Made by a program: the position numbers and the translations under genes
The notes under the pieces: model-generated
Database searches by the model: none
Told to the model about the DNA's origin: nothing
The model's input: the letters and a program-made list of their open reading frames with translations, nothing else
Assembly: GCF_003990725.2 (NCBI RefSeq)
Contig: NZ_CP030064.1
Coordinates: 310,001 to 374,000, forward strand
Length of the DNA: 64,000 bases
Reading direction: 5' to 3'
Source: Halorubrum sp. PV6
GTDB taxonomy: Archaea; Halobacteriota; Halobacteria; Halobacteriales; Haloferacaceae
Shown here: piece by piece, positions 1-64,000 of the stretch
Layout: every line of letters starts with the position of its first letter
How positions within the stretch are numbered: position 1 is the stretch's first letter

Positions 1-855
1 CTCGTGACGCTCGGCCTCATCGTCGTGTTCATCTTCGCCGAATCCATCCCGGCGTTTCAGTACGAGTCGGCGCGGGTGTTCGGCGTCTCGGTCCCGGGGC
101 TCGGCATGTTCACGCAGGCCCGGTGGGACGCCGTCTCGGACCCCGTCCGCTACTCCCTGCTGCCGATGATCCACGGAACGGTGATGGTGACGGGCATCGC
201 GACGCTCGTGGCGGCTCCGCTCGGCGTCTCCGCGGCGCTTTTCATCGCCGAGATCGCCCCGCCGCGGGTCCGCGAGCTCGTCAAGCCCGGCATCGAGGTG
301 CTGGCGGGCATCCCCTCCATCGTCTACGGGTTCATCGGATTTACCGTCATCAACCCGTGGGCGGGCGGCGCGTTCGCCCTCAACGGCGGGTCGACGTACC
401 TGTTCGTGGGCATCGTGGTCGGGCTGATGGCGTTGCCCACCGTCGTTTCGGTCGCTGAAGACGCCCTGACGAGCGTTCCGGACGTGATGAAAGACGGGTC
501 GCTCGCGCTCGGGGCGACCGACTGGCAGTCGATGACCGCGATCACGCTTCCCGCGGCCTTTTCAGGCGTCTCGGCGGCGGTCCTCCTCGGCGTGGGACGG
601 GCCATCGGCGAGACCATGGCCGCGACGGTGATGCTGGCCGGCGTCCCGCGGATCAGCGAGCCGCTTATAAACGTCTTCTACGGCTACGAGACGCTCACCT
701 CGCTCATCGCGCGCGGCTACGGGAGCGCGAACGGGGTACACGAGAGCGCGCTGTTCGCTGCCGGCGTCGTCCTGTTCGTGACCGTGTTGTGTCTAAGTCT
801 CGCGTCGCAGTACATCGAGGCGCGCATGCGGCGCCGCCTCGGAGGTGCGGAATGA
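1..855 (+). CDS. pstC: Phosphate ABC transporter permease PstC (5' end missing)
   Basis: Membrane permease half of the high-affinity phosphate ABC importer. The frame is already open at base 1 and the first visible residues form a membrane segment, so the real start lies upstream; family members have a further N-terminal stretch. Several hydrophobic segments are visible, with the binding-protein-dependent permease loop (EAA-type region, [10 protein letters not shown] followed by [14 protein letters not shown]) in the C-terminal half. The stop overlaps the pstA start (ATGA), which indicates translational coupling. Seen: frame, membrane segments, EAA-like loop. Known: family role. The substrate is assigned from similarity and from the pstB and phoU neighbours. 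Confidence 0.93.
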
Positions 856-2420
856 GCCGTTCCACCCAGACCGCGCTCGTCCGCGACGACCGCACGGTCT
901 ACGAGGCCGTCGCGGGGCTGACCGTGGGGCTCTCTGGCGTCGCGTTCACGCTCGCGCTGGCGGCGCTGTTCGACGTCGTCGGCATCGGCGATCCCATCGC
1001 CGGCGTCTCCCTGTCGGTGGTGTTCGGCGGGCTGCTGCTCGCGCTCGGCGGGGCCGTCGTCGGCTTCGGGGTCGCGTCGCGGTTCGGCTACGTCGACACG
1101 GCTCCCCAGTCCAGCGCGGGCGTCGTCGCCGCGGGGGCGTTCACGGCCATCTGGTTCGCCATCGGCGCGGTCGTCTCCGGCGCCTTCGGGCTCGGGACGG
1201 TCGCCCGGCTCGGGGCCGGCACGGCGGTCGGCGGCGTCGCGTTCGCCGCGACGGCGTTCCCGCGCGAGGACATCGGCTCGACGGTCCCCGCCGGCCTCGT
1301 CGGCGGCCTCGCCGGGGCGCTGCTCGTCTCCGGCGCGGTCGGCCCGTCGTGGACCCAGCCGCTCTCCGGGTACAACGCGACGCTGTTCGGCGACGTCGTC
1401 GTCCCCGCGGTGGTGCTCTTCGCCTCGCTGGTCGTCGGCTGGAGCGCGGCGAAGGCGTACGGCGGGTTCGGCGCCCGCGGCCGCAACGTCGGCGCGTACG
1501 TCCTCATCTACCTCATCGTCGGCTCCATCCTGACGGTGCTCGTCGGGCTCGTCGCCTTCGTCGCCGCGAAGGGGATCCCCGGCCTGTTCAACGGGGTCTC
1601 CCTCGGAGGGTCGACGCTCGTCAGCTGGCCGTTCCTGACCAACGGCGCCGGGCTGTTGGCCGACATCGCGGGGGTGTTCCCCGCGCTCGTCGGGACGATC
1701 TGGCTGGTCATCGGGGCGGTCCTCTTCGCCGTCCCAACCGGCGTCGGCGCGGCCGTGTTCCTCAGCGAATACGCCGAGCAGGGCCGGTTCACGAGCGTCG
1801 TCGAGGTGGCGACGAACGGGCTCTGGAGCACCCCGAGCATCGTGTTCGGCCTGTTCGGCGCCGCGTTCCTGATCCCCCGCTTCGGCAACCAGAAGTCGCT
1901 GATAGCCGGGATGCTGACGCTCGGCTTCATGCTGCTGCCGCTGGTCCTGATCACCAGTCGGGAGGCCATCCTCGCGGTGCCCGACGAGTACCGCGACGCC
2001 AGCGCGGCGCTCGGAGTCTCGAAGTGGCAGACGATCCGGAGCGTCGTCCTCCCCGCGGCGATTCCGGGAGTCACCACCGGCGTCATCCTCGGCGTCGGCC
2101 GCATCGCGGGCGAGACGGCCCCCATCCTCCTCACCATGGGCGGGGGCGTCCTTCCGGCGAAGTCGGCGGCCCCGAACGTGCTGAGCGGCTTCCAGCTGAG
2201 CACGTCGCCGCCGTTCGTCAGCAACCCCGCGCTGTTGGAAGCGACGAGCGCGCTGCCGTACCAGCTGTACGCGCTCATCACGGCGGGGCTGAGCGGGAAC
2301 ATCGAGAACCCACAGGAGTACGCGTGGGGGCTGGCCCTGACGCTGCTCCTCGTCGTGTTGGTCTTCTACGCGGGCGGTATCGCGACGCGCTACTACTTCA
2401 GACAGAAACTCCACCAATGA
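852..2420 (+). CDS. pstA: Phosphate ABC transporter permease PstA
   Basis: Second permease of the phosphate importer, 522 aa. The ATG at 852 overlaps the pstC stop by 4 bases; an ATG at 789 would lie inside pstC and add an unlikely basic, Arg/His-rich N-terminus. The protein is longer than bacterial PstA (about 280-300 aa). Its first 200 or so residues form extra hydrophobic segments, and the canonical permease domain follows (EAA-type loop with [10 protein letters not shown], then [12 protein letters not shown]). The N-terminal extension suggests additional membrane helices of unknown role. The stop overlaps the pstB start at 2417. Confidence 0.93.
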
Positions 2421-3331
2421 GCCAGACGGACACCACAGAGACGACCGCGAACCGCACCGACGACCAAGGGATCTCCACGACCGCCGGCGAGACCGTCGAG
2501 ACGACGCGCCCGGAGTGGACGAACTACGAGGCCGGCGGCGAGACGAAACTCGCCGTCGACGACCTCGACGTTCACTACGGCGACGACCACGCCCTGAAGA
2601 GCGTCTCGATGGACATCCCCGAAGAGAGCGTGACGGCGTTCATCGGGCCGTCCGGCTGCGGGAAGTCGACGTTCCTCCGGTGTCTCAACCGGATGAACGA
2701 CCGTATCCGCGCCGCTCGCGTCGACGGGAGCGTCGAGCTCGACGGCGAGGAAATCTATCAGGACGGCGTCGACCTCGTCGAGCTCCGCAAGCGGGTCGGG
2801 ATGGTGTTTCAGAGCCCGAACCCGTTCCCCAAGTCGATCCGCGAGAACGTCTCGTACGGCCCGCGGAAGCACGGCGACATCGAGACGGGGCTCCTCGCGC
2901 GGCTCACCGGCCGCGCGGAGCCCGAGCGCGAGGAGGACCTCGTCGAGCGGTCGCTCGAACGGGCCGCGCTCTGGGAGGAGGTGAGCGACCGGCTGGACGA
3001 CAACGCGCTCGGCCTGTCCGGCGGGCAACAGCAGCGCCTGTGTATCGCTCGGTGTCTCGCCGTCGACCCGGAGGTCATCCTCATGGACGAGCCGGCCTCC
3101 GCGCTCGACCCGATCGCCACCTCGAAGATCGAGGACCTGATCGAAGACCTCGCGGAGGACTACACGGTCGTCGTCGTCACCCACAGCATGCAGCAGGCGG
3201 CCCGCGTGTCCGACCAGACCGCCGTCTTCCTGACGGGCGGCGAACTCGTCGAGTACGACGACACCGACAAAATCTTCGAGAACCCCGAGAGCCAGCGCGT
3301 CGAGGACTACATCAGCGGGAAGTTCGGGTGA
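2417..3331 (+). CDS. pstB: Phosphate ABC transporter ATPase PstB
   Basis: Cytoplasmic ATPase that powers phosphate import, 304 aa. Walker A is GPSGCGKST (77-85), the signature LSGGQ is at about 200-204 and Walker B ILMDEP at about 221-226. The phosphate-type NRMND segment (about 91-95) is present. The start ATG overlaps the pstA stop; longer upstream reading is an out-of-frame shadow of pstA. The first 45 residues are a Thr/Glu/Asp-rich extension, longer than in bacterial PstB and typical of haloarchaeal acidic termini. phoU follows after a few bases, so pstCAB-phoU is probably one transcript. Confidence 0.96.
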
Positions 3332-3337
3332 CCGCCC

Positions 3338-4006
3338 ATGCCTCGTGAGGACTATCGCGACTCGCTCGACGAGCTTGAGCGCGACGTCGAGGCGATGGCC
3401 GACGACGTGGGAGACCAGCTCCGGCACGCGCTCGACGCGCTCGAACGCGGCGACCACGACCTGGCTCGCGAGGTGATAGACGGCGACGACCGCATCAACC
3501 AGCAGTACCTCGACCTCGAAAGCGACTGTATCGACCTGATCGCGCTCCAACAGCCCGTCGCCTCGGACCTCCGGTTCGTGGCTGCCTCGTTTAAAATCCT
3601 CACCGACCTCGAACGGATCGGCGACCTCGCGACGAACCTCGCCCGGTACGCCCTCGCCGGCAGCCCACAGATCGCTCCCGAGGTCCAGGTCGAAACGATA
3701 GGCGAGTTCGCGTCCGCCCAACTCGGAGACGCCGTCGACGCGTACACGCGCGCCGACCCCGCGGCGTGTCGGGATATCGCCGATCGAGACGACGAACTCG
3801 ACGCCGCGTGTCAGCACGCGAGCGAGACCGTCGTCCGCGAACTCATCGCCAGCGAGACCGATCGCTGGGACGTCGAACAGCTGCTCGACGACGTGTCGCG
3901 GCTGCTGCTCACGATCCGCGACCTGGAACGCGTCGGCGACCACGCCGTCAACATCGCCGCGCGGACGCTGTACATGAGCGACGGCGACCCGGACCTCATC
4001 TACTGA
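3338..4006 (+). CDS. phoU: Phosphate signalling protein PhoU
   Basis: Cytoplasmic helical protein that couples Pst transport state to regulation, 222 aa, the usual PhoU size. Two PhoU repeats are visible, each carrying the metal-cluster type motif: LTDLERIGDLATNLA in the first half and IRDLERVGDHAVNIA near the C-terminus. It starts 6 bases after the pstB stop and ends just before the AbrB-PhoU gene at 4009. Archaea often lack the PhoR/PhoB pair, so its partner here may be the next gene rather than a histidine kinase (inference). Confidence 0.92.
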   Translation: MPREDYRDSLDELERDVEAMADDVGDQLRHALDALERGDHDLAREVIDGDDRINQQYLDLESDCIDLIALQQPVASDLRFVAASFKILTDLERIGDLATNLARYALAGSPQIAPEVQVETIGEFASAQLGDAVDAYTRADPAACRDIADRDDELDAACQHASETVVRELIASETDRWDVEQLLDDVSRLLLTIRDLERVGDHAVNIAARTLYMSDGDPDLIY

Positions 4007-4008
4007 CC

Positions 4009-5028
4009 ATGGAGACCAGAAAGCTGCAGGAGGTCGGCGGCGGCACGTTCACGGTCTCGATTCCGAAGGAGTGGGCGACGGAACACAGCTTCGAGGTGGG
4101 GATGCAGCTACAGCTGTACACCCACCGCGACGGGTCGATACTCATCCGGTCGTCGGAGGCGGACGTCTCCCGGCTCGACGACGCGACCGTCACCGTCGAC
4201 GAGGGGGGTCCGGACGCGGTGGGACGGCTCGTCCGGCTCACCCACGAGCTCGGCTTCGAGACGATCACGCTGCGCCGGGACGAGCCCTTCTCGGACGCGG
4301 AGCGAAACGCCGCCAGAGCCGCGGCCAGAGACCTCGTCGGCACCAACGTCACCGCCGAGGCCGACCGAGCGATCACGGTCAGACAGCTGTTGGACACGTC
4401 GTCGGTCTCGATCTGTCAGTCTATCGTCCAGCTGCAGTACGTCGTCGTCTCGCTGCTCTGTGACGCGGTCGAGGCGTTCTTCGACGCCGCAGACGCCGGC
4501 ACGCGCATCCGCGAACGCGCCGCGGAGGCACACCGGTCGGTCGCGATGGTCACGCGACACTTCTGTCGGTCGCTGGTCTCGCACGCCGAGCTGGACGCGC
4601 TGGACGTCTCTCGGGCCGAGCTGTTCGCCTACTACGCGACCGCGAACCGGCTCGGTACCGTCGCGGACCACGCGGTCCGGATCGCGACCGCCGGCGCGCG
4701 CCTCTCCGAGCCGCCCGCGGCGGAGACGGGGACCGAACTGCGGGCCGTCTCGGACGACGCGGCTGAGGGCGTCGACGACGCCGTGACCGCGGTGCTCTCG
4801 GAGGACGCGGGGCAGGCGCGGCAAGCGAGACGCCGGTGTGACGACGCGCTCGACGCGCTCGACGCGCTCGAAGACCGACTGTACGACGGCTCGCTCACCG
4901 GGTCGGTGCCGGCGGCCGCGGCGCTGTCGGAGACGCTCTCGAACCTGCGGCGAGTGGCCGACTGCGGGCAGTCCGTGGCCGACATCGCCACGCGGGCGGC
5001 CATCCGAGACGCGAACGTCGACCTGTGA
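4009..5028 (+). CDS. AbrB-type DNA-binding domain fused to a PhoU-like domain, probable phosphate regulator
   Basis: 339 aa. Residues 1-45 look like a SpoVT/AbrB swapped-hairpin DNA-binding domain (METRKLQEVGGGTFTVSIPK, then WATEHSFEVG and SILIRS). The rest is helical and PhoU-like, with the degenerate repeat motifs TVADHAVRIATA and LRRVADCGQSVADIATRA. Start chosen at ATG 4009, two bases after the phoU stop; the upstream extension would be an out-of-frame read of phoU. It is the last gene of the phosphate cluster. The fusion suggests a repressor or activator that binds DNA directly and senses phosphate status through its PhoU half (inference). It could also act on distant promoters. Confidence 0.85.
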   Translation: METRKLQEVGGGTFTVSIPKEWATEHSFEVGMQLQLYTHRDGSILIRSSEADVSRLDDATVTVDEGGPDAVGRLVRLTHELGFETITLRRDEPFSDAERNAARAAARDLVGTNVTAEADRAITVRQLLDTSSVSICQSIVQLQYVVVSLLCDAVEAFFDAADAGTRIRERAAEAHRSVAMVTRHFCRSLVSHAELDALDVSRAELFAYYATANRLGTVADHAVRIATAGARLSEPPAAETGTELRAVSDDAAEGVDDAVTAVLSEDAGQARQARRRCDDALDALDALEDRLYDGSLTGSVPAAAALSETLSNLRRVADCGQSVADIATRAAIRDANVDL

Positions 5029-5091
5029 GCGTCGCCGCGGCGCTCGCGGCGTCGCGCTACTTATCTCCAGAAATCCGCGTTCCGCCTGAGT

Positions 5092-6051
5092 TTACCGTCC
5101 GTCCGCGGGACGGTGCTCCGCGACGACGGCCTCGACCTCGCCCCACTCGACCGGCGGCTCCATCGCGCTGAGCCGCTCGTCTAGCGACGCCAGTCGGTCG
5201 TCGAACGCCGCGGTCCACTCGGGGTCGGCACAGGCCGCGAGCCGGTCCCCGACGGCCTCGTGGGTCGACTCCACCGCGTCGAGCCGCGCGTCGACGTCGT
5301 CCGGCGGGCTCTCGGTTCCGTCCTCCCGCGCGGCCCACGTCCGAAGGGCGGCCAGCTCCGCACGGAGGTCGGTTATCATCAGGCCGGCGACGCGGTGTTG
5401 CGTCGTCGCCGCGACCCACGTCGACGCCGGGTCGCGGTCCGGCCCGGTTCCGTCGTCGTCGAGCGCGTCGGCGGTGTCGTCGAGTTCGTCCACCGATTCC
5501 GCGAGGGCGTCGATGTCGCCGCGGAGCTCCTCGGTGCGCTGGTCGGCGTCGGTGAGCCACCCCTCAAACGAGTCGAGTTCGAACTGCAGGTCGTCGGCGG
5601 CGCGCTGCACGTCGCTCGCCGCGTTCGTGACCCGCCTAATCTGCCGGGCGATCTCGTACAGGTCGCCGTCGGCCTTGCTATCGAGTATCTCCTGAATCGC
5701 GTCGCCGAGGGCCGCGGACCGGTCCTCGACCGCGTCGAGGCGCGCCTCGTAGTCGTCGAGCCGCGCCGACACGAGGGGCAGATCGGCCACCGGCGCGGCC
5801 GTCTCGCGCACGTCGCTCAACTGCCCTCCCGCCAGCTCCGTTCGGGTCTCGGCGGTCGTCGCGACCATCGACGCGTTCGCGACCGCGTCGTCGACGGCCG
5901 ACCGCCGGACGACGCCGTCCTCCGCGACGATCGCGAGGGTCTCCCGCAGCTCGCCAGCGTCGCCAGCGCCCTCGGCGACGGCGTCGACCGCCCGGTCGAT
6001 GGAGAGGCCGTCGAGGTCGGTTCGAGCCTCGGTCGGCTGCTCGTCGGTCAT
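5092..6051 (-). CDS. Acidic coiled-coil protein of unknown function (halo-transducer-like)
   Basis: 319 aa, very acidic and Ala-rich, with no signal peptide or membrane segment. Several heptad-like stretches run through the middle (for example DDYEARLDAVEDRSAALGDA and the region around residues 100-200), so a long coiled coil is likely. Similar haloarchaeal proteins are, from memory, labelled 'halo transducer protein', but no methyl-accepting signalling hairpin is visible, so that name should not be read as chemotaxis. It stands alone, convergent with the phosphate cluster. Function unknown. Confidence 0.7.
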   Translation of the reverse strand: MTDEQPTEARTDLDGLSIDRAVDAVAEGAGDAGELRETLAIVAEDGVVRRSAVDDAVANASMVATTAETRTELAGGQLSDVRETAAPVADLPLVSARLDDYEARLDAVEDRSAALGDAIQEILDSKADGDLYEIARQIRRVTNAASDVQRAADDLQFELDSFEGWLTDADQRTEELRGDIDALAESVDELDDTADALDDDGTGPDRDPASTWVAATTQHRVAGLMITDLRAELAALRTWAAREDGTESPPDDVDARLDAVESTHEAVGDRLAACADPEWTAAFDDRLASLDERLSAMEPPVEWGEVEAVVAEHRPADGR

Positions 6052-6208
6052 CGGTCCGCGCCCCCGGCTCGTCGGCGTGTTCCCGTCGCCTTCGGCTCGC
6101 TCGCGTGTCGCGGGGTCGCCGCCGGCCCGCGGGCGACGGGAGCCGCGCTCGGCCGGGAACGCCCCCGACCGGCTTCGCTCGACCGCCGGTCGCCTCCGAT
6201 TGCGCCCG

Positions 6209-6664
6209 TCATTCCGTCGCTGCGAGCGCCGACAGTTGCTCGTCGAACAGCGCGCCCACGCGCTCCTCGATCTCGTCGCGGATCTCGCGCACCTCCGCGA
6301 GCGGGCGGCCGTGCGGGTCGTCGAGGTCCCAGTCGCGGTTCTCGCCGTTCCACGTCGCGGGGCAGACGTCCGACGCCGAACACCCCATCGTGATCACGAG
6401 GTCGACCGACTGCAGCTCCTCGGGGGTCACCTCGCGCGGCTCCCGGTCGCCGAGGTCGATGTCCACCTCGCGCATCGCCTCGACGACGACGCCGTGAACG
6501 TGGTCGGCCGGTCGCGTTCCGCCGCTGACGATCTCGATCTGGTCTCCGGCGTCGCGTCGGTCGCGTTCCCGCTCGGCGAACGCCGCCGCCATCTGGCTTC
6601 GGCCCGCGTTCTGGACGCACACGAGGGCGATCCGACGCTCCGGTCGACCGTTGTGGTGGCTCAC
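6209..6664 (-). CDS. Low-molecular-weight phosphatase / arsenate reductase-like protein
   Basis: 151 aa, the size of the ArsC/LMW-PTP fold. The active-site loop C-x5-R is CVQNAGR (C16 to R22) followed by SQMAAAFA, close to the CxHNAGRSQMA loop of thioredoxin-type arsenate reductases. A WDLDDPHG segment near residue 115 supplies the usual Asp-Pro general acid. TMGCSASDVCP carries two further cysteines of the kind used for disulfide relay in arsenate reductase. No arsenic operon is adjacent, so arsenate reduction is plausible but unproven; tyrosine phosphatase activity is the alternative. Confidence 0.82.
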   Translation of the reverse strand: MSHHNGRPERRIALVCVQNAGRSQMAAAFAERERDRRDAGDQIEIVSGGTRPADHVHGVVVEAMREVDIDLGDREPREVTPEELQSVDLVITMGCSASDVCPATWNGENRDWDLDDPHGRPLAEVREIRDEIEERVGALFDEQLSALAATE

Positions 6665-6844
6665 GACACGCTATGCGAGAGGTGCGACCATAATCGTTAC
6701 TTCAGAACGCAATTGACCGCTATAGAGCAGTACGGAGTCGACTATAGGTTGGCTCAGAAAAGACGGGGGACGATCCGTCCGCCGAGAGGGTGCATCTCCC
6801 CTCGTGTTGAACGCGCGTCTCCACCGGCCGCCGACCGACTCGAC

Positions 6845-6895
6845 CGCGCTCCGGGGTCGGCTACGGCGCTCCGGGATCTGCTACCGCGCTCGCAG
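6845..6895. repeat. Imperfect 20-bp tandem repeat in an intergenic region
   Basis: Two adjacent 20-bp units (6845-6864 and 6865-6884) share the core GCGCTCCGGG and end in GCTAC, with about three mismatches. A third partial copy (CGCGCTCGCAG) begins at 6885. They lie in the 245-bp gap between the ArsC-like gene and the DUF302 gene, just past the end of the latter. No coding potential is seen in the gap. Confidence 0.6.
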
Positions 6896-6909
6896 GCGAT
6901 CGACGACGC

Positions 6910-7356
6910 TCACTCGTCCAGTTCCGCGAACACGGCGTCGACCAACTCGCCGGTGTCGGCGATGATCGCGTCCATCTCCTCGTCGTCGGTCGGGAGGCCG
7001 AGCAGCCGTGCGATCTTCATGATCGAGACGTGGTAGACGACCTGCTCGTTCGGCGCCTCCTGGCGGATGACCATGTTACACGGGAACAGGGCGCCGATCC
7101 GACCGTCGGTCGCGTCGAGCGCGCGGTCGGCGACCGCCGGGTTGCAGGCGCCGAGGACGTAGTACGGATCGCGGTCGGCGTTGACCTTCTCGTTGAGCAT
7201 GTCCGACGGGGAGAACTCGACGGGTATCCCGAAGCCGGCGTCGAGACACACCTCGCGGACGCGTTCGATGGCCGACTCGTGGTCGGTTTCGAGCGTCGTC
7301 TGCGTCTCGCCGTACTCCGAAGGGTCGAGCTCCTGTGGATCGAACGGAATCGACAT
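6910..7356 (-). CDS. DUF302 family protein
   Basis: 148 aa cytoplasmic protein matching the DUF302 pattern: a ferredoxin-like first half (about 20-60), then YYVLGACNPAVADRAL and IGALFPCNMVIRQE, the conserved 'ACNP ... LPCN' block. The function of DUF302 is unknown; members often occur near thioredoxin or sulfur genes, but none is next to this one. A TATA-like T-run at 7381-7386 on the minus strand is about 27 bp before the start, fitting a leaderless transcript. Confidence 0.85.
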   Translation of the reverse strand: MSIPFDPQELDPSEYGETQTTLETDHESAIERVREVCLDAGFGIPVEFSPSDMLNEKVNADRDPYYVLGACNPAVADRALDATDGRIGALFPCNMVIRQEAPNEQVVYHVSIMKIARLLGLPTDDEEMDAIIADTGELVDAVFAELDE

Positions 7357-7442
7357 AGCGTAAATCTGCGTCCGCGGGACAAAAAACTCGCGCCGGCGGA
7401 GAACCGGCGCGACGGGGTCGCCGCGCCGACGGGATTCGTCCG

Positions 7443-7730
7443 CTACTCGGTCGCGACCGGGCCGCGCCCGACGCGCTCTTCGACCTCGGTCACGAACTCG
7501 CTGCGGCTCTCGAACAAGGGAACCTCTGAGTCGGCCAGCACGTCGTCCAGATTCTGCGGCCCGTCGGGCGTCCGGATCGTCGCGTCGCCCTCCTGTGCGA
7601 GCAGGTGGCTACACGTCGCGGGCCACGTGAGCCGGGACGCGACGCGAGCGATCGGCTCGCCCGCCACGTCCGGCCCCTCGCCCAGTTCGACGGCCGGTTC
7701 CTCGGCTTCGGCCTCGTCGGTGTCGCTCAT
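7443..7730 (-). CDS. Small haloarchaeal protein, DUF5789-like
   Basis: 95 aa, acidic. Start taken at the ATG ending at 7730 (MSDTDEAEAE); upstream reading enters the antisense of the M24 peptidase and becomes Arg/Ser-rich. A minus-strand TATA-like ATTACTG at 7754-7760 is 24-30 bp before this start. The body (PIARVASRLTWPATCSHLLA, then LDDVLADS and SRSEFVTEVEERV) resembles the DUF5789 pattern from memory. Function unknown. Confidence 0.7.
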   Translation of the reverse strand: MSDTDEAEAEEPAVELGEGPDVAGEPIARVASRLTWPATCSHLLAQEGDATIRTPDGPQNLDDVLADSEVPLFESRSEFVTEVEERVGRGPVATE

Positions 7731-7833
7731 ACCCCGCGCTTTCGCTCCGGCGACAGTAATGGTTTCGATGCGGTCCACGGACCGCTCGCCCGCGCTCTCG
7801 GCCCGCCCGCCTCGCAGCCGGCCGCGCCAGCCC

Positions 7834-8985
7834 CTACCGCCAGCCGCGATCGGTGTCGTTGAGTCGCTCGCAGCCGTCGTCCGTGACGACGACGAGGTCC
7901 TCGATCCGGCAGCCGAACTCTCCGTCGAGGTAGACGCCCGGCTCCACCGAGAACACCATTCCGGGCTCCAGCGTCCGGTCGCTGTCGGCCACGATGTACG
8001 GCTCCTCGTGCACGTCGAGCCCCACGCCGTGACCGGTCCGGTGGACGAACGCGTCGCCGTAGCCGGCCGACTCGATGACCGCGCGCGCCGCCCGGTCGAT
8101 CGACCCGGCGGTGACGCCCGGCTCGACCGCCTCGACGGCGGCGGCCTGCGCCTCGCGGACGGCCTCGTGGACGCGCCGGTACGCCGCCGGCGGCTCGCCG
8201 TCGAACACCAGCGTCCGCGTCTGGTCCGAGGGGTAGCCGTCGACCCGCGTGCCGAAATCGAGGACGACGGGCTCGCCCGCCCGAACCTCGCGATCGCCAC
8301 ACCCGTGGTGGGGCTTCGCGCCGTTCGGGCCGGCGGCGACGATGGTGTCGAACGACGTTCCCGACCCCCCGTGGGCGGCCAGCCGGTCGGCCACCCAGTC
8401 CGCGAGTTCGCGTTCCGTCATCCCGACGGCGTCGGCGCCGAGTTCGCGGAGGTCCTCGACCGTTCGGTCCGCCGCCGCCGCGGCCGCGCGCATCGCGTCC
8501 AGTTCGGCCGCGTCTTTCCTGACGCGGAGGGCGCCGAGGGCCTCGCTCGCGAGCCCCCACGAAGCCTCGGGTGCGGCGGTCCGGAGGTCCTGCGTGAACG
8601 TGGCCCACATCGTGTCGTCGACGAGGAGTCGGCCCTCCCGGAGCCCGCAGTCGCCGAGCAGCGCCCGGACGGCGGCGGTCGGATCGTCGCCGTCGTCCCA
8701 GGTCCGGACCGACTCGACGCTGGTATCCGCTCGGACCTGCGTCTCGTAGAGCGACGGGACGAGGAAGGTCGGGTCGGTGACGGTCGCGTCGCCCTCGCGG
8801 TCGGCCGCCGGCACGACGAGGAACAGGTGCCGCTCGGCGGGCGCCTCGTCGAAGCCGGTGAGGTACTGGAGGTTTCGACCGGGGAAACAGACGAGTCCGT
8901 CGGCGCCGGTCGCTCCGAGTCGCGCCGCCGCGCTCGCTCGGCGGTCCGCGTGGACGTCTTGGTCCGCGTGGCTGTCTTCCATCAC
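7834..8985 (-). CDS. M24 family metallopeptidase (Xaa-Pro dipeptidase type)
   Basis: 383 aa. A creatinase-like N-terminal domain (about 1-140) is followed by a pita-bread catalytic domain. All five metal ligands can be placed: Asp in VVLDFGTRVDG, Asp in SDQTRT, His in HRTGHGVGLDVHE, Glu in SVEPGVY and Glu in CRIEDLVVV. This fits an Xaa-Pro aminopeptidase or prolidase that cleaves peptides with proline in second position, acting in the cytoplasm. A second methionine follows the first, so the start may be one codon later. The minus-strand TATA-like CATATATAAA at 9008-9017 supports a leaderless start. Confidence 0.92.
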   Translation of the reverse strand: MMEDSHADQDVHADRRASAAARLGATGADGLVCFPGRNLQYLTGFDEAPAERHLFLVVPAADREGDATVTDPTFLVPSLYETQVRADTSVESVRTWDDGDDPTAAVRALLGDCGLREGRLLVDDTMWATFTQDLRTAAPEASWGLASEALGALRVRKDAAELDAMRAAAAAADRTVEDLRELGADAVGMTERELADWVADRLAAHGGSGTSFDTIVAAGPNGAKPHHGCGDREVRAGEPVVLDFGTRVDGYPSDQTRTLVFDGEPPAAYRRVHEAVREAQAAAVEAVEPGVTAGSIDRAARAVIESAGYGDAFVHRTGHGVGLDVHEEPYIVADSDRTLEPGMVFSVEPGVYLDGEFGCRIEDLVVVTDDGCERLNDTDRGWR

Positions 8986-9007
8986 GGTCGGCTCGGACCG
9001 CCGTCCG

Positions 9008-9017
9008 TTTATATATG
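9008..9017 (-). promoter_or_regulatory. TATA-like box for the M24 peptidase gene
   Basis: The run TTTATATATG on the plus strand reads CATATATAAA on the minus strand and ends 23 bp before the ATG at 8985. The spacing fits a leaderless haloarchaeal promoter. Confidence 0.6.
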
Positions 9018-9079
9018 CGGCGTCGGATCGGCGGCGGTAGGGATCGCATAACTACATGCAATGGGTTCACATACTGTCC

Positions 9080-9235
9080 ATGGACATCAACCAAGAGTCG
9101 ATGTTCGACTGTGCCGAATGTAACGAGACCGTCCCCTCGTCGTCGGTTCCGTACGACCCGCTCGGCTACGCGATCTGCCCGGCCTGTTCGTACACGACGG
9201 CGCCGGCGACCGAGTGGAACTGGGCCGGCGACTGA
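9080..9235 (+). CDS. 51-aa zinc-ribbon protein
   Basis: A small ORF with haloarchaeal codon use. It has two Cys pairs, CAEC (11-14) and CPAC (33-36), a rubredoxin-knuckle-like arrangement that should bind one zinc. It ends with a short Trp-containing tail (EWNWAGD). An in-frame ATG at 9056 would add eight hydrophobic residues; the start at 9080 is preferred because CGCATAACT (9045-9053) lies about 30 bp upstream as a TATA-like box. It does not overlap another gene. Function unknown; small CxxC proteins of this kind are common in haloarchaea. Confidence 0.7.
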   Translation: MDINQESMFDCAECNETVPSSSVPYDPLGYAICPACSYTTAPATEWNWAGD

Positions 9236-9293
9236 GACGCGCCTCCCGGCCGCGAACCGCGCCGTTTTAGCCGCGCCGCGCGCCCTCTCCGGT

Positions 9294-9521
9294 ATGCCCT
9301 GGTCTCTGGGACGCGACGACGACGTAATCTCCGAGTGGGAGCGCTCCGACGGCTACGCGACGGTTCGGCTCCGCGAGCGCGGCGACGGCGGGTTCGTCGC
9401 CCGCCTCGACGTGATGGAACAGGCCGTCGACGAGTCTGTTTATAAGCGCGAGCGGTTCGACACCCGCGAGGCCGCGCTCGAACGCGCGAAGGCGTGGCGC
9501 GACGCGCGCGACATCGACTGA
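9294..9521 (+). CDS. Uncharacterised 75-aa haloarchaeal protein
   Basis: Start ATG at 9294 (MPWSLGRDDDVISEWERSDG). TATA-like GTTTTAG (9264-9270) lies 24-30 bp upstream. The protein is charged, with predicted beta strands in the first half (YATVRLRERGDGGFVARLDV) and a C-terminal helix (DTREAALERAKAWRDARDID). No catalytic motif is seen. The composition and codon use match real haloarchaeal genes, so it is probably expressed; function unknown. Confidence 0.65.
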   Translation: MPWSLGRDDDVISEWERSDGYATVRLRERGDGGFVARLDVMEQAVDESVYKRERFDTREAALERAKAWRDARDID

Positions 9522-9548
9522 CCGGGACGCGACCGCCGGCTCGTCCGG

Positions 9549-9914
9549 TCAGGAGAGCGACACCGAGTCGTCGAGGAACGCCTGACACTCGACCGCCCGC
9601 CCGTCGGGGTCCGCGGCGAAGAACTGGTAGATGTCGTACCGATCGTTTCGGTGCGGCGTCTCGACGGCGCTCGCTCCCGGCGCGGCCGCGAGGCGGTCGT
9701 GGGCCGCGTCGACCGCCTCGCGGTCCGGATAGACGAACGTGAGCGTCCCGCAGTCGTCGGTGCGGTCGCGCTCACAGAAGCCGAACAGCATGTTGTCGAA
9801 CCCCAAAATCGTGCAGTCGGGCTGTTCGAGCCGCACCGTCGCACCCATCGTGTCGCGGTAGAAATCGACGAGTTCGTCGTGTCGCTCGGTCGCGTAGAAG
9901 GCGATGCCGGCCAT
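9549..9914 (-). CDS. VOC (glyoxalase/bleomycin-resistance fold) family protein
   Basis: 121 aa, one VOC module pair. The beta-alpha-beta-beta-beta pattern is visible: MAGIAFYATERHDELVDFYR, LEQPDCTILGFDNMLFGF, then GTLTFVYPD and DRYDIYQFFAADPDGRAVE, with the usual 'D-P-D-G-x-x-x-E' ending that supplies a metal-ligand Glu. Start chosen at the ATG ending at 9914; longer reads enter the antisense of the next gene. The substrate cannot be told: dioxygenase, glyoxalase and resistance proteins share the fold. Confidence 0.8.
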   Translation of the reverse strand: MAGIAFYATERHDELVDFYRDTMGATVRLEQPDCTILGFDNMLFGFCERDRTDDCGTLTFVYPDREAVDAAHDRLAAAPGASAVETPHRNDRYDIYQFFAADPDGRAVECQAFLDDSVSLS

Positions 9915-10028
9915 GACCCGCCCTTGGGAGACGACGCACTTCACGGCACCGGGCGGGGCGCTCGCGTCGACTCGACTGCGGCACACCGAGGAGCGTGGCT
10001 TTTTGTCCTCCCTGCGGTATGAGCCGTC

Positions 10029-11300
10029 ATGACCGACCGAACCCGCCGCGACTGGCTGCGCGTCCTCGGCGCCGCGGGCGCCGCCGGGCTCGCCGGCTGT
10101 GCCGGCTCCGATCCGCCGAAGCCGCCGGCAGACGGGGCGCCCACGGTGCCCGCCGATGCCGACGAGGTGTCGACGCAGTTCCGCCAGGGCCTCCGGAACA
10201 CCGGGTACGTCGACGCGACGATACCCGACGCCGTCGAGACCGCGTGGGAACTCCCGGCGAACCGCGGCGAGCACTCGGCGACGAAGGGGAGCCCGGTGGC
10301 GGCGCCGAACGGCCAGATCCTGCTCGCCGACGACACCGGCCGCGTGCAGTCGATCGCGCCCGGCGGCTCGGTGACGTGGGCGACCTCGATAAGCGACGCC
10401 ACGCGCGGCAGCCACGGGACCCCCGCGATCGCGGACGGGCGGCTGTACGTCGGCACCTACGACGGCGTGGTCTCCTCGCTGGCGCTCGCGGACGGCGAGA
10501 TCCTCTGGCAGACCGAGGTCGGCGACGCCGCGGCCGCCAGCCCGACCTACCTCGCGGGGGAGCTCTACGTCGCGGTCGAACACTCGCCGCCCGACGGGAG
10601 CCTCGTCATGATGGACGCGGCGAGCGGTGAGATCGAGTGGCGCGACCGCCGCCCCACCGACCACCCGCACTCGACCGTCGCGATCGACCGGAGCCACGGC
10701 CGCCTCATCTTCGGGTCGAACGACGGCCACTGCTACGCGTGGTCGTTCCCGTCGTTGGAACGCGAGTGGGCCTACGACACCGGCGGCGATATCAAACTCC
10801 CGCTGGCCATCAGCGACGGGGTCGCCGTGGTCCCCTCGTGGGCGGGAACCGTCACGGGACTCGACGTCGAGGACGGCTCGGTGCTGTGGGAGTTCGAGAC
10901 CGACGGCGGGGAGACCGCGAAGGGGAGCCCCGACCCGATCGCGACGGGCGGCGTCATGTGCGCGCCGGCGGTCGCCGACGGCGAGGTGTACGTCGGCAGC
11001 CACGACACCAACGTCTACGCGATCGACCTCGAAACCGGCGAGAAGGTGTGGGCGACCCCCACGGACGGCTGGGTCACCGGGAACGCCGTCGCCACGAACG
11101 ACCACGTGCTCGTCGGCTCGTACGACACGAAGCTGTACGCGCTCGACCGCGACGACGGCTCCGTCACCTGGTCCGTGGCCAATCGCGGCGAAGTCACCAG
11201 CGCGCCGCTCGTGACCGACGACGGGATCTACTACGCCGAGCGCGCCCCCGAGGCCACCGACGAGGCGGGGCTGTGCTACAAACTCGTCGCGAGCGACTGA
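10029..11300 (+). CDS. Tat-exported lipoprotein with PQQ-like beta-propeller
   Basis: 423 aa. The N-terminus has a twin-arginine motif (TRRDWLRVL, R6-R7), a short hydrophobic stretch and a lipobox LAGC with C24, so it should be a Tat-secreted lipid-anchored protein on the cell surface. The mature part is a run of PQQ/YncE-like blades with repeated motifs such as AIDLETGEKVW and DGSVLWEFE. No quinoprotein dehydrogenase catalytic set is evident, so a scaffold or binding role is as likely as an enzyme. TATA-like GCTTTTTG (9998-10005) sits 24-31 bp before the ATG. Confidence 0.85.
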   Translation: MTDRTRRDWLRVLGAAGAAGLAGCAGSDPPKPPADGAPTVPADADEVSTQFRQGLRNTGYVDATIPDAVETAWELPANRGEHSATKGSPVAAPNGQILLADDTGRVQSIAPGGSVTWATSISDATRGSHGTPAIADGRLYVGTYDGVVSSLALADGEILWQTEVGDAAAASPTYLAGELYVAVEHSPPDGSLVMMDAASGEIEWRDRRPTDHPHSTVAIDRSHGRLIFGSNDGHCYAWSFPSLEREWAYDTGGDIKLPLAISDGVAVVPSWAGTVTGLDVEDGSVLWEFETDGGETAKGSPDPIATGGVMCAPAVADGEVYVGSHDTNVYAIDLETGEKVWATPTDGWVTGNAVATNDHVLVGSYDTKLYALDRDDGSVTWSVANRGEVTSAPLVTDDGIYYAERAPEATDEAGLCYKLVASD

Positions 11301-11339
11301 CGACCGCTCTCCGGGTCGCCCCCTCGGGCGGGCGGGACC

Positions 11340-12785
11340 TCACCGCTCCGGGTGGGTCGGCCCGTCGAAGCCGCCGCGAACGAGGGGCTTCGCGACGTGG
11401 CGCCGGGCGCTCGGCGGCACCTCGTACCAGCCGGGCGCAAGGTCGCGGTCGACGCCGACCGCGACCTTCCCCGGCGCGTCGGTGCCGCAGTCGCGACAGC
11501 GGTACCCCTGTCCCCGACCGGCCGAGGACATCGACCGCTCGCAGTCGGGACAGGTCGGGACGACGCGTTCCGTCTCGCGGAGGTCGCGTACGGCGAACTT
11601 CTCTACTTTCAACGTCGCCGTCTCGCCGCTACCTGCCTCGTCGCCTCCGGCGTCGCCCGTGGCCGGGCGGACCTCGTGTTCGCCACAGAGCGTCACCCGG
11701 TCGCCGGGGCGGAGCGCCCGAACGCGGTCGCGGAACCGGCCGGTCGGTTTAAAAGCCACACACCGGAGCCGCGACGCCGGGTCGTCGTCGGGCGCCCCGT
11801 CCGGCGCCGCCACGTCGACGTGGACGTGTCCCCCGCGTTTCGTCTCCGGGTCGCTCGCGACGACCCCCTCGACGCGGTACCCGGCGCCGTCGCGGAGGTC
11901 GCCGATGACACCAGCCGCGAGGTGGGCGTCGGTCCCCTGGTTCGTCAGGAAGGTCGCGGCGCGCTCGACCGGTTCGCTCTCGATGGCCGCGGCGACCTCG
12001 CGACACGCCGCGGCGTCGTCGCCGCGGATACCGTGGAGGATCGGTCCGGGGGCGTTCGGGACACAGACCGTCTCGCCCGTGTCGCGGTCGACGGTGTCCC
12101 AGACGACCGGGTACCCCCGGTCGGCGGCGGCGAAGACGCTCTCGGCGTCGACGTCGCGCGGCGTCCCGCAGCGGTCCAGCTCGCGATACGAGATGCGCTC
12201 GACGGTCCAGTCGCCGAACGCGCCCGCGGCGCCGACCGCTGCGAGCGCGCCGATCCGGCCGCGGCCGGCGACCGCCGTTTCGGGGGTCTCCCCGCCGGTC
12301 CCGAACGCCGCGTGTCGGTACCCGTGTCCGTCGGCGATGTCGAGCGCGTCGTCGAGCGAGAGCCGATGCCGGAGCGCGCGCCGGGCGAACGCGGCCACGT
12401 CGTCCGGAACCGTCACCCCCTCCGGGAGGAGAGTATCTGGCACGCACTCGCCGTCCGGGTCGCGCGGGTCGGCGGTCGTCGCGGCCGCGCCCAGGTCGGC
12501 GACGACGACGCCGGGCGACGTTCGAGGGTCGTCGACCGCCGCGAACTCGCGGACCGTCTCGGCGGCGCGCTCGAACGCCGCGTCGGGGTCGACGCCCGAG
12601 ACGTGGAGCGCGACCGCGGCGTTGCCGCGCGTCTTGTGTTTCACCGCCGGGTTGAGCCGGACGAGGAGGCGGCGACGGACGCGTCCCCCGGTCGCAGCGA
12701 GCCGCTCGGCCAGCCGCGCGCCGACGTAGGTCGTACACATCCCCTGCTCGCGGGAGTCGGTGTCGTCGACGGCGACGATGAGCAT
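11340..12785 (-). CDS. tiaS: tRNA(Ile2) 2-agmatinylcytidine synthetase TiaS
   Basis: 481 aa. It makes agmatidine at C34 of the CAU-anticodon isoleucine tRNA, using ATP and agmatine, so that the tRNA reads AUA and not AUG. The N-terminal TCKD/kinase-like motif VDDTDSREQGMCTTYVG is clear, an OB-fold follows (RLRCVAFKPTGRFRDRVRAL and on), and a C-terminal zinc ribbon has CPDC ... CRDC. Start taken at MLIVAVDD (12785), matching the short N-terminus of the family; an ATG at 12794 would add three residues. It is convergent with the beta-propeller gene. A probable substrate tRNA lies at 53004-53078. Confidence 0.95.
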   Translation of the reverse strand: MLIVAVDDTDSREQGMCTTYVGARLAERLAATGGRVRRRLLVRLNPAVKHKTRGNAAVALHVSGVDPDAAFERAAETVREFAAVDDPRTSPGVVVADLGAAATTADPRDPDGECVPDTLLPEGVTVPDDVAAFARRALRHRLSLDDALDIADGHGYRHAAFGTGGETPETAVAGRGRIGALAAVGAAGAFGDWTVERISYRELDRCGTPRDVDAESVFAAADRGYPVVWDTVDRDTGETVCVPNAPGPILHGIRGDDAAACREVAAAIESEPVERAATFLTNQGTDAHLAAGVIGDLRDGAGYRVEGVVASDPETKRGGHVHVDVAAPDGAPDDDPASRLRCVAFKPTGRFRDRVRALRPGDRVTLCGEHEVRPATGDAGGDEAGSGETATLKVEKFAVRDLRETERVVPTCPDCERSMSSAGRGQGYRCRDCGTDAPGKVAVGVDRDLAPGWYEVPPSARRHVAKPLVRGGFDGPTHPER

Positions 12786-12932
12786 ACGCGCCATTTCAGA
12801 CACCCGGACAAACCGGTTTCGGCGCGCGTGCGCCGGCGGGCGGCACCGCGACGTTATATAAGTATGCCGACACCGAGAACCGCGAAAACCGCAAGCGTGC
12901 GGCGGTTTCGTGTGGACGCAAGCGACACAATG

Positions 12933-12940
12933 CATATATA
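12933..12940 (+). promoter_or_regulatory. TATA-like box of the HTH regulator gene
   Basis: CATATATA ends 24 bp before the ATG at 12964, the spacing of a leaderless haloarchaeal promoter. A second AT-rich element (GTTATATAAG, 12853-12862) lies further up and, read on the minus strand, could serve tiaS with a short leader. Confidence 0.55.
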
Positions 12941-12963
12941 CGGCGAGCGGCTTATCTGCGGGT

Positions 12964-13935
12964 ATGACCCGGACTGCGCTGATCGAGAACATCACCGCGA
13001 TGTTGGAGGACGCGGGGTTCCTCGTCAGCGACCGGTGTGCGATCCGGCCCAAGAGCTTCGACGTGGCGGCGCGCCGCGGCGAGGACCTCGTGCTGCTGAA
13101 AATCCTCGGCAACGTCGACGCGCTCGACGCGGAGACCGGCGCGGAGATGCGCCGACTCGGGGAGTACCTGCAGGCGACGCCGATGGTCATCGGCGTTCGC
13201 ACCCGCGACGAAGACCTCAAACCCGGCGTCGTCTACTTCCGTCACGGCGTCCCGGTGATAAACCCCGACACCGGCTACGACCTGTTCGTCGAGGGGATGC
13301 CGCCGCTCATCTACGCCGCGCCCGGCGGCCTCTACGTCAGCCTCGACGGCGACCTGCTGGCCGACGAGCGAGAGGACCGCGGCTGGTCGCTCGGGCGCCT
13401 CGCGACCGAGTTGGGCGTCTCGCGGCGCACCGTCTCGAAGTACGAGGACGGGATGAACGCCTCCATCGAAGTGGCGATCCAGCTCGAAGAGCTGTTCAAC
13501 GAGCCGTTCTCCAGCCCGGTCGACGTGCTCGGCGGTGCGAGCGACGTGCGCGACGCCGACCCGACGCCGAAGGCGCCGGAGACCGACCCGGACGACGAGC
13601 ACGTCCTCCACGTGTTGACGAACGCCGGCTTCACCGTCCACCCGACGGCCCGCGCGCCTTTTAAAGCCGTCTCCGAAGACGAGGGGAGCGCGGTGACGCG
13701 GGTGCTCACTGGCCACTCGACGTTCACGCCGGCGGCGGAGAAGCGCGCGCGCATCATGTCCTCAATCGGGGAGGTGGCCGGCACTCGCTCGGTCTACTTC
13801 ACCGAGGAGGACGCGAAACGCGAGTCGGTCGACGGGACCGCACTCGTCTCCTGTGAGGAGCTCGCCGGTATCTCCGATCCGGCGGAGATTCGCGAACTCA
13901 TTCGCGACCGCGCGGAAGAGCCGTCCGAAGCCTGA
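12964..13935 (+). CDS. Archaeal HTH-type transcriptional regulator (UPF/MF_00584-like)
   Basis: 323 aa. The N-terminal domain resembles a restriction-endonuclease-like fold ([20 protein letters not shown], about 31-50). A Cro/XRE-type helix-turn-helix is at about 130-182 ([20 protein letters not shown]). A second copy-like domain follows in the C-terminal third ([20 protein letters not shown]). This arrangement matches a conserved archaeal 'putative HTH-type transcriptional regulatory protein' family. Start ATG at 12964 agrees with the TATA-like box. The targets are unknown; the gene is divergent from tiaS and convergent with the MinD-like gene. Confidence 0.85.
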
Positions 13936-13959
13936 GCGAGGACGGATCGCGCTCTCTTC

Positions 13960-13983
13960 ACCTACTTACCTACTCACCTACTC
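13960..13983. repeat. Three 8-bp tandem units in a convergent intergenic gap
   Basis: ACCTACTT, ACCTACTC and ACCTACTC follow one another inside a pyrimidine-rich run (13950-13983). It lies between the stop codons of the HTH regulator and the MinD-like gene. It may belong to the terminator region of the plus-strand gene, although it is not a clean T-run. Confidence 0.5.
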
Positions 13984-14000
13984 GGGAGCCGCCCGGCCGG

Positions 14001-15503
14001 CTACCGGCCGAGGAGCCGACTGAAGAAGCCGCCGTCGTCGTCGTCTTCGTCGCGCTCGTCGTCGTCGGCTTTGTCGCCCTCCGCGTCGTCATCCGAGAGG
14101 ACGGTGTTCATGGTTCCGGTGTCGTCGTCACGGAACGGCACGCTGCCGGCGAGTTCGTCGTCGATGTCCGACTGCTCCGGCGTGCGGCCGGTCGCCGAGT
14201 CCGTCTCGGTGTCGTCGGACTCCTCGGACTCGGCCGCCGCAGACTCCGTTTCGTCGTCGAACGCGTCCGGTTCGAGGTCCGATTCGATCATCGCTTCGAG
14301 GTCGTCGCCGTCGACGTGCCCCTCTCCGACCGTCTCTGTCTCGCCGTCCACGGCGTCGACCGCCGGGGATTCCGCGTCGCTCGCGTCGTCGACCCCCGCG
14401 TCGGTCCCCTCCTCGGGGTCGACCGCTTCGGCCTCGGGGTCGCTCGTCGACTCCTCGTCGGTCTCGACGGGCGACTCCGCGGCGACGATGATGTCCTCCT
14501 CGTCGCCCGGTTCGCCGAGGCCAGCCCGTTCGGCTTCGGCGACGATGATGTCCTCGCCGTCCTCGGCGTCGTCGTCGTCGGCGTCGTCGGGCTCATCGCC
14601 TGCGTCGTCGGTGTCCTCGGGCTCGTCCGGTTCGGCGGCGTCAGCGCCCTCATCCGTCTCACGCTCGTCTGGGTCGTCGGTCGACGCAGCCGCTTCGTCG
14701 GCCGACGCAACCCCCTCGTCGCTCGATTCGCTCTCGGTCGGCGTCTCGTCTTCCCCTTCCGTGTCGACGGAATCGAGGCCCGGACCGGGTATCGTCGCGC
14801 CGGTGAGCGTCCGCGTCAGGTCGCGGTAGGCGCGGGTCGCGGCGGAGTCGGGGGCGAGAAGCGGCAGGGGGTCGCTCGACTCGGACGCGCGCAACACCGC
14901 GACATCTTCCGGAATCCGTCCGACGACCGGGGCGTCGAGCCACTGCTCGACCGCGTCGATCGGAGCGTCGCTCGCGGCGGTCGCGGGGTCGAGACGGGTG
15001 ATCGCCGCGCCCGCGACGCTGCCGCCGAGCCGTTCGGTCAGCTGTCGGGTCTTCTCGGTGTCGCCGAGGGCGCTCCGCTCGGGCGTGGAGACGAGGAGCG
15101 TCTCGTCCGCGAGGCCGAGCGGGAGCGTGGAGTCGTGTGAGAGCCCCGCGCCCGCGTCGATGAACACGAAGTCGGCGTCCTCGAAGGCGTCGACGACCTC
15201 GCGGAGTCCGGACGGGTCGGCCGCCGCGTACGCGTCGAGCGCCACGGCGCCGGGGACGACGCGGAGCCCCACGGGCCCCTCGTGGACCGCCTCGCGAGGC
15301 GACGCCTCGCCCGCCAGCAAGTCGTGGAGGGTGACTCCCTCGACGCTCACGCCCAAGGCCTCCGCGAGGTTCGCCATGCCGAGGTCGGCGTCGATTGCGA
15401 CGACGTCCGCGCCGGAATCGGCCAGTATCGTCGCGATTGCCGCGGTCGTGGTGGTCTTTCCGACCCCACCTTTCGCTGACGCGACCGCATACACCGTTAC
15501 CAT
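14001..15503 (-). CDS. MinD/ParA-type ATPase with long acidic tail and C-terminal amphipathic segment
   Basis: 500 aa. Residues 1-240 form a MinD-type ATPase with a deviant Walker A KGGVGKTTT (K11, K16), switch region DADLGMANLAEAL, and FIDAGAG in place of Walker B. Residues about 245-485 are extremely Asp/Glu/Ser/Thr-rich and probably disordered, with the segment EDIIVAEAE / EDIIVAAES occurring twice. The last ten residues, GGFFSRLLGR, form a short basic amphipathic helix like the membrane-targeting end of MinD. From memory, Haloferax MinD4, which positions the chemosensory array and motility machinery, has such a tail and lies near the ATP synthase genes. The minus-strand TATA-like ATTTAAG at 15528-15535 fits a leaderless start. 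Confidence 0.85.
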   Translation of the reverse strand: MVTVYAVASAKGGVGKTTTTAAIATILADSGADVVAIDADLGMANLAEALGVSVEGVTLHDLLAGEASPREAVHEGPVGLRVVPGAVALDAYAAADPSGLREVVDAFEDADFVFIDAGAGLSHDSTLPLGLADETLLVSTPERSALGDTEKTRQLTERLGGSVAGAAITRLDPATAASDAPIDAVEQWLDAPVVGRIPEDVAVLRASESSDPLPLLAPDSAATRAYRDLTRTLTGATIPGPGLDSVDTEGEDETPTESESSDEGVASADEAAASTDDPDERETDEGADAAEPDEPEDTDDAGDEPDDADDDDAEDGEDIIVAEAERAGLGEPGDEEDIIVAAESPVETDEESTSDPEAEAVDPEEGTDAGVDDASDAESPAVDAVDGETETVGEGHVDGDDLEAMIESDLEPDAFDDETESAAAESEESDDTETDSATGRTPEQSDIDDELAGSVPFRDDDTGTMNTVLSDDDAEGDKADDDERDEDDDDGGFFSRLLGR

Positions 15504-15620
15504 ACGGTGACGGACCGGCGACTGCTACTTAAATGTAGGCGGCAATCGACCGATCGAGGCGGCGTTTCGGCGCGAGCGACTGCTCGATCCGGGCGAATCA
15601 CCCGCGCACTTTCGCAAACA

Positions 15621-15630
15621 CCTTATACAT
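15621..15630 (+). promoter_or_regulatory. Promoter of the ATP synthase operon
   Basis: CCTTATACAT, preceded by an A-rich GCAAACA stretch that could be a BRE, lies 30-39 bp before the atpH ATG at 15660. Transcription would begin within a few bases of the start codon. Confidence 0.6.
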
Positions 15631-15659
15631 CGCTTGTAGAGTTTCAGGCGATTAGTAGT

Positions 15660-16016
15660 ATGGCGAGACCAGAGGTGCTCGACCGGATCAAGGAGGCTGA
15701 ACGGGAGGCGGACGAGATCATCGCGGAGGCGGAATCGGACGCCGACGAGCGCCTCGCAGAGGCTCGACGGCGCGCGGACGAGATCCGCGCCGAGGCCGAG
15801 GAGGAGGCGGAGTCCGAGGCCGAGACGCGACTCGAGACGGCCCGCGACGAAATCGAGGACCGCCGCGAGGAGATCCTCGAATCGGGTCGCTCCGACCGCG
15901 ACGAGCTCGAACGCGAGGCCCGCGACCGCGTGGACACGGCCGTCGACTACGCCGTCGAACGGTTCGAAGAAGCGGTGAACCAACAGGCCGAGGAGGCGGT
16001 GGATGCTCAGGCCTGA
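15660..16016 (+). CDS. atpH: A-type ATP synthase subunit H (peripheral stalk)
   Basis: 118 aa, almost entirely one long charged helix (DRIKEAEREADEIIAEAESD and on), as in the AhaH peripheral-stalk subunit. With subunit E it forms the stator linking the A1 head to subunit I in the membrane. Start at ATG 15660, just after the promoter; the upstream in-frame extension has no haloarchaeal composition. Its end overlaps the atpI start at 16003 by 14 bases, so the two are probably translationally coupled. Confidence 0.9.
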   Translation: MARPEVLDRIKEAEREADEIIAEAESDADERLAEARRRADEIRAEAEEEAESEAETRLETARDEIEDRREEILESGRSDRDELEREARDRVDTAVDYAVERFEEAVNQQAEEAVDAQA

Positions 16017-18192
16017 GCGGATGAGCAAGGTGTCGGTGACGGGCTCGAAGCGCGTCATCGACGACGTGATCGAAGCAACGTACGAACACCACTCCCTGCA
16101 CGTCACCGACTACGACGAGCGCTACGAGGGGTTCGAGCCCGGCGAGTCGCTCGACGGCGCGGAGACGGTCAACGAGAAGCTCGTCACCGTCCGCTCGCTG
16201 GAGAGCATCCTCGGCGTCGAGGGCGGCGAGGCCGACGCGGCCCGCCACCTCGACGACGAGGCGCTCGAAGCGGAACTCGCGGACGTGCGCGAACGGGTCA
16301 ACGACCTCAACGACCGGCGCGACGACCTGAAAAGCGACATCCGCGACCGCGAAGAGGAGATCGACCGGATGGAGCCGTTCGCGGATCTGGGCATCGAACT
16401 CGACCTGCTCGGCGGCTACGACTCGCTCGAAGTCGTCGTCGGGGAGGCGAAGCCGGACGCCGTCGAGGCGACGCTCGCGGACGCCGACGGCATCGACTCG
16501 TTCGAGGTGTTCGCCGGCAGCGACGTCGTCGCCATCTTCGCGCGACCCGCAGACGGCGCCGACGACGGGGTCTTACAGGACTCGCTCGTCGGCGTCGACA
16601 TCGCGCTGCTGGAGGTCCCGTCGGCGACGGCCAGCCCGAGCGAGTACGTCGCGGAACTGGAACGCGAACGCGACGCGCTCCAGAACGACCTCGACGACGT
16701 GACCGCCGAGCTCGACGCGGTCAAAGAGGAGGCGGCCGGCTTCCTCCTGCGCGCCGAGGAACAGCTCACTATCGAGGCCGAAAAGAAGCAGGCGCCCCTC
16801 TCGTTTGCGACCACAGAGAACGCCTTCATCGCCGAAGGCTGGGTTCCGACGTCGACGTTCGGCGACCTCAAGACGGCCATCACCGAGGCGGTCGGTGACC
16901 ACGCCGAGGTCGAAGAGCTCGAGCGCGCGTCGTTCACGCCCGACGGCGACCACCACACCGAGGCGGTCGCGGACGGCGGAGCGGGCCCCAAGGCCGCCAC
17001 CGACGGCGGCCACGCGGCACAGGGCGACGACGACCCGCCGGTCGTCCAGGACAACGCGGGCGCGGCGGGCCCGTTCGAACTGCTCGTACAGGGGTTCGGC
17101 CGACCGAAGTACTCGGAGTTCGACCCGACGCTTCTGGTCTTCCTCACGTTCCCGCTCATGTTCGGCTTCATGATCGGCGACGTGGGGTACGGCGTGCTGT
17201 ACGCCGCCATCGGCGTGTTCCTGTACAGCCGATACGAGGGGACGTTCCGCGAACTTGGCGCCGTCGCGATGTGGGCGGGCGGCTTCACGATCCTCTTTGG
17301 GATATACTTCGGGATCGACGTGTTCGGCTACCACGCCTACCAGCTGCTGCCCGGTGACATCCACTGGCCCGTCGACGGGAAGGGGCTGTCCCCGGCCGAC
17401 ATCGACTGGGCGCTGTCGTTCCTCGTCGTGAGCGTGCTGTTCGGGCTCGCACACCTGAACGTGGGACACGTCCTCTCGTTCGTGAGCAACTACCAGCAGC
17501 ACGACCTGAAACACGCGCTGTACGAGGGCGGCTCGTGGCTGCTGATCCTCAACGGCGCGTGGATCTGGATCTTCAGCCAGCACGTCCCCGGTCCGAAGCC
17601 GGACTTCCTGTTTGAGTCGTTCTCGATTCTGACCTTCGGAGCGGTGTCGTTCGGCGGCTTCCCGGTCGCGGTCGGGTACGCCGCCATCGTAGCGATCCTC
17701 TTGGGCATCGTCCTGCTCGCCATCGGTGAGCCGCCGGAGCTCGCCGAGGTGCTCTCGCCGGTCGTCAACGTCATCTCGTACGCTCGGATCATGGCCGTGC
17801 TGCTCGCGAAGGGCGGGATGGCGCTCGCCGTGAACCTGCTCGCGTTCGGCGCCTACATCGACGAGGGCGGCGAAGGGAGCTTCCACTTCATCTTCACGAA
17901 CAACTACCTCGTCAACGAGGTGCAAGCGGAGGCCAGCAAGGAGCTGGTGTTCGCCGGCATGACGACCGCCTTCACCCCGGAAGCCGGTGCGGTCGGCATC
18001 CTCGCGCTCGTCGCGGGTATCGTCGTCGCGGTCGTCGGGCACATCGTCGTCCTGCTGCTCGGCGTCACGTCCGCCGGCATTCAGGCGGTGCGTCTCGAGT
18101 ACGTGGAGTTCTTCGGGAACTTCTACGAGGGCGGCGGCGACAGCTACCTGCCGTTCGGCTACGACCGCCAGTACACCACGAACGACGACTGA
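16003..18192 (+). CDS. atpI: A-type ATP synthase subunit I
   Basis: 729 aa, the normal size of the archaeal subunit I/a. A cytoplasmic N-terminal half (1-350) contains coiled-coil segments that receive the peripheral stalks and an Asp/Gly-rich insert (about 310-350). The C-terminal half has about seven to eight membrane segments forming the ion half-channels next to the K ring (for example YSEFDPTLLVFLTFPLMFGF and VVNVISYARIMAVLLAKG, which holds the conserved Arg). The start MLRPERMSKVSVTGSKR overlaps atpH. A 208-bp gap follows before atpK. Confidence 0.95.
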   Translation: MLRPERMSKVSVTGSKRVIDDVIEATYEHHSLHVTDYDERYEGFEPGESLDGAETVNEKLVTVRSLESILGVEGGEADAARHLDDEALEAELADVRERVNDLNDRRDDLKSDIRDREEEIDRMEPFADLGIELDLLGGYDSLEVVVGEAKPDAVEATLADADGIDSFEVFAGSDVVAIFARPADGADDGVLQDSLVGVDIALLEVPSATASPSEYVAELERERDALQNDLDDVTAELDAVKEEAAGFLLRAEEQLTIEAEKKQAPLSFATTENAFIAEGWVPTSTFGDLKTAITEAVGDHAEVEELERASFTPDGDHHTEAVADGGAGPKAATDGGHAAQGDDDPPVVQDNAGAAGPFELLVQGFGRPKYSEFDPTLLVFLTFPLMFGFMIGDVGYGVLYAAIGVFLYSRYEGTFRELGAVAMWAGGFTILFGIYFGIDVFGYHAYQLLPGDIHWPVDGKGLSPADIDWALSFLVVSVLFGLAHLNVGHVLSFVSNYQQHDLKHALYEGGSWLLILNGAWIWIFSQHVPGPKPDFLFESFSILTFGAVSFGGFPVAVGYAAIVAILLGIVLLAIGEPPELAEVLSPVVNVISYARIMAVLLAKGGMALAVNLLAFGAYIDEGGEGSFHFIFTNNYLVNEVQAEASKELVFAGMTTAFTPEAGAVGILALVAGIVVAVVGHIVVLLLGVTSAGIQAVRLEYVEFFGNFYEGGGDSYLPFGYDRQYTTNDD

Positions 18193-18337
18193 CGCCGTCC
18201 GGGCTTCGTCCGGCTCGGCAGTCCTGTCGGTTCGCCGACCGTTCGACTCCGTCGCCCGACGTTTCGAGGCGGAGACCGTTTCGCCAGTTGTTACTTTTTC
18301 GCTCGCTTTTCCCGCGCTATTCGGTCGTTTTGGGAAG

Positions 18338-18344
18338 CTTTATG
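18338..18344 (+). promoter_or_regulatory. Possible internal promoter before atpK
   Basis: CTTTATG, after a T-rich run, lies in the 208-bp gap between atpI and atpK, which is long for this tightly packed operon. A start about 25-30 bp downstream would leave a leader of roughly 30 nt. An extra promoter would help make the proteolipid in excess, but this is inference. Confidence 0.4.
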
Positions 18345-18400
18345 ACCACTGTGGAGGCAACTAGCAACTGTTCGGAGACGAGCAACCGCAACTACTACCA

Positions 18401-18652
18401 ATGCTTGAAGCTACCAACGAACTCGGGAATGCCGTACTGTCCACTGGTGGAACGCTGACTGATCCTAGCGCCGCAGCAGCCCTCGCCGTCGGGCTCGCGG
18501 CACTCGGCGCGGGCTACGCCGAGCGTGGCATCGGTTCGGCCGCCGTCGGTGCGATGGCCGAAGACGACGACCTCTTCGTCAACGGGCTCATCCTGACGGT
18601 GCTTCCCGAGACGATTGTCATCCTCGCACTCGTCGTCGTCTTCATCGTCTGA
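18401..18652 (+). CDS. atpK: A-type ATP synthase proteolipid subunit K
   Basis: 83 aa rotor-ring subunit with two hydrophobic helices (about 22-50 and 58-83) joined by the polar loop YAERGIGSAAVGAMAEDDD. The ion-binding carboxylate is E70 in ILTVLPETIVIL. The Gly/Ala-rich first helix is typical of the c-ring interface. This is a two-helix form with one carboxylate per hairpin. It lies between atpI and atpE, and the gap upstream may carry its own promoter. Confidence 0.95.
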   Translation: MLEATNELGNAVLSTGGTLTDPSAAAALAVGLAALGAGYAERGIGSAAVGAMAEDDDLFVNGLILTVLPETIVILALVVVFIV

Positions 18653-18673
18653 GCGGCACTTCCTTTCACACCA

Positions 18674-19249
18674 ATGAGTTTGGACACTGTCGTTGAGGAC
18701 GTTCGAGACGAAGCCCGCGCGCGTGCAGAGGAGATCCGCGAGGCCGCCGAGTCCGAGGCCGACGAGATCGTCGCCGACGCGGAGGCCGACGCCGAGCGCA
18801 TCCGTGAGGAGCGGCTCGCCGAGGTCGACCGTCAGATCGACCAAGAGCGCGAGCAGACGCTCTCTTCGGCCAAGCTCGAGGCCAAACAAGAGCGACTCGG
18901 CGCCCGCCGTGACGTCTTAGAAGACGTCCACGACGACGTTGAGGCCGCCATCGAGGGGCTCGACGGCGACGACCGCCGCGAGCTCACCGAAACGCTACTC
19001 GACGCGACCCTCGCGGAGTTCGACGACGATGACGTCGCCATCTACACCCGCGCCGAAGATGTCGAACTCGTCGAGGAGCTCGTCGCGGACCGTGACGCCA
19101 CGGTCGACGGCGAAGTCGAGTGCCTCGGCGGGATCGTCGCGGAGAGCGACACCTCTCGCGTTCGCGTGAACAACACGTTCGACTCGATCCTGGACTCCGT
19201 CTGGGACGACGAGTTGAAGAACATCTCGGAGCGACTGTTCGACCAATGA
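18674..19249 (+). CDS. atpE: A-type ATP synthase subunit E
   Basis: 191 aa. A long N-terminal charged helix (about 1-85) is followed by a globular C-terminal domain (LTETLLDATLAEFDDDDVAI and RVNNTFDSILDSVWDD), as in the archaeal stalk subunit E that pairs with H. The stop overlaps the start of atpC (ATGA at 19246-19249), indicating coupled translation. Confidence 0.94.
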   Translation: MSLDTVVEDVRDEARARAEEIREAAESEADEIVADAEADAERIREERLAEVDRQIDQEREQTLSSAKLEAKQERLGARRDVLEDVHDDVEAAIEGLDGDDRRELTETLLDATLAEFDDDDVAIYTRAEDVELVEELVADRDATVDGEVECLGGIVAESDTSRVRVNNTFDSILDSVWDDELKNISERLFDQ

Positions 19250-20292
19250 GCGCCGCCGGGAGCTCGAACCCAGAGTACGTGGTCGCGCGGGTTCGTGCCC
19301 GCCGTGGCAGCCTGTACGGCGACGAAGAGTACCGGAAGCTGACGCGGATGGGCCCCGCCGAGATCGCCCGGTTCATGGAGGAGTCGAGCTACGGCGCGGA
19401 CATCAACGCGCTCGGCAGTCGCCACGACGGCGTGGATCTGATCGAGTACGCGCTGAACCGCAACCTCGCCGACCAGTTCGACGACATCCTCGACTGGAGC
19501 GACGGGTCGCTGTACGGCCTCATCGCCCGGTACCTCCGGAAGTTCGACGCTTGGAACGTGAAGACGGTCATCCGCGGCGCTTACACGAACGCGGATCAGG
19601 CGGCCATCGAGGTCGACCTCATCCGCGCCGGCGAGTTCGACGACCGCCGGATTCGGCGCCTGCTCGAGGCCGACTCGATCGACGCTATCGTCGAGGTGCT
19701 CGAAGACACCATCTACGGCGATCCGCTCGAAGCGGCGTACGCCGAGTACGAGGAGACGAACGTGTTGGTGCCACTCGAGAACGCCGTCGACCGCGCGTTC
19801 TACGAACGGCTCCTGTCGGGACTCGGCGGCAACGAGCCGACCCGCCAGTACGAGGCGTTCCTGAAAGCGGAGGTCGACTTCCGAAACGCCGCGAACGCCC
19901 TCCGGCTCGCCCGGTCGGGCGCGGACATCGACCCGGCGGAGTACTTCATCGAGGGCGGCGACCTGTTCACTCGCGGGACGCTCGCGCGGCTCGCGCGCAA
20001 CCTCGACGACCTCGTGGAGTACATCGGAGACAGCCAGTACGCCGACGAACTCGGTCCCGCGCTGCGCGAACTCGAGGAGGCGGACAGCCTCATCGCGTTC
20101 GAGCACGCGACCGACGCCGCCCTGCTGGCGTACGGCGACCAGCTCGGAACGATCCACCCGGTGTCGATCACGCCGATCATCTCGTACATCCTCGCCAAGG
20201 AGCGCGAGGTCGAGAACATCCGCGCGATCGCCCGCGGGAAGGAGGCCGGGCTGCCGGTCGACCAGATCGAATCGGAGCTGGTGATAACATGA
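19246..20292 (+). CDS. atpC: A-type ATP synthase subunit C
   Basis: 348 aa funnel-shaped subunit that joins the central rotor stalk to the proteolipid ring. The YVVARVRARRGSLYGDEEYR start and the LIEYALNRNLADQFDDILDW and ITPIISYILAKEREVENIRA segments match the C/AC39 family. The start overlaps the atpE stop by four bases and the end overlaps the atpF start. Upstream in-frame reading is a shadow of atpE. Confidence 0.95.
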   Translation: MSAAGSSNPEYVVARVRARRGSLYGDEEYRKLTRMGPAEIARFMEESSYGADINALGSRHDGVDLIEYALNRNLADQFDDILDWSDGSLYGLIARYLRKFDAWNVKTVIRGAYTNADQAAIEVDLIRAGEFDDRRIRRLLEADSIDAIVEVLEDTIYGDPLEAAYAEYEETNVLVPLENAVDRAFYERLLSGLGGNEPTRQYEAFLKAEVDFRNAANALRLARSGADIDPAEYFIEGGDLFTRGTLARLARNLDDLVEYIGDSQYADELGPALRELEEADSLIAFEHATDAALLAYGDQLGTIHPVSITPIISYILAKEREVENIRAIARGKEAGLPVDQIESELVIT

Positions 20293-20618
20293 GCCAGGAG
20301 ATCGCCGTCGTCGGGAGCCCCGACTTTACGACTGGGTTCCGGCTCGCCGGCGTGCGGAAGTTCGAGGACGTACCGGACGACGAGAAAGACGAGCGGCTCG
20401 ACGACGCCGTCGAACGAACCCTCGACGACGAGGAGACGGGCATCATCGTGATGCACACCGACGACCTCGACCACCTCTCGCGGGGGACCCGCGAGGCGGT
20501 GGAGGGGAGCATCGAGCCCGTGCTCGTGACGCTCGGCGGGTCCGGCGCCGGCAGCGGCGGGCTGCGCGACCAGATCAAACGAGCCATCGGGATCGACTTG
20601 ATGGAGGAGGACGACTAA
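20289..20618 (+). CDS. atpF: A-type ATP synthase subunit F
   Basis: 109 aa CheY-like fold subunit of the central stalk ([20 protein letters not shown], then [12 protein letters not shown] and EPVLVTLGG). It binds subunit D and helps couple rotation to catalysis. The ATG lies inside the atpC end (ATGA-type overlap) and atpA follows one base after the stop, typical of the conserved C-F-A-B order. Confidence 0.95.
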
Positions 20619-20619
20619 T

Positions 20620-22395
20620 ATGAGTAAAGCAGAATCCACGGAGACCACCACGGAACACGGTGTAATCCAAAGCGTGAGCGGTCCGGTCGTGAGCGCCCGC
20701 GACCTCGACGCCCGCATGAACGACGTCGTCTACGTTGGCGACGAAGGCCTCATGGGGGAAGTGATCGAGATCGAAGGCGACATCACGACGGTTCAGGTGT
20801 ACGAGGAGACCTCCGGGGTCAGCCCCGGCGAACCCGTCGAGAACACGGGCGAGCCGCTGTCGGTGGACCTTGGTCCGGGAATGCTGGACGCCATCTACGA
20901 TGGTGTCCAGCGTCCCCTGGACGTACTGGAGGGCAAGATGGGCAGTCCGTACCTCGATCGCGGGGTCGACGCGCCCGGCATCGACCTCGACAAGGAGTGG
21001 GAGTTCGAACCCACCGTCGAGGTCGGCGACGAGGTCGGCCGCGGTGACGTGGTCGGCGTCGTCGAGGAGACGGTCACCATCGACCACAAGGTGATGGTGC
21101 CGCCGGACGCGCTCGACGAGGGCGAGACCACCGAGGTCACCGCCATCGAGTCTGGCTCGTTCGACGTCACCGAGACGGTGGCCGAGCTCGCGAACGGCAC
21201 GGACGTCTCGATGCACCAGGAGTGGCCCGTCCGCGAGGCGCGCCCCTCCGCGAACAAGAAGACGCCCCGGACGCCGCTCGTGTCCGGCCAGCGTATCCTC
21301 GACGGCCTGTTCCCCATCGCGAAGGGCGGGACGGCCGCGATTCCGGGGCCGTTCGGCTCCGGGAAGACGGTCACCCAGCACCAGCTCGCGAAGTACGCCG
21401 ACGCGGACATCATCGTCTACGTCGGCTGCGGCGAGCGCGGCAACGAGATGACCGAGGTCATCGAGGACTTCCCCGAGCTTGAGGACCCGGCCAACGGCAA
21501 CCCGCTGATGGCCCGCACCTCGCTCATCGCGAACACCTCGAACATGCCCGTCGCGGCGCGTGAGTCCTGTATCTACACGGGCATCACGATCGCCGAGTAC
21601 TACCGCGACATGGGGTACGACGTGGCGCTGATGGCCGACTCCACCTCGCGGTGGGCGGAGGCCATGCGCGAGATTTCCTCCCGACTGGAGGAGATGCCCG
21701 GTGAGGAGGGGTACCCCGCGTACCTCGCCGCCCGGCTCGCGCAGTTCTACGAGCGCGCCGGCTACTTCGAGAACGTCAACGGGACGGAGGGCTCCGTCTC
21801 GGCTATCGGCGCGGTGTCGCCGCCCGGCGGCGACTTCTCGGAGCCGGTCACGCAGAACACGCTGCGCATCGTGAAGACGTTCTGGGCGCTCGACGCGGAC
21901 CTGGCGGAACGACGCCACTTCCCGTCGATCAACTGGAACGAGTCGTACTCGCTGTACAAAGACCAGCTCGACCCGTGGTTCGAGAACGAGGTCGCCGACG
22001 ACTGGGCCGAGAAGCGCCAGTGGGCGGTCGACGTGCTCGACGAGGAGACCGAGCTACAGGAGATCGTTCAGCTCGTCGGGAAGGACGCCCTTCCGGACGA
22101 CCAGCAGCTCACGCTGGAGGTCGCCCGCTACCTGCGGGAGGCGTACCTCCAGCAGAACGCGTTCCACCCGGTGGACACGTTCTGTCCCCCGGAGAAGACG
22201 TACCTCATGCTGACGACGATCGAGACGTTCAACGATGAGGCGTTCGACGCCCTCGAAGCCGGCGTCCCCGTCGAAGAGATCGTCGATACCGAGGCCGCCC
22301 CCGGCATCAACCGGATCGGCGTCCAAGAGGACTACGAGGAGTACGTCGAGGAGCTCAAAGCGGAGATCACCGAGGAACTCCGGAGCATGTACTAA
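20620..22395 (+). CDS. atpA: A-type ATP synthase catalytic subunit A
   Basis: 591 aa catalytic subunit. The P-loop GPFGSGKT is at about 243-250. Other visible family marks are the [14 protein letters not shown] segment, [20 protein letters not shown] and [20 protein letters not shown]. The N-terminal beta barrel, the non-homologous 'bulge' domain (about 110-200) and the C-terminal helical domain are all full length, with no intein. It makes or hydrolyses ATP at the A/B interfaces on the cytoplasmic side. It lies one base after atpF and one base before atpB. Confidence 0.98.
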
Positions 22396-22396
22396 C

Positions 22397-23821
22397 ATGA
22401 AAGAGTATCAGACAATCACCGAGATCAGCGGCCCCCTCGTGTACGCCGAGGTCGACGAGGCGATCGGTTACGACGAGATCGTCGAGATCGAGACGGCACA
22501 GGGCGAGACGCTGCGCGGACAGGTGCTCGAATCCTCGGAAGGCGTCGTCGCCATCCAGGTGTTCGAGGGCACCTCCGGTATCGACCAGAACGCGTCCGTT
22601 CGCTTCTTAGGCGAGACGATGAAGATGCCCGTCACCGAGGACCTGCTCGGACGGGTTCTCGACGGCTCCGGCCGCCCGATCGACGACGGCCCCGAGATCG
22701 TTCCCGAGGAGCGTCAGGACATCGTCGGCGCGGCGATCAACCCGTACTCCCGCGAGTACCCCGAGGAGTTCATCGAGACGGGCGTCTCCGCCATCGACGG
22801 GATGAACACCCTAGTGCGCGGACAGAAACTCCCGATCTTCTCCAGTTCCGGCCAGCCGCACAGCGAACTGGCGATGCAGATCGCCCGACAGGCGAGCGTG
22901 CCGGAAGAAGAAGAGGGCGACGACGACGAGGAGGGCTCGGAGTTCGCCGTCATCTTCGGCGCGATGGGGATCACCCAGGAGGAGGCCAACGAGTTCATGG
23001 AGGACTTCGAGCGCACCGGTGCGCTGGAACGCTCCGTCGTCTTCATGAACCTCGCGGACGACCCCGCCGTCGAGCGGACGGTCACCCCGCGGATGGTGCT
23101 CACCACCGCCGAGTACCTCGCCTTCGAGAAGGATTACCACGTCCTCGTCATCCTGACGGACATGACCAACTACTGCGAGGCGCTCCGTGAGATCGGGGCG
23201 GCCCGCGAGGAGGTCCCCGGTCGACGTGGCTACCCCGGATACATGTACACCGACCTGGCGCAGCTGTACGAGCGCGCCGGGCGGATCCAGGGCCGTGAGG
23301 GCTCGGTAACCCAGATCCCGATCCTCACGATGCCGGGCGACGACGACACCCACCCGATTCCTGACCTGACCGGCTACATCACGGAAGGGCAGATCTACGT
23401 CGACCCCGACCTCAACAGTCAGGGCCTGCAGCCGCCGATCAACGTGCTCCCCAGCCTGTCGCGGCTGATGGACGACGGGATCGGCGAAGGGCTCACCCGC
23501 GAGGACCACGCCGACGTGAAAGACCAGATGTTCGCGGCGTACGCGGAGGGCGAGGACCTGCGCGACCTCGTGAACATCGTCGGTCGCGAGGCGCTCTCGG
23601 AGCTCGACAACAAGTACCTCGACTTCGCCGACGACTTCGAGTCGGAGTTCGTCGACCAGGGCTTCGACCAGAATCGGACCATCGAGGAGACGCTGGAGAT
23701 CGGCTGGGACCTGCTCTCGATGCTCCCGAAGGACGCCCTCAACCGGATCGACGAGGAGTTCATCGAGGAGTACTACCGCGAGGACGACTCCGAGCGCGAA
23801 GTCGTCGAAGCCGCCGACTAA
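22397..23821 (+). CDS. atpB: A-type ATP synthase regulatory subunit B
   Basis: 474 aa non-catalytic partner of subunit A. The region equal to the P-loop reads [18 protein letters not shown] and lacks the GxxxxGKT pattern, as expected. [20 protein letters not shown] and [20 protein letters not shown] are characteristic. An acidic insert ([12 protein letters not shown]) follows the degenerate P-loop. The ATG at 22397 overlaps nothing and sits one base after the atpA stop. A 203-bp gap follows before atpD. Confidence 0.97.
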
Positions 23822-24024
23822 CCTCACCGCTCCGGATCACTTCTTTCGCAGTTTCACCCCCCGGCCAGCCTGCCGAGCGATCCCGACGGAGTGACGGTAC
23901 GCCCCGTCACCGAGGACCCCTCTCTTTCGAGTCTGACGACGGTCGTCCGGCGTGGCGCGGTCGAGCGGGCACGTCACGACTGAAAAGAATTATCCGCTTT
24001 GGTGCGGAACGTTTCCCCAATAAG

Positions 24025-24723
24025 ATGGCCAAGGACGTCAAACCGACGCGGAAGAACCTGATGGCGATCGAAGACCGCATCGATCTCTCCGAGCGCGGTC
24101 ACGACACCCTCGAACAGAAGCGTGACGGCCTCATCATGGAGTTCATGGACATCCTCGATCAGGCGCAGGACGTCCGGTCCGACGTGTCCGAGACCTACGA
24201 CACGGCCCAGCGCAAGATCGACATGGCCCGAGCGATGGAGGGCGACGTCGCCGTCCGCGGCGCGGCCGCAGCGCTGAAAGAACACCCGGAGATCACCACG
24301 CAGTCGAAGAACATTATGGGCGTGGTCGTTCCCCAGATCGAGTCGTCGAAGGTACGAAAGAGCATCGACGAGCGCGGCTACGGGCTGCTCGGCTCCTCCG
24401 CCCGGATCGACGAGGCGGCCGACGCCTACGAGGACCTGCTGGAGAAGATCATCCTCGCGGCCGAGGTCGAGACGGCCATGAAGAAGATGCTCACCGAGAT
24501 CGAAACGACGAAGCGACGCGTGAACGCGCTGGAGTTCACGCTCCTCCCGCGGCTCTACGAGAACCAGGAGTACATCGAGCAGAAGCTCGAAGAGCAGGAG
24601 CGCGAAGAGATCTTCCGCCTGAAAAAGATCAAGGCGAAGAAGGAAGCCGAAGAGAAGGCCGAAGAGGAAGCGGCCGCCGAGTCCGAGGCCGCGGCGGTCG
24701 AAGACCCCGAACCCGCCGACTGA
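24025..24723 (+). CDS. atpD: A-type ATP synthase subunit D (central shaft)
   Basis: 232 aa. N- and C-terminal helices form the long coiled-coil rotor axle ([15 protein letters not shown] at the start and [14 protein letters not shown] further on, the classic D signature). The last 50 residues are Lys/Glu/Ala-rich and acidic, a common haloarchaeal extension. It is separated from atpB by 203 bp; an AT-rich GAATTATCC (23986-23994) about 31-39 bp before the ATG suggests its own promoter. The gap holds no other gene. Confidence 0.94.
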
Positions 24724-24828
24724 CGCCGTACACTCTGAGACTCTCGTCTGCTTGCCGACCGTCGGTTGCGTTTCTCTCGCGGCGTCTCCGTAGTCTGTTT
24801 CTGTTTTCGTTCCGCTGAGATGTGCATG

Positions 24829-24870
24829 CGTCTCGTCGTGTATATAAACGTGCGCACGTCTCGTCGTGTA
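24829..24870. repeat. 14-bp direct repeat flanking a TATA-like element
   Basis: CGTCTCGTCGTGTA occurs at 24829-24842 and again at 24857-24870, 28 bp apart. TATATAAACGTG lies between and partly within the first copy. A spacing close to three helical turns would put both copies on roughly the same DNA face, as for a dimeric regulator. No gene starts close downstream on the plus strand. Confidence 0.55.
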
Positions 24871-25213
24871 GACGACTCCCATCGCACCCCACGACTACCG
24901 GCCGTTGCTCGCCGGCCACCGTCGAGCGTCGGAGCGCCGAACGGCCTCGACGGCCCGAGCAGCCGGCGGCCGGCGGGCAGCCGTCCGAACCGACGCGAGA
25001 CGCTCATCGCGGGCCGTGCAGTCGCGCGCCGCGAGCGACCGTACCGGAGTCGTCCATTCGGGTGGCTTCCGACACGTTAGCGGGTTGTCCCGACGCGCGG
25101 CCGACTCGGCGACTGCGTCACGCGCCCGGCCGGAGTTCTTCTCGGTCGCCAGATCGGCGCGAAACTCACCCATAAGTTATCTGTGGTCGCGGGGAGGTTA
25201 TCGAGATATAGAA

Positions 25214-25230
25214 TTGTGTAGAATATACAA
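25214..25230. promoter_or_regulatory. Operator-like palindrome upstream of the permease pair
   Basis: TTGTGTA - GAA - TATACAA is a 7-3-7 inverted repeat with one mismatch, set in an AT-rich stretch (25205-25245) unlike the GC-rich surroundings. It lies about 90 bp before the small-protein ATG at 25320, where a promoter and regulator site would be expected. The binding factor is unknown. Confidence 0.5.
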
Positions 25231-25319
25231 AACTGTTTTACCTATGAACGCGGTACCGTGTAGTGAGCAGAAATGTACGAAACGCAAACGACTGTCCGCA
25301 ACAATCGGGAGGCACAGTG

Positions 25320-25484
25320 ATGGCGGGACTCGAAATACCCACGTGGGACCCACAGACGGCGATGCTCATCGGGAGCATCCTGCTTGAGGCGGTCCTGCTG
25401 TACGTCGGCTACGCGGGGCTCGAACGCGTCGTCGGTCCTCGTCTGATGAAGCTGCTCGTTGGAGGGGCACGCGATGCTCAGTAG
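25320..25484 (+). CDS. 54-aa membrane protein upstream of a TauE-type permease
   Basis: Start at the ATG at 25320, preceded by a good Shine-Dalgarno (GGGAGG, 25308-25313), which is unusual for this window of mostly leaderless genes. The protein has one hydrophobic helix (about 12-32, AMLIGSILLEAVLLYVGYAG) and a short basic/aliphatic tail (ERVVGPRLMKLLVGGARDA). Its stop overlaps the permease start, so the two are co-translated. It may be a small accessory subunit of the permease (inference). From memory a small haloarchaeal DUF of this shape exists (possibly DUF7512). Confidence 0.7.
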   Translation: MAGLEIPTWDPQTAMLIGSILLEAVLLYVGYAGLERVVGPRLMKLLVGGARDAQ

Positions 25485-26529
25485 CCTCACCGGCGTCCTC
25501 GACAGTTCGCCGGAGATGCTGGCGCTTTTCATCGGCTTCGGGCTGGTCGTCGGCCTGCTCTTCGGCTTCTTCGGGATGGGCGGCTCCTTCCTCGTGACGC
25601 CCGCGCTGTTGATGTTGGGGTACCCGGCGTCCGTCGCGGTCGGGAGCGGGATGGCGTTCGTCTTCGGAACGGCGGTGATCGCGACGCTGAAACACCACGA
25701 CCTCGGACAGGTCGACTACAAACTCGGGGCGATCATGATCGCGGGGACGACCGTCGGCATCGAGGTCGGCCGGGCCAGCGTGTTTTACCTGGAGGAGCTC
25801 GGCCTCGCCGGCGGGATCATCAGCGTGGTCTACGTGTTCTTACTCGGCGGTATCGGGCTCATGATCACCCGCGAAGCCCTCTCGGGCGACGGCGACGGCG
25901 GCGGGATCGACCACGAGGCGGCCGCCGACGAGGACTTAAGCGACTACGAGATTCCCGACATCGCAAAGCGGATCCAACAGACCGTTCGGATCCCGCCGAT
26001 GGTCACGCTCCGCGGCGACGTGCGCGTCTCGGTGTGGGTGATCACGGCCGTCGCCTTCTCGACGGGCGTGCTTTCCGGGTTCTTAGGCGTCGGTGGCGGG
26101 TTCATCAGAATGCCGGCGATGATCTACGCGATCGGCGTTCCCACCCCGGTCGCCGTCGGGACCGACCTCTTCGAGATCGTCTTCTCGGGCGGGATCGGTA
26201 GCTACCTCTACGGACAGAGCGGCGGCGTCGACCTCGGCATCGTCGCTCCGCTGTTGTTCGGCAGCGCGCTCGGCGCCCGGATCGGCTCCGCGGCGACCGC
26301 CGTCGTCGACGCCGACGACATCAAGGTGTACTTCGGCGGGATGCTCCTCGCCGGATCCGTCGCGGTCGGCATCGGCGAAATCGGGTCGTACCTCGGCAAC
26401 GAGACGCTGGAGCTGGTCGGACTCGTCTTGGTGATCGGCTCCGCGGTCGTCGTGGCTGCAGCGATCGTCTTCACCACGCTGCGGTCGCTCCGGGCGACCC
26501 GCAGTCGCGCGTCCCCGGCGGCAGAGTAG
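25474..26529 (+). CDS. TauE/SafE family permease (sulfite/sulfonate or related anion exporter)
   Basis: 351 aa with about eight membrane segments in two repeats, each carrying a Gly-rich loop: FGFFGMGGSFLVTPALLMLG near the start and FLGVGGGFIRMPAMIYAIGV in the second half. An acidic cytoplasmic loop of about 50 residues separates the repeats. Start at ATG 25474, overlapping the end of the 54-aa gene, with GGAGGGG (25461-25467) as ribosome site. TauE/SafE members move sulfite, sulfoacetate or other small acids; the substrate cannot be read from the sequence. The palindrome at 25214-25230 may regulate the pair. Confidence 0.85.
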   Translation: MLSSLTGVLDSSPEMLALFIGFGLVVGLLFGFFGMGGSFLVTPALLMLGYPASVAVGSGMAFVFGTAVIATLKHHDLGQVDYKLGAIMIAGTTVGIEVGRASVFYLEELGLAGGIISVVYVFLLGGIGLMITREALSGDGDGGGIDHEAAADEDLSDYEIPDIAKRIQQTVRIPPMVTLRGDVRVSVWVITAVAFSTGVLSGFLGVGGGFIRMPAMIYAIGVPTPVAVGTDLFEIVFSGGIGSYLYGQSGGVDLGIVAPLLFGSALGARIGSAATAVVDADDIKVYFGGMLLAGSVAVGIGEIGSYLGNETLELVGLVLVIGSAVVVAAAIVFTTLRSLRATRSRASPAAE

Positions 26530-26610
26530 CCCGCCGGTAGCGGGTTCCGCGGCGTCTCTCTCGTCGCGGTCGGCACTACATTCATGCCCGCCACAAGCGA
26601 CGTGTCGGGT

Positions 26611-27000
26611 ATGTCCTGTCCTCAGTGTGACGCCGCCGTCGTCGCGTTCGCGGTCCCGGTCGCGATTCGCGACCACGCTCCCGCGGCCGAGGCGGCGATC
26701 TGCACCCGCTGTCTGCGAACCTTCGCGGCCGCCAGCGCCGACGCGGTCGCAGCGACCGAGGCCGAGCCGGCTCTCTCCGACGTCGACCCCGCGTTTCCGA
26801 CGGGCGAGGGGGGCGTCGCCTTGGCGCTCGTCTGCGGGCACCTCGAATCGCTCGCGCTCAACCGCGCGTCGATCGAGGCGCTCGTCGAACACGCGGAGCG
26901 CTCCGGCGCGGACGCGTTCGCCTTCTTCGACCGGCTCGACGCCCCCGACGCCGCGTTCGACCTCGAACGGCGGCGATCCGCGTTGCTCGACATGGTGTAG
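26611..27000 (+). CDS. Zinc-ribbon protein, DUF6276-like
   Basis: 129 aa from the ATG at 26611 (MSCPQCDAAVVAF). An ATG at 26584 would add nine residues, but only the later start has an AT-rich box (CTACATTC, 26576-26583) at the right distance. CPQC (3-6) and CTRC later form a likely zinc site. The C-terminal half is helical (LESLALNRASIEALVEHAER, then FFDRLDAPDAAFDLERRR). The pattern matches a haloarchaeal DUF6276 family as I recall it. Function unknown. Confidence 0.7.
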   Translation: MSCPQCDAAVVAFAVPVAIRDHAPAAEAAICTRCLRTFAAASADAVAATEAEPALSDVDPAFPTGEGGVALALVCGHLESLALNRASIEALVEHAERSGADAFAFFDRLDAPDAAFDLERRRSALLDMV

Positions 27001-27012
27001 CCGTCGCGTGGC

Positions 27013-27375
27013 TCAGTCGTCGATGTCGATCCCGTCCGGATCGTTCCACTCGTCTTCCTCGGTTTCCTCCTCGCTCTCCGCCTCCGTCCCGGCCGGACCG
27101 AGTCCCTTCTCGCCCCGGCGTCGCTCGTGGACGGCGAGGCCGGCCGTCCGCGCGTCGCTCCCCTGTGCGTACGGGTCTTCAGACGGGTCGTAGTCGCGCT
27201 CGCCGCGCTCGAACACGTACGCGAAGAAGCCGAAGAGCGGGACGAAAAACGAGATGAGCGCCCACTTGCGGGGGTCCATGTCGTGGTTCGGTGCGTCGAC
27301 GTACGCGTAGGCCGCGAAGCCGGCGAGCCAGAGGAGCGGGACGCCGACGAGGATGACGGCGACGAACGGTTGCAT
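27013..27375 (-). CDS. Small two-helix membrane protein
   Basis: 120 aa. Two hydrophobic helices (about 3-24 and 38-56), the second reading KWALISFFVPLFGFFAYVF, resemble the phospholipase-D-N-terminal-like module of small membrane proteins. The C-terminal 60 residues are a very acidic cytoplasmic tail. A minus-strand TATA-like box (TTAAATTC region, 27397-27404) lies 22-29 bp before the start. It is divergent from the photolyase gene. No function assigned. Confidence 0.65.
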   Translation of the reverse strand: MQPFVAVILVGVPLLWLAGFAAYAYVDAPNHDMDPRKWALISFFVPLFGFFAYVFERGERDYDPSEDPYAQGSDARTAGLAVHERRRGEKGLGPAGTEAESEEETEEDEWNDPDGIDIDD

Positions 27376-27459
27376 ACGACCGCTTCGGGCTCGGCGAATT
27401 TAACACACGGGGCGCTCGACCGTCGAAGGACACTATTCGGTGGAGCCCGTACGCTACGT

Positions 27460-28845
27460 ATGCAGGTATTCTGGCACCGGCGCGACCCGCGAACGCGGGA
27501 CAACGCCGGACTCGCGGCGGCGGCGCGGGCGGGAACCGTCCTCCCCGTCTTCGTCTACGACGTCGACCTCTTCGGCACGATGGGAGCGCGCCAGCGGGCG
27601 TTCCTCCTCCGGCACGTGAAGCGGCTGGAGGCGCGCTACCGCGACCTCGGCAGCGACCTCGTCGTCCGCGCGGGCGCCCCCGACGAGGTCCTCGTCGACG
27701 TCGCAGACGAGCACGACGCCGAGACCGTCTTTTACAACGAGTACTACCGGCCGGCCCGGCGCAACCGCCAGCGCGCGGTCGAGGACGCCCTCGCGGGCGC
27801 CGGCGTGGCGACGGACTCGCGGACCGACGCCGTCTTGGTCGATCCGGGCCGGCTGGAGGCGCGCTACGAGAACCACAGCCGGTTCCACGACGACTGGGAG
27901 GCGGTCCCCAAAGCCGGCCCGTATCCGGAGCCCGAGCCGTCGTCGCTCGCTGACGTGCGCGACGGGAAGACGGTCCCCGAGCCGGACGCCGACATCGACC
28001 TCCCGGACGCGGGCTACGAGGCCGCCCGCGAGCGGTTCGACGACTTCCTCGACTACGGGATCACCTCGTACAACGACACGCGAGACGACCTCCGGCGCGC
28101 CGCCGAGGCGCCCACGCACGCGGTCTCGCGCCTGTCCCCGTACCTCGCGACCGGCGCGATCGGGATCCGCGAGGTGTGGGCGGGCGCGGGCGACGTTTAC
28201 GAGGCCGTCACCGGCGGCGAGCGCCGCAACGTCGACAAGTACCGCTACGAGCTGTCGTGGCGCGAGCAGATGTACCACCTGCTGTACTACACCCCCGACC
28301 TGGGGGTGTCGAACTACAAGTCGTTCCCGAACGCGATCGCGTGGCGCGACGCCGACGCCGACTTCGAGGCGTGGACGCGCGGCGAGACGGGCTACCCCCT
28401 CGTCGACGCCGGGATGCGGCAGCTGAACGCGGAGGGGTACATCCACAACCGCCCGCGGCAGGTGGTCGCGAGCTTCCTCGCGAAACACCTCCTGATCGAC
28501 TGGCGGCGGGGCGCGCGCTACTTCACGAAACAGCTGATCGACCACGACTACGCCTCGAACCACGGCGCGTGGCAGTGGACCGCCTCGACCGGCACCGACT
28601 CGGTCGACGTCCGCATCTTCGACCCGGTGAGCCAGATGAGCAAGTACGACGAGGGCGCCCACTTCGTGAAGGCGTACGTCCCCGAACTCCGGGACGTACC
28701 CGCCGGGAAAATCGTCGACTGGCCGACGCTCTCGCACGGCGAGCGCGAGGACCTCGCGCCCGACTACCCGCACCCGATCGTCGACCGGAACGAGGGGTAC
28801 GATCGCGCGCAGCGCGTCTTCGAGGAGGCGCTCGGGAAGCGGTGA
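27460..28845 (+). CDS. phr: Deoxyribodipyrimidine photolyase
   Basis: 461 aa, the standard length of a class I CPD photolyase/cryptochrome. The N-terminal antenna domain (1-130, MQVFWHRRDPRTRDNAGLAA) is followed by the FAD-binding helical domain with the family segments GITSYNDTRDDL, SRLSPYLATGAIGIRE, ELSWREQMYH, GYPLVDAGMRQLNAEGYIHN and WQWTASTGTDSVDVRIF. It repairs UV-induced pyrimidine dimers with visible light, which suits organisms of sunlit brine. TATA-like CACTATTC (27431-27438) sits 22-29 bp before the ATG. Confidence 0.95.
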   Translation: MQVFWHRRDPRTRDNAGLAAAARAGTVLPVFVYDVDLFGTMGARQRAFLLRHVKRLEARYRDLGSDLVVRAGAPDEVLVDVADEHDAETVFYNEYYRPARRNRQRAVEDALAGAGVATDSRTDAVLVDPGRLEARYENHSRFHDDWEAVPKAGPYPEPEPSSLADVRDGKTVPEPDADIDLPDAGYEAARERFDDFLDYGITSYNDTRDDLRRAAEAPTHAVSRLSPYLATGAIGIREVWAGAGDVYEAVTGGERRNVDKYRYELSWREQMYHLLYYTPDLGVSNYKSFPNAIAWRDADADFEAWTRGETGYPLVDAGMRQLNAEGYIHNRPRQVVASFLAKHLLIDWRRGARYFTKQLIDHDYASNHGAWQWTASTGTDSVDVRIFDPVSQMSKYDEGAHFVKAYVPELRDVPAGKIVDWPTLSHGEREDLAPDYPHPIVDRNEGYDRAQRVFEEALGKR

Positions 28846-28936
28846 GCGGCGGTTACTTATAAACAACTGCGGTGGCGCACGCCTGTGAGCGACCGCCCCC
28901 GACCGCGATCAAGGGCCGCTCCGGGCCGACGATCTT

Positions 28937-29134
28937 ATGCCGTCTCCGACGCGACCGAGAGGCGTGCATCGGTTCGTTCGGGGCCTCCTCTCCCTCTTAC
29001 TCGGACTGTTCGTCGGGAGCTCCGTCGCGTTCGTCGGAAGCCCTGACCCGACCGGCGTTTTCACGCTCGTCGCCGGCCTCGCTCTGAGCGCCGCGTCGAC
29101 GGCGGGGATCTACGTCGGTATTGGCCGTTTATAA
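28937..29134 (+). CDS. 65-aa membrane protein of unknown function
   Basis: Two hydrophobic segments (about 15-32 and 40-60) after a short basic N-terminus (MPSPTRPRGVHRFVRG). The sequence has the composition of a real haloarchaeal membrane protein, though Asp/Glu are few. CTTATAAAC (28856-28864) could be its TATA box with a leader of about 45 nt. It lies between phr and cysS on the same strand. No family recognised. Confidence 0.5.
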   Translation: MPSPTRPRGVHRFVRGLLSLLLGLFVGSSVAFVGSPDPTGVFTLVAGLALSAASTAGIYVGIGRL

Positions 29135-29188
29135 GTGAGCAGGCGAGGCGCCGGAGCGCTTCCGTCCCCGCTCCCGTCCGATCCGACG

Positions 29189-29197
29189 ATTTAAAAC
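29189..29197 (+). promoter_or_regulatory. TATA-like box of cysS
   Basis: GATTTAAAA ends 25 bp before the cysS ATG at 29222, fitting a leaderless transcript. Confidence 0.55.
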
Positions 29198-29221
29198 GAT
29201 CTCAGCGGATACGACCCGCTA

Positions 29222-30709
29222 ATGAGTCTCGTCGTTACCGACACCCTGGCGGACGAGCGCGTCGAGTTCACGGCCGACGGCGACGTCACGCTGTACGTCT
29301 GCGGGCTGACGGTGTCGGACGACCCCCACCTCGGACACGCGCGGCTGTGGTTCCACGCCGACGTGCTCCACCGCTGGCTGACCCACCTCGGGTACGACGT
29401 GCGCCACGTCGAGAACGTCACCGACGTCAACGAGAAGATCACGGCCCGCGTCGGCGAGCGCGACGCCTGGGCCGCCGAGCGCGACGTGGCCGAGACGTTC
29501 ACGGCCACGACCTTCGACGCGATGCGCGGACTGAACCTTTTGCGCGCCGAGGTGTACCCCCGCGTCACCGAACACCTCCCGGAGATCCGCGACCTCGTCG
29601 AGACGCTGGTCGAGAAGGGGTACGCCTACGAGTCGAACGGCTCCGTCTACTTCGACGTCACGACCTTCGAGGCGTACGGGAAGCTGTCGAACCAAGACGT
29701 CGACGAACTGGAGGCGCAGGGCGAACCGGACGAGCGGTCGGAGAAGCGCAACCCCTCGGACTTCGCGCTGTGGAAGGCCGACGGCGTCAGCGAGACCGCC
29801 GCCCGCGAACACGCGAAACACGACCACGGCGACTCGGCCCCCGAGGGCGAGACGTGGGAATCGCCGTGGGGCGAGGGGCGGCCGGGGTGGCACGTCGAGT
29901 GCTCGGCGATGTCGACGACGCACCTCGGCGACACCCTCGACATCCACATGGGCGGTCGCGACCTCGTCTTCCCGCATCACGAAAACGAGATCGCCCAGTC
30001 CGAAGCCGCGACCGGCGAGACGTTCGCCCGCCACTGGCTCCACGTCGGCCTCCTCGCGATGGACGGCGAGAAGATGTCCTCGTCGATCGGCAACTTCTGG
30101 ACCGTCCCCGACGCCTTAGACGAACTCGGCGTCAACGTCGTCAGGACCTTCTACGCCGGGGCCGCCTACCGCTCCGAGCAGGCGCTCACCGAGGAGACGA
30201 TTGCCGAGGCCGAGGAGCGCTGGGACCGGCTCTCGCGAACCTACGACCGCGCGGTCGACGCGCTCGACTCCACGGCGGCCCGCGCGAAGTCCGCGGACGA
30301 CGACCTCCGCGACGCCGTCGAGGCGACCCGCGAGGCGTTCGCCGCGGCGATGAACGACGATTTAAACCTCCGCGAGGCGACCGCCGCCCTGCTGGACCTC
30401 ACCGACGCCGTGAACCGACACCTCGACGCGGTCGAGGACGCGGCCGCCCGGTACGACTACCGCGGGCTTCGCGCGGCCGTCGAGGCGTTCGACGAACTCG
30501 GCGGCGACGTGCTCGGCCTCCAGTTCGAAACCGAGACCGACGGCGACGTGGATCTTGCGGGCGAACTCGTCGAACTCGTCTTGGACGTCCGCGAGGCCGA
30601 ACGCGAGGCGGGGAACTACGAGCGCGCCGACGACCTGCGCGACGCGCTCCGCGAGGTCGGCGTCGAGATCGAAGACGGCTCCGACGGGGCGACCTACCGG
30701 TTCGAGTAG
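29222..30709 (+). CDS. cysS: Cysteinyl-tRNA synthetase
   Basis: 495 aa class I synthetase that charges tRNA-Cys. HIGH-type motif HLGH at 36-39 in DPHLGHAR, first zinc ligand C27 in YVCGLTV, further zinc residues in HVECSAM and the HHENE block, and KMSSS at about 284-288. The anticodon-binding helical domain follows, with a short C-terminal tail. Its last 16 bases overlap the end of the convergent glycerate kinase gene. Confidence 0.97.
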   Translation: MSLVVTDTLADERVEFTADGDVTLYVCGLTVSDDPHLGHARLWFHADVLHRWLTHLGYDVRHVENVTDVNEKITARVGERDAWAAERDVAETFTATTFDAMRGLNLLRAEVYPRVTEHLPEIRDLVETLVEKGYAYESNGSVYFDVTTFEAYGKLSNQDVDELEAQGEPDERSEKRNPSDFALWKADGVSETAAREHAKHDHGDSAPEGETWESPWGEGRPGWHVECSAMSTTHLGDTLDIHMGGRDLVFPHHENEIAQSEAATGETFARHWLHVGLLAMDGEKMSSSIGNFWTVPDALDELGVNVVRTFYAGAAYRSEQALTEETIAEAEERWDRLSRTYDRAVDALDSTAARAKSADDDLRDAVEATREAFAAAMNDDLNLREATAALLDLTDAVNRHLDAVEDAAARYDYRGLRAAVEAFDELGGDVLGLQFETETDGDVDLAGELVELVLDVREAEREAGNYERADDLRDALREVGVEIEDGSDGATYRFE

Positions 30710-32196
30710 CGCCGCGTCGGGGCGTCCTCCGGCTCCACCACGACCGCGCGCAGGTCGTTCACGTTCGTCCCGGTCGCCCCGGTCCGCAGGAGCGCCCCCG
30801 CCTCGTCGAAGCACGGGTACACGTCGTGGCGGTCGAGGGCGTCGCGGGCGCGTTCGGGGTCGAGCGTCGTCGCGTCCGCGACGGCCCCGGCGGTGTCGGT
30901 CGGCCCGTCGCGCCCGTCGGTGTCGACGCTCGCGACGACGACCCGAGACGCCGACGCCTCTGGTTTCGTCTCGCCGTCACGCGCTTCGCTCTCGTCTCCG
31001 AGCGGCCCCGTCGCGAGCGCCAGCGCCGCGCCGGCGGCGAACTCCGCGTTCGGCCCGCCGGTCCCCGGATCGGGCGCGTCTTCGAGGGTCACGGTCGTCT
31101 CGCCCCCCGAGAGCAGCACGGCCGGCGGCTCGACCGGCGACCCGCGAGCGACGCACTCCTCGGCGATCGCGGCGTGTGCCGTCCCCGCCTCGCGCGCCTC
31201 GCCCCGAACGCTCGCCGAAAGCACCAGCGGCTCGTACCCCCGCGCCGCCGCCGCGTTCGCGGCCGCGTCGAGCGCGCTCCGCCCGTTGCCGACGACGAAC
31301 GTCGCGCTCCGGTCGAACGCCGGGTCGCCCTCGGTCGGCGTCTCCGGGGCCCGCCCGTCGCGCCCTGCCTGCAGGTGGTCACGCACCGCGGCGGGGGCGT
31401 CGAGGGCGTAGCGGTCGAGCACCGCCAGCGCGTCGGCGTACGTGGAGGGATCGGGGACGGTCGGGCCGCTCCCGATCGTCTCCAGCGGGTCGCCGATCAC
31501 GTCGCTCACCGCGAGCGTGACGGTCGTCGCGGGCGCTACCGCCCGTGCCACCTGGCCGCCCTTTACCGCCGAGCAGTGTTTCCGGACCGCGTTGATCGCC
31601 TCGATCGACGCCCCCGACGCGAGCAGCCCGGAGGTGAGCGCCCGGAGGTCGTCGACCGCGAGGGGGTCCGCCGGCGCCGCTAGCAGGGCACTCGCCCCGC
31701 CGGTGACGACCGCGAGAACGAGGTCGGACTCGGTGACGCGCTCGGCGGCGGCTAAGACCCGCCGGGTGCTCTCGACGCCCCGCTCGCTCGGCAACGGATG
31801 GTCGCCCGGACACACGTCGATCGCGGTCGGTGACGAAGCGTCGGGGGGCCGCTCGCCCGCTTCGTCGGTCGCGCCGTCGGTGACGACGACGCCCTCGTCG
31901 ACGCCCCGGCCCGCTCGGTCGAGAACGCCTTCGAGGGCGCCGGCGGCGCCCGCGGCCGCCTTGCCGGCGCCGAGGAGCACGATCCGGTCGTAGGGGGCGA
32001 GCTCGTACGTGCCGACCGCGCCGTCGACGCCCTCGATCCGGAGCCTACCGTCGTCGACCGAGACGGCCGTTCGGATCAGTCGCTCGGGAAGCGCCGCCTC
32101 GATGCCTGCGTTAAGACAGTCGAGCGCCGTCTCGTGGGCCGGCGTCCGGGAGAGTCGCTCGCGGTCGCGGAACGTCACGCCGTGGTCGGCGGTCAT
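30694..32196 (-). CDS. Glycerate 2-kinase (GckA/MOFRL family)
   Basis: 500 aa. An N-terminal DUF4147 domain (ALDCLNAGIEAALPERLIRT, then RIVLLGAGKAAAGAAGALEG and LALAVVTGGASALLAAPA) is followed by the MOFRL domain (SGGETTVTLED and VVVASVDTDGRDGPTDTAGA). The family phosphorylates D-glycerate to 2-phosphoglycerate with ATP, feeding glycolysis; in haloarchaea it may serve the semi-phosphorylative Entner-Doudoroff route (inference). The start at 32196 has a minus-strand ATATATGCC box 23-30 bp upstream. The 3' end overlaps cysS. Confidence 0.88.
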   Translation of the reverse strand: MTADHGVTFRDRERLSRTPAHETALDCLNAGIEAALPERLIRTAVSVDDGRLRIEGVDGAVGTYELAPYDRIVLLGAGKAAAGAAGALEGVLDRAGRGVDEGVVVTDGATDEAGERPPDASSPTAIDVCPGDHPLPSERGVESTRRVLAAAERVTESDLVLAVVTGGASALLAAPADPLAVDDLRALTSGLLASGASIEAINAVRKHCSAVKGGQVARAVAPATTVTLAVSDVIGDPLETIGSGPTVPDPSTYADALAVLDRYALDAPAAVRDHLQAGRDGRAPETPTEGDPAFDRSATFVVGNGRSALDAAANAAAARGYEPLVLSASVRGEAREAGTAHAAIAEECVARGSPVEPPAVLLSGGETTVTLEDAPDPGTGGPNAEFAAGAALALATGPLGDESEARDGETKPEASASRVVVASVDTDGRDGPTDTAGAVADATTLDPERARDALDRHDVYPCFDEAGALLRTGATGTNVNDLRAVVVEPEDAPTRRYSNR

Positions 32197-32218
32197 ACCG
32201 GCGGATGTCGGCGCAGCG

Positions 32219-32226
32219 GCATATAT
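32219..32226 (-). promoter_or_regulatory. TATA-like box of the glycerate kinase gene
   Basis: The plus-strand run GCATATAT reads ATATATGC on the minus strand, 23-30 bp before the ATG at 32196. A leaderless promoter is likely. Confidence 0.55.
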
Positions 32227-32285
32227 CCGACGCGAGCGGTCGGCTTCGCCCGCGGACGCGGCCGGCGGCGCGGAGACGCGGGCGG

Positions 32286-32903
32286 CTACTCGCCGCTGCT
32301 CGCCTCCCGGTGGGCGCTCGCCGCGAGCGCGGCGACTCGCAGCGGCTCCGGGCGCCGAAACCCCTCTCGGACCAGCCCGCGGACCGCCTCGGCCGCCTCT
32401 CCGGTGTCGATGCCCGCGGCGCGGACGAACAGCGGCGCTCGGGAGGCGGGCACGCGCGACTCGCTCGTCTCGGAACCGTCCTCATCAGAGTCCGCCGACG
32501 CCCTGTCCACCCGAACGCGCGGCGGCACATCCCGGTAGATATCGAGCCGGTCGGCGAGGGCCTCCCCGTCGAACGCCTCGCGGAGCGCCGGTTCGAGCCC
32601 CGGACTCGACTCGTAACTCACGGCGTACGCCGGGCGGTCGACCGCCTCGTGTAGCCGGCGGAGATCGAGGAGGTTGAACCACGCCGGGGCGATCCCCGCG
32701 ACGGCGACGTGGCGGACGTCCGCGCGGCCGAGTCGGTCGAAGAGCGCGATCACCGCGTCGGTCGCGTCGGTCCCCCCGACCGTGCAGGTCTCGAACCCGA
32801 GGCCGTCGAGCGTGCCGTCGGCTCTGAGTACAGCCCCGGCTACGTGGCTGGTTCGATCCCCGTCGGAGAACGCGATACCGAGCGTCCGACTCGGCGCAGT
32901 CAC
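32286..32903 (-). CDS. DUF99 (UPF0215) family protein
   Basis: 205 aa from a GTG at 32903 (VTAPSRTLGIAFSDGDRTSH). Longer in-frame reading lies over the preceding gene and is Arg/Thr/Ser-rich. A GAGGAG ribosome site (minus strand, 32914-32919) lies 10 nt before the GTG, inside the end of the upstream gene whose stop is only four bases away, so translation is coupled. The typical DUF99 segments AGIAPAWFNLLDLRRLHEAV and RPAYAVSYE are present. An Asp/Ser-rich insert (about 155-172) is lineage-specific. DUF99 proteins have an endonuclease V-like fold but no proven function. Confidence 0.8.
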   Translation of the reverse strand: MTAPSRTLGIAFSDGDRTSHVAGAVLRADGTLDGLGFETCTVGGTDATDAVIALFDRLGRADVRHVAVAGIAPAWFNLLDLRRLHEAVDRPAYAVSYESSPGLEPALREAFDGEALADRLDIYRDVPPRVRVDRASADSDEDGSETSESRVPASRAPLFVRAAGIDTGEAAEAVRGLVREGFRRPEPLRVAALAASAHREASSGE

Positions 32904-32907
32904 CCGG

Positions 32908-33090
32908 TCAGGTCTCCTCGGACTTGATGTCTTGGAGCCGGTCGAGGAGCTCGTCGTTCGACGCGCCGGGCTCGTAGTCCACGGAGCCGTCGTGTACCTC
33001 TTCTGCGGCTCGGACTCCGTCCTCGTCGTCGAAATCCGCATCCAGGTCCTGATTCTCCTGTTCGGATTCGTCGTAGCTTCCGAAGCCCAT
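32908..33090 (-). CDS. Small acidic haloarchaeal protein, DUF5786-like
   Basis: 60 aa, beginning MGFGSYDESEQENQDLDADF, a start I recall from the haloarchaea-wide DUF5786 family. About a third of residues are Asp or Glu. An earlier in-frame ATG would add four residues. A minus-strand TATA-like TTTATCAC (33117-33124) lies 27-34 bp upstream. It precedes and is coupled to the DUF99 gene. Function unknown; conserved small acidic proteins of this kind may be regulators or ribosome-associated. Confidence 0.75.
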   Translation of the reverse strand: MGFGSYDESEQENQDLDADFDDEDGVRAAEEVHDGSVDYEPGASNDELLDRLQDIKSEET

Positions 33091-33195
33091 ATGTGAGTAC
33101 AACTAACACGCCGCGAGTGATAAATCCCCGGTCGGTGCGGGTCGGACCCGACTCGGACTGCAGCCTTTTACCAGTCGCGCGCCCGTCGTACTCGT

Positions 33196-33837
33196 ATGGA
33201 GCCGATCACCGTCACCGCGGACGCAGACGTGTTCACCTGTAACGCGTACCTCGTCTTGGGCGAGTCGCCGACCCTCGTGGACGCCGGCACGATGCCGGGC
33301 GTCGACGAGGTCATCGCGGACGCGCTCGATGAGGCCGGCGTCGACGGCCTCGACCGCGTCGTCGTCACCCACCAGCACCGCGACCACGTCGGCGAACTCG
33401 ACGCGGTCCTCGACCGCTTCGACGCGCCGCTCTACGCCAACGCCGACCACCCGCGACGCGACGCGGCCCTCGGCGACGGCGACGAGGTCCGCGTCGGCGA
33501 CGAGACCTGCACGGTCGTCGAGACGCCCGGCCACGCCGACGATCACATCGCGCTCGTCGGCGAAGAGCGGCTCTACTCCGGCGACGTGGTCGTCTACAAC
33601 GACGGCGCCTTCGACGACGGCTCGTTCGGCCGCACCGACATGGCCGGGCAGTCCCGCGAGACGCTGATCGAGAGCCTCCACGCGATTCTCGACGCGCTCC
33701 CGGACACCGTCGACTCGATGTATCCGGGCCACGGCGACGCCTACCGCGAGCGCGACGGCCCCGACACGGTCCGGGCGGTCATCGAGCGCGCGACCGAGCG
33801 CGCCGAACGCCGCGAGCCGAAGTACCCGGACGAGTAG
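33196..33837 (+). CDS. Metallo-beta-lactamase fold hydrolase
   Basis: 213 aa. The zinc-binding motif H-x-H-x-D-H is THQHRDHVGE (H59, H61, D63, H64). Further ligands are His in ETPGHADDHIAL, Asp in LYSGDVVVY and His in MYPGHGD. This is the glyoxalase II/hydroxyacylglutathione hydrolase-like layout, but size and context do not fix the substrate; it could be a thioesterase or a phosphodiesterase-type MBL. Start ATG at 33196 follows a GCCTTTTA box (33163-33170) by 26-33 bp. Confidence 0.85.
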   Translation: MEPITVTADADVFTCNAYLVLGESPTLVDAGTMPGVDEVIADALDEAGVDGLDRVVVTHQHRDHVGELDAVLDRFDAPLYANADHPRRDAALGDGDEVRVGDETCTVVETPGHADDHIALVGEERLYSGDVVVYNDGAFDDGSFGRTDMAGQSRETLIESLHAILDALPDTVDSMYPGHGDAYRERDGPDTVRAVIERATERAERREPKYPDE

Positions 33838-33979
33838 GAGGGGACCCGCGGCGACGACGACGGGTTCGTTACTCGCTTACCTCCGCCGCCGCGTGCGAGG
33901 CTCGTTTTGAGACGGTGCCAGCGCGTAGCGGTCGCTCAACGCGGTTGGGGGAAAAGAATCGAAGTGGTCGGCGACCGAT

Positions 33980-34129
33980 CTACGCGGCGCGGCGTTCCTT
34001 CGCTTTGGGCCGGAGCTTCGTGTAGCCGCACTTGCGGCAGCGGTCCGCGTCCGGGGAGTTACGGGCGTTACAGCGCATGCAGATGTGTCGGTCGAGGTTG
34101 CGGCGTTCCGCGGCGTCGAAACTGGCCAT
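33980..34129 (-). CDS. rpl40e: 50S ribosomal protein L40e
   Basis: 49 aa basic protein, a striking contrast to the acidic neighbours. The zinc motif is C-x2-C ... C-x2-C: CMRC (17-20) and CRKC (31-34), with the family block [20 protein letters not shown] and a basic tail ([12 protein letters not shown]). A minus-strand CTTTTA box (34153-34158) is 24-29 bp before the start at 34129, fitting a leaderless message. Confidence 0.95.
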
Positions 34130-34240
34130 ACCGTTACTGTCGGGCCGACGCTGTAAAAGGTTGCGAGACGCGGCGCGGCCGAGGCCGGTGTCCTCGGGCG
34201 TCCCGAGTGTCGGTATGTAGGTGTGCCGCGTGTCCGATTT

Positions 34241-34510
34241 TTACGCGCCCGCTTCGGAGAGCGCGGCCTCGATGTCCTCTCGCTGGGTGACGCCGACGAA
34301 CCGGTCGACGACGCCGTCGTCGTTCTCGACCACGAGGGTCGGCAGCGACCGAACCTGATACTGGTTGGCCACGTCCTGTTCCTCGTCGACGTTCACCTTC
34401 TGCAGCTCGAAGGCGTCGCCGAGGTCCTCCTGGATCTCCTCCAGGATCGGATCCTGTGTCTTACACGGGCCGCACCAGTCAGCGTGAAAATCCAGCAGTC
34501 GAACAGTCAT
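34241..34510 (-). CDS. Thioredoxin
   Basis: 89 aa, a compact thioredoxin fold with active site WCGPC (12-16) in LLDFHADWCGPCKTQDPILE, the cis-Pro loop VRSLPTLVVEND and a final helix. Start taken at MTVRLL (34510), which gives a minimal thioredoxin; a longer read would add non-typical residues. It is a cytoplasmic disulfide reductase, shorter than the usual 105-110 aa because the first strand-helix unit is missing, as in several archaeal thioredoxins. The minus-strand CCCTTATG (34540-34547) is its likely TATA region. Confidence 0.88.
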   Translation of the reverse strand: MTVRLLDFHADWCGPCKTQDPILEEIQEDLGDAFELQKVNVDEEQDVANQYQVRSLPTLVVENDDGVVDRFVGVTQREDIEAALSEAGA

Positions 34511-34662
34511 TATCCGACGCAACGTACCGCCGGGCCGCGCATAAGGGTTTCCCACTCGTGCACGGTTCGTCAGCAGGCGCGTCGCCGTCGGCGCCGCCGC
34601 CGACCGCGAGCGCCCCGACAGCGCCGCCTCGCGGCCCCGAGCGTCGAGCGCCGAACGAAACG

Positions 34663-34670
34663 TTTAGCAT
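34663..34670 (+). promoter_or_regulatory. TATA-like box of the Sec61 beta gene
   Basis: TTTAGCAT preceded by CGAAACG (a BRE-like purine run) ends 23 bp before the ATG at 34693. Confidence 0.5.
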
Positions 34671-34692
34671 ACCGCGAGACGCACGTCGGGGT

Positions 34693-34857
34693 ATGAGCAG
34701 TGGTTCCAACTCCGGCGGACTGATGTCCAGCGCGGGGCTCGTCCGCTACTTCGACACGGAGGACCGGGACGCGATCACGATCAATCCGAAGACGGTACTC
34801 GCGTTCTGCGTCCTGTTCGGCGTCTTCGTGCAGATCCTCGCGTTGACCGTCGCGTAA
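34693..34857 (+). CDS. Preprotein translocase subunit Sec61 beta (SecG-like)
   Basis: 54 aa. A Ser/Gly-rich N-terminus (MSSGSNSGGLMSSAGLVRYF), the conserved FDTEDRDAITINPKTVL stretch and one C-terminal transmembrane helix (about 33-53) are exactly the archaeal Sec61 beta layout. It is the small tail-anchored subunit of the SecYE translocon. It stands alone between the thioredoxin and pdxT genes. Confidence 0.93.
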   Translation: MSSGSNSGGLMSSAGLVRYFDTEDRDAITINPKTVLAFCVLFGVFVQILALTVA

Positions 34858-34938
34858 CGTCGGCTCTCCCCGCACCGACGCACTCGTTTTCCGTCCCGTA
34901 GCGCGCCCTTTTTGCCTGTCCCGGACCGACGGAGAGCC

Positions 34939-35532
34939 ATGCAAGCAGGCGTCATCGCCGTCCAGGGGGACGTTGCCGAACACGCGGCCGCCGTCGAGCG
35001 AGCCGCGGCCGCGCACGACGAGCCGGCCGAGGTCGTCGAGGTTCGGGACTCCGGAATCGTCCCCGACTGCGACGTGCTTCTCATGCCGGGCGGGGAGTCG
35101 ACGACCATCTCCCGGCTGATCCGCCGCGAGGGAATCGACGCGGAGATCCGCGATCACGTCGCGAGCGGGAAGCCCGTCTTGGCCACCTGTGCGGGGCTCA
35201 TCGTCTGCTCGCGGGACGCGAAAGACGACCGCGTCGACCCGCTCGGCCTCGTCGACGTCTCCGTCGACCGCAACGCCTTCGGCCGACAGAAGGACTCCTT
35301 CGAGGCGCAGATTCCGGTCGACGGGCTCGACGACCCGTTCCACGCCGTGTTCATCCGCGCGCCGCTCATCGACGCGGTCGGCGACGGCGTCGAGACGCTC
35401 GCGACTGTCGACGGCCGTCCGGTCGCGGTTCGCGACGGCCCCGTCGTCGCGACCGCCTTCCACCCGGAGCTCACCGACGACTCCCGGATCCACGACCTCG
35501 CCTTCTTCCCCGAACGCGAGGTGGTCGCGTGA
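34939..35532 (+). CDS. pdxT: Pyridoxal 5'-phosphate synthase glutaminase subunit PdxT
   Basis: 197 aa class I glutamine amidotransferase that feeds ammonia to PdxS for PLP synthesis. The catalytic triad is visible: C84 in LATCAGLIV, H175 and E177 in AFHPEL. The MPGGEST (49-55) and NAFGRQKDSFE blocks are PdxT marks and separate it from HisH and GuaA. pdxS is not in this window, so the two subunits are encoded apart. The stop overlaps the hisE start (GTGA), so translation is coupled. Confidence 0.95.
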   Translation: MQAGVIAVQGDVAEHAAAVERAAAAHDEPAEVVEVRDSGIVPDCDVLLMPGGESTTISRLIRREGIDAEIRDHVASGKPVLATCAGLIVCSRDAKDDRVDPLGLVDVSVDRNAFGRQKDSFEAQIPVDGLDDPFHAVFIRAPLIDAVGDGVETLATVDGRPVAVRDGPVVATAFHPELTDDSRIHDLAFFPEREVVA

Positions 35533-35846
35533 GCGACCCGGACGCAGGCGGTGAGGCGGTCGACGAGGCCGTCCTCGACGAGCTGTTCGCGACCATCGAA
35601 TCGCGGAAGGCGGACCTGCCGGACGGGTCGTACACCGCCTCGCTTTTCACCCACGAGAAGGGGGAAAACGCCGTCTTAGAGAAGATCGGCGAGGAGTCGA
35701 CCGAGGCCATCCTCGCGGCGAAAGACGACGACCGCGAGGAGCTCACGGCCGAGAGCGCCGACCTGGTCTACCACCTGCTGGTGTTGCTCGCGATGAAGGA
35801 CATCGACCTCGACGACCTGCGCGACGAGCTGCGAACCCGGTTTTAA
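35529..35846 (+). CDS. hisE: Phosphoribosyl-ATP pyrophosphatase HisE
   Basis: 105 aa all-alpha MazG-like enzyme of the second step of histidine synthesis. The family motif KGENAVLEKIGEESTEAILA, then ADLVYHLLVLLAMKDI, is complete. The start is a GTG at 35529 overlapping the pdxT stop. It ends directly against the stop of the convergent SHOCT gene with no gap. The his genes are scattered in haloarchaea, so the coupling to pdxT has no obvious pathway logic. Confidence 0.94.
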   Translation: MSDPDAGGEAVDEAVLDELFATIESRKADLPDGSYTASLFTHEKGENAVLEKIGEESTEAILAAKDDDREELTAESADLVYHLLVLLAMKDIDLDDLRDELRTRF

Positions 35847-36260
35847 CTACCGCTCGCGTTCGAGTTCGCGCTCGATGTCGTCGGCCGGTTCGGCCTCCAA
35901 CTCCGCTTCGATCCGGCGTTCGAACTCCGCTTCGCTGATCTGCCCTTCGACGTACTGGCGGCGGAGCCGGTCTTGGCGACTCTCCGCGGCGTCGCCCGGC
36001 GACTCCGACACCGACCCCGGTCCCGACCGCGACCCGCCGAGCGACTCCCTCGCGCGCTCGTCCCCCTCGCCGCCGAAGATCCACGATCCGGCTTTATAAG
36101 CGACGTAGACGATCCCGACGAGGACGGCGAGCGAGACGATCCCGGAGACGATCGCCCACGCGAGACTCACGAGCGCCGACACGACCGAGACGACGATGCT
36201 GACGCCGATCAGGATCGCGACCGCGACGGCGCCGTAGTAGAGCGCCTTCTTGAGAGCCAT
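35847..36260 (-). CDS. Membrane protein with C-terminal SHOCT domain
   Basis: 137 aa from the ATG at 36260 (MALKKALYYG); upstream in-frame reading is not typical protein. Two adjacent membrane segments (about 8-60) are followed by a Gly/Ser/Asp-rich linker and a SHOCT domain (RLRRQYVEGQISEAEFERRI, about 104-125) of the kind found at the ends of many bacterial and archaeal membrane proteins. Role unknown; SHOCT is thought to mediate interactions. A minus-strand TATTTGC box (36286-36292) fits the start. Confidence 0.8.
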   Translation of the reverse strand: MALKKALYYGAVAVAILIGVSIVVSVVSALVSLAWAIVSGIVSLAVLVGIVYVAYKAGSWIFGGEGDERARESLGGSRSGPGSVSESPGDAAESRQDRLRRQYVEGQISEAEFERRIEAELEAEPADDIERELERER

Positions 36261-36384
36261 CGACCGGATATGACGCGTCGGGGCGCAAATACCTTCTCCC
36301 GGTGGCGTCGGCGGCGCGCTCGCCGAGCCCACGCCGGCTCGACGACGCCTCGACCGGCGCTGAGACCCTCGCACCGTCAGAAGA

Positions 36385-36390
36385 CTTATT
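36385..36390 (+). promoter_or_regulatory. TATA-like box placing transcription at the leader ORF
   Basis: CTTATT, in GAAGACTTATTCGG, centres about 29 bp before the ATG at 36417. The message would therefore start at or next to that ATG, well before the main gene's GTG at 36479. Confidence 0.5.
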
Positions 36391-36416
36391 CGGCGCTGCG
36401 GTCGTGTGCTACTGCA

Positions 36417-36482
36417 ATGCATTCGGCTCCACGGGTTTCGACAGCGAGCCCCCGAACGGACGGACCGGAGGCCCGTCAGTGA
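36417..36482 (+). CDS. Possible 21-aa leader peptide ORF coupled to the next gene
   Basis: ATG at 36417 to TGA at 36480-36482 encodes MHSAPRVSTASPRTDGPEAR plus one Gln. Its stop overlaps the GTG start of the Tat lipoprotein gene (GTGA), and its ATG lies at the transcript start predicted from the TATA-like box. It may be a translated leader needed for, or controlling, translation of the main gene. Alternatively it may be a chance frame in a 62-nt leader. The peptide has no family. Confidence 0.4.
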   Translation: MHSAPRVSTASPRTDGPEARQ

Positions 36483-38743
36483 CCGATCCCGTCGATGCCG
36501 TCGCGGAGCGTGCCGGCTCCGGCGTCGACCGCCGAACGATTCTCGGCGCGCTCGCGGGGGCCGGGAGCGCCGCGCTCGCCGGGTGCGGTTCCGATTCGGG
36601 GCCCGGTTCCGACCCGGATACCGACTCCGCTTCGGATACCGACTCCGACTCCGACTCGACGCCGGACGACGCCGAGACGCGCGCCCTCGACGCGGAGCGG
36701 CTCGACGAACTCGCGGCTCGGTTCGCGCCCACCCTGTACTTCGACGCCGCGGAGCCGTGGTTCCCGACCGACCCGCGCCCGTACGCGACGGAAGAAGACG
36801 GCGAGACGGTCGTCGACGGGTTCGCCGCGTTCGACGGCTACCACGAGCGGTACGACGCGGCCGGCGAGCCGCCGGACCCGACCGTCTTCTACAACGGCGT
36901 CCGATACGCGAACTCGCCGCTCGCGGTCGTCCAGTTCTGGTTGTACTCGGCGTTCGACCAGTTCACGACCAACTTCCACTGGCACGACTGGGAGGTCCTC
37001 CACGTGTTCGTCGACCTCGACACCGGCGACCCGCAGCTGTACGTCGCCAGCTCGCACTCCCGGAGCGTGCCGAACAACGAGTTCCTCGACCCCGACCCGG
37101 AGACGGTTCCGCGGATCCTCACCGAACTCGGCTCGCACTCCAGCACCCTCTCCGTCAACGAGGTCCCCGACCGCTTCCGCCGGGTCGGCCAGGACGAGCT
37201 ACTCGCGGACATCACGAACACGACGATAGACACCGTCGAGGACCTGTTGGGCATCCCCATCGCGTACGGGCTCCCCCGCGACGAGGGGATGCGACTGCCG
37301 TTCGTCGTGCCCGAGTACGAGGGAGCGCCGATCTACGACCACCCGGACCTCCCGTCGGTCTCGGCCGACTCCCTGATCGACGACGCGCTCGCCATCCGGT
37401 CGCTCGACGCCCTCGCGTCGCCTCCGACCGACCTTCCCCTCCGGGAGACCGGCGTCGCCTTCCACCACGCCGAGCGCGACGACCCGGTCGCAGCCGAGAC
37501 GGCCGACTCCGTGATCGCCTACGATCTCGTCGAGAGCGCGGCGCTCGAACACATCTCCGCGTTCACCGGCCCGCAGCTCAGCTTCGAGTTCGCGGTCCCC
37601 GAGGCGGTCGAAAACGCCGTCGCCGGCCACATCACGACCACCGGCGTCCCGTGGGACCAGCCCCGCTACGAGAACCCCGCCCTCGACGTGAGCGCGGGCA
37701 ACCACCGCTCGGAGCTCGCCGACCGATACGGTGCTATCGCCGAGCGGGAGTCGTTCGCTGACGCGGCGGCAGATCGATTCGACGGCGTCGTCGCCCGCGT
37801 CACCCGCGCGGTCGAGACCGACGAGGCGCCGGACGGCGAGGGGCTGACCACGACCGACGCCGTCACCGAGTCGGTCGTGTTGATCGAAAGCGACCCCGAG
37901 GCGATTCCCACGTTCGGCGGCGGTGTCGCCGTCGCGAACGGGGTCCCGCCGGGCGATCACCGCCTTACCGTCAACGGCGCGGGACAGGCCCCCCACAGCG
38001 AGACGCTCACCGTCGCCGCGGACGAGCCTGTGACGGCCGCCGGCGTCGAGGCAGAAATCCCCCTCGTCGCCCGCGAGAACGCGCAGAAAGTGGAGATATC
38101 TGACGCCGAAACCGACACCGACGTGACCCGGACCGCCATCGAGGATGACTTCGCCGGCCGGATCTACGAGTCGGCGGTCGAGGGGAGCGACGCTGTGTAC
38201 GTCCACGCCGGCGGCGCCTACACGACCGAAGTGCGCGACGCTGACGACGAAATCGGCGCGTACCGGGTCAACCCGAAGCCGCCGGGTGCGGGGGGAGACG
38301 ACGGGAACGACGGCGACGACGGCGACGCCGAGCCCGCCCCAATTCGGATCGAGCGCCCGGAGACCGGGGCGGCCTCTCTCGCCGACTACGTCGCCGACGT
38401 GGCCGAGGAGACGCGGGCCGCGGTCGCGGCCGCGGCGCAGGAGGGCGGCGGTGCGAACGGAAACGGCGGCTCTGGGGGCCCCTCGAACGCGGTCAACGGT
38501 CTCGAACGCGCCCTCGCCGCCGCCGTCGACGCCGCGGAACGGGCGGCTGAACGGGCCCGCGAGGGCGACGGCGCGGGCACCGAGCGCCAACTGGCGAACG
38601 TGTTGGACCGAATCGCCCGCATCGAAGAGCGCATCGCGGCGGCCCGCGAGGGGCTCCCGCCCGGTCTCGCGAACGCCGCCGGGAAACGAGTCGAACAGGC
38701 GACGCGGCGCGTCGAGCAGGCGCAAAACGCCAAGAAACTGTAG
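36479..38743 (+). CDS. Large Tat-exported lipoprotein with VPS62/NLP-like domain
   Basis: 754 aa from a GTG at 36479, which has GGAGG (36467-36471) seven bases upstream and overlaps the leader ORF stop. Twin arginines (R18-R19, VDRRTILGAL), a hydrophobic run and lipobox LAGC (C36) predict Tat export and lipid anchoring. After an Asp/Ser linker (40-64), residues about 80-260 look like the VPS62/DUF946 type domain (FAPTLYFDAAEPWFPTD), with FHWHDWEVLHVFVD (H167, H169, D170, W171, E172) resembling the GHRHDWE metal motif of NPP1 necrosis-inducing proteins. Residues about 440-610 may form carrier or surface-interaction beta domains. The C-terminal 130 residues are Ala/Arg/Glu-rich coiled-coil helix. 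Function unknown. Confidence 0.75.
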   Translation: MTDPVDAVAERAGSGVDRRTILGALAGAGSAALAGCGSDSGPGSDPDTDSASDTDSDSDSTPDDAETRALDAERLDELAARFAPTLYFDAAEPWFPTDPRPYATEEDGETVVDGFAAFDGYHERYDAAGEPPDPTVFYNGVRYANSPLAVVQFWLYSAFDQFTTNFHWHDWEVLHVFVDLDTGDPQLYVASSHSRSVPNNEFLDPDPETVPRILTELGSHSSTLSVNEVPDRFRRVGQDELLADITNTTIDTVEDLLGIPIAYGLPRDEGMRLPFVVPEYEGAPIYDHPDLPSVSADSLIDDALAIRSLDALASPPTDLPLRETGVAFHHAERDDPVAAETADSVIAYDLVESAALEHISAFTGPQLSFEFAVPEAVENAVAGHITTTGVPWDQPRYENPALDVSAGNHRSELADRYGAIAERESFADAAADRFDGVVARVTRAVETDEAPDGEGLTTTDAVTESVVLIESDPEAIPTFGGGVAVANGVPPGDHRLTVNGAGQAPHSETLTVAADEPVTAAGVEAEIPLVARENAQKVEISDAETDTDVTRTAIEDDFAGRIYESAVEGSDAVYVHAGGAYTTEVRDADDEIGAYRVNPKPPGAGGDDGNDGDDGDAEPAPIRIERPETGAASLADYVADVAEETRAAVAAAAQEGGGANGNGGSGGPSNAVNGLERALAAAVDAAERAAERAREGDGAGTERQLANVLDRIARIEERIAAAREGLPPGLANAAGKRVEQATRRVEQAQNAKKL

Positions 38744-38890
38744 GCCGGTCGCTGCGCTCCTTTTAAACCGGCCTGCGCGCCGATGCCGGACGCGCCTTTC
38801 ACCTTCGCCTGCCGCCCGCTGACGGGCGACACGCGCCATCACGGGATGGAAAACTATACGACGCCGACCCCACCACGGGTATATAAGCAG

Positions 38891-41569
38891 ATGTCTCAGG
38901 AGGGTTACGACCACACAGCGGTCGAGAAACGCTGGCAGGAGGCGTGGGACGACGCCTCGGTGTATCGCACGCCGGACGAGGTGGACGACCCCACCTACGT
39001 GCTGGGGATGTACCCGTACCCGTCCGGGAAGCTCCACATGGGCCACGTCCGAAACTACACCATCACGGACGCGTACGCCCGCTATCGCCGGATGCGCGGC
39101 GACGACGTGCTCCACCCGATGGGGTGGGACGCGTTCGGGCTCCCGGCCGAAAACGCCGCGAAAGAGCGCGACACCAACCCCCGAGACTGGACGTTCGACT
39201 GCATCGACACGATGCGCGGGCAGATGCAGTCGATGGGGTTCGGCTACGACTGGGATCGCGAGGTCACCACCTGCACCCCCGAGTACTACCAGTGGAACCA
39301 GTGGCTGTTCCGCCGCTTCCACGAGGCGGGGCTCGTCGAGCGCCGCGACGCCGAGGTGAACTGGTGTCCCTCCTGTGAGACCGTCCTCGCCGACGAGCAG
39401 GTCGAGGGCGACGACGAGCTGTGCTGGCGCTGTGACACCCCCGTCGAGACCCGCGATCTGGACCAGTGGTTCCTCGAGATCACCGAGTACGCCGACGAAC
39501 TCCTCGACGCCATCGACGGGCTGGAGGGCTGGCCCGACTCGGTCCGACAGATGCAGCGCAACTGGATCGGCCGCCAGTACGGGACGACGCTGGAGTTCAC
39601 CGTCTCCGATCACGGCCCGGTCGAGGCGTTCACCACCCGCGTCGACACCATCCACGGGGCGACGTTCTTCGCGCTCGCGCCCGACCACCCGATCAGCCAG
39701 TCGGTGGCCGACGCGGACCCCGAGGTGCGCCGGTTCATCGAGGAGGAGGCCGACCCCGAGGGCGACGAGCCGAACGGCGTCGCCACCGACCTCACCGCCA
39801 CCAACCCCGCCACGGGCGAGGAGATACCCGTCTTCGTCGCCGACTTCGTCCTCTCCGACGTGGGGACGGGCGCGCTGATGGCGGTCCCCGGCCACGACGA
39901 GCGCGACCACGCGTTCGCCCAGAAGATGGGCGTCGACATCGAGCCCGTGATCGCCCCCGAGCCCGACGACTGGGACGGCGAGACGCTCCCCGACGCCCCC
40001 GACGTGAGCGAGGCGGCGTTCACCGACGACGGCGTCGTGATCAACTCCGGCGAGTACAGCGGCCTCGACAGCGAGACCGCCCGCGAACGTCTCACCGAAG
40101 ACATCGACAGCGCCGAGCTGACCACCCAGTACCGCCTGCGCGACTGGGGCATCTCCCGCCAGCGCTACTGGGGGACCCCGATTCCGGTCGTCCACTGCGA
40201 CGACTGCGGCTCGGTGCTGGTGCCCGAAGACGACCTGCCGGTCGAACTGCCGGAGTTCATCAACACGACCGGGAACCCGCTCGACGCGGCCGACGAGTGG
40301 AAGGCGACGACCTGTCCGGACTGCGGCGGCCCGGCCACCCGCGAGACCGACACGATGGACACGTTCGTCGACTCCTCGTGGTACTTCCTGCGCTACGTTT
40401 CGCCCGGTTCCGCGGACGTGCCCTTCGATCTGGACCGCGCGAACGACTGGATGCCGGTCGATCAGTACGTGGGCGGCATCGAACACGCCGTGATGCACCT
40501 GCTGTACTCGCGGTTCGTGACCAAGGTGTTGGCCGACGAGGAGCAGTTGGACCACCGCGAGCCGTTCACGAACCTGCTGGCGCAGGGGATGGTCCAGTTG
40601 GGGGGCGAGAAGATGTCCAAATCGAAGGGGAACACCGTCTCTCCGCAGCGAATCGTCGACGAGTACGGCGCCGACACGGCCCGGCTGTTCATGATGCAGG
40701 CCGCCCAGCCCGAGCGCGACTTCGACTGGTCCGAGGAGGGGGTCAAATCGACGCATCGCTTCCTCGCGCGGCTGACGGAGCTCGTCGAGGCGTACGCGGT
40801 CGGGGAGGTCGCGCTCGCTGGCGACGCCAACGACGCCGACCGCGACACCATCGACGACTACGTCGCCGACGAGATCGACGCCGCGGTCGCCATCGCCGGC
40901 GGGGAGTACGACGACCTGACCTTCAACGTCGCCCTCCGCGAGGCCCAGGACCTCGTGGGGACGCTCCGGAGCTATCGGGGCCACGCCGACCCGCACCCGG
41001 AGACGTACGAGCGCGGGCTCGACGCGGCCGTTCGGCTGCTCGCCCCGGTCGTCCCGCACCTCGCCGAAGAGCTGTGGGAGACGCTCGGACGCGACGGGTT
41101 CGTCGTCGACGCCGACTGGCCGACCGCGACGGTCGACCGCCAGACGGTCGATCGGCGTCGCCGGCTGGTCGCGAACACCCGCGAGGACGTGCGCGATATC
41201 GTCGATGTCGCGGGGATCGACGACCCCGAGCAGATCGACGTGGTCGTCGCGCCGGACTGGAAGTACGACGCGCTCGAACTCGCGATCGACAGCGACGCCG
41301 ACAACCTCATCTCCGAGCTGATGCAGGAGTCGCACATCCGCGAGCAGGGCGACGCCGCCGCCTCGTACGGACAGGACCTGCAGGCGAACCGCGAGGCGCT
41401 CCAGTACACCCTCTCCGGCGACGCGGAGTACGCCGCGCTTCGCGCGGCCTCGTGGCTGATCGAACGCGAGTTCGACGCTCCGGTCAGCGTCGAGCGCGCG
41501 GCCGACGCCGACGAGTCGGTGGTCCGGAAGGCCGAACCCGGCCGGCCGGCGATCGACATCACCGAGTAG
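38891..41569 (+). CDS. leuS: Leucyl-tRNA synthetase
   Basis: 892 aa class I synthetase. HMGH at 49-52 (SGKLHMGHVRNYT), KMSKS at 574-578 (GEKMSKSKGNTVSP), a CP1 editing domain in the middle and a zinc-type CxxC (DDCGS / CPDCGG) region. Start at ATG 38891 (MSQEGYDHTAVEKRWQEAW); upstream ATGs at 38846 and 38783 give atypical leaders. GGTATATAAG sits only 11 bp before the ATG, so the functional TATA box may instead be AACTATACG near 38850. Overall layout is of the bacterial-like LeuRS type that several haloarchaea carry. Confidence 0.95.
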   Translation: MSQEGYDHTAVEKRWQEAWDDASVYRTPDEVDDPTYVLGMYPYPSGKLHMGHVRNYTITDAYARYRRMRGDDVLHPMGWDAFGLPAENAAKERDTNPRDWTFDCIDTMRGQMQSMGFGYDWDREVTTCTPEYYQWNQWLFRRFHEAGLVERRDAEVNWCPSCETVLADEQVEGDDELCWRCDTPVETRDLDQWFLEITEYADELLDAIDGLEGWPDSVRQMQRNWIGRQYGTTLEFTVSDHGPVEAFTTRVDTIHGATFFALAPDHPISQSVADADPEVRRFIEEEADPEGDEPNGVATDLTATNPATGEEIPVFVADFVLSDVGTGALMAVPGHDERDHAFAQKMGVDIEPVIAPEPDDWDGETLPDAPDVSEAAFTDDGVVINSGEYSGLDSETARERLTEDIDSAELTTQYRLRDWGISRQRYWGTPIPVVHCDDCGSVLVPEDDLPVELPEFINTTGNPLDAADEWKATTCPDCGGPATRETDTMDTFVDSSWYFLRYVSPGSADVPFDLDRANDWMPVDQYVGGIEHAVMHLLYSRFVTKVLADEEQLDHREPFTNLLAQGMVQLGGEKMSKSKGNTVSPQRIVDEYGADTARLFMMQAAQPERDFDWSEEGVKSTHRFLARLTELVEAYAVGEVALAGDANDADRDTIDDYVADEIDAAVAIAGGEYDDLTFNVALREAQDLVGTLRSYRGHADPHPETYERGLDAAVRLLAPVVPHLAEELWETLGRDGFVVDADWPTATVDRQTVDRRRRLVANTREDVRDIVDVAGIDDPEQIDVVVAPDWKYDALELAIDSDADNLISELMQESHIREQGDAAASYGQDLQANREALQYTLSGDAEYAALRAASWLIEREFDAPVSVERAADADESVVRKAEPGRPAIDITE

Positions 41570-41662
41570 CGGCTCGGACGCCTTTTCGCCGGGTTCGCGG
41601 CCCGGAAGCGCTTACCCGATGGCGCGGTGACGGAGCGCTCGCAGGGTTCCCGATCGGAAGTG

Positions 41663-41669
41663 CTTATAT
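41663..41669 (+). promoter_or_regulatory. TATA-like box of the PAS histidine kinase
   Basis: CTTATAT, after the purine run CGGAAGTG (BRE-like), ends 22 bp before the ATG at 41692. Leaderless expression is likely. Confidence 0.6.
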
Positions 41670-41691
41670 TTCGACTCGCTAATTCGTCCGT

Positions 41692-43953
41692 ATGGACAGT
41701 TGGCGGGAGCCAAACTCGGTACCCGACCCCGCGGTCGGCGACGAGGACCGAGGCATCTACGAGACGGTCTTCTGTGAGATGGAAGACGCCGTCTTCCTCA
41801 TCGATGTCGAGGGCGACGCCGAGGAGCCGGTCTTTCGCTTCCGACGGACGAACGCGTCGCACCAACGGCTCACCGGTATCTCGCTGGAGGAGATTCGCGG
41901 CAAGACGCCGCGGGAACTGCTGGGCGACGAGCAGGGGGCGGCGGTCGAAGCGAACTACCGCCGCTGTGTCGAGCGCCGCGAGACGATCGAGTACGAGGAG
42001 TCGCTCGCGCTGCCCGGCGGCCGGCGGGAGTGGGATACCCGGCTGACCCCGATCATGGAGGACGGCTCGGTGGCGGGGGTCGTCGGCGTCGCTCGCGACA
42101 TCACGGAACAGAAGGCCCGAGAGCGAACGATCCAGCGGATCAAAGACCGACTCGAACTCGCGGTGGAGGGCGCACAGATCGGCGTCTGGGACTGGGACAT
42201 GACCACAGACGAGGTCGAGTTCAACGACCAGTGGGCGGAGATGCTCGGCCACTCGCTCGACGAGATTGAGCCGCACCTCGACGCGTGGGAGCGGCGCGTC
42301 CACCCCGAGGACCTCGAAGCGGTCGAGGACGCCCTCTCGGCCCACATGGCCGGCGAGACCGAGTACTACGAGGCGGAACACCGGATGCGGACCGCGTCGG
42401 GCGGGTGGAAGTGGATCCGCGACGTCGGGAAGGTCGTCGAGCGCGACGCGGACGGCGAGCCGGTCCGGGGGGTCGGCATCCACCTCGACATCGACGACCG
42501 GAAGCGCCGGGAGCGGGAGTTGGAACGCACCCGCACGCTCATCGAGCAGACCCAAGAGAGCGCGTCGATCGGCTGGTGGGAGGTCGATCTGGTCGACGAG
42601 TCGCTCACGTGGAGCGACGAGGTGTACCACATCCACGAGGTGCCGACGGACGAGTCGGTCGACGTCGCCGACGGGATCGCCTTTTACCACCCGGACGACC
42701 GCGACGTCATCGAGGACGCCTTCGACCGCCTGGTCGCGGACGGCGAGTCGTACGACCTCGAACTCCGGATCGTCACGGCGGCGGACCGGGTTCGGTGGGT
42801 CAGAACGATCGCCGACCCGCGGTTCGACGACGCGGGGAACGTCGTCGGTGCGCTGGGGCTGTTCCAGGACATCACCGAGCGGAAGGAGTACGAAATGGCC
42901 CTCGAATCGACCCGCGAGGAGCTCCGGCAGATCATCGACCTCGTGCCCGACCTCGTCTTCGTGAAGAACCGCGAGGGGGAGTACCTCCTGGCGAACGAGG
43001 CGACCGCGGGGGCGTACGGGAAGACGCCGGCGGAGATCGAGGGCAAGTCGGAGGCGGAGATCATTCCCGACCGCGACGACTCCGAGGAGTTTCGACAGGA
43101 CGATCTCGCCGTGATCGAGTCGGGCGAGCCGAAGGAGATTCCGGAGGAGACGCTCACCACGGCGACCGGGGAGACGCGCATCCTGCAGACGGTGAAGATC
43201 CCCTACAAAATATCGGAAACGGACGAAGACGCCGTCTTGGGGTACGCCCGCGACGTGACCGAACTCAAGGAGTACGAGCGGACGCTCGAAGAGCAGCGGG
43301 ACAGCCTCAAACTGCTGAATCAGGTCGTTCGCCACGACATCCGGAACCAGCTGATGGTCGTCGAGTCGTACACCGAACTGCTCGAAGAGCTGCTCTCCGA
43401 CGACCGGAGCCGGACGTACGCCCAAACGGTCAAAGGCGCCGCGAGACAGGCGATAGACATCACGGAGACGGCCAAAGACGTCACCGACGTGCTGCTCCGG
43501 GTCGACGCCGACCGCTCGCCGATGAGCCTCCGGACCGAACTCACCGGACAGATCGAGAGCGTCCAGTCCGATCAGGACCGCGTGGCGATCTCGGTCGACG
43601 GGTCGATCCCCGACGTGACCGTGCTGGCCGACGACCTGCTGGAGGCGGTGTTCCGAAACCTGCTGACGAACGCGGTCGTCCACAACGACAAGGAGGTCGC
43701 CGAGGTCTCGGTCGCGGCCGGCGTCTCCGAGGGCACGGTGCGCGTGTCGATCGCGGACAACGGCCCCGGCATCGCCGACGACCACAAAGAACAGATATTC
43801 CAGGAGGGCGAGAAGGGCCTCGAAAGCGGCGGGACGGGGGTCGGGCTGTACCTCGTCAAGACGCTCGTCGACAAGTACGGCGGCGACGTGTGGGTCGAAG
43901 ACAACGAGCCGACCGGCTGCGTGTTCGTCGTCGAACTCCCGGTCGCCGAGTGA
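41692..43953 (+). CDS. Multi-PAS sensor histidine kinase
   Basis: 753 aa, soluble, with no membrane segment. Four PAS domains can be placed at about 25-135, 155-275, 290-395 and 400-515, each ending in a DITEQ / DIDDRK / DITERKEY / DVTELKEY linker. HisKA follows, with phosphoacceptor H548 in VVRHDIRNQL, then HATPase_c with N box NLLTNAVVHN, G1 DNGPGIAD and G2 GGTGVGLYLVKTLVD. It should sense an intracellular cue (redox, light or a small ligand) and phosphorylate an unlinked response regulator; none is adjacent. Haloarchaeal orphan kinases of this layout are numerous. Confidence 0.9.
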   Translation: MDSWREPNSVPDPAVGDEDRGIYETVFCEMEDAVFLIDVEGDAEEPVFRFRRTNASHQRLTGISLEEIRGKTPRELLGDEQGAAVEANYRRCVERRETIEYEESLALPGGRREWDTRLTPIMEDGSVAGVVGVARDITEQKARERTIQRIKDRLELAVEGAQIGVWDWDMTTDEVEFNDQWAEMLGHSLDEIEPHLDAWERRVHPEDLEAVEDALSAHMAGETEYYEAEHRMRTASGGWKWIRDVGKVVERDADGEPVRGVGIHLDIDDRKRRERELERTRTLIEQTQESASIGWWEVDLVDESLTWSDEVYHIHEVPTDESVDVADGIAFYHPDDRDVIEDAFDRLVADGESYDLELRIVTAADRVRWVRTIADPRFDDAGNVVGALGLFQDITERKEYEMALESTREELRQIIDLVPDLVFVKNREGEYLLANEATAGAYGKTPAEIEGKSEAEIIPDRDDSEEFRQDDLAVIESGEPKEIPEETLTTATGETRILQTVKIPYKISETDEDAVLGYARDVTELKEYERTLEEQRDSLKLLNQVVRHDIRNQLMVVESYTELLEELLSDDRSRTYAQTVKGAARQAIDITETAKDVTDVLLRVDADRSPMSLRTELTGQIESVQSDQDRVAISVDGSIPDVTVLADDLLEAVFRNLLTNAVVHNDKEVAEVSVAAGVSEGTVRVSIADNGPGIADDHKEQIFQEGEKGLESGGTGVGLYLVKTLVDKYGGDVWVEDNEPTGCVFVVELPVAE

Positions 43954-44094
43954 GACCGCGGCCGCCGGCGCGCCCGCTCTGCGGTACCGGTCCTTTTTAA
44001 ATGACCGCCCGCTTCCGGCACCGGCCGTCGACGCTCGGATCTCGCGTAGCGACGGGCTTAATCGGCCGTGTGCCCAACCTCCGACGATCACCGT

Positions 44095-47013
44095 ATGGCG
44101 GAACCGTCCGGGATGGACGCGTTCGCGCACCTCGGGCGCGAGGTCCGCGAGGCGCTCTCCGAGCAGGGCTTTTCCACCCCCACCGAGCCCCAGCGCGAGG
44201 CGATCCCGCCGCTCGCGAGCGGGAAGAACGCGCTCGTCCTCGCGCCGACGGGCACGGGGAAGACGGAGACCGCCATGCTCCCCGTCTTCGACACGCTCGT
44301 CGCCGCCCGCGACGCGCCGGGCGACCAGCCCCGCGAGGGGATCTCCGCGCTGTATATCACGCCGCTGCGCGCGCTCAACCGCGACATGATGGACCGGCTG
44401 GAGTGGTGGGGCGAGACCCTCGGCGTCGAGGTCGCGGTGCGCCACGGCGACACCACGCAGTACGAGCGCAGCAAGCAGGCCGACGACCCCCCGGACGTGT
44501 TGATCACGACGCCGGAGAGCCTCCAGGCGATTTTGACTGGCTCGAAGATGCAGGTCGCGCTCGAAGACGTCGCCCACGTCGTGATAGACGAGGTCCACGA
44601 GCTCGCCTCCGCGAAGCGCGGCGCCCAGCTGACCGTCGGGCTCGAACGCCTCCGACGCGTCTCCGGCCCGTTCCAGCGGGTCGGCCTCTCGGCCACCGTG
44701 GGGACCCCCGAGGAGGTCGGGAGGTTCCTCGTCGGGTCGGGGAAACGCGACCCCGAGCGCCCCGGCGACCGCGAGTTCGAGACCGTCGAGGTCGCGGCGG
44801 GGACACGGACGGACGTGCGCGTGCTCGACCCGGAGATCACGGACCGCGACGCCACGCTCGCCGGCGAGCTGGCGGTCGACGAGACAACCGCGAGCCACGT
44901 CCGGACGATCCGTGAGATCGTCGCCAACCACGAGTCGACGCTGATATTCGTCAACACGAGACAGACCGCGGAGGCGCTCGGCTCGCGGTTTAAAACGCTC
45001 GCCGATCGGGAAGAGACGGGCGAGGCGGTCGGCGACCCCACCGAGATCGAGGTCCACCACGGCTCGCTGTCGAAGGACGTGCGGATAGACGTCGAAGACC
45101 AGTTTAAATCGGGGTCGCTCGACGGGCTCGTCTGCACCTCCTCGATGGAGCTCGGGATCGACGTGGGGCGCGTCGATCACGTGGTCCAGTACGGCAGCCC
45201 CCGCGAGGTGGCTCGGCTGCTCCAGCGGGTCGGCCGCGCGGGGCACCGCCGCGATCTGGTCTCCGAGGGCACCGTCGTGACGCAGGGCGGCGACGACACG
45301 CTCGAAGCGCTGGCGATCGCCCGCCGAGCCGGCGACGAACTCGTCGAGCCGGCCGCGATCCACCACGGGAGCCTCGACACGGTCGCGAACCAGATCGTCG
45401 GCGTGGTGATGGACGAGGGCGAGGTCCACGCCCGCGAGGCGTATCAGGTCGTCACGAGCGCGTACCCCTTCGCCGACCTCTCGGAGCCGCAGTTCCAGGA
45501 GGTCGTCCGCGAACTCAACGGGAACCGACTGCTCTGGCTCGACGAGGAGTCGGACACTTTAGAGAAGTCCGGCGGCACGTGGCAGTACTTCTACGCGAAC
45601 CTCTCGATGATCCCCGACGAGTCCACCTACGAGGTGTACGACATGTCCTCGCGGCGGGGAATCGGCACCTTAGACGAGCGGTTCGTCGTCAACTTCGCCG
45701 GGCCGGGCGAGACGTTCATCCAGCGCGGCGAGATGTGGCGGATCACCGAGGTCGACGAGGAGGAGGAGCGCGTGAACGTCACGCCCATCGCCGACCCCGC
45801 CGGCGAGGTGCCCTCGTGGATCGGCCAGGAGATCCCGGTCCCGAAACCCGTCGCCGAGGAGGTCGGCCGGATCCGCGGCGAGGCCGCCGAGGCGCTCGCG
45901 GCGGGGGCGACCCCGAAGGCCGTCGCCGGCGACCTCGCCGAGCGCTACCCCGCCGACGAGGGGACGATCGCGAGCGCCCTGAAACCGGTCGTCGACCACG
46001 TCGAGGCGGACCACCCGGTCCCCACCGACCGCCGCGTCGTGATCGAGGGGAGCGCCCGCACCGTCGCGGTCAACGCCGCCTTCGGCCACGAGGTGAACGA
46101 GACGCTCGCGCGCCTCCTCGCGGCGCTCGTCGGCCAGCGCGCGGGCTCGTCGATCGGGATGGACGTGGACCCGTACCGGGTCGAGTTCGAGGTGCCACAC
46201 GATGTCGATCCGAGCACCTTCCGCGAGGTGTTGGAGACGACCGACCCCGACCGGCTGGAGGCGTACCTCGAACTCGCCTTAAAAAAGTCGGACGCGCTCA
46301 AGTTCACGCTCGCGCAGGTCGCCGCGAAGTTCGGCTCGGTCAAGCGCTACCGCGAGGGGCGGGGTCGGTTCGGCGGCGATCGCCTGCTCGCGGCCTTGGA
46401 GGGGACCCCCGTCTACGACGAGGCGCTCCGCGAGGTGTTCCACGCCGACCTCGCGGTCGCGGAGACGGCCGCGGTGCTGACGGCGATACAGGACGGCGAT
46501 ATCGACCTCGCCATCGCCCGCGAGCGCACCCCGCTCGGCACGGCGGGTCGCTCCGCGGGCACCGAGTTCCTCGTCCCCGAGAACGCCGACGCCGACGTGA
46601 TCGAGACGATCCGCGAGCGCATCCAGAACGACCGCGTGATCCTCTTTTGTCTCCACTGTACCGACTGGCGGCACACGACGAAGGTGCGTCGCGTCGCCGA
46701 CCAGCCGAAATGCCCCGACTGCGGGTCGACGCGCGTCGCCGCCCTGAACCCGTGGGACGACGAGACGGTGACGGCGGTCCGAGCGACCGAGAAGGACGAC
46801 GAACAGGAGCGGCGCACCGAGCGCGCCCACCGCGCCGCGAGCCTCGTCCAGACGCACGGGAAGCGGGCCGTGGTCGCGCTGGCGGCCCGCGGCGTGGGAC
46901 CGCACAACGCCGCCCGGATAATCAACAAGCTCCGCGAGGACGAAGACGAGTTCTACCGCGACGTGCTCCGCCAAGAGCGCGAGTACGCCCGGACGCAGTC
47001 GTTTTGGGACTGA
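44095..47013 (+). CDS. Lhr-type DEAD/DEAH helicase
   Basis: 972 aa from ATG 44095 (MAEPSGMDAFAHLGREVREA), which fits the CTTAATC box at 44057-44063; a GTG at 44068 would add nine residues and an ATG at 44113 remove six. Walker A APTGTGKT ends with K56-T57, and the DEVH box is at 165-168. Further motifs are SATVG, the RecA2 domain with STLIFVNTRQTAE and HHGSLSK and the QRVGRAGHR motif VI. The long C-terminal half has winged-helix, beta-barrel and HTH parts, ending in a CLHC ... CPDC zinc site. Archaeal Lhr unwinds RNA:DNA hybrids and acts in repair. Confidence 0.9.
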   Translation: MAEPSGMDAFAHLGREVREALSEQGFSTPTEPQREAIPPLASGKNALVLAPTGTGKTETAMLPVFDTLVAARDAPGDQPREGISALYITPLRALNRDMMDRLEWWGETLGVEVAVRHGDTTQYERSKQADDPPDVLITTPESLQAILTGSKMQVALEDVAHVVIDEVHELASAKRGAQLTVGLERLRRVSGPFQRVGLSATVGTPEEVGRFLVGSGKRDPERPGDREFETVEVAAGTRTDVRVLDPEITDRDATLAGELAVDETTASHVRTIREIVANHESTLIFVNTRQTAEALGSRFKTLADREETGEAVGDPTEIEVHHGSLSKDVRIDVEDQFKSGSLDGLVCTSSMELGIDVGRVDHVVQYGSPREVARLLQRVGRAGHRRDLVSEGTVVTQGGDDTLEALAIARRAGDELVEPAAIHHGSLDTVANQIVGVVMDEGEVHAREAYQVVTSAYPFADLSEPQFQEVVRELNGNRLLWLDEESDTLEKSGGTWQYFYANLSMIPDESTYEVYDMSSRRGIGTLDERFVVNFAGPGETFIQRGEMWRITEVDEEEERVNVTPIADPAGEVPSWIGQEIPVPKPVAEEVGRIRGEAAEALAAGATPKAVAGDLAERYPADEGTIASALKPVVDHVEADHPVPTDRRVVIEGSARTVAVNAAFGHEVNETLARLLAALVGQRAGSSIGMDVDPYRVEFEVPHDVDPSTFREVLETTDPDRLEAYLELALKKSDALKFTLAQVAAKFGSVKRYREGRGRFGGDRLLAALEGTPVYDEALREVFHADLAVAETAAVLTAIQDGDIDLAIARERTPLGTAGRSAGTEFLVPENADADVIETIRERIQNDRVILFCLHCTDWRHTTKVRRVADQPKCPDCGSTRVAALNPWDDETVTAVRATEKDDEQERRTERAHRAASLVQTHGKRAVVALAARGVGPHNAARIINKLREDEDEFYRDVLRQEREYARTQSFWD

Positions 47014-47088
47014 ACCGTTCGCCCCCGGACCGCCTGCGACGGCGCTCCGGTGCCGCGGGTTTAACCTCGCCGCGCGCGGAGCGGGGGT

Positions 47089-47607
47089 ATGCTCGTCGTC
47101 GTCTCCGACACCCACGGACGAACGGAGCCGAAACTGCAGGGGCGGACCGCGGAGGCGGTCCGCGAGGCCGACCTCGTCGTCCACGCGGGAGACTTCTACC
47201 GGGAGCCGGTGCTCGACGCCTTCGAGTCGGCGGCTCGGAGCCTGCGGGCCGTCTACGGGAACAACGCCGACGCGGCGATCCGCGACCGGCTCCCGGAGGT
47301 GCGAACGGTCCAGTACGCCGGCGTTCGGTTCGCGGTCACGCACCGACACCGAAACGGCGACACCGGCCTCGTGATGCTCGCGCGCGAGCGCCGCGCCGAC
47401 GCCGTGATCTGCGGGCACAGCCACCGCCCCCGGTTCGACGACACGGGGTCGGTTCCGATACTGAACCCCGGCAGCCACGCCCAACCGCGGGGGAACCGCG
47501 CGGCTCACGCGGAGCTCGACCCGGTCGACGGCCCGCAAGACGCGCTGGACGGGCGTCTCGTCACGCCCGACGGCGAGGTGTTCGAAACGTTCCGTATCGA
47601 GGCGTAA
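47089..47607 (+). CDS. YfcE/MJ0936-type metallophosphoesterase
   Basis: 172 aa calcineurin-like fold. The ligand motifs are all present: VSDTHG near the start, VVHAGDF, YGNND-type segment (VYGNNADA), THRH and ICGHSHRPRFDD. MJ0936-type enzymes hydrolyse phosphodiesters with Ni or Mn; the physiological substrate is not known. TTTAACC (47060-47066) precedes the ATG by 23-29 bp. In the YGN(C/N)D position the residue after Asn is Asn and not Asp or Cys, which is tolerated in the family. Confidence 0.88.
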   Translation: MLVVVSDTHGRTEPKLQGRTAEAVREADLVVHAGDFYREPVLDAFESAARSLRAVYGNNADAAIRDRLPEVRTVQYAGVRFAVTHRHRNGDTGLVMLARERRADAVICGHSHRPRFDDTGSVPILNPGSHAQPRGNRAAHAELDPVDGPQDALDGRLVTPDGEVFETFRIEA

Positions 47608-47982
47608 GCGACGCCCGAGCGGGGCCCTGTTCGGAGGTGTGACGCCCGCCGGAAGGGGGAGGGGGAGAGGAAGCGGGAGGCGGCGGGCGGATGCGACGCC
47701 CCAGTGTTCGACCGCACTGGCACCGGAGGGGTGGGAGGGGGGAGGGCAGCGGGGAACCGCCGCCGACAGTACGTGCCGTTGCGGCTGATCGGTGGGGACC
47801 CGAACTCGGGGAGGGCCGAAGCGGGGGTCGCATTACTACCTTTCGGCGGTGACATCTTATACGTGGCTTAGGCACAAACTCGCGTTTTAGTCATCGGTCG
47901 GTCGGCGGCCGCCGCCCGTCTCCGAAATCCCGTGCGAGCCGGCTGCCGAAACGCCTAACACCGTGCCGACGGATTCAGGTGT
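47608..47982. other. 375-bp intergenic region rich in G-tracts
   Basis: It shows no coding frame with haloarchaeal composition. It is markedly purine-rich on the plus strand: G-runs at 47655-47687 and 47728-47754, with a hairpin (CCAGTG, eight-base loop, CACTGG) at 47701-47720 between them. A TATA-like CTTATACG at 47856-47863 and a CCTAACA at about 47953-47959 could drive the small gene at 47983. The highly conserved core blocks of RNase P RNA and SRP RNA were sought by eye and not found. Confidence 0.6.
47728..47754 (+). repeat. Canonical G-quadruplex motif
   Basis: Five G-runs (GGGG, GGG, GGGGGG, GGG, GGGG) are separated by loops of 1, 1, 1 and 4 bases, which meets the usual G3+N1-7 rule. 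A weaker set of G-runs with longer loops lies at 47655-47687. This is seen directly; the in vivo structure is untested. Confidence 0.65.
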
Positions 47983-48111
47983 ATGCTCCCGGTCGAACCG
48001 CTGTTTGTCATCGTTCTTACCGGCCTCCTCGTGTTCTTCTTCTTCGCGTTCCTCCTCGTCCGGCGCACCCTCACCGGGCTCCGCGAAGGGTACGAGGACG
48101 GGCAGGAGTAA
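47983..48111 (+). CDS. 42-aa single-helix membrane protein
   Basis: The ORF MLPVEPLFVIVLTGLLVFFF and on has one membrane helix (about 7-27) and a short charged tail (RRTLTGLREGYEDGQE). It ends two bases before the ATG of the PiT-type permease at 48113, so it is very probably in the same operon and may be a small accessory subunit. From memory a haloarchaeal family with this shape exists (possibly DUF7859). Function unknown. Confidence 0.6.
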   Translation: MLPVEPLFVIVLTGLLVFFFFAFLLVRRTLTGLREGYEDGQE

Positions 48112-48112
48112 C

Positions 48113-49288
48113 ATGGTCGTCGCAACTGTCGCCACCCTCGGCGTCGCCGCCACCGCGAGCCTCTTTATGGCGTGGTCTATCGGGGCCGGCTCCTCCGGGT
48201 CGACACCGTTCGCCCCGGCGGTCGGCGCCAACGCCATCTCCGTGATGCGGGCGGGGCTCGTCGTCGGCGTCCTGGGACTCTCGGGCGCGATCCTCCAGGG
48301 CGCGAACGTCACCGAGGCGGTGGGGACCGAGCTGATCGGCGGCGTGACGCTCACCGCCGGCGCGGCCATCATCGCCCTGCTCACCGCGGCCGCGCTCGTC
48401 GCGACCGGCGTGTTCGCGGGGTATCCGATCGCGACCGCGTTCACCGTCACCGGCGCGGTCGTCGGCGTCGGCCTCGCGATGGGCGGCGATCCGGCGTGGC
48501 CGAAGTACACCGAGATCCTCACGCTCTGGGTGCTCACTCCGTTCGTCGGCGGCGGCGTCGCCTACGTCGTCGCCCGGCTGCTCATCGGGGACGCGCTCCC
48601 TCAGCGGCCGCTCACCGCGGCGCTCGCGGGGCTCGTCGGCGCGCTCGTCGCGAACGTCGGGTTCGCGCTGCTCGGCCCGCCCGGCGAGCAGGCGTCGATG
48701 TCGCAGGCGCTCGGGCCCGAACTCGGCGTCGGGGGGATCGGCACGCCCCTCGTCACGGTCGCGGTGGCGACGGCGGTCGCCCTCGCGGTGTACGTCGACC
48801 TCGGGCGGGACCAGGCGGCCGCCCAGCGTCGGTTCCTCCTCGCGATGGGCGGGCTCGTCGCCTTCTCGGCCGGCGGCTCGCAGGTCGGGCTCGCGATCGG
48901 TCCGCTGGTCCCGATATTCAGCGAGGTCGGGGTGCCCCTGTGGGCGCTGCTCGTCGGCGGCGGCACGGGGCTGCTCGTCGGGTCGTGGACCGGCGCGCCG
49001 CGGATGATCAAAGCGATCTCACAGGACTACGCCTCGATGGGGCCGCGTCGGTCGATATCGGCGCTCATCCCCTCCTTCGCCATCGCCCAGACCGCGGTCG
49101 CCTTCGGCATCCCCGTCTCGTTCAACGAGATCATCGTCTCCGCCATCGTCGGCGCGGGCTACGCCGCCGGCGACGCGGGCGTGAGTCGGGCGAAGATGGG
49201 CTACACCGTGTTCGCGTGGATCGGCTCGCTCGTCGGATCGCTCGCGCTCGGGTTCACCGCCTACACCGTCGTGCAGTTCGCGCTGTGA
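48113..49288 (+). CDS. PiT-family inorganic phosphate permease
   Basis: 391 aa, about ten to eleven membrane segments in two PHO4-type halves (PFAPAVGANAISVMRAGLVV near the N-terminus, PVSFNEIIVSAIVGAGYAAG in the C-terminal half). It should be a cation-coupled phosphate symporter of low affinity and high capacity, complementing the Pst system at the left end of the window. The first half reads GANAI where many PiT proteins have GAND, an altered signature that leaves the exact substrate open. Start ATG at 48113, two bases after the 42-aa gene. Confidence 0.82.
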   Translation: MVVATVATLGVAATASLFMAWSIGAGSSGSTPFAPAVGANAISVMRAGLVVGVLGLSGAILQGANVTEAVGTELIGGVTLTAGAAIIALLTAAALVATGVFAGYPIATAFTVTGAVVGVGLAMGGDPAWPKYTEILTLWVLTPFVGGGVAYVVARLLIGDALPQRPLTAALAGLVGALVANVGFALLGPPGEQASMSQALGPELGVGGIGTPLVTVAVATAVALAVYVDLGRDQAAAQRRFLLAMGGLVAFSAGGSQVGLAIGPLVPIFSEVGVPLWALLVGGGTGLLVGSWTGAPRMIKAISQDYASMGPRRSISALIPSFAIAQTAVAFGIPVSFNEIIVSAIVGAGYAAGDAGVSRAKMGYTVFAWIGSLVGSLALGFTAYTVVQFAL

Positions 49289-49344
49289 GCGGTGCCGCTC
49301 GCTTATAAAAGAGTTCAACCGTCGACCGAGCGGATCCCCGCCGC

Positions 49345-50505
49345 CTACCGTTCGTCCGGATACGTCGGCAGCCGCGCGGAGCGTGCGCTACCGTCGACGG
49401 AGGGGAACGGGAGGGCGACGCGCGTCGCCGCGACCTCCTCGCCGTCGACGCGCACGGTCGGGCCGTCGAGGGCGGCGTCGAACTGCACCAGCGCCAGGGC
49501 GATGGGGTCGCCGGCGTCCGGTCCGACCGCCGCCCGCGTCACCTCGCCGACCGCCTCGTCGCCGTCGAACACGGCCGCACCGGACGCCGGGAGGACCGCG
49601 TCGTACCCCTCAGGGTCGGCGTCGCCGTCGATGGCGGCGGTCGCGTCGGCGAGGCCGTCGAGGTCGAGGCCGACGAGTCGGCGGCTCGGTCGCCCCTGGT
49701 TCTCGACGCGGGAGACGACCTCCTGGCCGACGTAACACCCCTTCTCGAAGTCCAGGGCGTTCCGGAGTCCGAGGACGTTCGGCACCGTGCCCGCCAACTC
49801 GTACTCGAAGAGGGGCGTGCCGGCCTCCGTCGCGAGCGCGTCCCACGTCCGGTACCCGAACGGGGGCGCGTTGAGTCCGCGGTTGATCAGGGTGTCGAGG
49901 ACCGCCTCCGCGTCGTCGGCCGCACAGACGACCTCGTACCCCTCCTCGCCGAGCGGCGCGTCGCTCGCGATCACCGTGACGCCGGCGTCGACCATCGATC
50001 CGCGGACGAACGAGAGCGGTTTTTCGGGGGCGCCCGGTCCGCCGAGCACCGAGGCGACCTTCTCCGTGGATTTCGGCCCGTGGATCCCGAAGACCGCGAG
50101 GTCGGCGGAGACGTCCTCTATCGTCACGTCTTGGATGAACACCTTGCTCGCCCAGTCTTCGGCGACCGCCTCTGCCCGCTCCGGCGGGAGGAAGACGAGC
50201 AGGCGCTCGGCGGCGTTGTACACGTACATGTCCGTCTCGATGCCGCCCTGCGGGTCGAGCAAGAGCGCGTACACGCCCTGCCCGTCCTCGTCGGGCACGC
50301 GGTTCGAGACGGCGTTGTCGACGAACTCGACGCGGTCCTCGCCGCGGACGGTGAGGATCCCGTATCCCATCTCTATCGCGCCGACGACGTTGCGAACCGC
50401 CTTCCCGACGCGTTCCGGCTTGCCGTAGTGGTCGACCACCTGCCGGCCGCCGCGGTCGCGGTACACCGCGCCGTGTGCGTCGTGGGTGTCGGAGACGAGT
50501 GTCAT
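49345..50505 (-). CDS. YgfZ/GcvT-like folate-binding protein
   Basis: 386 aa from ATG 50505 (MTLVSDTHDAHGAVYRDRGG); an ATG further up would add nine residues. The GcvT fold with the YgfZ signature K-G-C-Y-x-G-Q-E is clear in FEKGCYVGQEVVSRVENQG, which points to the iron-sulfur cluster assembly/repair protein YgfZ (IbaG partner type) and away from glycine-cleavage aminomethyltransferase. Folate-binding C-terminal barrel follows. No other glycine cleavage genes are nearby, which agrees. A minus-strand CCTTTT box (50531-50536) precedes the start. Confidence 0.85.
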   Translation of the reverse strand: MTLVSDTHDAHGAVYRDRGGRQVVDHYGKPERVGKAVRNVVGAIEMGYGILTVRGEDRVEFVDNAVSNRVPDEDGQGVYALLLDPQGGIETDMYVYNAAERLLVFLPPERAEAVAEDWASKVFIQDVTIEDVSADLAVFGIHGPKSTEKVASVLGGPGAPEKPLSFVRGSMVDAGVTVIASDAPLGEEGYEVVCAADDAEAVLDTLINRGLNAPPFGYRTWDALATEAGTPLFEYELAGTVPNVLGLRNALDFEKGCYVGQEVVSRVENQGRPSRRLVGLDLDGLADATAAIDGDADPEGYDAVLPASGAAVFDGDEAVGEVTRAAVGPDAGDPIALALVQFDAALDGPTVRVDGEEVAATRVALPFPSVDGSARSARLPTYPDER

Positions 50506-50586
50506 ACTCGAACGGAGTCGAGCGAGCGGCAAAAGGTCGCTGGCTTCACCCGCAACCCGTGCGGGCGCCCTGTTCGCGCCGTGGCG

Positions 50587-50886
50587 CTACAGTCCGAGCC
50601 GGTCGCGGACGACGTCGACGAACGATGCCGGGTCCTCGTCCGTCTCGGCGTCGGGGTCCGGGACGACGCGGTCGTGGGGATACACGCGCACTCGCTCCTC
50701 GCTTTCGACGGTGATGAGCGAGTCCGCCTTCAGCGTCGACAACCCCTCCTCGATGGCGTCGATGTCGGCGTCGACGGCCGCGCGCAGTTCCAGCACCGTC
50801 ATCCCCTCGTCGCCGCGGTCGACGAGCGCGTCCAACAGCGCGACCTCAACGTCCGGCCGGTCGCGGTACTCCGGCTTTGCGGCCAT
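50587..50886 (-). CDS. Small winged-helix protein, DUF6432-like
   Basis: 99 aa beginning MAAKPEYRDRPDVEVALLDA, which I recall as the start of the haloarchaeal DUF6432 family. A winged-helix region is at about 12-70 (ALVDRGDEGMTVLELRAAVD, then IEEGLSTLKADSLITVESEE). The acidic tail (VVPDPDAETDEDPAS) is typical. It could be a transcription factor, but no target is known. The plus-strand bases 50909-50914 give a minus-strand GTAAAC box in the right place. Confidence 0.75.
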   Translation of the reverse strand: MAAKPEYRDRPDVEVALLDALVDRGDEGMTVLELRAAVDADIDAIEEGLSTLKADSLITVESEERVRVYPHDRVVPDPDAETDEDPASFVDVVRDRLGL

Positions 50887-50951
50887 ACGAGACTGTTGGA
50901 CTGGACGGGGTTTACGTCTACCGGCGATCCGGGCCGTCCTCGACCGGCCGC

Positions 50952-51473
50952 TCACCGAACGAGCCGGGAACAGGTGCCACAGAGGTTCTCCTCTTTCACG
51001 TCGACCTCGCGGACCGTCGGCGAGAAGGACATGACGCACTTGCTGTTGTCGCAGTGCTCTAATCCGAGCGTATGGCCGATTTCGTGGACGACTTCCTTCC
51101 GAACTCGGTCGGCGAACACGTCGACCGCAGGCCGCGTCGAGACGCCGCCGTCGGAGGAGGTGCGGAGGCGGTGCGTCGAGATCACGGAGCCGTTGCCGTT
51201 GAGGTACGCGAGGCCGAACACGTAGTTCCGGCGCCGGTAGTACAGGTCGCGGGGGGTGATCCCGATGTTCTTTTCGCCGCCGCCGACGCGGCTGACGGTC
51301 TCGATCAAGTCCTCGGCGCGGTACTGGTCGCGCCCCTCGTCGAACGCCGTCTCGGGGATCGGTTGGTCGTCGTGGACGGTCACGTCACAGTCGTACACCG
51401 AACGGAGCGCCGCCGACGCTTCGCGTTTCACGCGGGGGGCAACTTCCCCGACTGGGACGATGTCCACGAGCAT
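50952..51473 (-). CDS. amzA: Archaemetzincin (AmzA-type zinc protease)
   Basis: 173 aa. The family motif is present: HEIGHTLGLEHCDNSKCVM (H130, E131, H134, H140, C141, C146, M148), then CGTC (C165, C168) forming the second, structural zinc site. The gap between M148 and C165 is 16 residues, one shorter than the published HExxHxxGx3Cx4CxMx17CxxC pattern. The catalytic third ligand is the His at 140. Start taken at ATG 51473. Its TATA box interlocks with that of the divergent UPF0146 gene. Substrate unknown. Confidence 0.92.
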   Translation of the reverse strand: MLVDIVPVGEVAPRVKREASAALRSVYDCDVTVHDDQPIPETAFDEGRDQYRAEDLIETVSRVGGGEKNIGITPRDLYYRRRNYVFGLAYLNGNGSVISTHRLRTSSDGGVSTRPAVDVFADRVRKEVVHEIGHTLGLEHCDNSKCVMSFSPTVREVDVKEENLCGTCSRLVR

Positions 51474-51480
51474 AGCACGG

Positions 51481-51503
51481 TTTATGACCGCCGCAATCAT
51501 AAA
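51481..51503. promoter_or_regulatory. Interlocked divergent promoters (inverted repeat of two TATA boxes)
   Basis: TTTATGA (51481-51487) and its exact reverse complement TCATAAA (51497-51503) are separated by nine bases. The left arm is 26-32 bp before the UPF0146 GTG at 51513; the right arm, read on the minus strand, is 24-30 bp before the amzA ATG at 51473. Both genes are therefore likely leaderless and their pre-initiation complexes must overlap. Confidence 0.7.
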
Positions 51504-51512
51504 GCCCGCGAC

Positions 51513-52025
51513 GTGATCGCACCCTCCCGTCGCGCGCTCGTCGATGCGCTCGCGACCCACGACCGCCTCGTCGAGGTCGGTATCGGCGACCGCCCGTCTG
51601 TCGCGCGAGCGCTCGCTCGACGCGGCTGCCACGTCGTCGCCGTCGACGTCTCCCCCGGCGAGGACGCGCTCGCGGCGGCGCGTGAGACCCGCGACACGGC
51701 GGTTCCGGGCTCGCTCCGCGTTCGCCGCGGGGACGTCTTGGCGCTCGCCGACGACGCCCCGGACGCGGTGATCGACGACGCCACCGACGACCCCCTCGCC
51801 GACGGGGATGGCGTCGCCGTCGACGCGGTGTACGCCTGTCACCTCCCCGCCGAACTCCAGCGCCCGACCGTCGAGTTCGCGAGGCGTCTCGGCGCCGCCT
51901 GCGCGTTCACCACGCTGGGGTTCGAGGAGCCGGTCGTCCCCGTCACGCGCCGCGCGCTCGGGGAGGCCGTGGTGTACGTCGCGCGGGACGACGGGCCCGG
52001 AGGGGTAGCGTCCGACCGCGAGTGA
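51513..52025 (+). CDS. UPF0146 family protein (Rossmann/methyltransferase-like)
   Basis: 170 aa from a GTG at 51513 (VIAPSRRALVDALATHDRLV). An SAM-binding-like motif VEVGIGDRPSVARALARRGC is followed by VVAVDVSPGEDALAA, matching the archaeal UPF0146 family. Later it has PDAVIDDATDDPL and AVYACHLPAELQRPTVE. The protein lacks an obvious substrate domain, so a methyltransferase role is only a guess. The start is supported by the TATA-like box at 51481-51487; in-frame reading upstream falls within amzA antisense. Confidence 0.8.
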   Translation: MIAPSRRALVDALATHDRLVEVGIGDRPSVARALARRGCHVVAVDVSPGEDALAAARETRDTAVPGSLRVRRGDVLALADDAPDAVIDDATDDPLADGDGVAVDAVYACHLPAELQRPTVEFARRLGAACAFTTLGFEEPVVPVTRRALGEAVVYVARDDGPGGVASDRE

Positions 52026-52097
52026 CGCTTTTACCGGCGGGCGCGCCGTGCCGACGCGAACCCGAACGTTCTTTCCCGCGCCTGTCGGGGTACGGGT

Positions 52098-52961
52098 ATG
52101 CAGGTCGACGCAGTCGTTCTTGACATCGACGGGGTGTTGGTCGACGTGGCCGACTCCTACCGACGGGCGATCCTCGAGTCCGTCGAGCGAGTGTGTGGCA
52201 AGACGATCGACCGTTCCGCGATTCAGTCATTTAAAAACGCCGGCGGGTTCAACAACGACTGGGAGCTGACGAACGCGGCCGCCCTCTACGTGTTGGCCCG
52301 CCGCGAGGGGCTCGATATGGACGTCGAGACGTTCACGGACCGCATCGCCGCCGGCGGTGGCGGGATCGACGCCGCGAAAGCGGTCGCCCGCGACCTCCCG
52401 AGCGTCGCTCAGGCGCGGGTCCGCGACCAGTGGGACACCGACCGCCTCCGCGAGACGTTTCAGGCGCTGTATCTCGGCGAGGAGCTGTATCGCGAACTGG
52501 AGGGCGGAGCGCCCCCGCTTTCGACGCCGGGGTACATCCACGACGAGCCGACGCTGATCGAACCCGCGACGGTCGCCGACCTCACCGACCGGTTCGACGT
52601 GGGCGTGTTGACCGGGCGGCCCGCCGCGGAGGCGGAGATCGCCTTAGAGCGCGTCGGCCTCGACGTGCCCGAGGACCGCCGATTCACGATGGACGACTGG
52701 GAGGAGGGGAAGCCGCACCCGCGGGCGCTCGTCACGCTGGCGGAGCGGTTCGACGCCGACCGCGTCGCCTTCGCCGGCGACACCCTCGACGACGTGCGGA
52801 CGGCGCGCAACGCCGACGACGAGGACGACAGCCGCGTCTACTACGGGGTCGGCGTTCTCACCGGCGGGCTGACCGGAGACGACGGGCGACGGGCGTACAC
52901 CGAGGTCGGCGTCGACGCGGTGGTCGAGGACGTGAACGAACTGGTCGAACTGCTGTCGTAA
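52098..52961 (+). CDS. HAD-superfamily hydrolase (TIGR01548-like)
   Basis: 287 aa. HAD motif I is [19 protein letters not shown] (nucleophile D9, acid D11); motif II Thr is in [18 protein letters not shown]; motif III Lys is in [12 protein letters not shown]; motif IV is [15 protein letters not shown]. The helical cap between motifs I and II (about 40-150) and the N-terminus [14 protein letters not shown] match a haloarchaeal/bacterial subgroup of uncertain substrate; imidazole-glycerol-phosphate and phosphoglycolate type activities have been suggested. Cytoplasmic. The tRNA gene follows on the other strand. Confidence 0.85.
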
Positions 52962-53003
52962 CGCGGCGCCACCCGTCGCTCGCGGGGTCGGTTCGGCAGA
53001 AGA

Positions 53004-53078
53004 TGGGCCTTGCCGGATTCGAACCGGCGATCAACTCGTTATGAGCGAGTCGCTTTAACCAGACTAAGCTAAAGGCCC
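53004..53078 (-). tRNA. tRNA with CAT anticodon, probably tRNA-Ile2
   Basis: 75 nt cloverleaf without intron or encoded CCA: acceptor GGGCCTT / AAGGCCC, D arm GCTT ... AAGC, anticodon stem ACTCG / CGAGT with loop CTCATAA, T arm GCCGG TTCGAAT CCGGC, discriminator A. The CAT anticodon can mean elongator Met, initiator Met or Ile2. The anticodon stem lacks the three G-C pairs of initiators. From memory, the elongator tRNA-Met gene of Haloferax has an intron and this one does not, so Ile2, the substrate of TiaS (also in this window), is most likely. Confidence 0.85.
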
Positions 53079-53231
53079 GGTGAGTTCGGGTAGACGAGAC
53101 GAACCCTTTAGGGTACCGAATCCGACCGATCGCCGGACGCGACCGGCGGGGAGCGGGGTGCGGTACGGGGGCAGCGTCGGCGTTCGCTACAGATGCAGAG
53201 CCGGCGCTACGTGGGTTGACGTTCGGAGAGG

Positions 53232-53304
53232 CGCCGAAGCCAGGACTCGAACCTGGGACCGCCTCGTTAACAGCGAGGCGCTCTACCAACTGAGCTACTT
53301 CGGC
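53232..53304 (-). tRNA. tRNA-Asn (GTT)
   Basis: 73 nt cloverleaf: acceptor GCCGAAG / CTTCGGC, D arm GCTC ... GAGC, anticodon stem CCTCG / CGAGG with loop CTGTTAA (anticodon GTT), T arm CCAGG TTCGAGT CCTGG, discriminator G. All stems pair fully. No CCA is encoded, so it needs the CCA-adding enzyme whose gene begins at 53466 on the other strand. Confidence 0.95.
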
Positions 53305-53465
53305 TCGATTCAGCGTACTCGCGTCGTTTTGATATGGCTTTCGTTTCCGCCCGACTCGGGCGCGGCGGGCAGTCCGACCGCGTCGGCTCGTCGCCGGCCG
53401 CGTTCCGGGCGTCTCGCGCCCCTGCGACCGACACGCTTTCGGCGGAACCGCGAGAACCCGACAGC

Positions 53466-54875
53466 ATGGACGATCTCGAGTCGGTGCTGTCGCGCGTCCG
53501 CGACCGGGTGCTCCCGGAGCCCGCGGAGCGCGACCGCCTGCGCGCAGTCGCGGCCGATCTCACCGATCGGGCACACGAGGCGATCGCCGACCTCCCGGTC
53601 GAGGCCGACGTGGTGCAGGTCGGGTCGACCGCCCGCGGCACGTGGGTCTCCGGCGACCGCGATATCGATCTGTTCGTCCGGTTCGGCGCCGACCTCTCCC
53701 GCGAGCAGTTAGAGGAGTACGGCCTCGCCGTCGGGCACGCCGTCCTCCCGGATGGCCACGAGGAGTACGCTGAACACCCGTACGTGAAAGGCTCACACGA
53801 GGGGTTCGACGTCGACTTAGTCCCCTGCCACGACGTGGAGACCGCCGGGGATCTGGTGTCTGCCGTCGACCGCACCCCGTTTCACGACGCGTACCTCTCC
53901 GCGCGCCTCGACGAGGACCTCGCCGCCGACGTCGTGCTGGCGAAGGCGTTTTTAAAGGCGATCGGCGCGTACGGCAGCGACCTCCGGACCGAGGGGTTCT
54001 CGGGGTATCTGACCGAACTGCTCGTCTTGGAACTCGGCGGGTTTGTCCCCCTCGTCGAGTCCGCGCGGAGCTGGCACCCGCCCGTCGAGTTCGACCCCGA
54101 GGGGCACGCCGAACGGACCTTCGACGACCCGCTCGTCGTGGTCGACCCGACCGACCCGACGCGGAACGTGGCGGCCGTCCTCTCGGCCGGGAACCTCGCG
54201 CGGTTCCAACACTACGCGCGCGAACTCCTCTCGGCGCCGCGCGAAGGGCTCTTCGAGCCGGCGCAGTCGACGCCGCTCGCGCCCGCCGACGTGCGCGCCC
54301 ACCTCGACCGGCGGGAGACGACGCCCGTCGCCGTCACCTTCGACGCCCCGGACCTCGTCGACGACCAGCTGTGGCCGCAGCTCCGCCGGTCCCTCGACGG
54401 GGTCGTCCGAGGACTGAACGACCGCGGGTTCGACGTACTCCGCGCGCGAGCGATGACGGACGCGAGCGGTCCCGATGCCGAACGCGAGGCCAGTTCGACC
54501 GCCGGCAACGGGGCGACGCGCGCCGCGCTGTACGCCGAGTTGGAAGTCGCGGCCCGCCCGGCGGTCACGCGCCACGAGGGGCCGCCGGTCGCGGTGCGGA
54601 AACACGCGGCGAGCTTCTACGAGTCGTACGCCGACGACGTCGACCCCGAGACGTACGGCCCCTTCATCGACGGGAACCGCTACGTCGTCGAGCGGGAACG
54701 GGAGTTCACGACGGTCCGGGGGTTCCTCGAAAGCGACGCCGCCACCGACGTGGCGCTCGGCGCGCACGTCGAGCGGGAGTTCGCCGACCGCGATGTGCTC
54801 GTCGGCGACGCGGTGGCGACGCTGGCGCCCGCGTTCGGGGTGCCGCTGCGAGAATTCTACGAGCCGCACCCGTGA
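53466..54875 (+). CDS. cca: CCA tRNA nucleotidyltransferase (archaeal class I)
   Basis: 469 aa enzyme that adds and repairs the 3' CCA of tRNAs. The nucleotidyltransferase motif GSTARGTW (53-60) is followed by the catalytic DRDIDLFVRF (D66, D68). The archaeal layout (catalytic, central and tail domains) and length agree. Start ATG at 53466 (MDDLESVLSRVRDRVLPEPA); the upstream in-frame stretch contains the region next to tRNA-Asn and is not protein-like. It lies divergent from two tRNA genes that lack encoded CCA. Confidence 0.95.
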   Translation: MDDLESVLSRVRDRVLPEPAERDRLRAVAADLTDRAHEAIADLPVEADVVQVGSTARGTWVSGDRDIDLFVRFGADLSREQLEEYGLAVGHAVLPDGHEEYAEHPYVKGSHEGFDVDLVPCHDVETAGDLVSAVDRTPFHDAYLSARLDEDLAADVVLAKAFLKAIGAYGSDLRTEGFSGYLTELLVLELGGFVPLVESARSWHPPVEFDPEGHAERTFDDPLVVVDPTDPTRNVAAVLSAGNLARFQHYARELLSAPREGLFEPAQSTPLAPADVRAHLDRRETTPVAVTFDAPDLVDDQLWPQLRRSLDGVVRGLNDRGFDVLRARAMTDASGPDAEREASSTAGNGATRAALYAELEVAARPAVTRHEGPPVAVRKHAASFYESYADDVDPETYGPFIDGNRYVVEREREFTTVRGFLESDAATDVALGAHVEREFADRDVLVGDAVATLAPAFGVPLREFYEPHP

Positions 54876-54943
54876 GCCGGTTCGACGCCCGAGTCGCGTC
54901 GCTCGCGGGTTCCGTCACGACCGCGACGACGCTCCGGCCCCGA

Positions 54944-55261
54944 TCACCGAGCGAACCGATCGGAAACGACGTAGACGAGGACGACGATTCCGACCAGAAT
55001 GAGCCCGATAGCGGAGAGGAACGCCGCGACGAGCGGGTAGATAAGCCAGAACGCGACGTAAAACGAGAAGGCGAACGCGAGTAGTCCGACGATGACGACG
55101 CCGCGGGTCGGGTTCTGGACGGCCGCGACGAACGCGCGCTGTGGCAGCGTGAGATCCCCGAAATCGGTCGGGGCGGTGCCTTCGTCGGGCGGTGCATCTG
55201 AGCGCGCGCGCTCGGCGACGGTCCCGTCGGCGTCACCCCGGCTCTCGGCGTCGTCGGTCAC
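54944..55261 (-). CDS. Small membrane protein of unknown function
   Basis: 105 aa. An acidic N-terminal half (about 1-45) precedes two membrane helices (about 53-75 and 78-101; GVVIVGLLAFAFSFYVAFWL and then LVAAFLSAIGLILVGIVVLV). The end (VYVVSDRFAR) is basic. It follows cca in convergent orientation. No family recognised; topology suggests a membrane-anchored small protein. Confidence 0.65.
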   Translation of the reverse strand: MTDDAESRGDADGTVAERARSDAPPDEGTAPTDFGDLTLPQRAFVAAVQNPTRGVVIVGLLAFAFSFYVAFWLIYPLVAAFLSAIGLILVGIVVLVYVVSDRFAR

Positions 55262-55313
55262 GCGAGCAGGTACGGGCCGGATCCGCCTGTACCTGTCGTT
55301 TTTTCCAGCCCGA

Positions 55314-55670
55314 TCAGCGGACGACGCCGCCGACCCCCGCGCCGACGAGGAAGGCGAACAGCGCGGTCACGGCGGTTACGACCGCGAACTCGGCCGCGGT
55401 TCGCCCGTCGCCGTCGGCCGCAATCGAGACCGTCTCGACGGCGAACGAAGAGAACGTCGTGAAGGCGCCACAGAACCCGACGGCCGCCACCAGCGTCGCG
55501 CCGGAACCGGTCGGCGCGGCGAGGACGGCGCCGAGCGCGAAACTCCCGAGGGCGTTGACCGCCACGACGGACCGCCGCCCCTCGATTCGGAGGCCGACCG
55601 CGTGTCGCCCGGCGGCGCCGACCGCTCCGCCCACGCCGACGAGGGCGGCTGCGATCAGCGGGTCGGTCAC
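55314..55670 (-). CDS. crcB: Fluoride channel Fluc/CrcB, second of a pair
   Basis: 118 aa, four membrane helices. Signature residues NALGSFALG, FCGAFTTFSSF and GAAGRHAVG are present. Fluc channels export fluoride and work as dual-topology dimers; tandem pairs usually encode two oppositely oriented subunits that form a heterodimer. Its ATG overlaps the stop of the other crcB gene (55667-55670), so the pair is co-translated. Confidence 0.9.
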   Translation of the reverse strand: MTDPLIAAALVGVGGAVGAAGRHAVGLRIEGRRSVVAVNALGSFALGAVLAAPTGSGATLVAAVGFCGAFTTFSSFAVETVSIAADGDGRTAAEFAVVTAVTALFAFLVGAGVGGVVR

Positions 55671-56014
55671 AGCCGCTCCCCCGCGATCAGCCCGGCGGCC
55701 GCGGCGGCGAACCCGGCCGCGTAGCTCGCGGCGACGTACGCGGCGCCGACCGTCGTTCCGAGCGACACGGCGTCAGCGACGAAGGTGCTGTAGGTCGTAA
55801 ACGACGACAGCGCGCCGGTGCCGACGAACAGTCGAGTTCGTCGGCGCGCGATGCGAGGGAGGAGGAAGCCGAGCGCGAACGAGCCACCGACGTTCACGAG
55901 CAGCGTCCCGACGCCCGTCGTGTCGCCGACGGCGACGTCGACCCCGTACCTCGCGACGGCACCGGCGCAGCCGCCGAGCGCGACGAGGAGGTACCCGAAC
56001 GCCGTCCGTTCCAT
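55667..56014 (-). CDS. crcB: Fluoride channel Fluc/CrcB, first of a pair
   Basis: 115 aa with four helices; signature residues NVGGSFALG, TGALSSFTTYSTF and CAGAVARYGVD. It is the upstream member of the tandem pair and has more Arg in the loop after the second helix (PRIARRRTRLFVG) than its partner, consistent with opposite topology (inference). The minus-strand AGATAAG (56034-56040) upstream could be its promoter but overlaps the end of the HerA-like gene. Confidence 0.9.
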   Translation of the reverse strand: MERTAFGYLLVALGGCAGAVARYGVDVAVGDTTGVGTLLVNVGGSFALGFLLPRIARRRTRLFVGTGALSSFTTYSTFVADAVSLGTTVGAAYVAASYAAGFAAAAAGLIAGERL

Positions 56015-56033
56015 ACCGACGACTCACCGGCGC

Positions 56034-57182
56034 TTATCTTGGGTCTTCTGGCTTCGGCGCGGCCGCCTCGCTCGCCCGCGGGCTCCCGCCGCCGTGCGGA
56101 GTCCGTCGCTCGCGGACCCGGACGGTGTGTGCCGTCTCCGTCGCGTCGTCCACGACGAGCGCCTCCCCGGTACCGGTCGGCAGGCGCGAGACGAGGTCAC
56201 CGGCGAGGTAGCTCGCCTCCGCCTCGGCGAGTCGGTCGCGGTCGCGCTCGGCGGTGAGCCGGTGGGCGACGACGAGGTCGGCCTGCGAGACGGCGACGCT
56301 CGGGACCGCACCGGGTCGCTGCGTCGCACAGACGAGCGAGACGCCCGGCGCGCGGCCGCGGGTCAAAAGCGTCCGGAGCGCGGGGTCGGCGACGCCGCCG
56401 AAGAAGGCGTGCGCCTCGTCGACGAGCAGCCAGGGGAGCCGATCGATCTCCCCGTCGATCCGGGCGTCGTAGAGCGCGCGGGCGACCGCCCTGACGACCG
56501 CGGCCGCGGCCGGCTCGGGGGCTCCCGCGAGGTCCAAGACCGTCGGGTTGCCGTCGGCGGCGACCCGCGCGATCGGTGGCGCATCGGCGTCGAACACCCC
56601 CCACGACGCCGCGAGTCGGAGGTGGTTCGCGGCCGCCCGCCGGTCAGCCGCGGGAGCGTCTGCGGCGTCGACCCGCTCGCGGAGCGTCGCGAGCGACGGC
56701 GACCCAGTTGCCTGCTCCGAGCCCCCGTCTCCGGCGGCGTCGAACGCGTCGGCGACGACGCGCCACACGAGGCTCCCCGGCCCGCCGGCCGGGTCGAGCG
56801 AGAGCAGATCCGGCCACGCGTCGGGCGGGATGGCCGCCGGGCGAACGCGCGGTTCGACGACGCGCCCGCCGACCGCCCGGAGCCCACCGAAGACTCCCAT
56901 CGGATCGATTACCACCGGCGCGACGCCGCGGTTCGCGGCGAGTCCCTCCGCGATGACTCCGAGCGTGTACGACTTTCCGGTCCCCCGCTTGCCGAAGACG
57001 ACGCCGGCGTGGGGCCCGTTGGCGTCGAGGCCCACCGCGGCGCCGGCGCTGCCGTCACGCGCACGGAACGACCCGAGCCGAACCGTCGGTAGCCGTCCGT
57101 CGTCGCTCGTCCCGCTCGCGTCGCTCGTTCCGGCGGTGTCGGCTCCGCCGGCCGAATCGGTGTCGCGTCCGAGGACGTACAT
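56034..57182 (-). CDS. HerA/VirB4-like ATPase
   Basis: 382 aa from ATG 57182 (MYVLGRDTDSAGGADTAGTS). Walker A is GKRGTGKS (64-71), followed by YTLGVIAEGL; Walker B is WLLVDEAHAFFGG (252-257); an ASCE-type sensor and Arg region is VCATQRPG (285-291). This is the HerA-FtsK superfamily layout: a hexameric DNA-translocating or pumping ATPase. No NurA gene is beside it, so it is not the HerA-NurA resection pair here. Its real job is open. The minus-strand CTTTTGTA (57206-57213) box fits the start. Confidence 0.85.
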   Translation of the reverse strand: MYVLGRDTDSAGGADTAGTSDASGTSDDGRLPTVRLGSFRARDGSAGAAVGLDANGPHAGVVFGKRGTGKSYTLGVIAEGLAANRGVAPVVIDPMGVFGGLRAVGGRVVEPRVRPAAIPPDAWPDLLSLDPAGGPGSLVWRVVADAFDAAGDGGSEQATGSPSLATLRERVDAADAPAADRRAAANHLRLAASWGVFDADAPPIARVAADGNPTVLDLAGAPEPAAAAVVRAVARALYDARIDGEIDRLPWLLVDEAHAFFGGVADPALRTLLTRGRAPGVSLVCATQRPGAVPSVAVSQADLVVAHRLTAERDRDRLAEAEASYLAGDLVSRLPTGTGEALVVDDATETAHTVRVRERRTPHGGGSPRASEAAAPKPEDPR

Positions 57183-57269
57183 CGCCGCGGAGTGGCCGCG
57201 GTCTCGTACAAAAGCGACGGGAGACGCGACGGCTCGTTCGTCCGCCCTCCGCCCGAATCCCGCCCCACC

Positions 57270-57277
57270 ATTTATCC
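57270..57277 (+). promoter_or_regulatory. TATA-like box for the gene at 57301
   Basis: ATTTATCC ends 24 bp before the ATG at 57301. The divergent HerA-like gene has its own box at 57206-57213, so the 118-bp gap holds two promoters back to back without overlap. Confidence 0.5.
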
Positions 57278-57300
57278 CCGATACCGCGACCACCGACCGT

Positions 57301-57777
57301 ATGCCGCCTACGACACACGACGGACGCACCAGGAACGACCGATCGTTTCGCACGGACCGCCGGGCTATCGAGGGCCTTCCCGTCAGGCTCGTCATCGCGC
57401 TGGTCGTCGGCGTCGCGAGCCTCAGCGTGATGATGGGGATGATCGGCGACATCGACGGCCTGGCGGCGACGGAGGTCGACGCGCAGCCACAGCCCGAGGT
57501 GACGACGCCGGGCGAGCAGTCGATCGACGTCGCCGTCGTTGACCCGGACGGCTCTCGCGTCGCCGACGCGACGGTCATCGTCCGGAGCGGCTCGGCACAG
57601 ATCGACGGCGTCGCGACCGGAACCACCGGATCGGACGGAACCGCGACGGTCGACGTCGACCCGACACTCGGACCGAACCAGCCGGACGGGACGCTCACCG
57701 TTGAGGTGAAACCGCCGGCCGAGGGCGACTACGTCGACGAGCGCGGGAACACGGAGGTGCTGGTGGTCGAAGAGTGA
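57301..57777 (+). CDS. Membrane-anchored protein with Ig-like/carboxypeptidase-regulatory domain
   Basis: 158 aa. A basic N-terminus (about 1-25) is followed by one membrane helix (about 28-46) and an outside domain that reads as a beta-sandwich: QSIDVAVVDPDGSRVADATV, then GTTGSDGTATVDVDPTLGP and DGTLTVEVKPPAEGDYV. This resembles a carboxypeptidase-regulatory or bacterial Ig-like fold. It should face the outside of the cell, anchored near the membrane. It is convergent with the PCMT-like gene. Function unknown. Confidence 0.7.
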   Translation: MPPTTHDGRTRNDRSFRTDRRAIEGLPVRLVIALVVGVASLSVMMGMIGDIDGLAATEVDAQPQPEVTTPGEQSIDVAVVDPDGSRVADATVIVRSGSAQIDGVATGTTGSDGTATVDVDPTLGPNQPDGTLTVEVKPPAEGDYVDERGNTEVLVVEE

Positions 57778-58575
57778 TCAGACCTGGTCGTCCCAGTCGA
57801 TCCAGTCCTGCTCCCAGCCGTGGCGCGCGAAGTGGCCTTGCTCGGCGCGCTCGGCGTCTTCGCGGCGCGTCCGGTTCCGTTCGACCCCGCGCTGTTCGCC
57901 GTCGGCGAGCATCGGCTGCACCCGTGTCGGTCCGGCCGTCTCGACCGTCTGGAACCCCGCAGGGGCGTCGTCGTCGTCGACGGCCGTCTCGCCGTCTGTC
58001 GGCCGTTCGATCGCGGCGATCGTCTGTACCGTCGTGCCGCGCGGATAGACGATCCGGCCTCCCGAAGCCAACTGCTCGCGGAGCGCGCGCGGCGGCTCGA
58101 CGACCCCCGCTTCGAGGAGAATCCGGTCGTACGGCGCGTACTCGGGGAGCCCGTGGACCCCGTCGCGCCGGTCGACGAGGACGGCGTCGTATCCCGTCGC
58201 GGAGAGGTTCGACCGTGCGATCGCCACCGCCTCCCGGTCGATGTCGACCGCGTGGACGCGCTTCGCGCCGACGATTTCGGCGATCAGCGCGACCGAGTAC
58301 CCGACGCCCGCCCCGACGACGAGGACCTCGTCGCCCTCGTCGGCGTCGAGCGTGGCGAGCAGCCGGACCACCGTCGCGAGTTCGAGCGATCGGTCGTCGC
58401 TCTCTCCGCTCTGCGCTCTCGCACCGATATCGTCTCCGACCGTCGCCGAGGCGTCCTCGACGAACGGCTCTCGGGAGACGCGCTGGAGCGCCGTCAGCAC
58501 GGTCCCGTCGAGCGTCTCGCCGATCTGGTGTTCGAGCCCCTCGATCATGTCGGCTCGAAGCGACGCCTCGTCCAT
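57778..58575 (-). CDS. Protein-L-isoaspartate O-methyltransferase-like paralogue
   Basis: 265 aa from ATG 58575 (MDEASLRADMIEGLEHQIGE). The SAM motif I VLVVGAGVGYSVALIAEIVG (84-103) and the PCMT N-terminal helix are conserved, but the substrate-binding motif QTISAPHM seen in its neighbour is absent; the same place reads QSGESDDRSLELATVVRLLA. A C-terminal extension (about 200-265) ends in an aromatic acidic tail (EQDWIDWDDQV). It may have lost isoaspartyl repair and act on another target (inference). It lies just downstream of a canonical pcm gene. Confidence 0.82.
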   Translation of the reverse strand: MDEASLRADMIEGLEHQIGETLDGTVLTALQRVSREPFVEDASATVGDDIGARAQSGESDDRSLELATVVRLLATLDADEGDEVLVVGAGVGYSVALIAEIVGAKRVHAVDIDREAVAIARSNLSATGYDAVLVDRRDGVHGLPEYAPYDRILLEAGVVEPPRALREQLASGGRIVYPRGTTVQTIAAIERPTDGETAVDDDDAPAGFQTVETAGPTRVQPMLADGEQRGVERNRTRREDAERAEQGHFARHGWEQDWIDWDDQV

Positions 58576-58654
58576 AGCCCGACTCGGCACTCGGCCCTCT
58601 AAAACTGCTCGCTCGGTCGTCCCCCGCCCGCGCCGCCGCCTCCGCCGTTCTGCT

Positions 58655-59287
58655 CTACCGCATCGGAACGAACCGGACGCCGCCGTGGTCCTCGCGTTCG
58701 AGGCCGGCTTCGCCGACGGTCAGCCTGACGAGCCGCTGTGCGCCCTCTCGACCGACCGGCGCGACGATCCGACCGCCCGTCCGCACCCGGTCGACGATCC
58801 CGGCCGGCACGCCGTCCGCCGGCGCGCAAGTCAGGTACGCCGCGTCGAAGGCCGGACGCTCCGCGAACGCGTCCCGTCCGTCGCCGGCCCGAACGGTCAC
58901 ATCGTATCCGAGCCGGTCGAGTCGCTCGCGGGCCGCCTCGGCCAGCGCGGGGACGCGTTCGACGCTGTAGACGTTTCCCGGCCCGACGATCTCGGCGACG
59001 ACGGCCGCGTGGTACCCGCATCCCGTCCCGACTTCGAACACCCTGTCACCGGAGTCGAGGTCGAGGAGGTCGGTTATGACCGCGACCATGTGCGGCGCGC
59101 TGATCGTCTGCTCGTGGCCGATCGGCAGCGGTCGGTCGTCGTAGGCGCGCGACCGATAGCGGTCGGGAACGAACGCGTGTCGCGGGACGGCCGCTATCGC
59201 CGCCAGCGTCCGCTCCGACACGTCGAGCCGCTCGCGGAGGCTCGCGACGAGCCGCTGACGCGCCGCCTCGTCGTCGGCTGTGTCCAT
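58655..59287 (-). CDS. pcm: Protein-L-isoaspartate O-methyltransferase
   Basis: 210 aa from ATG 59287 (MDTADDEAARQRLVASLRER); an ATG at 59302 adds five residues. The isoaspartyl-binding motif QTISAPHM (60-67), motif I VFEVGTGCGYHAAVVAEIVG (83-102) and the C-terminal GGRIVAPVG are all typical. It methylates isoaspartyl residues with SAM to start protein repair. A divergent paralogue follows 79 bp downstream on the same strand, suggesting an ancient duplication. Two palindromic TATA boxes lie upstream (59371-59399). Confidence 0.93.
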   Translation of the reverse strand: MDTADDEAARQRLVASLRERLDVSERTLAAIAAVPRHAFVPDRYRSRAYDDRPLPIGHEQTISAPHMVAVITDLLDLDSGDRVFEVGTGCGYHAAVVAEIVGPGNVYSVERVPALAEAARERLDRLGYDVTVRAGDGRDAFAERPAFDAAYLTCAPADGVPAGIVDRVRTGGRIVAPVGREGAQRLVRLTVGEAGLEREDHGGVRFVPMR

Positions 59288-59370
59288 GAGTCCCTCTAAC
59301 ACGCGACGTGTGGTGAGGCTGTCGGCGAGCGGCCGCCGAGCGTCGTCGCGTGCGGTCGGACGAACTGCCG

Positions 59371-59399
59371 TTTATAAATAGTCAGTCTCGATTTATAAA
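59371..59399. promoter_or_regulatory. Two palindromic TATA boxes upstream of pcm
   Basis: TTTATAAA occurs twice (59371-59378 and 59392-59399), 21 bp apart, in an AT-rich island between hsp20 and pcm. Each copy is a perfect palindrome. Read on the minus strand, they would give a leader of roughly 60-80 nt for pcm; on the plus strand they would drive transcription antisense to hsp20. Confidence 0.45.
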
Positions 59400-59457
59400 G
59401 TATCGAATTCCGCTGATAAATGGCGCTTCGCCGTCTGTCCCGCGCTGGCTCCGCCGG

Positions 59458-59871
59458 CTACGCGATGTCGATCCGGTGGCCGTCCGCTTCCGTGTCGGCG
59501 GCCTTCGGGAGAGTGACCGTCAGCACGCCGTGGCGGTACGTCGCGCTCGCGTCTTCGTCGGCGATGCGGCCCGGCAGGTCGATGGACCGGCTGATCGACT
59601 CGTGGCGCCGCTCGCGTCGGAGGTACTGTCGGTCCGTGTCCTCGCGTTCCGCGTCGCGGTCGGCGGTGATCGTGAGCCGGCCGTCCGACACCCGCACGCT
59701 GATGTGCTCGCGGTCGTATCCGGGGAGGTCGGCCATCACGACGAACTCGTCGTCGTACTCGGCCAGGTCGATGTCGGTCGTCCGGAGGTCACGCCCCCAC
59801 GCGCGGTCGCCGCCGAAGGGCGCGCGGCCGAAGAACTGCTCGATCTCGTCGAAGGGGTTGGTTCTGTTCAT
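59458..59871 (-). CDS. Small heat shock protein Hsp20 (1)
   Basis: 137 aa with a central alpha-crystallin domain (about 30-125): DLAEYDDEFVVMADLPGYDR, LTITADRD and RHGVLTVTLPKA. The GVLTV motif that docks in oligomers is intact and the N-terminal arm is short. It is an ATP-independent holdase. The minus-strand TATTTAAT (59901-59908) lies 30-37 bp before the start. A second Hsp20 gene lies 101 bp upstream. Confidence 0.9.
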   Translation of the reverse strand: MNRTNPFDEIEQFFGRAPFGGDRAWGRDLRTTDIDLAEYDDEFVVMADLPGYDREHISVRVSDGRLTITADRDAEREDTDRQYLRRERRHESISRSIDLPGRIADEDASATYRHGVLTVTLPKAADTEADGHRIDIA

Positions 59872-59900
59872 GGTTCTCCCCTATATTCGGCCGCTGAGCT

Positions 59901-59908
59901 ATTAAATA
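59901..59908 (-). promoter_or_regulatory. TATA-like box of hsp20 (1)
   Basis: ATTAAATA on the plus strand reads TATTTAAT on the minus strand, 30-37 bp before the hsp20 ATG at 59871. Confidence 0.5.
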
Positions 59909-59971
59909 CGCACAGACACGTGATAGCTCGCGTCCGCCGGTTTCGTCACCGGTCGGCGGTGTCGCCGTAGC

Positions 59972-60460
59972 TCAGTTCACGTCGATGCTGTGGCCGGCGC
60001 CCTCCGAGGACCGCTTCGGAAGCGTGACGGTGAGGACGCCGTCGTCGTACGAGGCGGTCGCGCCGTCGCGCTCGACGGCGGCGGGGATCTGGACCCGGCG
60101 CGAGACGCTCCGTCGACGACGCTCGCGACGGTGGTACCGAACGTCGGTGTCGTCGTCGGGTGCGACCTCGTCGTCTTCCGCGGACGCTTCGGCCTCGTGT
60201 TCCTCCTCGCGAGTCGCGGCGATGGACAGCGTCTCGTCGTTGAGTTCCACCTCGACCTCGTCGGCGTCGAAGCCGGGGAGGTCGGCCCGTACGGTGACCG
60301 CCTCGTCATCTTCGAAGACGTCCACGGGGACGCCGCCGGCGCCGGGGAGTCGCGGGACGCCGCCGCCCGGCGTGTCGAGCGTGCCGCCGAGCTCCTCGAA
60401 CTCCCGTCCCATCCGTTCGAGCAGGTCTTCGATCTCGGTGAATGGATCGCGTCGTGTCAT
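59972..60460 (-). CDS. Small heat shock protein Hsp20 (2)
   Basis: 162 aa. The alpha-crystallin core (about 45-155) has VPVDVFEDDEAVTVRADLPG, EVELNDETLSIAATRE and DDGVLTVTLPKRS. A long acidic insert (EEHEAEASAEDDEVAPDDDT, about 88-107) sits in the loop before the ERR segment and is absent from the neighbouring paralogue. The Leu-Glu-rich N-terminus (EIEDLLERMGREFEEL) is a helical arm. The pair may form mixed oligomers (inference). Confidence 0.9.
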   Translation of the reverse strand: MTRRDPFTEIEDLLERMGREFEELGGTLDTPGGGVPRLPGAGGVPVDVFEDDEAVTVRADLPGFDADEVEVELNDETLSIAATREEEHEAEASAEDDEVAPDDDTDVRYHRRERRRRSVSRRVQIPAAVERDGATASYDDGVLTVTLPKRSSEGAGHSIDVN

Positions 60461-60557
60461 ACAGGTCAGGATTGGTGGCGCAGCGACTTGAACGTACGGG
60501 CGAAGTGCGGAACCCGACGGCCGAGGGGCTGTCGCGCGTGACGAGCGAGCCGCCGCG

Positions 60558-62066
60558 TCAGAGGAACGGCCGCCAGTAGTACGGGCTCACGAACCCTTCG
60601 ATGACCGCGGCGACCGCGATCAACACGCCGACGCCGATCGACACCCAGAACGCGCGTTCGAGCGCGTCGGCGAACCTCTCACGCGAGAGACGCCCGCGAA
60701 ACGCTCGCCACGAGGCGATTCCGAGGTGGATCCCGAGCGCGCCGGAGATGAAAAGCGCCGGGAGTTCGAAAATTCCGTGCGGGGCGACGAAGGCGAGCAG
60801 CGCGGCGAGGTTCTCTTCGAGCGCCGCGATGGCGCCGAGCGCGACGCTGTTGAACGCGACGGACGAGAGCGCGGGGAGACCGAGCGCGGTGCCCGCGAAG
60901 GCGGTCGCGATGGCGACCGACCAGTTGTTCCCGAAGAAGTTCAGCGCGGCCGCCGGCGGCAGATGGCCGACCAGCCGCGATTCGATCGAGGTGGTAACCG
61001 CGCCGACGAAGGGGTCGACGGCAAGCCATCCGACCGCGCCGAACGCCACGCCGACGAGGACGGCGACCGCGTGGAGGCCCGGCGTGTCCCGGACGAACGT
61101 CCGCATCTCGCGCCACCCGCGGCGGACCCCGCCGACGAACTGGGCGCGGAGCGACGCGCCGACCGGCTCGACGGGAGCGAGCACGCCGCGGTGGTCGCCG
61201 TACAGCGCGGTCTTGAGCAGGTCGAGCGCGGGCGCGGCGACGACCGCGCTGCCGAGGGCGACGACGGCCCCGCCGCCGAGGAACGCGAGCGCGGACGTGA
61301 CCGACGAGACGGCCACGAGGACGCCGACGGCCACGACGAGGTACGCGAGCGCGTCGACCGGGTTCGCACGGATGAACCCGCCGGCGCCTTCGACGGCGCC
61401 GACGACGCCCGTCTCGTCGATGACGACCGCCGACGGGGCGAACGCGAACACGGCGCGGACGGCGAGCAGGACGACCAACACGACGAGCAGGCCGAAGAGC
61501 GCGACGGCGGCCCCGAGGAACGGATTGACGAGGAACGCCCCGCCGACGGCGACGGCCGCGAGCGACACCACGCCCGCCCACACCACGAACTCGGCGACGT
61601 AGAGCCCGAGGAACGTGACCCAACGCCGTCGCACGCCGTCGATCCCGGCTGTGAGCCCTCGCTGGCCGCGAATCCGCCCCGCCACCGCCGACATCTGGCC
61701 GGCGGAGACCGCGGCGTACGTCAGGACGGCCAACAGCAGGGTGGCGACGGTCCCGGCGGTCACGAGGAGGACCGCGGTCGGCGACGCGAGGGGTTCGAGC
61801 GCCGGCCCGATGCTCTCGGCCCACGCCTGTAGCGCCTCCGGGTCCTGCGTCTCGGGGGGCGTCACGTCGAGTTCGGCGAGCGCGCGACGCGCGTCGGCGA
61901 GTCGTCCGGTCAACTCGAAGTGGAGGTACGTCCCGGCGAGCGCCACGAAGAGGCCCATCCGGGCGATAACAGGGATCGCGGTCCCGAGGAGGTAAAACGG
62001 GAGCAGATCGGCGGGGCGCCGTCGGAGGGTCGCCGCGGTGGCGGAAACGGCGGCTGATAGGTCCAT
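60558..62066 (-). CDS. Polytopic membrane protein with SpoIIM-like (DUF95) C-terminal domain
   Basis: 502 aa, about 11-12 membrane segments. The N-terminal half has a YIP/DUF7847-like membrane region (DLLPFYLLGTAIPVIARMGL and VVWAGVVSLAAVAVGGAFLV); the C-terminal 190 residues match the stage II sporulation protein M family (LNFFGNNWSVAIATAFAGTA, then FVAPHGIFELPALFISGALG). No sporulation exists in archaea; such proteins are thought to help membrane remodelling or protein complexes at the membrane. Fusion of the two halves is notable but not unique. Confidence 0.75.
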   Translation of the reverse strand: MDLSAAVSATAATLRRRPADLLPFYLLGTAIPVIARMGLFVALAGTYLHFELTGRLADARRALAELDVTPPETQDPEALQAWAESIGPALEPLASPTAVLLVTAGTVATLLLAVLTYAAVSAGQMSAVAGRIRGQRGLTAGIDGVRRRWVTFLGLYVAEFVVWAGVVSLAAVAVGGAFLVNPFLGAAVALFGLLVVLVVLLAVRAVFAFAPSAVVIDETGVVGAVEGAGGFIRANPVDALAYLVVAVGVLVAVSSVTSALAFLGGGAVVALGSAVVAAPALDLLKTALYGDHRGVLAPVEPVGASLRAQFVGGVRRGWREMRTFVRDTPGLHAVAVLVGVAFGAVGWLAVDPFVGAVTTSIESRLVGHLPPAAALNFFGNNWSVAIATAFAGTALGLPALSSVAFNSVALGAIAALEENLAALLAFVAPHGIFELPALFISGALGIHLGIASWRAFRGRLSRERFADALERAFWVSIGVGVLIAVAAVIEGFVSPYYWRPFL

Positions 62067-62115
62067 GCGCTCGGGTTCGGTCGTCGGATACTTAAAAACG
62101 GAGTCGCCGCGTCGA

Positions 62116-63576
62116 TCACTTCGAGGGGCGGTCCGGCGGCGACTCCGGAGACGCCTCCGTAGACGACGGCGCGTCGTCTCCCGCTGCGTTGGCGTCGCGC
62201 TCGCTCGTTCGCTCGGCCATCATCGCGGCGGCGCGGTCGGCCCACCCCGAGTAGCGGAAGCCGGCGGCGACGACGAGCGCCATCCAGACGTACGCGAGGG
62301 ACACGCCGACGTAGGCGCCCTGCGGGCCGAATCCGGCCGTTCTCCCGAGGGCCCACGACGCGCCGAGAAAGAGACCGAACATCGCTGACACCCGAGCGAC
62401 GAAGGGGATTCTGGTCTCGCTGGCGCCCTGTAACGCCCCGGAGAGCGCCGAAAACGACACGAAGGCGGCGCCGGCGACGCCGTACACCCGAGCGAAGTCG
62501 ACCGCGTACGCGATCGTGGGCGCGTCGTCGGTGAACAGCGGTACGAAGCGCGGAGCGAGCGCGACGAGTCCGAGCCCGATGGTCCCGACCGTCACCACGC
62601 CCAGGCCCGCGACGGCCCACCCGTTGAACCGGGCTTCTTCGGCGTCGCCCGCGCCGAGCGACTGACCGACAAGCACCGAGGCGGCGACGTTGTACCCCCG
62701 CGAGAGGGGAGCCGTCACCTGCTGGTACACCCGCCGGCCGATCTGGAACCCGGCGTTGACCGCCTCGCCGAACCCGAGGAGCAGGGCGTTGAACGGGAAT
62801 TCGGCGACCTCCGAGCCGATGCCTTCGAGGACGCGGGGCGCGCTCACCCGGAGGAGCTGGCTCGCGATCGTCGGGTCGCGGGGTCTGGCGAACGAGGCGG
62901 CGGTCCACGGCCCCCAGATGGCGAGACACAGGAGCCCCGCCGTGAGCACGTTGGCGCCGGCGGTCGCGAGGCCGACGCCGACGACCTCCAGCCGCGGGAG
63001 GCCGAACAGCCCGAGCCCGAGACAGATCGACCCCGCGATGTTGACCGAGTTGGCGACGACGTTGACGTACATCGGCGTGCGGGTGTCGCCCGTCCCCTGC
63101 AGCGCGCGGGCGGCGATCAACGCGACGTGGCGCGCGGGGGCGGTCGCGAAGACGATCGCGAGGTACGTCGACCCGAGCGCGACGACCGCCGCGGGCGTCC
63201 GCTTGCCGACGAGTCGCCCGAAGAGGTCGATCGCGTGCTCGCCGAACAGGAAGCCGAAGAGCACGAAGGGCGTCCCCGCCAGCGCGCCCACGAGGATCGC
63301 CTGCGTCACCGCCTCGTCGCGCGTGCCGGTCGCGCCCGCCCCCGTGTCCTGCGAGGAGAGCGCGATCGCGCCGCCGCCGAGGCCGAGGCCGATCCGGAGC
63401 GGGAACCGCGCGTAGAGGTCGGCGAGCCCGATCGCGACGACGGCCGCCGGGGAGAACAGCGCGGTGACGAGCACGTCGGTCGTCCGCATCGCGGTGCGGA
63501 ACGTCTGCTCGGCCATCACCGGCCACGCGAGCGAAAAGACCCGCGTCCAGACGCGTCGCAGCCGCGAGAGGTCCAT
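62116..63576 (-). CDS. MATE-family multidrug/cation antiporter
   Basis: 486 aa, about twelve membrane helices in two MatE repeats (MAEQTFRTAMRTTDVLVTAL in the first, RVLEGIGSEVAEFPFNALLL in the second). Repeats are related and connected by a cytoplasmic loop, as usual. It should export drugs or metabolites with sodium or proton antiport. The last 30 residues are an acidic cytoplasmic tail (AAGDDAPSSTEASPESPPDR). The minus-strand ATATAAAT box (63604-63611) is 28-35 bp before the start at 63576. Confidence 0.88.
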   Translation of the reverse strand: MDLSRLRRVWTRVFSLAWPVMAEQTFRTAMRTTDVLVTALFSPAAVVAIGLADLYARFPLRIGLGLGGGAIALSSQDTGAGATGTRDEAVTQAILVGALAGTPFVLFGFLFGEHAIDLFGRLVGKRTPAAVVALGSTYLAIVFATAPARHVALIAARALQGTGDTRTPMYVNVVANSVNIAGSICLGLGLFGLPRLEVVGVGLATAGANVLTAGLLCLAIWGPWTAASFARPRDPTIASQLLRVSAPRVLEGIGSEVAEFPFNALLLGFGEAVNAGFQIGRRVYQQVTAPLSRGYNVAASVLVGQSLGAGDAEEARFNGWAVAGLGVVTVGTIGLGLVALAPRFVPLFTDDAPTIAYAVDFARVYGVAGAAFVSFSALSGALQGASETRIPFVARVSAMFGLFLGASWALGRTAGFGPQGAYVGVSLAYVWMALVVAAGFRYSGWADRAAAMMAERTSERDANAAGDDAPSSTEASPESPPDRPSK

Positions 63577-63603
63577 CTGTCACCACAGAGACGGCCCCTC
63601 CGC

Positions 63604-63611
63604 ATTTATAT
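63604..63611 (-). promoter_or_regulatory. TATA-like box of the MATE gene
   Basis: ATTTATAT on the plus strand reads ATATAAAT on the minus strand, 28-35 bp before the MATE ATG. Confidence 0.55.
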
Positions 63612-63702
63612 GTCGGAGCCGACGCCGGCCGCGACGGGGCATCACCGCTCCGAGCGCGGCCGTGTACCGACGCCGGTCGCGATCGGGGTTCCGTGCCCGA
63701 AC

Positions 63703-63709
63703 GTTAAAG
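63703..63709 (+). promoter_or_regulatory. TATA-like box of the gene at 63733
   Basis: GTTAAAG lies 24-30 bp before the ATG at 63733, after a purine-rich GCCCGAAC stretch. Confidence 0.45.
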
Positions 63710-63732
63710 CACGCGAACGACTCACACGGGCT

Positions 63733-64000
63733 ATGGACGTGTTCGTGTACGGCACGCTGACCGAACCGGAGCGAGCCGCAGAGGTGCTCGACTCGTACGT
63801 GTACGTCGGCTCGGCGACGCTGTTCGGGCTTCACCTCGTCGAGGGGCGGTACCCGACGCTCGCGCCGGGCGGCGAGACGGGCGGTCGCCTCCTCCGGACC
63901 GACGAGTCGGCCGCGCTCGACGCCTACGAGTCCGTCGAGACGGGGCTGTACCGACGGGTGTCGGTCCCGCTCGACGCGCCGGAGGGGCACCCCGACGAGG
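63733..64000 (+). CDS. Gamma-glutamylcyclotransferase-like (AIG2) protein, truncated by the window edge
   Basis: The first 89 codons are seen. The VFVYGTLTEPERAAEVL start is the AIG2/GGCT-like family mark, followed by ATLFGLHLVEGRYPTLAPGG and ALDAYESVETGLYRRVSVPL, which contains the acidic residue region of the active site. The 3' end lies beyond base 64000. Family members make 5-oxoproline from gamma-glutamyl compounds; in haloarchaea, which use gamma-glutamylcysteine as the thiol, a role in its turnover is possible (inference). Confidence 0.85.
   Translation, partial: MDVFVYGTLTEPERAAEVLDSYVYVGSATLFGLHLVEGRYPTLAPGGETGGRLLRTDESAALDAYESVETGLYRRVSVPLDAPEGHPDE

Follow-up and report, generated by a model that had tools for sequence, protein, structure and literature searches.

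A probable MinD4 orthologue in Halorubrum sp. PV6 with conserved short motifs in its long acidic tail

An open reading frame in the 64,000-nucleotide stretch of Halorubrum sp. PV6 DNA analysed here (the window) very probably encodes an orthologue of MinD4, judging from sequence comparison, and loss of MinD4 tracks loss of the archaellum in the window's family. We consider it likely that the gene is minD4 and that its product joins an ATPase core and a membrane helix by a disordered tail that would dock partners for the assembly of archaella and chemosensory arrays at the cell poles. MinD4 is already known as a kind of protein, and the conserved tail motifs appear to be the new part. In Haloferax volcanii, MinD4 is described as oscillating, as forming polar caps in an ATPase-dependent way and as positioning archaella and chemosensory arrays (PMC11621097, PMC11588486). 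PMC11621097 further reports that the oscillation is independent of the ATPase motifs and that no partner resembling MinE is known for it, that MinD4 also affects CetZ1 positioning, and that motility suffers when its extended C-terminal tail is truncated. The four MinD proteins of H. volcanii are reported not to place the Z-ring, unlike bacterial MinD (PMC11588486). Among the papers listed by a literature search that covered few subscription journals, no title or abstract opening dealt with motifs in the MinD4 tail.

The frame is uninterrupted, begins with ATG and encodes 500 amino acids, with the following features.

14001..15503, minus strand: minD4 open reading frame
14799..15503, minus strand: MinD ATPase core, residues 1-235, with the deviant Walker A motif KGGVGKTT (TIGR01969, AlphaFold2, 1hyq)
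14004..14798, minus strand: acidic tail, residues 236-500, predicted to be disordered (composition, AlphaFold2)
14538..14555, minus strand: EDIIVA copy 1, residues 317-322
14481..14498, minus strand: EDIIVA copy 2, residues 336-341
14121..14159, minus strand: DELAGSVPFRDDD patch, residues 449-461, the best-conserved part of the tail apart from the C-terminus
14097..14120, minus strand: TGTMNTVL patch, residues 462-469
14004..14033, minus strand: GGFFSRLLGR, putative membrane-targeting helix, residues 491-500

That the protein has a MinD-like ATPase core, as originally proposed, is borne out by its match to the TIGR01969 model (minD_arch), which covers residues 4-235 with 202.2 bits and barely exceeds the cut-off of 201.75. 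The same model finds nine matches with an E-value of 0.001 or better in the organism's own genome (3.04 Mb, two contigs), four of them with at least 68.5 bits, and the window protein is the only one over the cut-off. The best-scoring solved chains for the core were the MinD proteins of A. fulgidus (1hyq, the top match) and P. furiosus (1g3q). These archaeal chains and bacterial MinD (3q9l) share the core ATPase with the window protein by sequence, but 1hyq and 1g3q are tail-less, with 263 and 237 residues and matches covering window residues 1-236 only, and the 260-residue chain of 3q9l is without a long acidic tail. An AlphaFold2 model built from a 38-sequence alignment with the window protein placed first gave ten-residue pLDDT means of 89-98 across residues 1-240 and mostly below 50 in the tail, where the patches had no confident fold and a six-residue helix at 493-498 was predicted with low confidence (mean pLDDT of 60). 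The tail is 265 residues in length, not the 240 first given, and consists of Asp and Glu to 41%; Asp, Glu, Ser and Thr together make up 56%, so that its description as nearly all of these four residues was overstated. The two EDIIVA copies and the GGFFSRLLGR end are present as described. As a separate observation, genes of the arsA/arsD type and of the ParA family lie at 252000-264000 on the second contig of this genome (300,774 bases), a region that haloarchaeal plasmids match at 77-89% identity among the matches listed (locus L194).

The assignment to MinD4 is supported by a tree and by gene order. In a tree of 59 rows of MinD cores, the window protein and the tailed Haloferax proteins fell into one clade of 40 rows (support 97/89), separate from a clade of 255-257-residue MinDs (100/100) and a clade of 218-222-residue proteins (100/97). 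The 40-row clade includes seven rows with short tails of less than about 80 residues (L067, L069-L073 and L093), and ten rows labelled 'tailed10' in the tree did not form one clade (5 changes), since further proteins belonging to that clade did not carry the label. The Haloferax sample, genus g6 with 15 genomes, was assigned via a named plasmid of H. alexandrinus, whose DNA (a 4977-base query) matched at 94-96% in seven genomes and at 83-85% in five more over all or most of its length, and only in short pieces in the remaining three; a protein search of plasmids gave nothing above 40% identity among the 60 matches listed out of 324. The Haloferax rows of the tree are proteins of these genomes, and their equivalence to the H. 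volcanii protein was drawn from gene order in one of them (G188), which reads atpA, atpB, a PAS/HTH gene, atpD, a 127-residue frame, aRF1 and minD4, with the names of aRF1 and the HTH gene read off their translations. The H. volcanii atpA is given as HVO_0316 (PMC3828320) and minD4 as HVO_0322 (PMC11588486). Because minD4 of G188 likewise lies six genes past atpA when the 127-residue frame is counted as a gene, we equate it with HVO_0322. Four Haloferax genomes each had a single MinD match with an open frame of more than 350 residues. The proposed orthology is very probable, with the window protein sitting among the tailed Haloferax proteins and apart from the other MinD clades, and with fitting gene order. 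Judged via the Haloferax genomes, H. volcanii MinD4 shares with the window protein its clade, an extended acidic tail with a [VI]PF patch, a GF[FL]-type end and linkage to the ATP synthase genes, and the Haloferax cores are 52-56% identical to the window core among the matches listed; however, it differs in lying downstream of atpD, whereas the window gene lies upstream of and divergent from atpH, and in the number of EDIIVA copies.

Conservation within the tail was counted in 44 complete tails out of 46 congeneric genomes, leaving out G008, whose contig ends inside the tail with one EDIIVA copy visible, and G224, which has no MinD4 match. G060 and G041 (no MinD frame found) and G183 (a frame running through Ns) enter no tail count, and G283 has a complete tail that stands outside every count. 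The 44 tails range from 152 to 344 residues in length. Two copies of an IIVA-type motif occur in 33 of them, one copy in four and none in seven, and the spacing between copies is exactly 19 residues in all 33 two-copy tails. A first sample, mainly the 30 best-scoring congeners, had EDIIVA in 30 of 31 tails, and the share dropped to 37/44 once G205 and another 12 congeners, most of them less closely related, were included. Together, 31 congeneric tails held 59 IIVA-type matches, whereas shuffled tails gave a mean of 0.19, and the coding pattern for [DE][DE]IIVA occurs in the 3.04 Mb genome only at the two minD4 copies, indicating that these motifs are not due to chance. The conservation of EDIIVA is limited by lineage, in that it is lacking from seven of the 44 congeneric tails and from all three tails of the two nearest genera, and among seven Haloferax tails five have none and two have a single DIIVA copy, as against two copies in the window protein. 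The seven IIVA-less congeneric tails (L200 of G205, L079 of G347, L212 and L214-L217) keep both [VI]PF and the C-terminal helix. G205, with SVPF, has no ArlD/E match, and the other six come from genomes with ArlD/E, indicating that the presence of IIVA does not follow that of the archaellum.

By contrast with the seven congeners that lack EDIIVA, none of the 44 lacks the L[AE][GE]S[VI]PF patch, which is better conserved than any other tail patch short of the C-terminus and was not mentioned in the original prediction; the coding pattern for [IV]PFRDD is found at a single place in the own genome, the DELAGSVPFRDDD patch. A similarity of this patch to the C-terminal peptide of FtsZ was also considered. 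[VI]PF is present in 7/7 Haloferax tails, as is GVYTT.L, and the TGTMNTVL patch of the window protein is probably equivalent to GVYTTSLVEE of Haloferax. Among 25 other tails of the family, [VI]PF occurs in 11, the TxL patch in eight and IIVA in three; the Haladaptatus salinisoli tail, for example, reads DDVPFQDD and ends in GLFGRIGSLFR. An I/V/L triple with acidic flanks was counted in 12 of these 25 tails against 1.9 expected, in two of five Haloferax tails (not above shuffles) and in none of the three tails of the nearest genera. Tails of genus g23 (L059 and L076) carry a repeated patch of the DVSSLIED/DVASLLDE type, which resembles DDLEAMIES of the window protein (a type present in 16 of 31 congeners) and is possibly another tail module. 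The sequence of the C-terminal end was found conserved as expected, as GFF[SG]RL[LF]GR in 44/44 congeners; a GF[FL][SR]RFLG end is present in all seven Haloferax tails and a GFF-like end in 24 of the 25 other family tails. The coding pattern for a GGFFSRLLGR-type end has its single match of the own genome in minD4. The hydrophobic moment of the helix is unexceptional for its composition, with 20% of shuffles as high. Bacterial MinD has a short C-terminal membrane helix, and the membrane-targeting sequence of H. volcanii MinD4 is said, in work attributed to Nussbaum in 2020, to be needed for oscillation.

Co-occurrence with the archaellum was scored by taking MinD4 as absent where the E-value of the best core match was weaker than 1e-39 and the archaellum as present where PF04659 (ArlD/E) matched at 1e-5 or better, absence being the complement of the 305 matching genomes in the class (86 non-matching). 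Among 135 genomes of the family, 120 have both, six MinD4 only, two ArlD/E only and seven neither, so that ArlD/E is lacking in 7/9 genomes without MinD4 versus 6/126 with it (Fisher p 4e-7, a test that overstates independence because all seven genomes lacking both come from two genera, three from g2 and four from g7, and so represent few independent events). One of the two family genomes with ArlD/E but without MinD4, G224, is a fragmented assembly that is 95% complete. Outside the family, where MinD4 calls are less sure because the cores diverge, 162 of 256 genomes have both, 48 MinD4 only, 21 ArlD/E only and 25 neither (p 5e-5). For the class as a whole (391 genomes) the corresponding numbers are 282, 54, 23 and 32 (p 2e-10). 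The loss is not one of MinDs in general, because the 255-257-residue MinD, which locus spacing suggests is MinD2, is retained in 8/9 family genomes without MinD4 (E-values 1.6e-115 to 1.3e-142).

The neighbourhood of the gene is laid out as follows.

12910..13935, plus strand: PRK04140-type HTH transcriptional regulator, convergent with minD4
15504..15659, no strand: divergent intergenic region between the minD4 frame and the atpH ATG at 15660
15660..24723, plus strand: A-type ATP synthase genes atpH to atpD (atpA 20620-22395, atpD 24025-24723)

The divergence of minD4 from the ATP synthase genes in the window is as originally described. Distances between atpA and minD4 were obtained for 80 genomes, 74 of the window's family and six others, with 13 of 93 candidates left out. 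The two genes lie within 20 kb of each other in 60 of the 80, more than 20 kb apart in 18 and on separate contigs in two. A divergent arrangement, with minD4 upstream of atpA and in the opposite orientation, was seen only in the genus of the window and the two genera closest to it (18/18, comprising 14 genomes of g1, the window's genus, three of g3 and one of g20), and minD4 is downstream of atpA in the same orientation in 42/80, including all 15 Haloferax genomes at a distance of 6-10 kb. Hence, of the conserved neighbourhood put forward for this gene, the linkage to ATP synthase stands but the divergent layout does not extend to Haloferax. Within the window's genus, atpH is divergent from minD4 at 30 of 31 loci, the 31st (L027) starting at a contig end. 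Relative to the direction of minD4, the ATP synthase genes lie 5' and the PRK04140-type regulator 3' in 31/31 loci of this genus and likewise in the three Haloferax genomes inspected, where the regulator is downstream of and convergent with minD4 but about 12-14 kb off. Because this order is common to both genera, their difference in orientation would be accounted for if the ATP synthase block had been inverted. At the three g3/g20 loci, no such regulator was found next to minD4. Adjoining the regulator in the window is a 415-residue frame at 11482-12729 (plus strand) without a Pfam match, which also accompanies the regulator downstream of minD4 in the three Haloferax genomes; the frame opposite (11340-13220) scores equally well, leaving the coding strand unsure. 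A frame at 23974-24882 (minus strand), antisense to atpD, showed 57-66% tblastn identity in several genera and was rejected as a conserved antisense neighbour, being a shadow of atpD coding rather than a gene.

The frequent proximity to atpA raises the possibility that the window protein works together with the neighbouring ATP synthase. However, order and orientation vary by lineage, a fifth or so of the distances (18/80) exceed 20 kb with two further pairs on different contigs, and minD4 and atpH are separated by a divergent intergenic region of their own; we reject such a partnership as highly improbable because gene order varies. An acidic spacer of the halophile type, which would solubilise the protein and hold the membrane helix off the core with patches that have no partners, accords with the disorder of the AlphaFold2 model and with an acidic tail more than doubling in length within one genus (152-344 residues). 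Such a spacer does not account for a patch kept in 44/44 tails, for a spacing of 19 residues in 33/33 two-copy tails or for motif counts far over those of shuffles, and we regard it as rather unlikely. The patches are read here as plausible binding or docking sites. MinD4 could also be a general cell-pole factor rather than one dedicated to motility, following the archaellum only because rod-shaped cells with polarity often retain the two together. The retention of MinD4 without ArlD/E in six of 126 family genomes and in 48 of 210 genomes with MinD4 outside the family is consistent with this, as is the effect on CetZ1 positioning (PMC11621097), but the strong joint loss in the family while the putative MinD2 is kept in 8/9 speaks against it, making it distinctly less probable than a role in assembling the polar archaellum and arrays.

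For MinD4 as an assembly factor of archaella and arrays, we envisage that the MinD core would bind ATP and dimerise and that, by analogy with bacterial MinD and with work on Haloferax MinD4, the C-terminal helix would anchor it on the inner side of the membrane, with the disordered acidic tail of 265 residues linking core and helix. The paired IIVA, [VI]PF and TxxTxL patches would most likely serve as docking sites for partners or cargo, and this docking may let MinD4 gather as polar caps and help the archaellum motor and the chemosensory arrays to assemble at the poles. More tentatively, the tail might act as a modular string in which paired IIVA, LAGS[VI]PF and TxxTxL have separate polar partners, one of them possibly the driver of MinD4 oscillation; under the same tentative reading, modules might be gained and lost singly by lineage while the [VI]PF patch and the membrane helix are kept. 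The conserved tail patches provide concrete residues to mutate and bait peptides for the oscillation partner and cargo adaptors, and the joint loss with the archaellum across the family supports a motility role of MinD4 beyond Haloferax.
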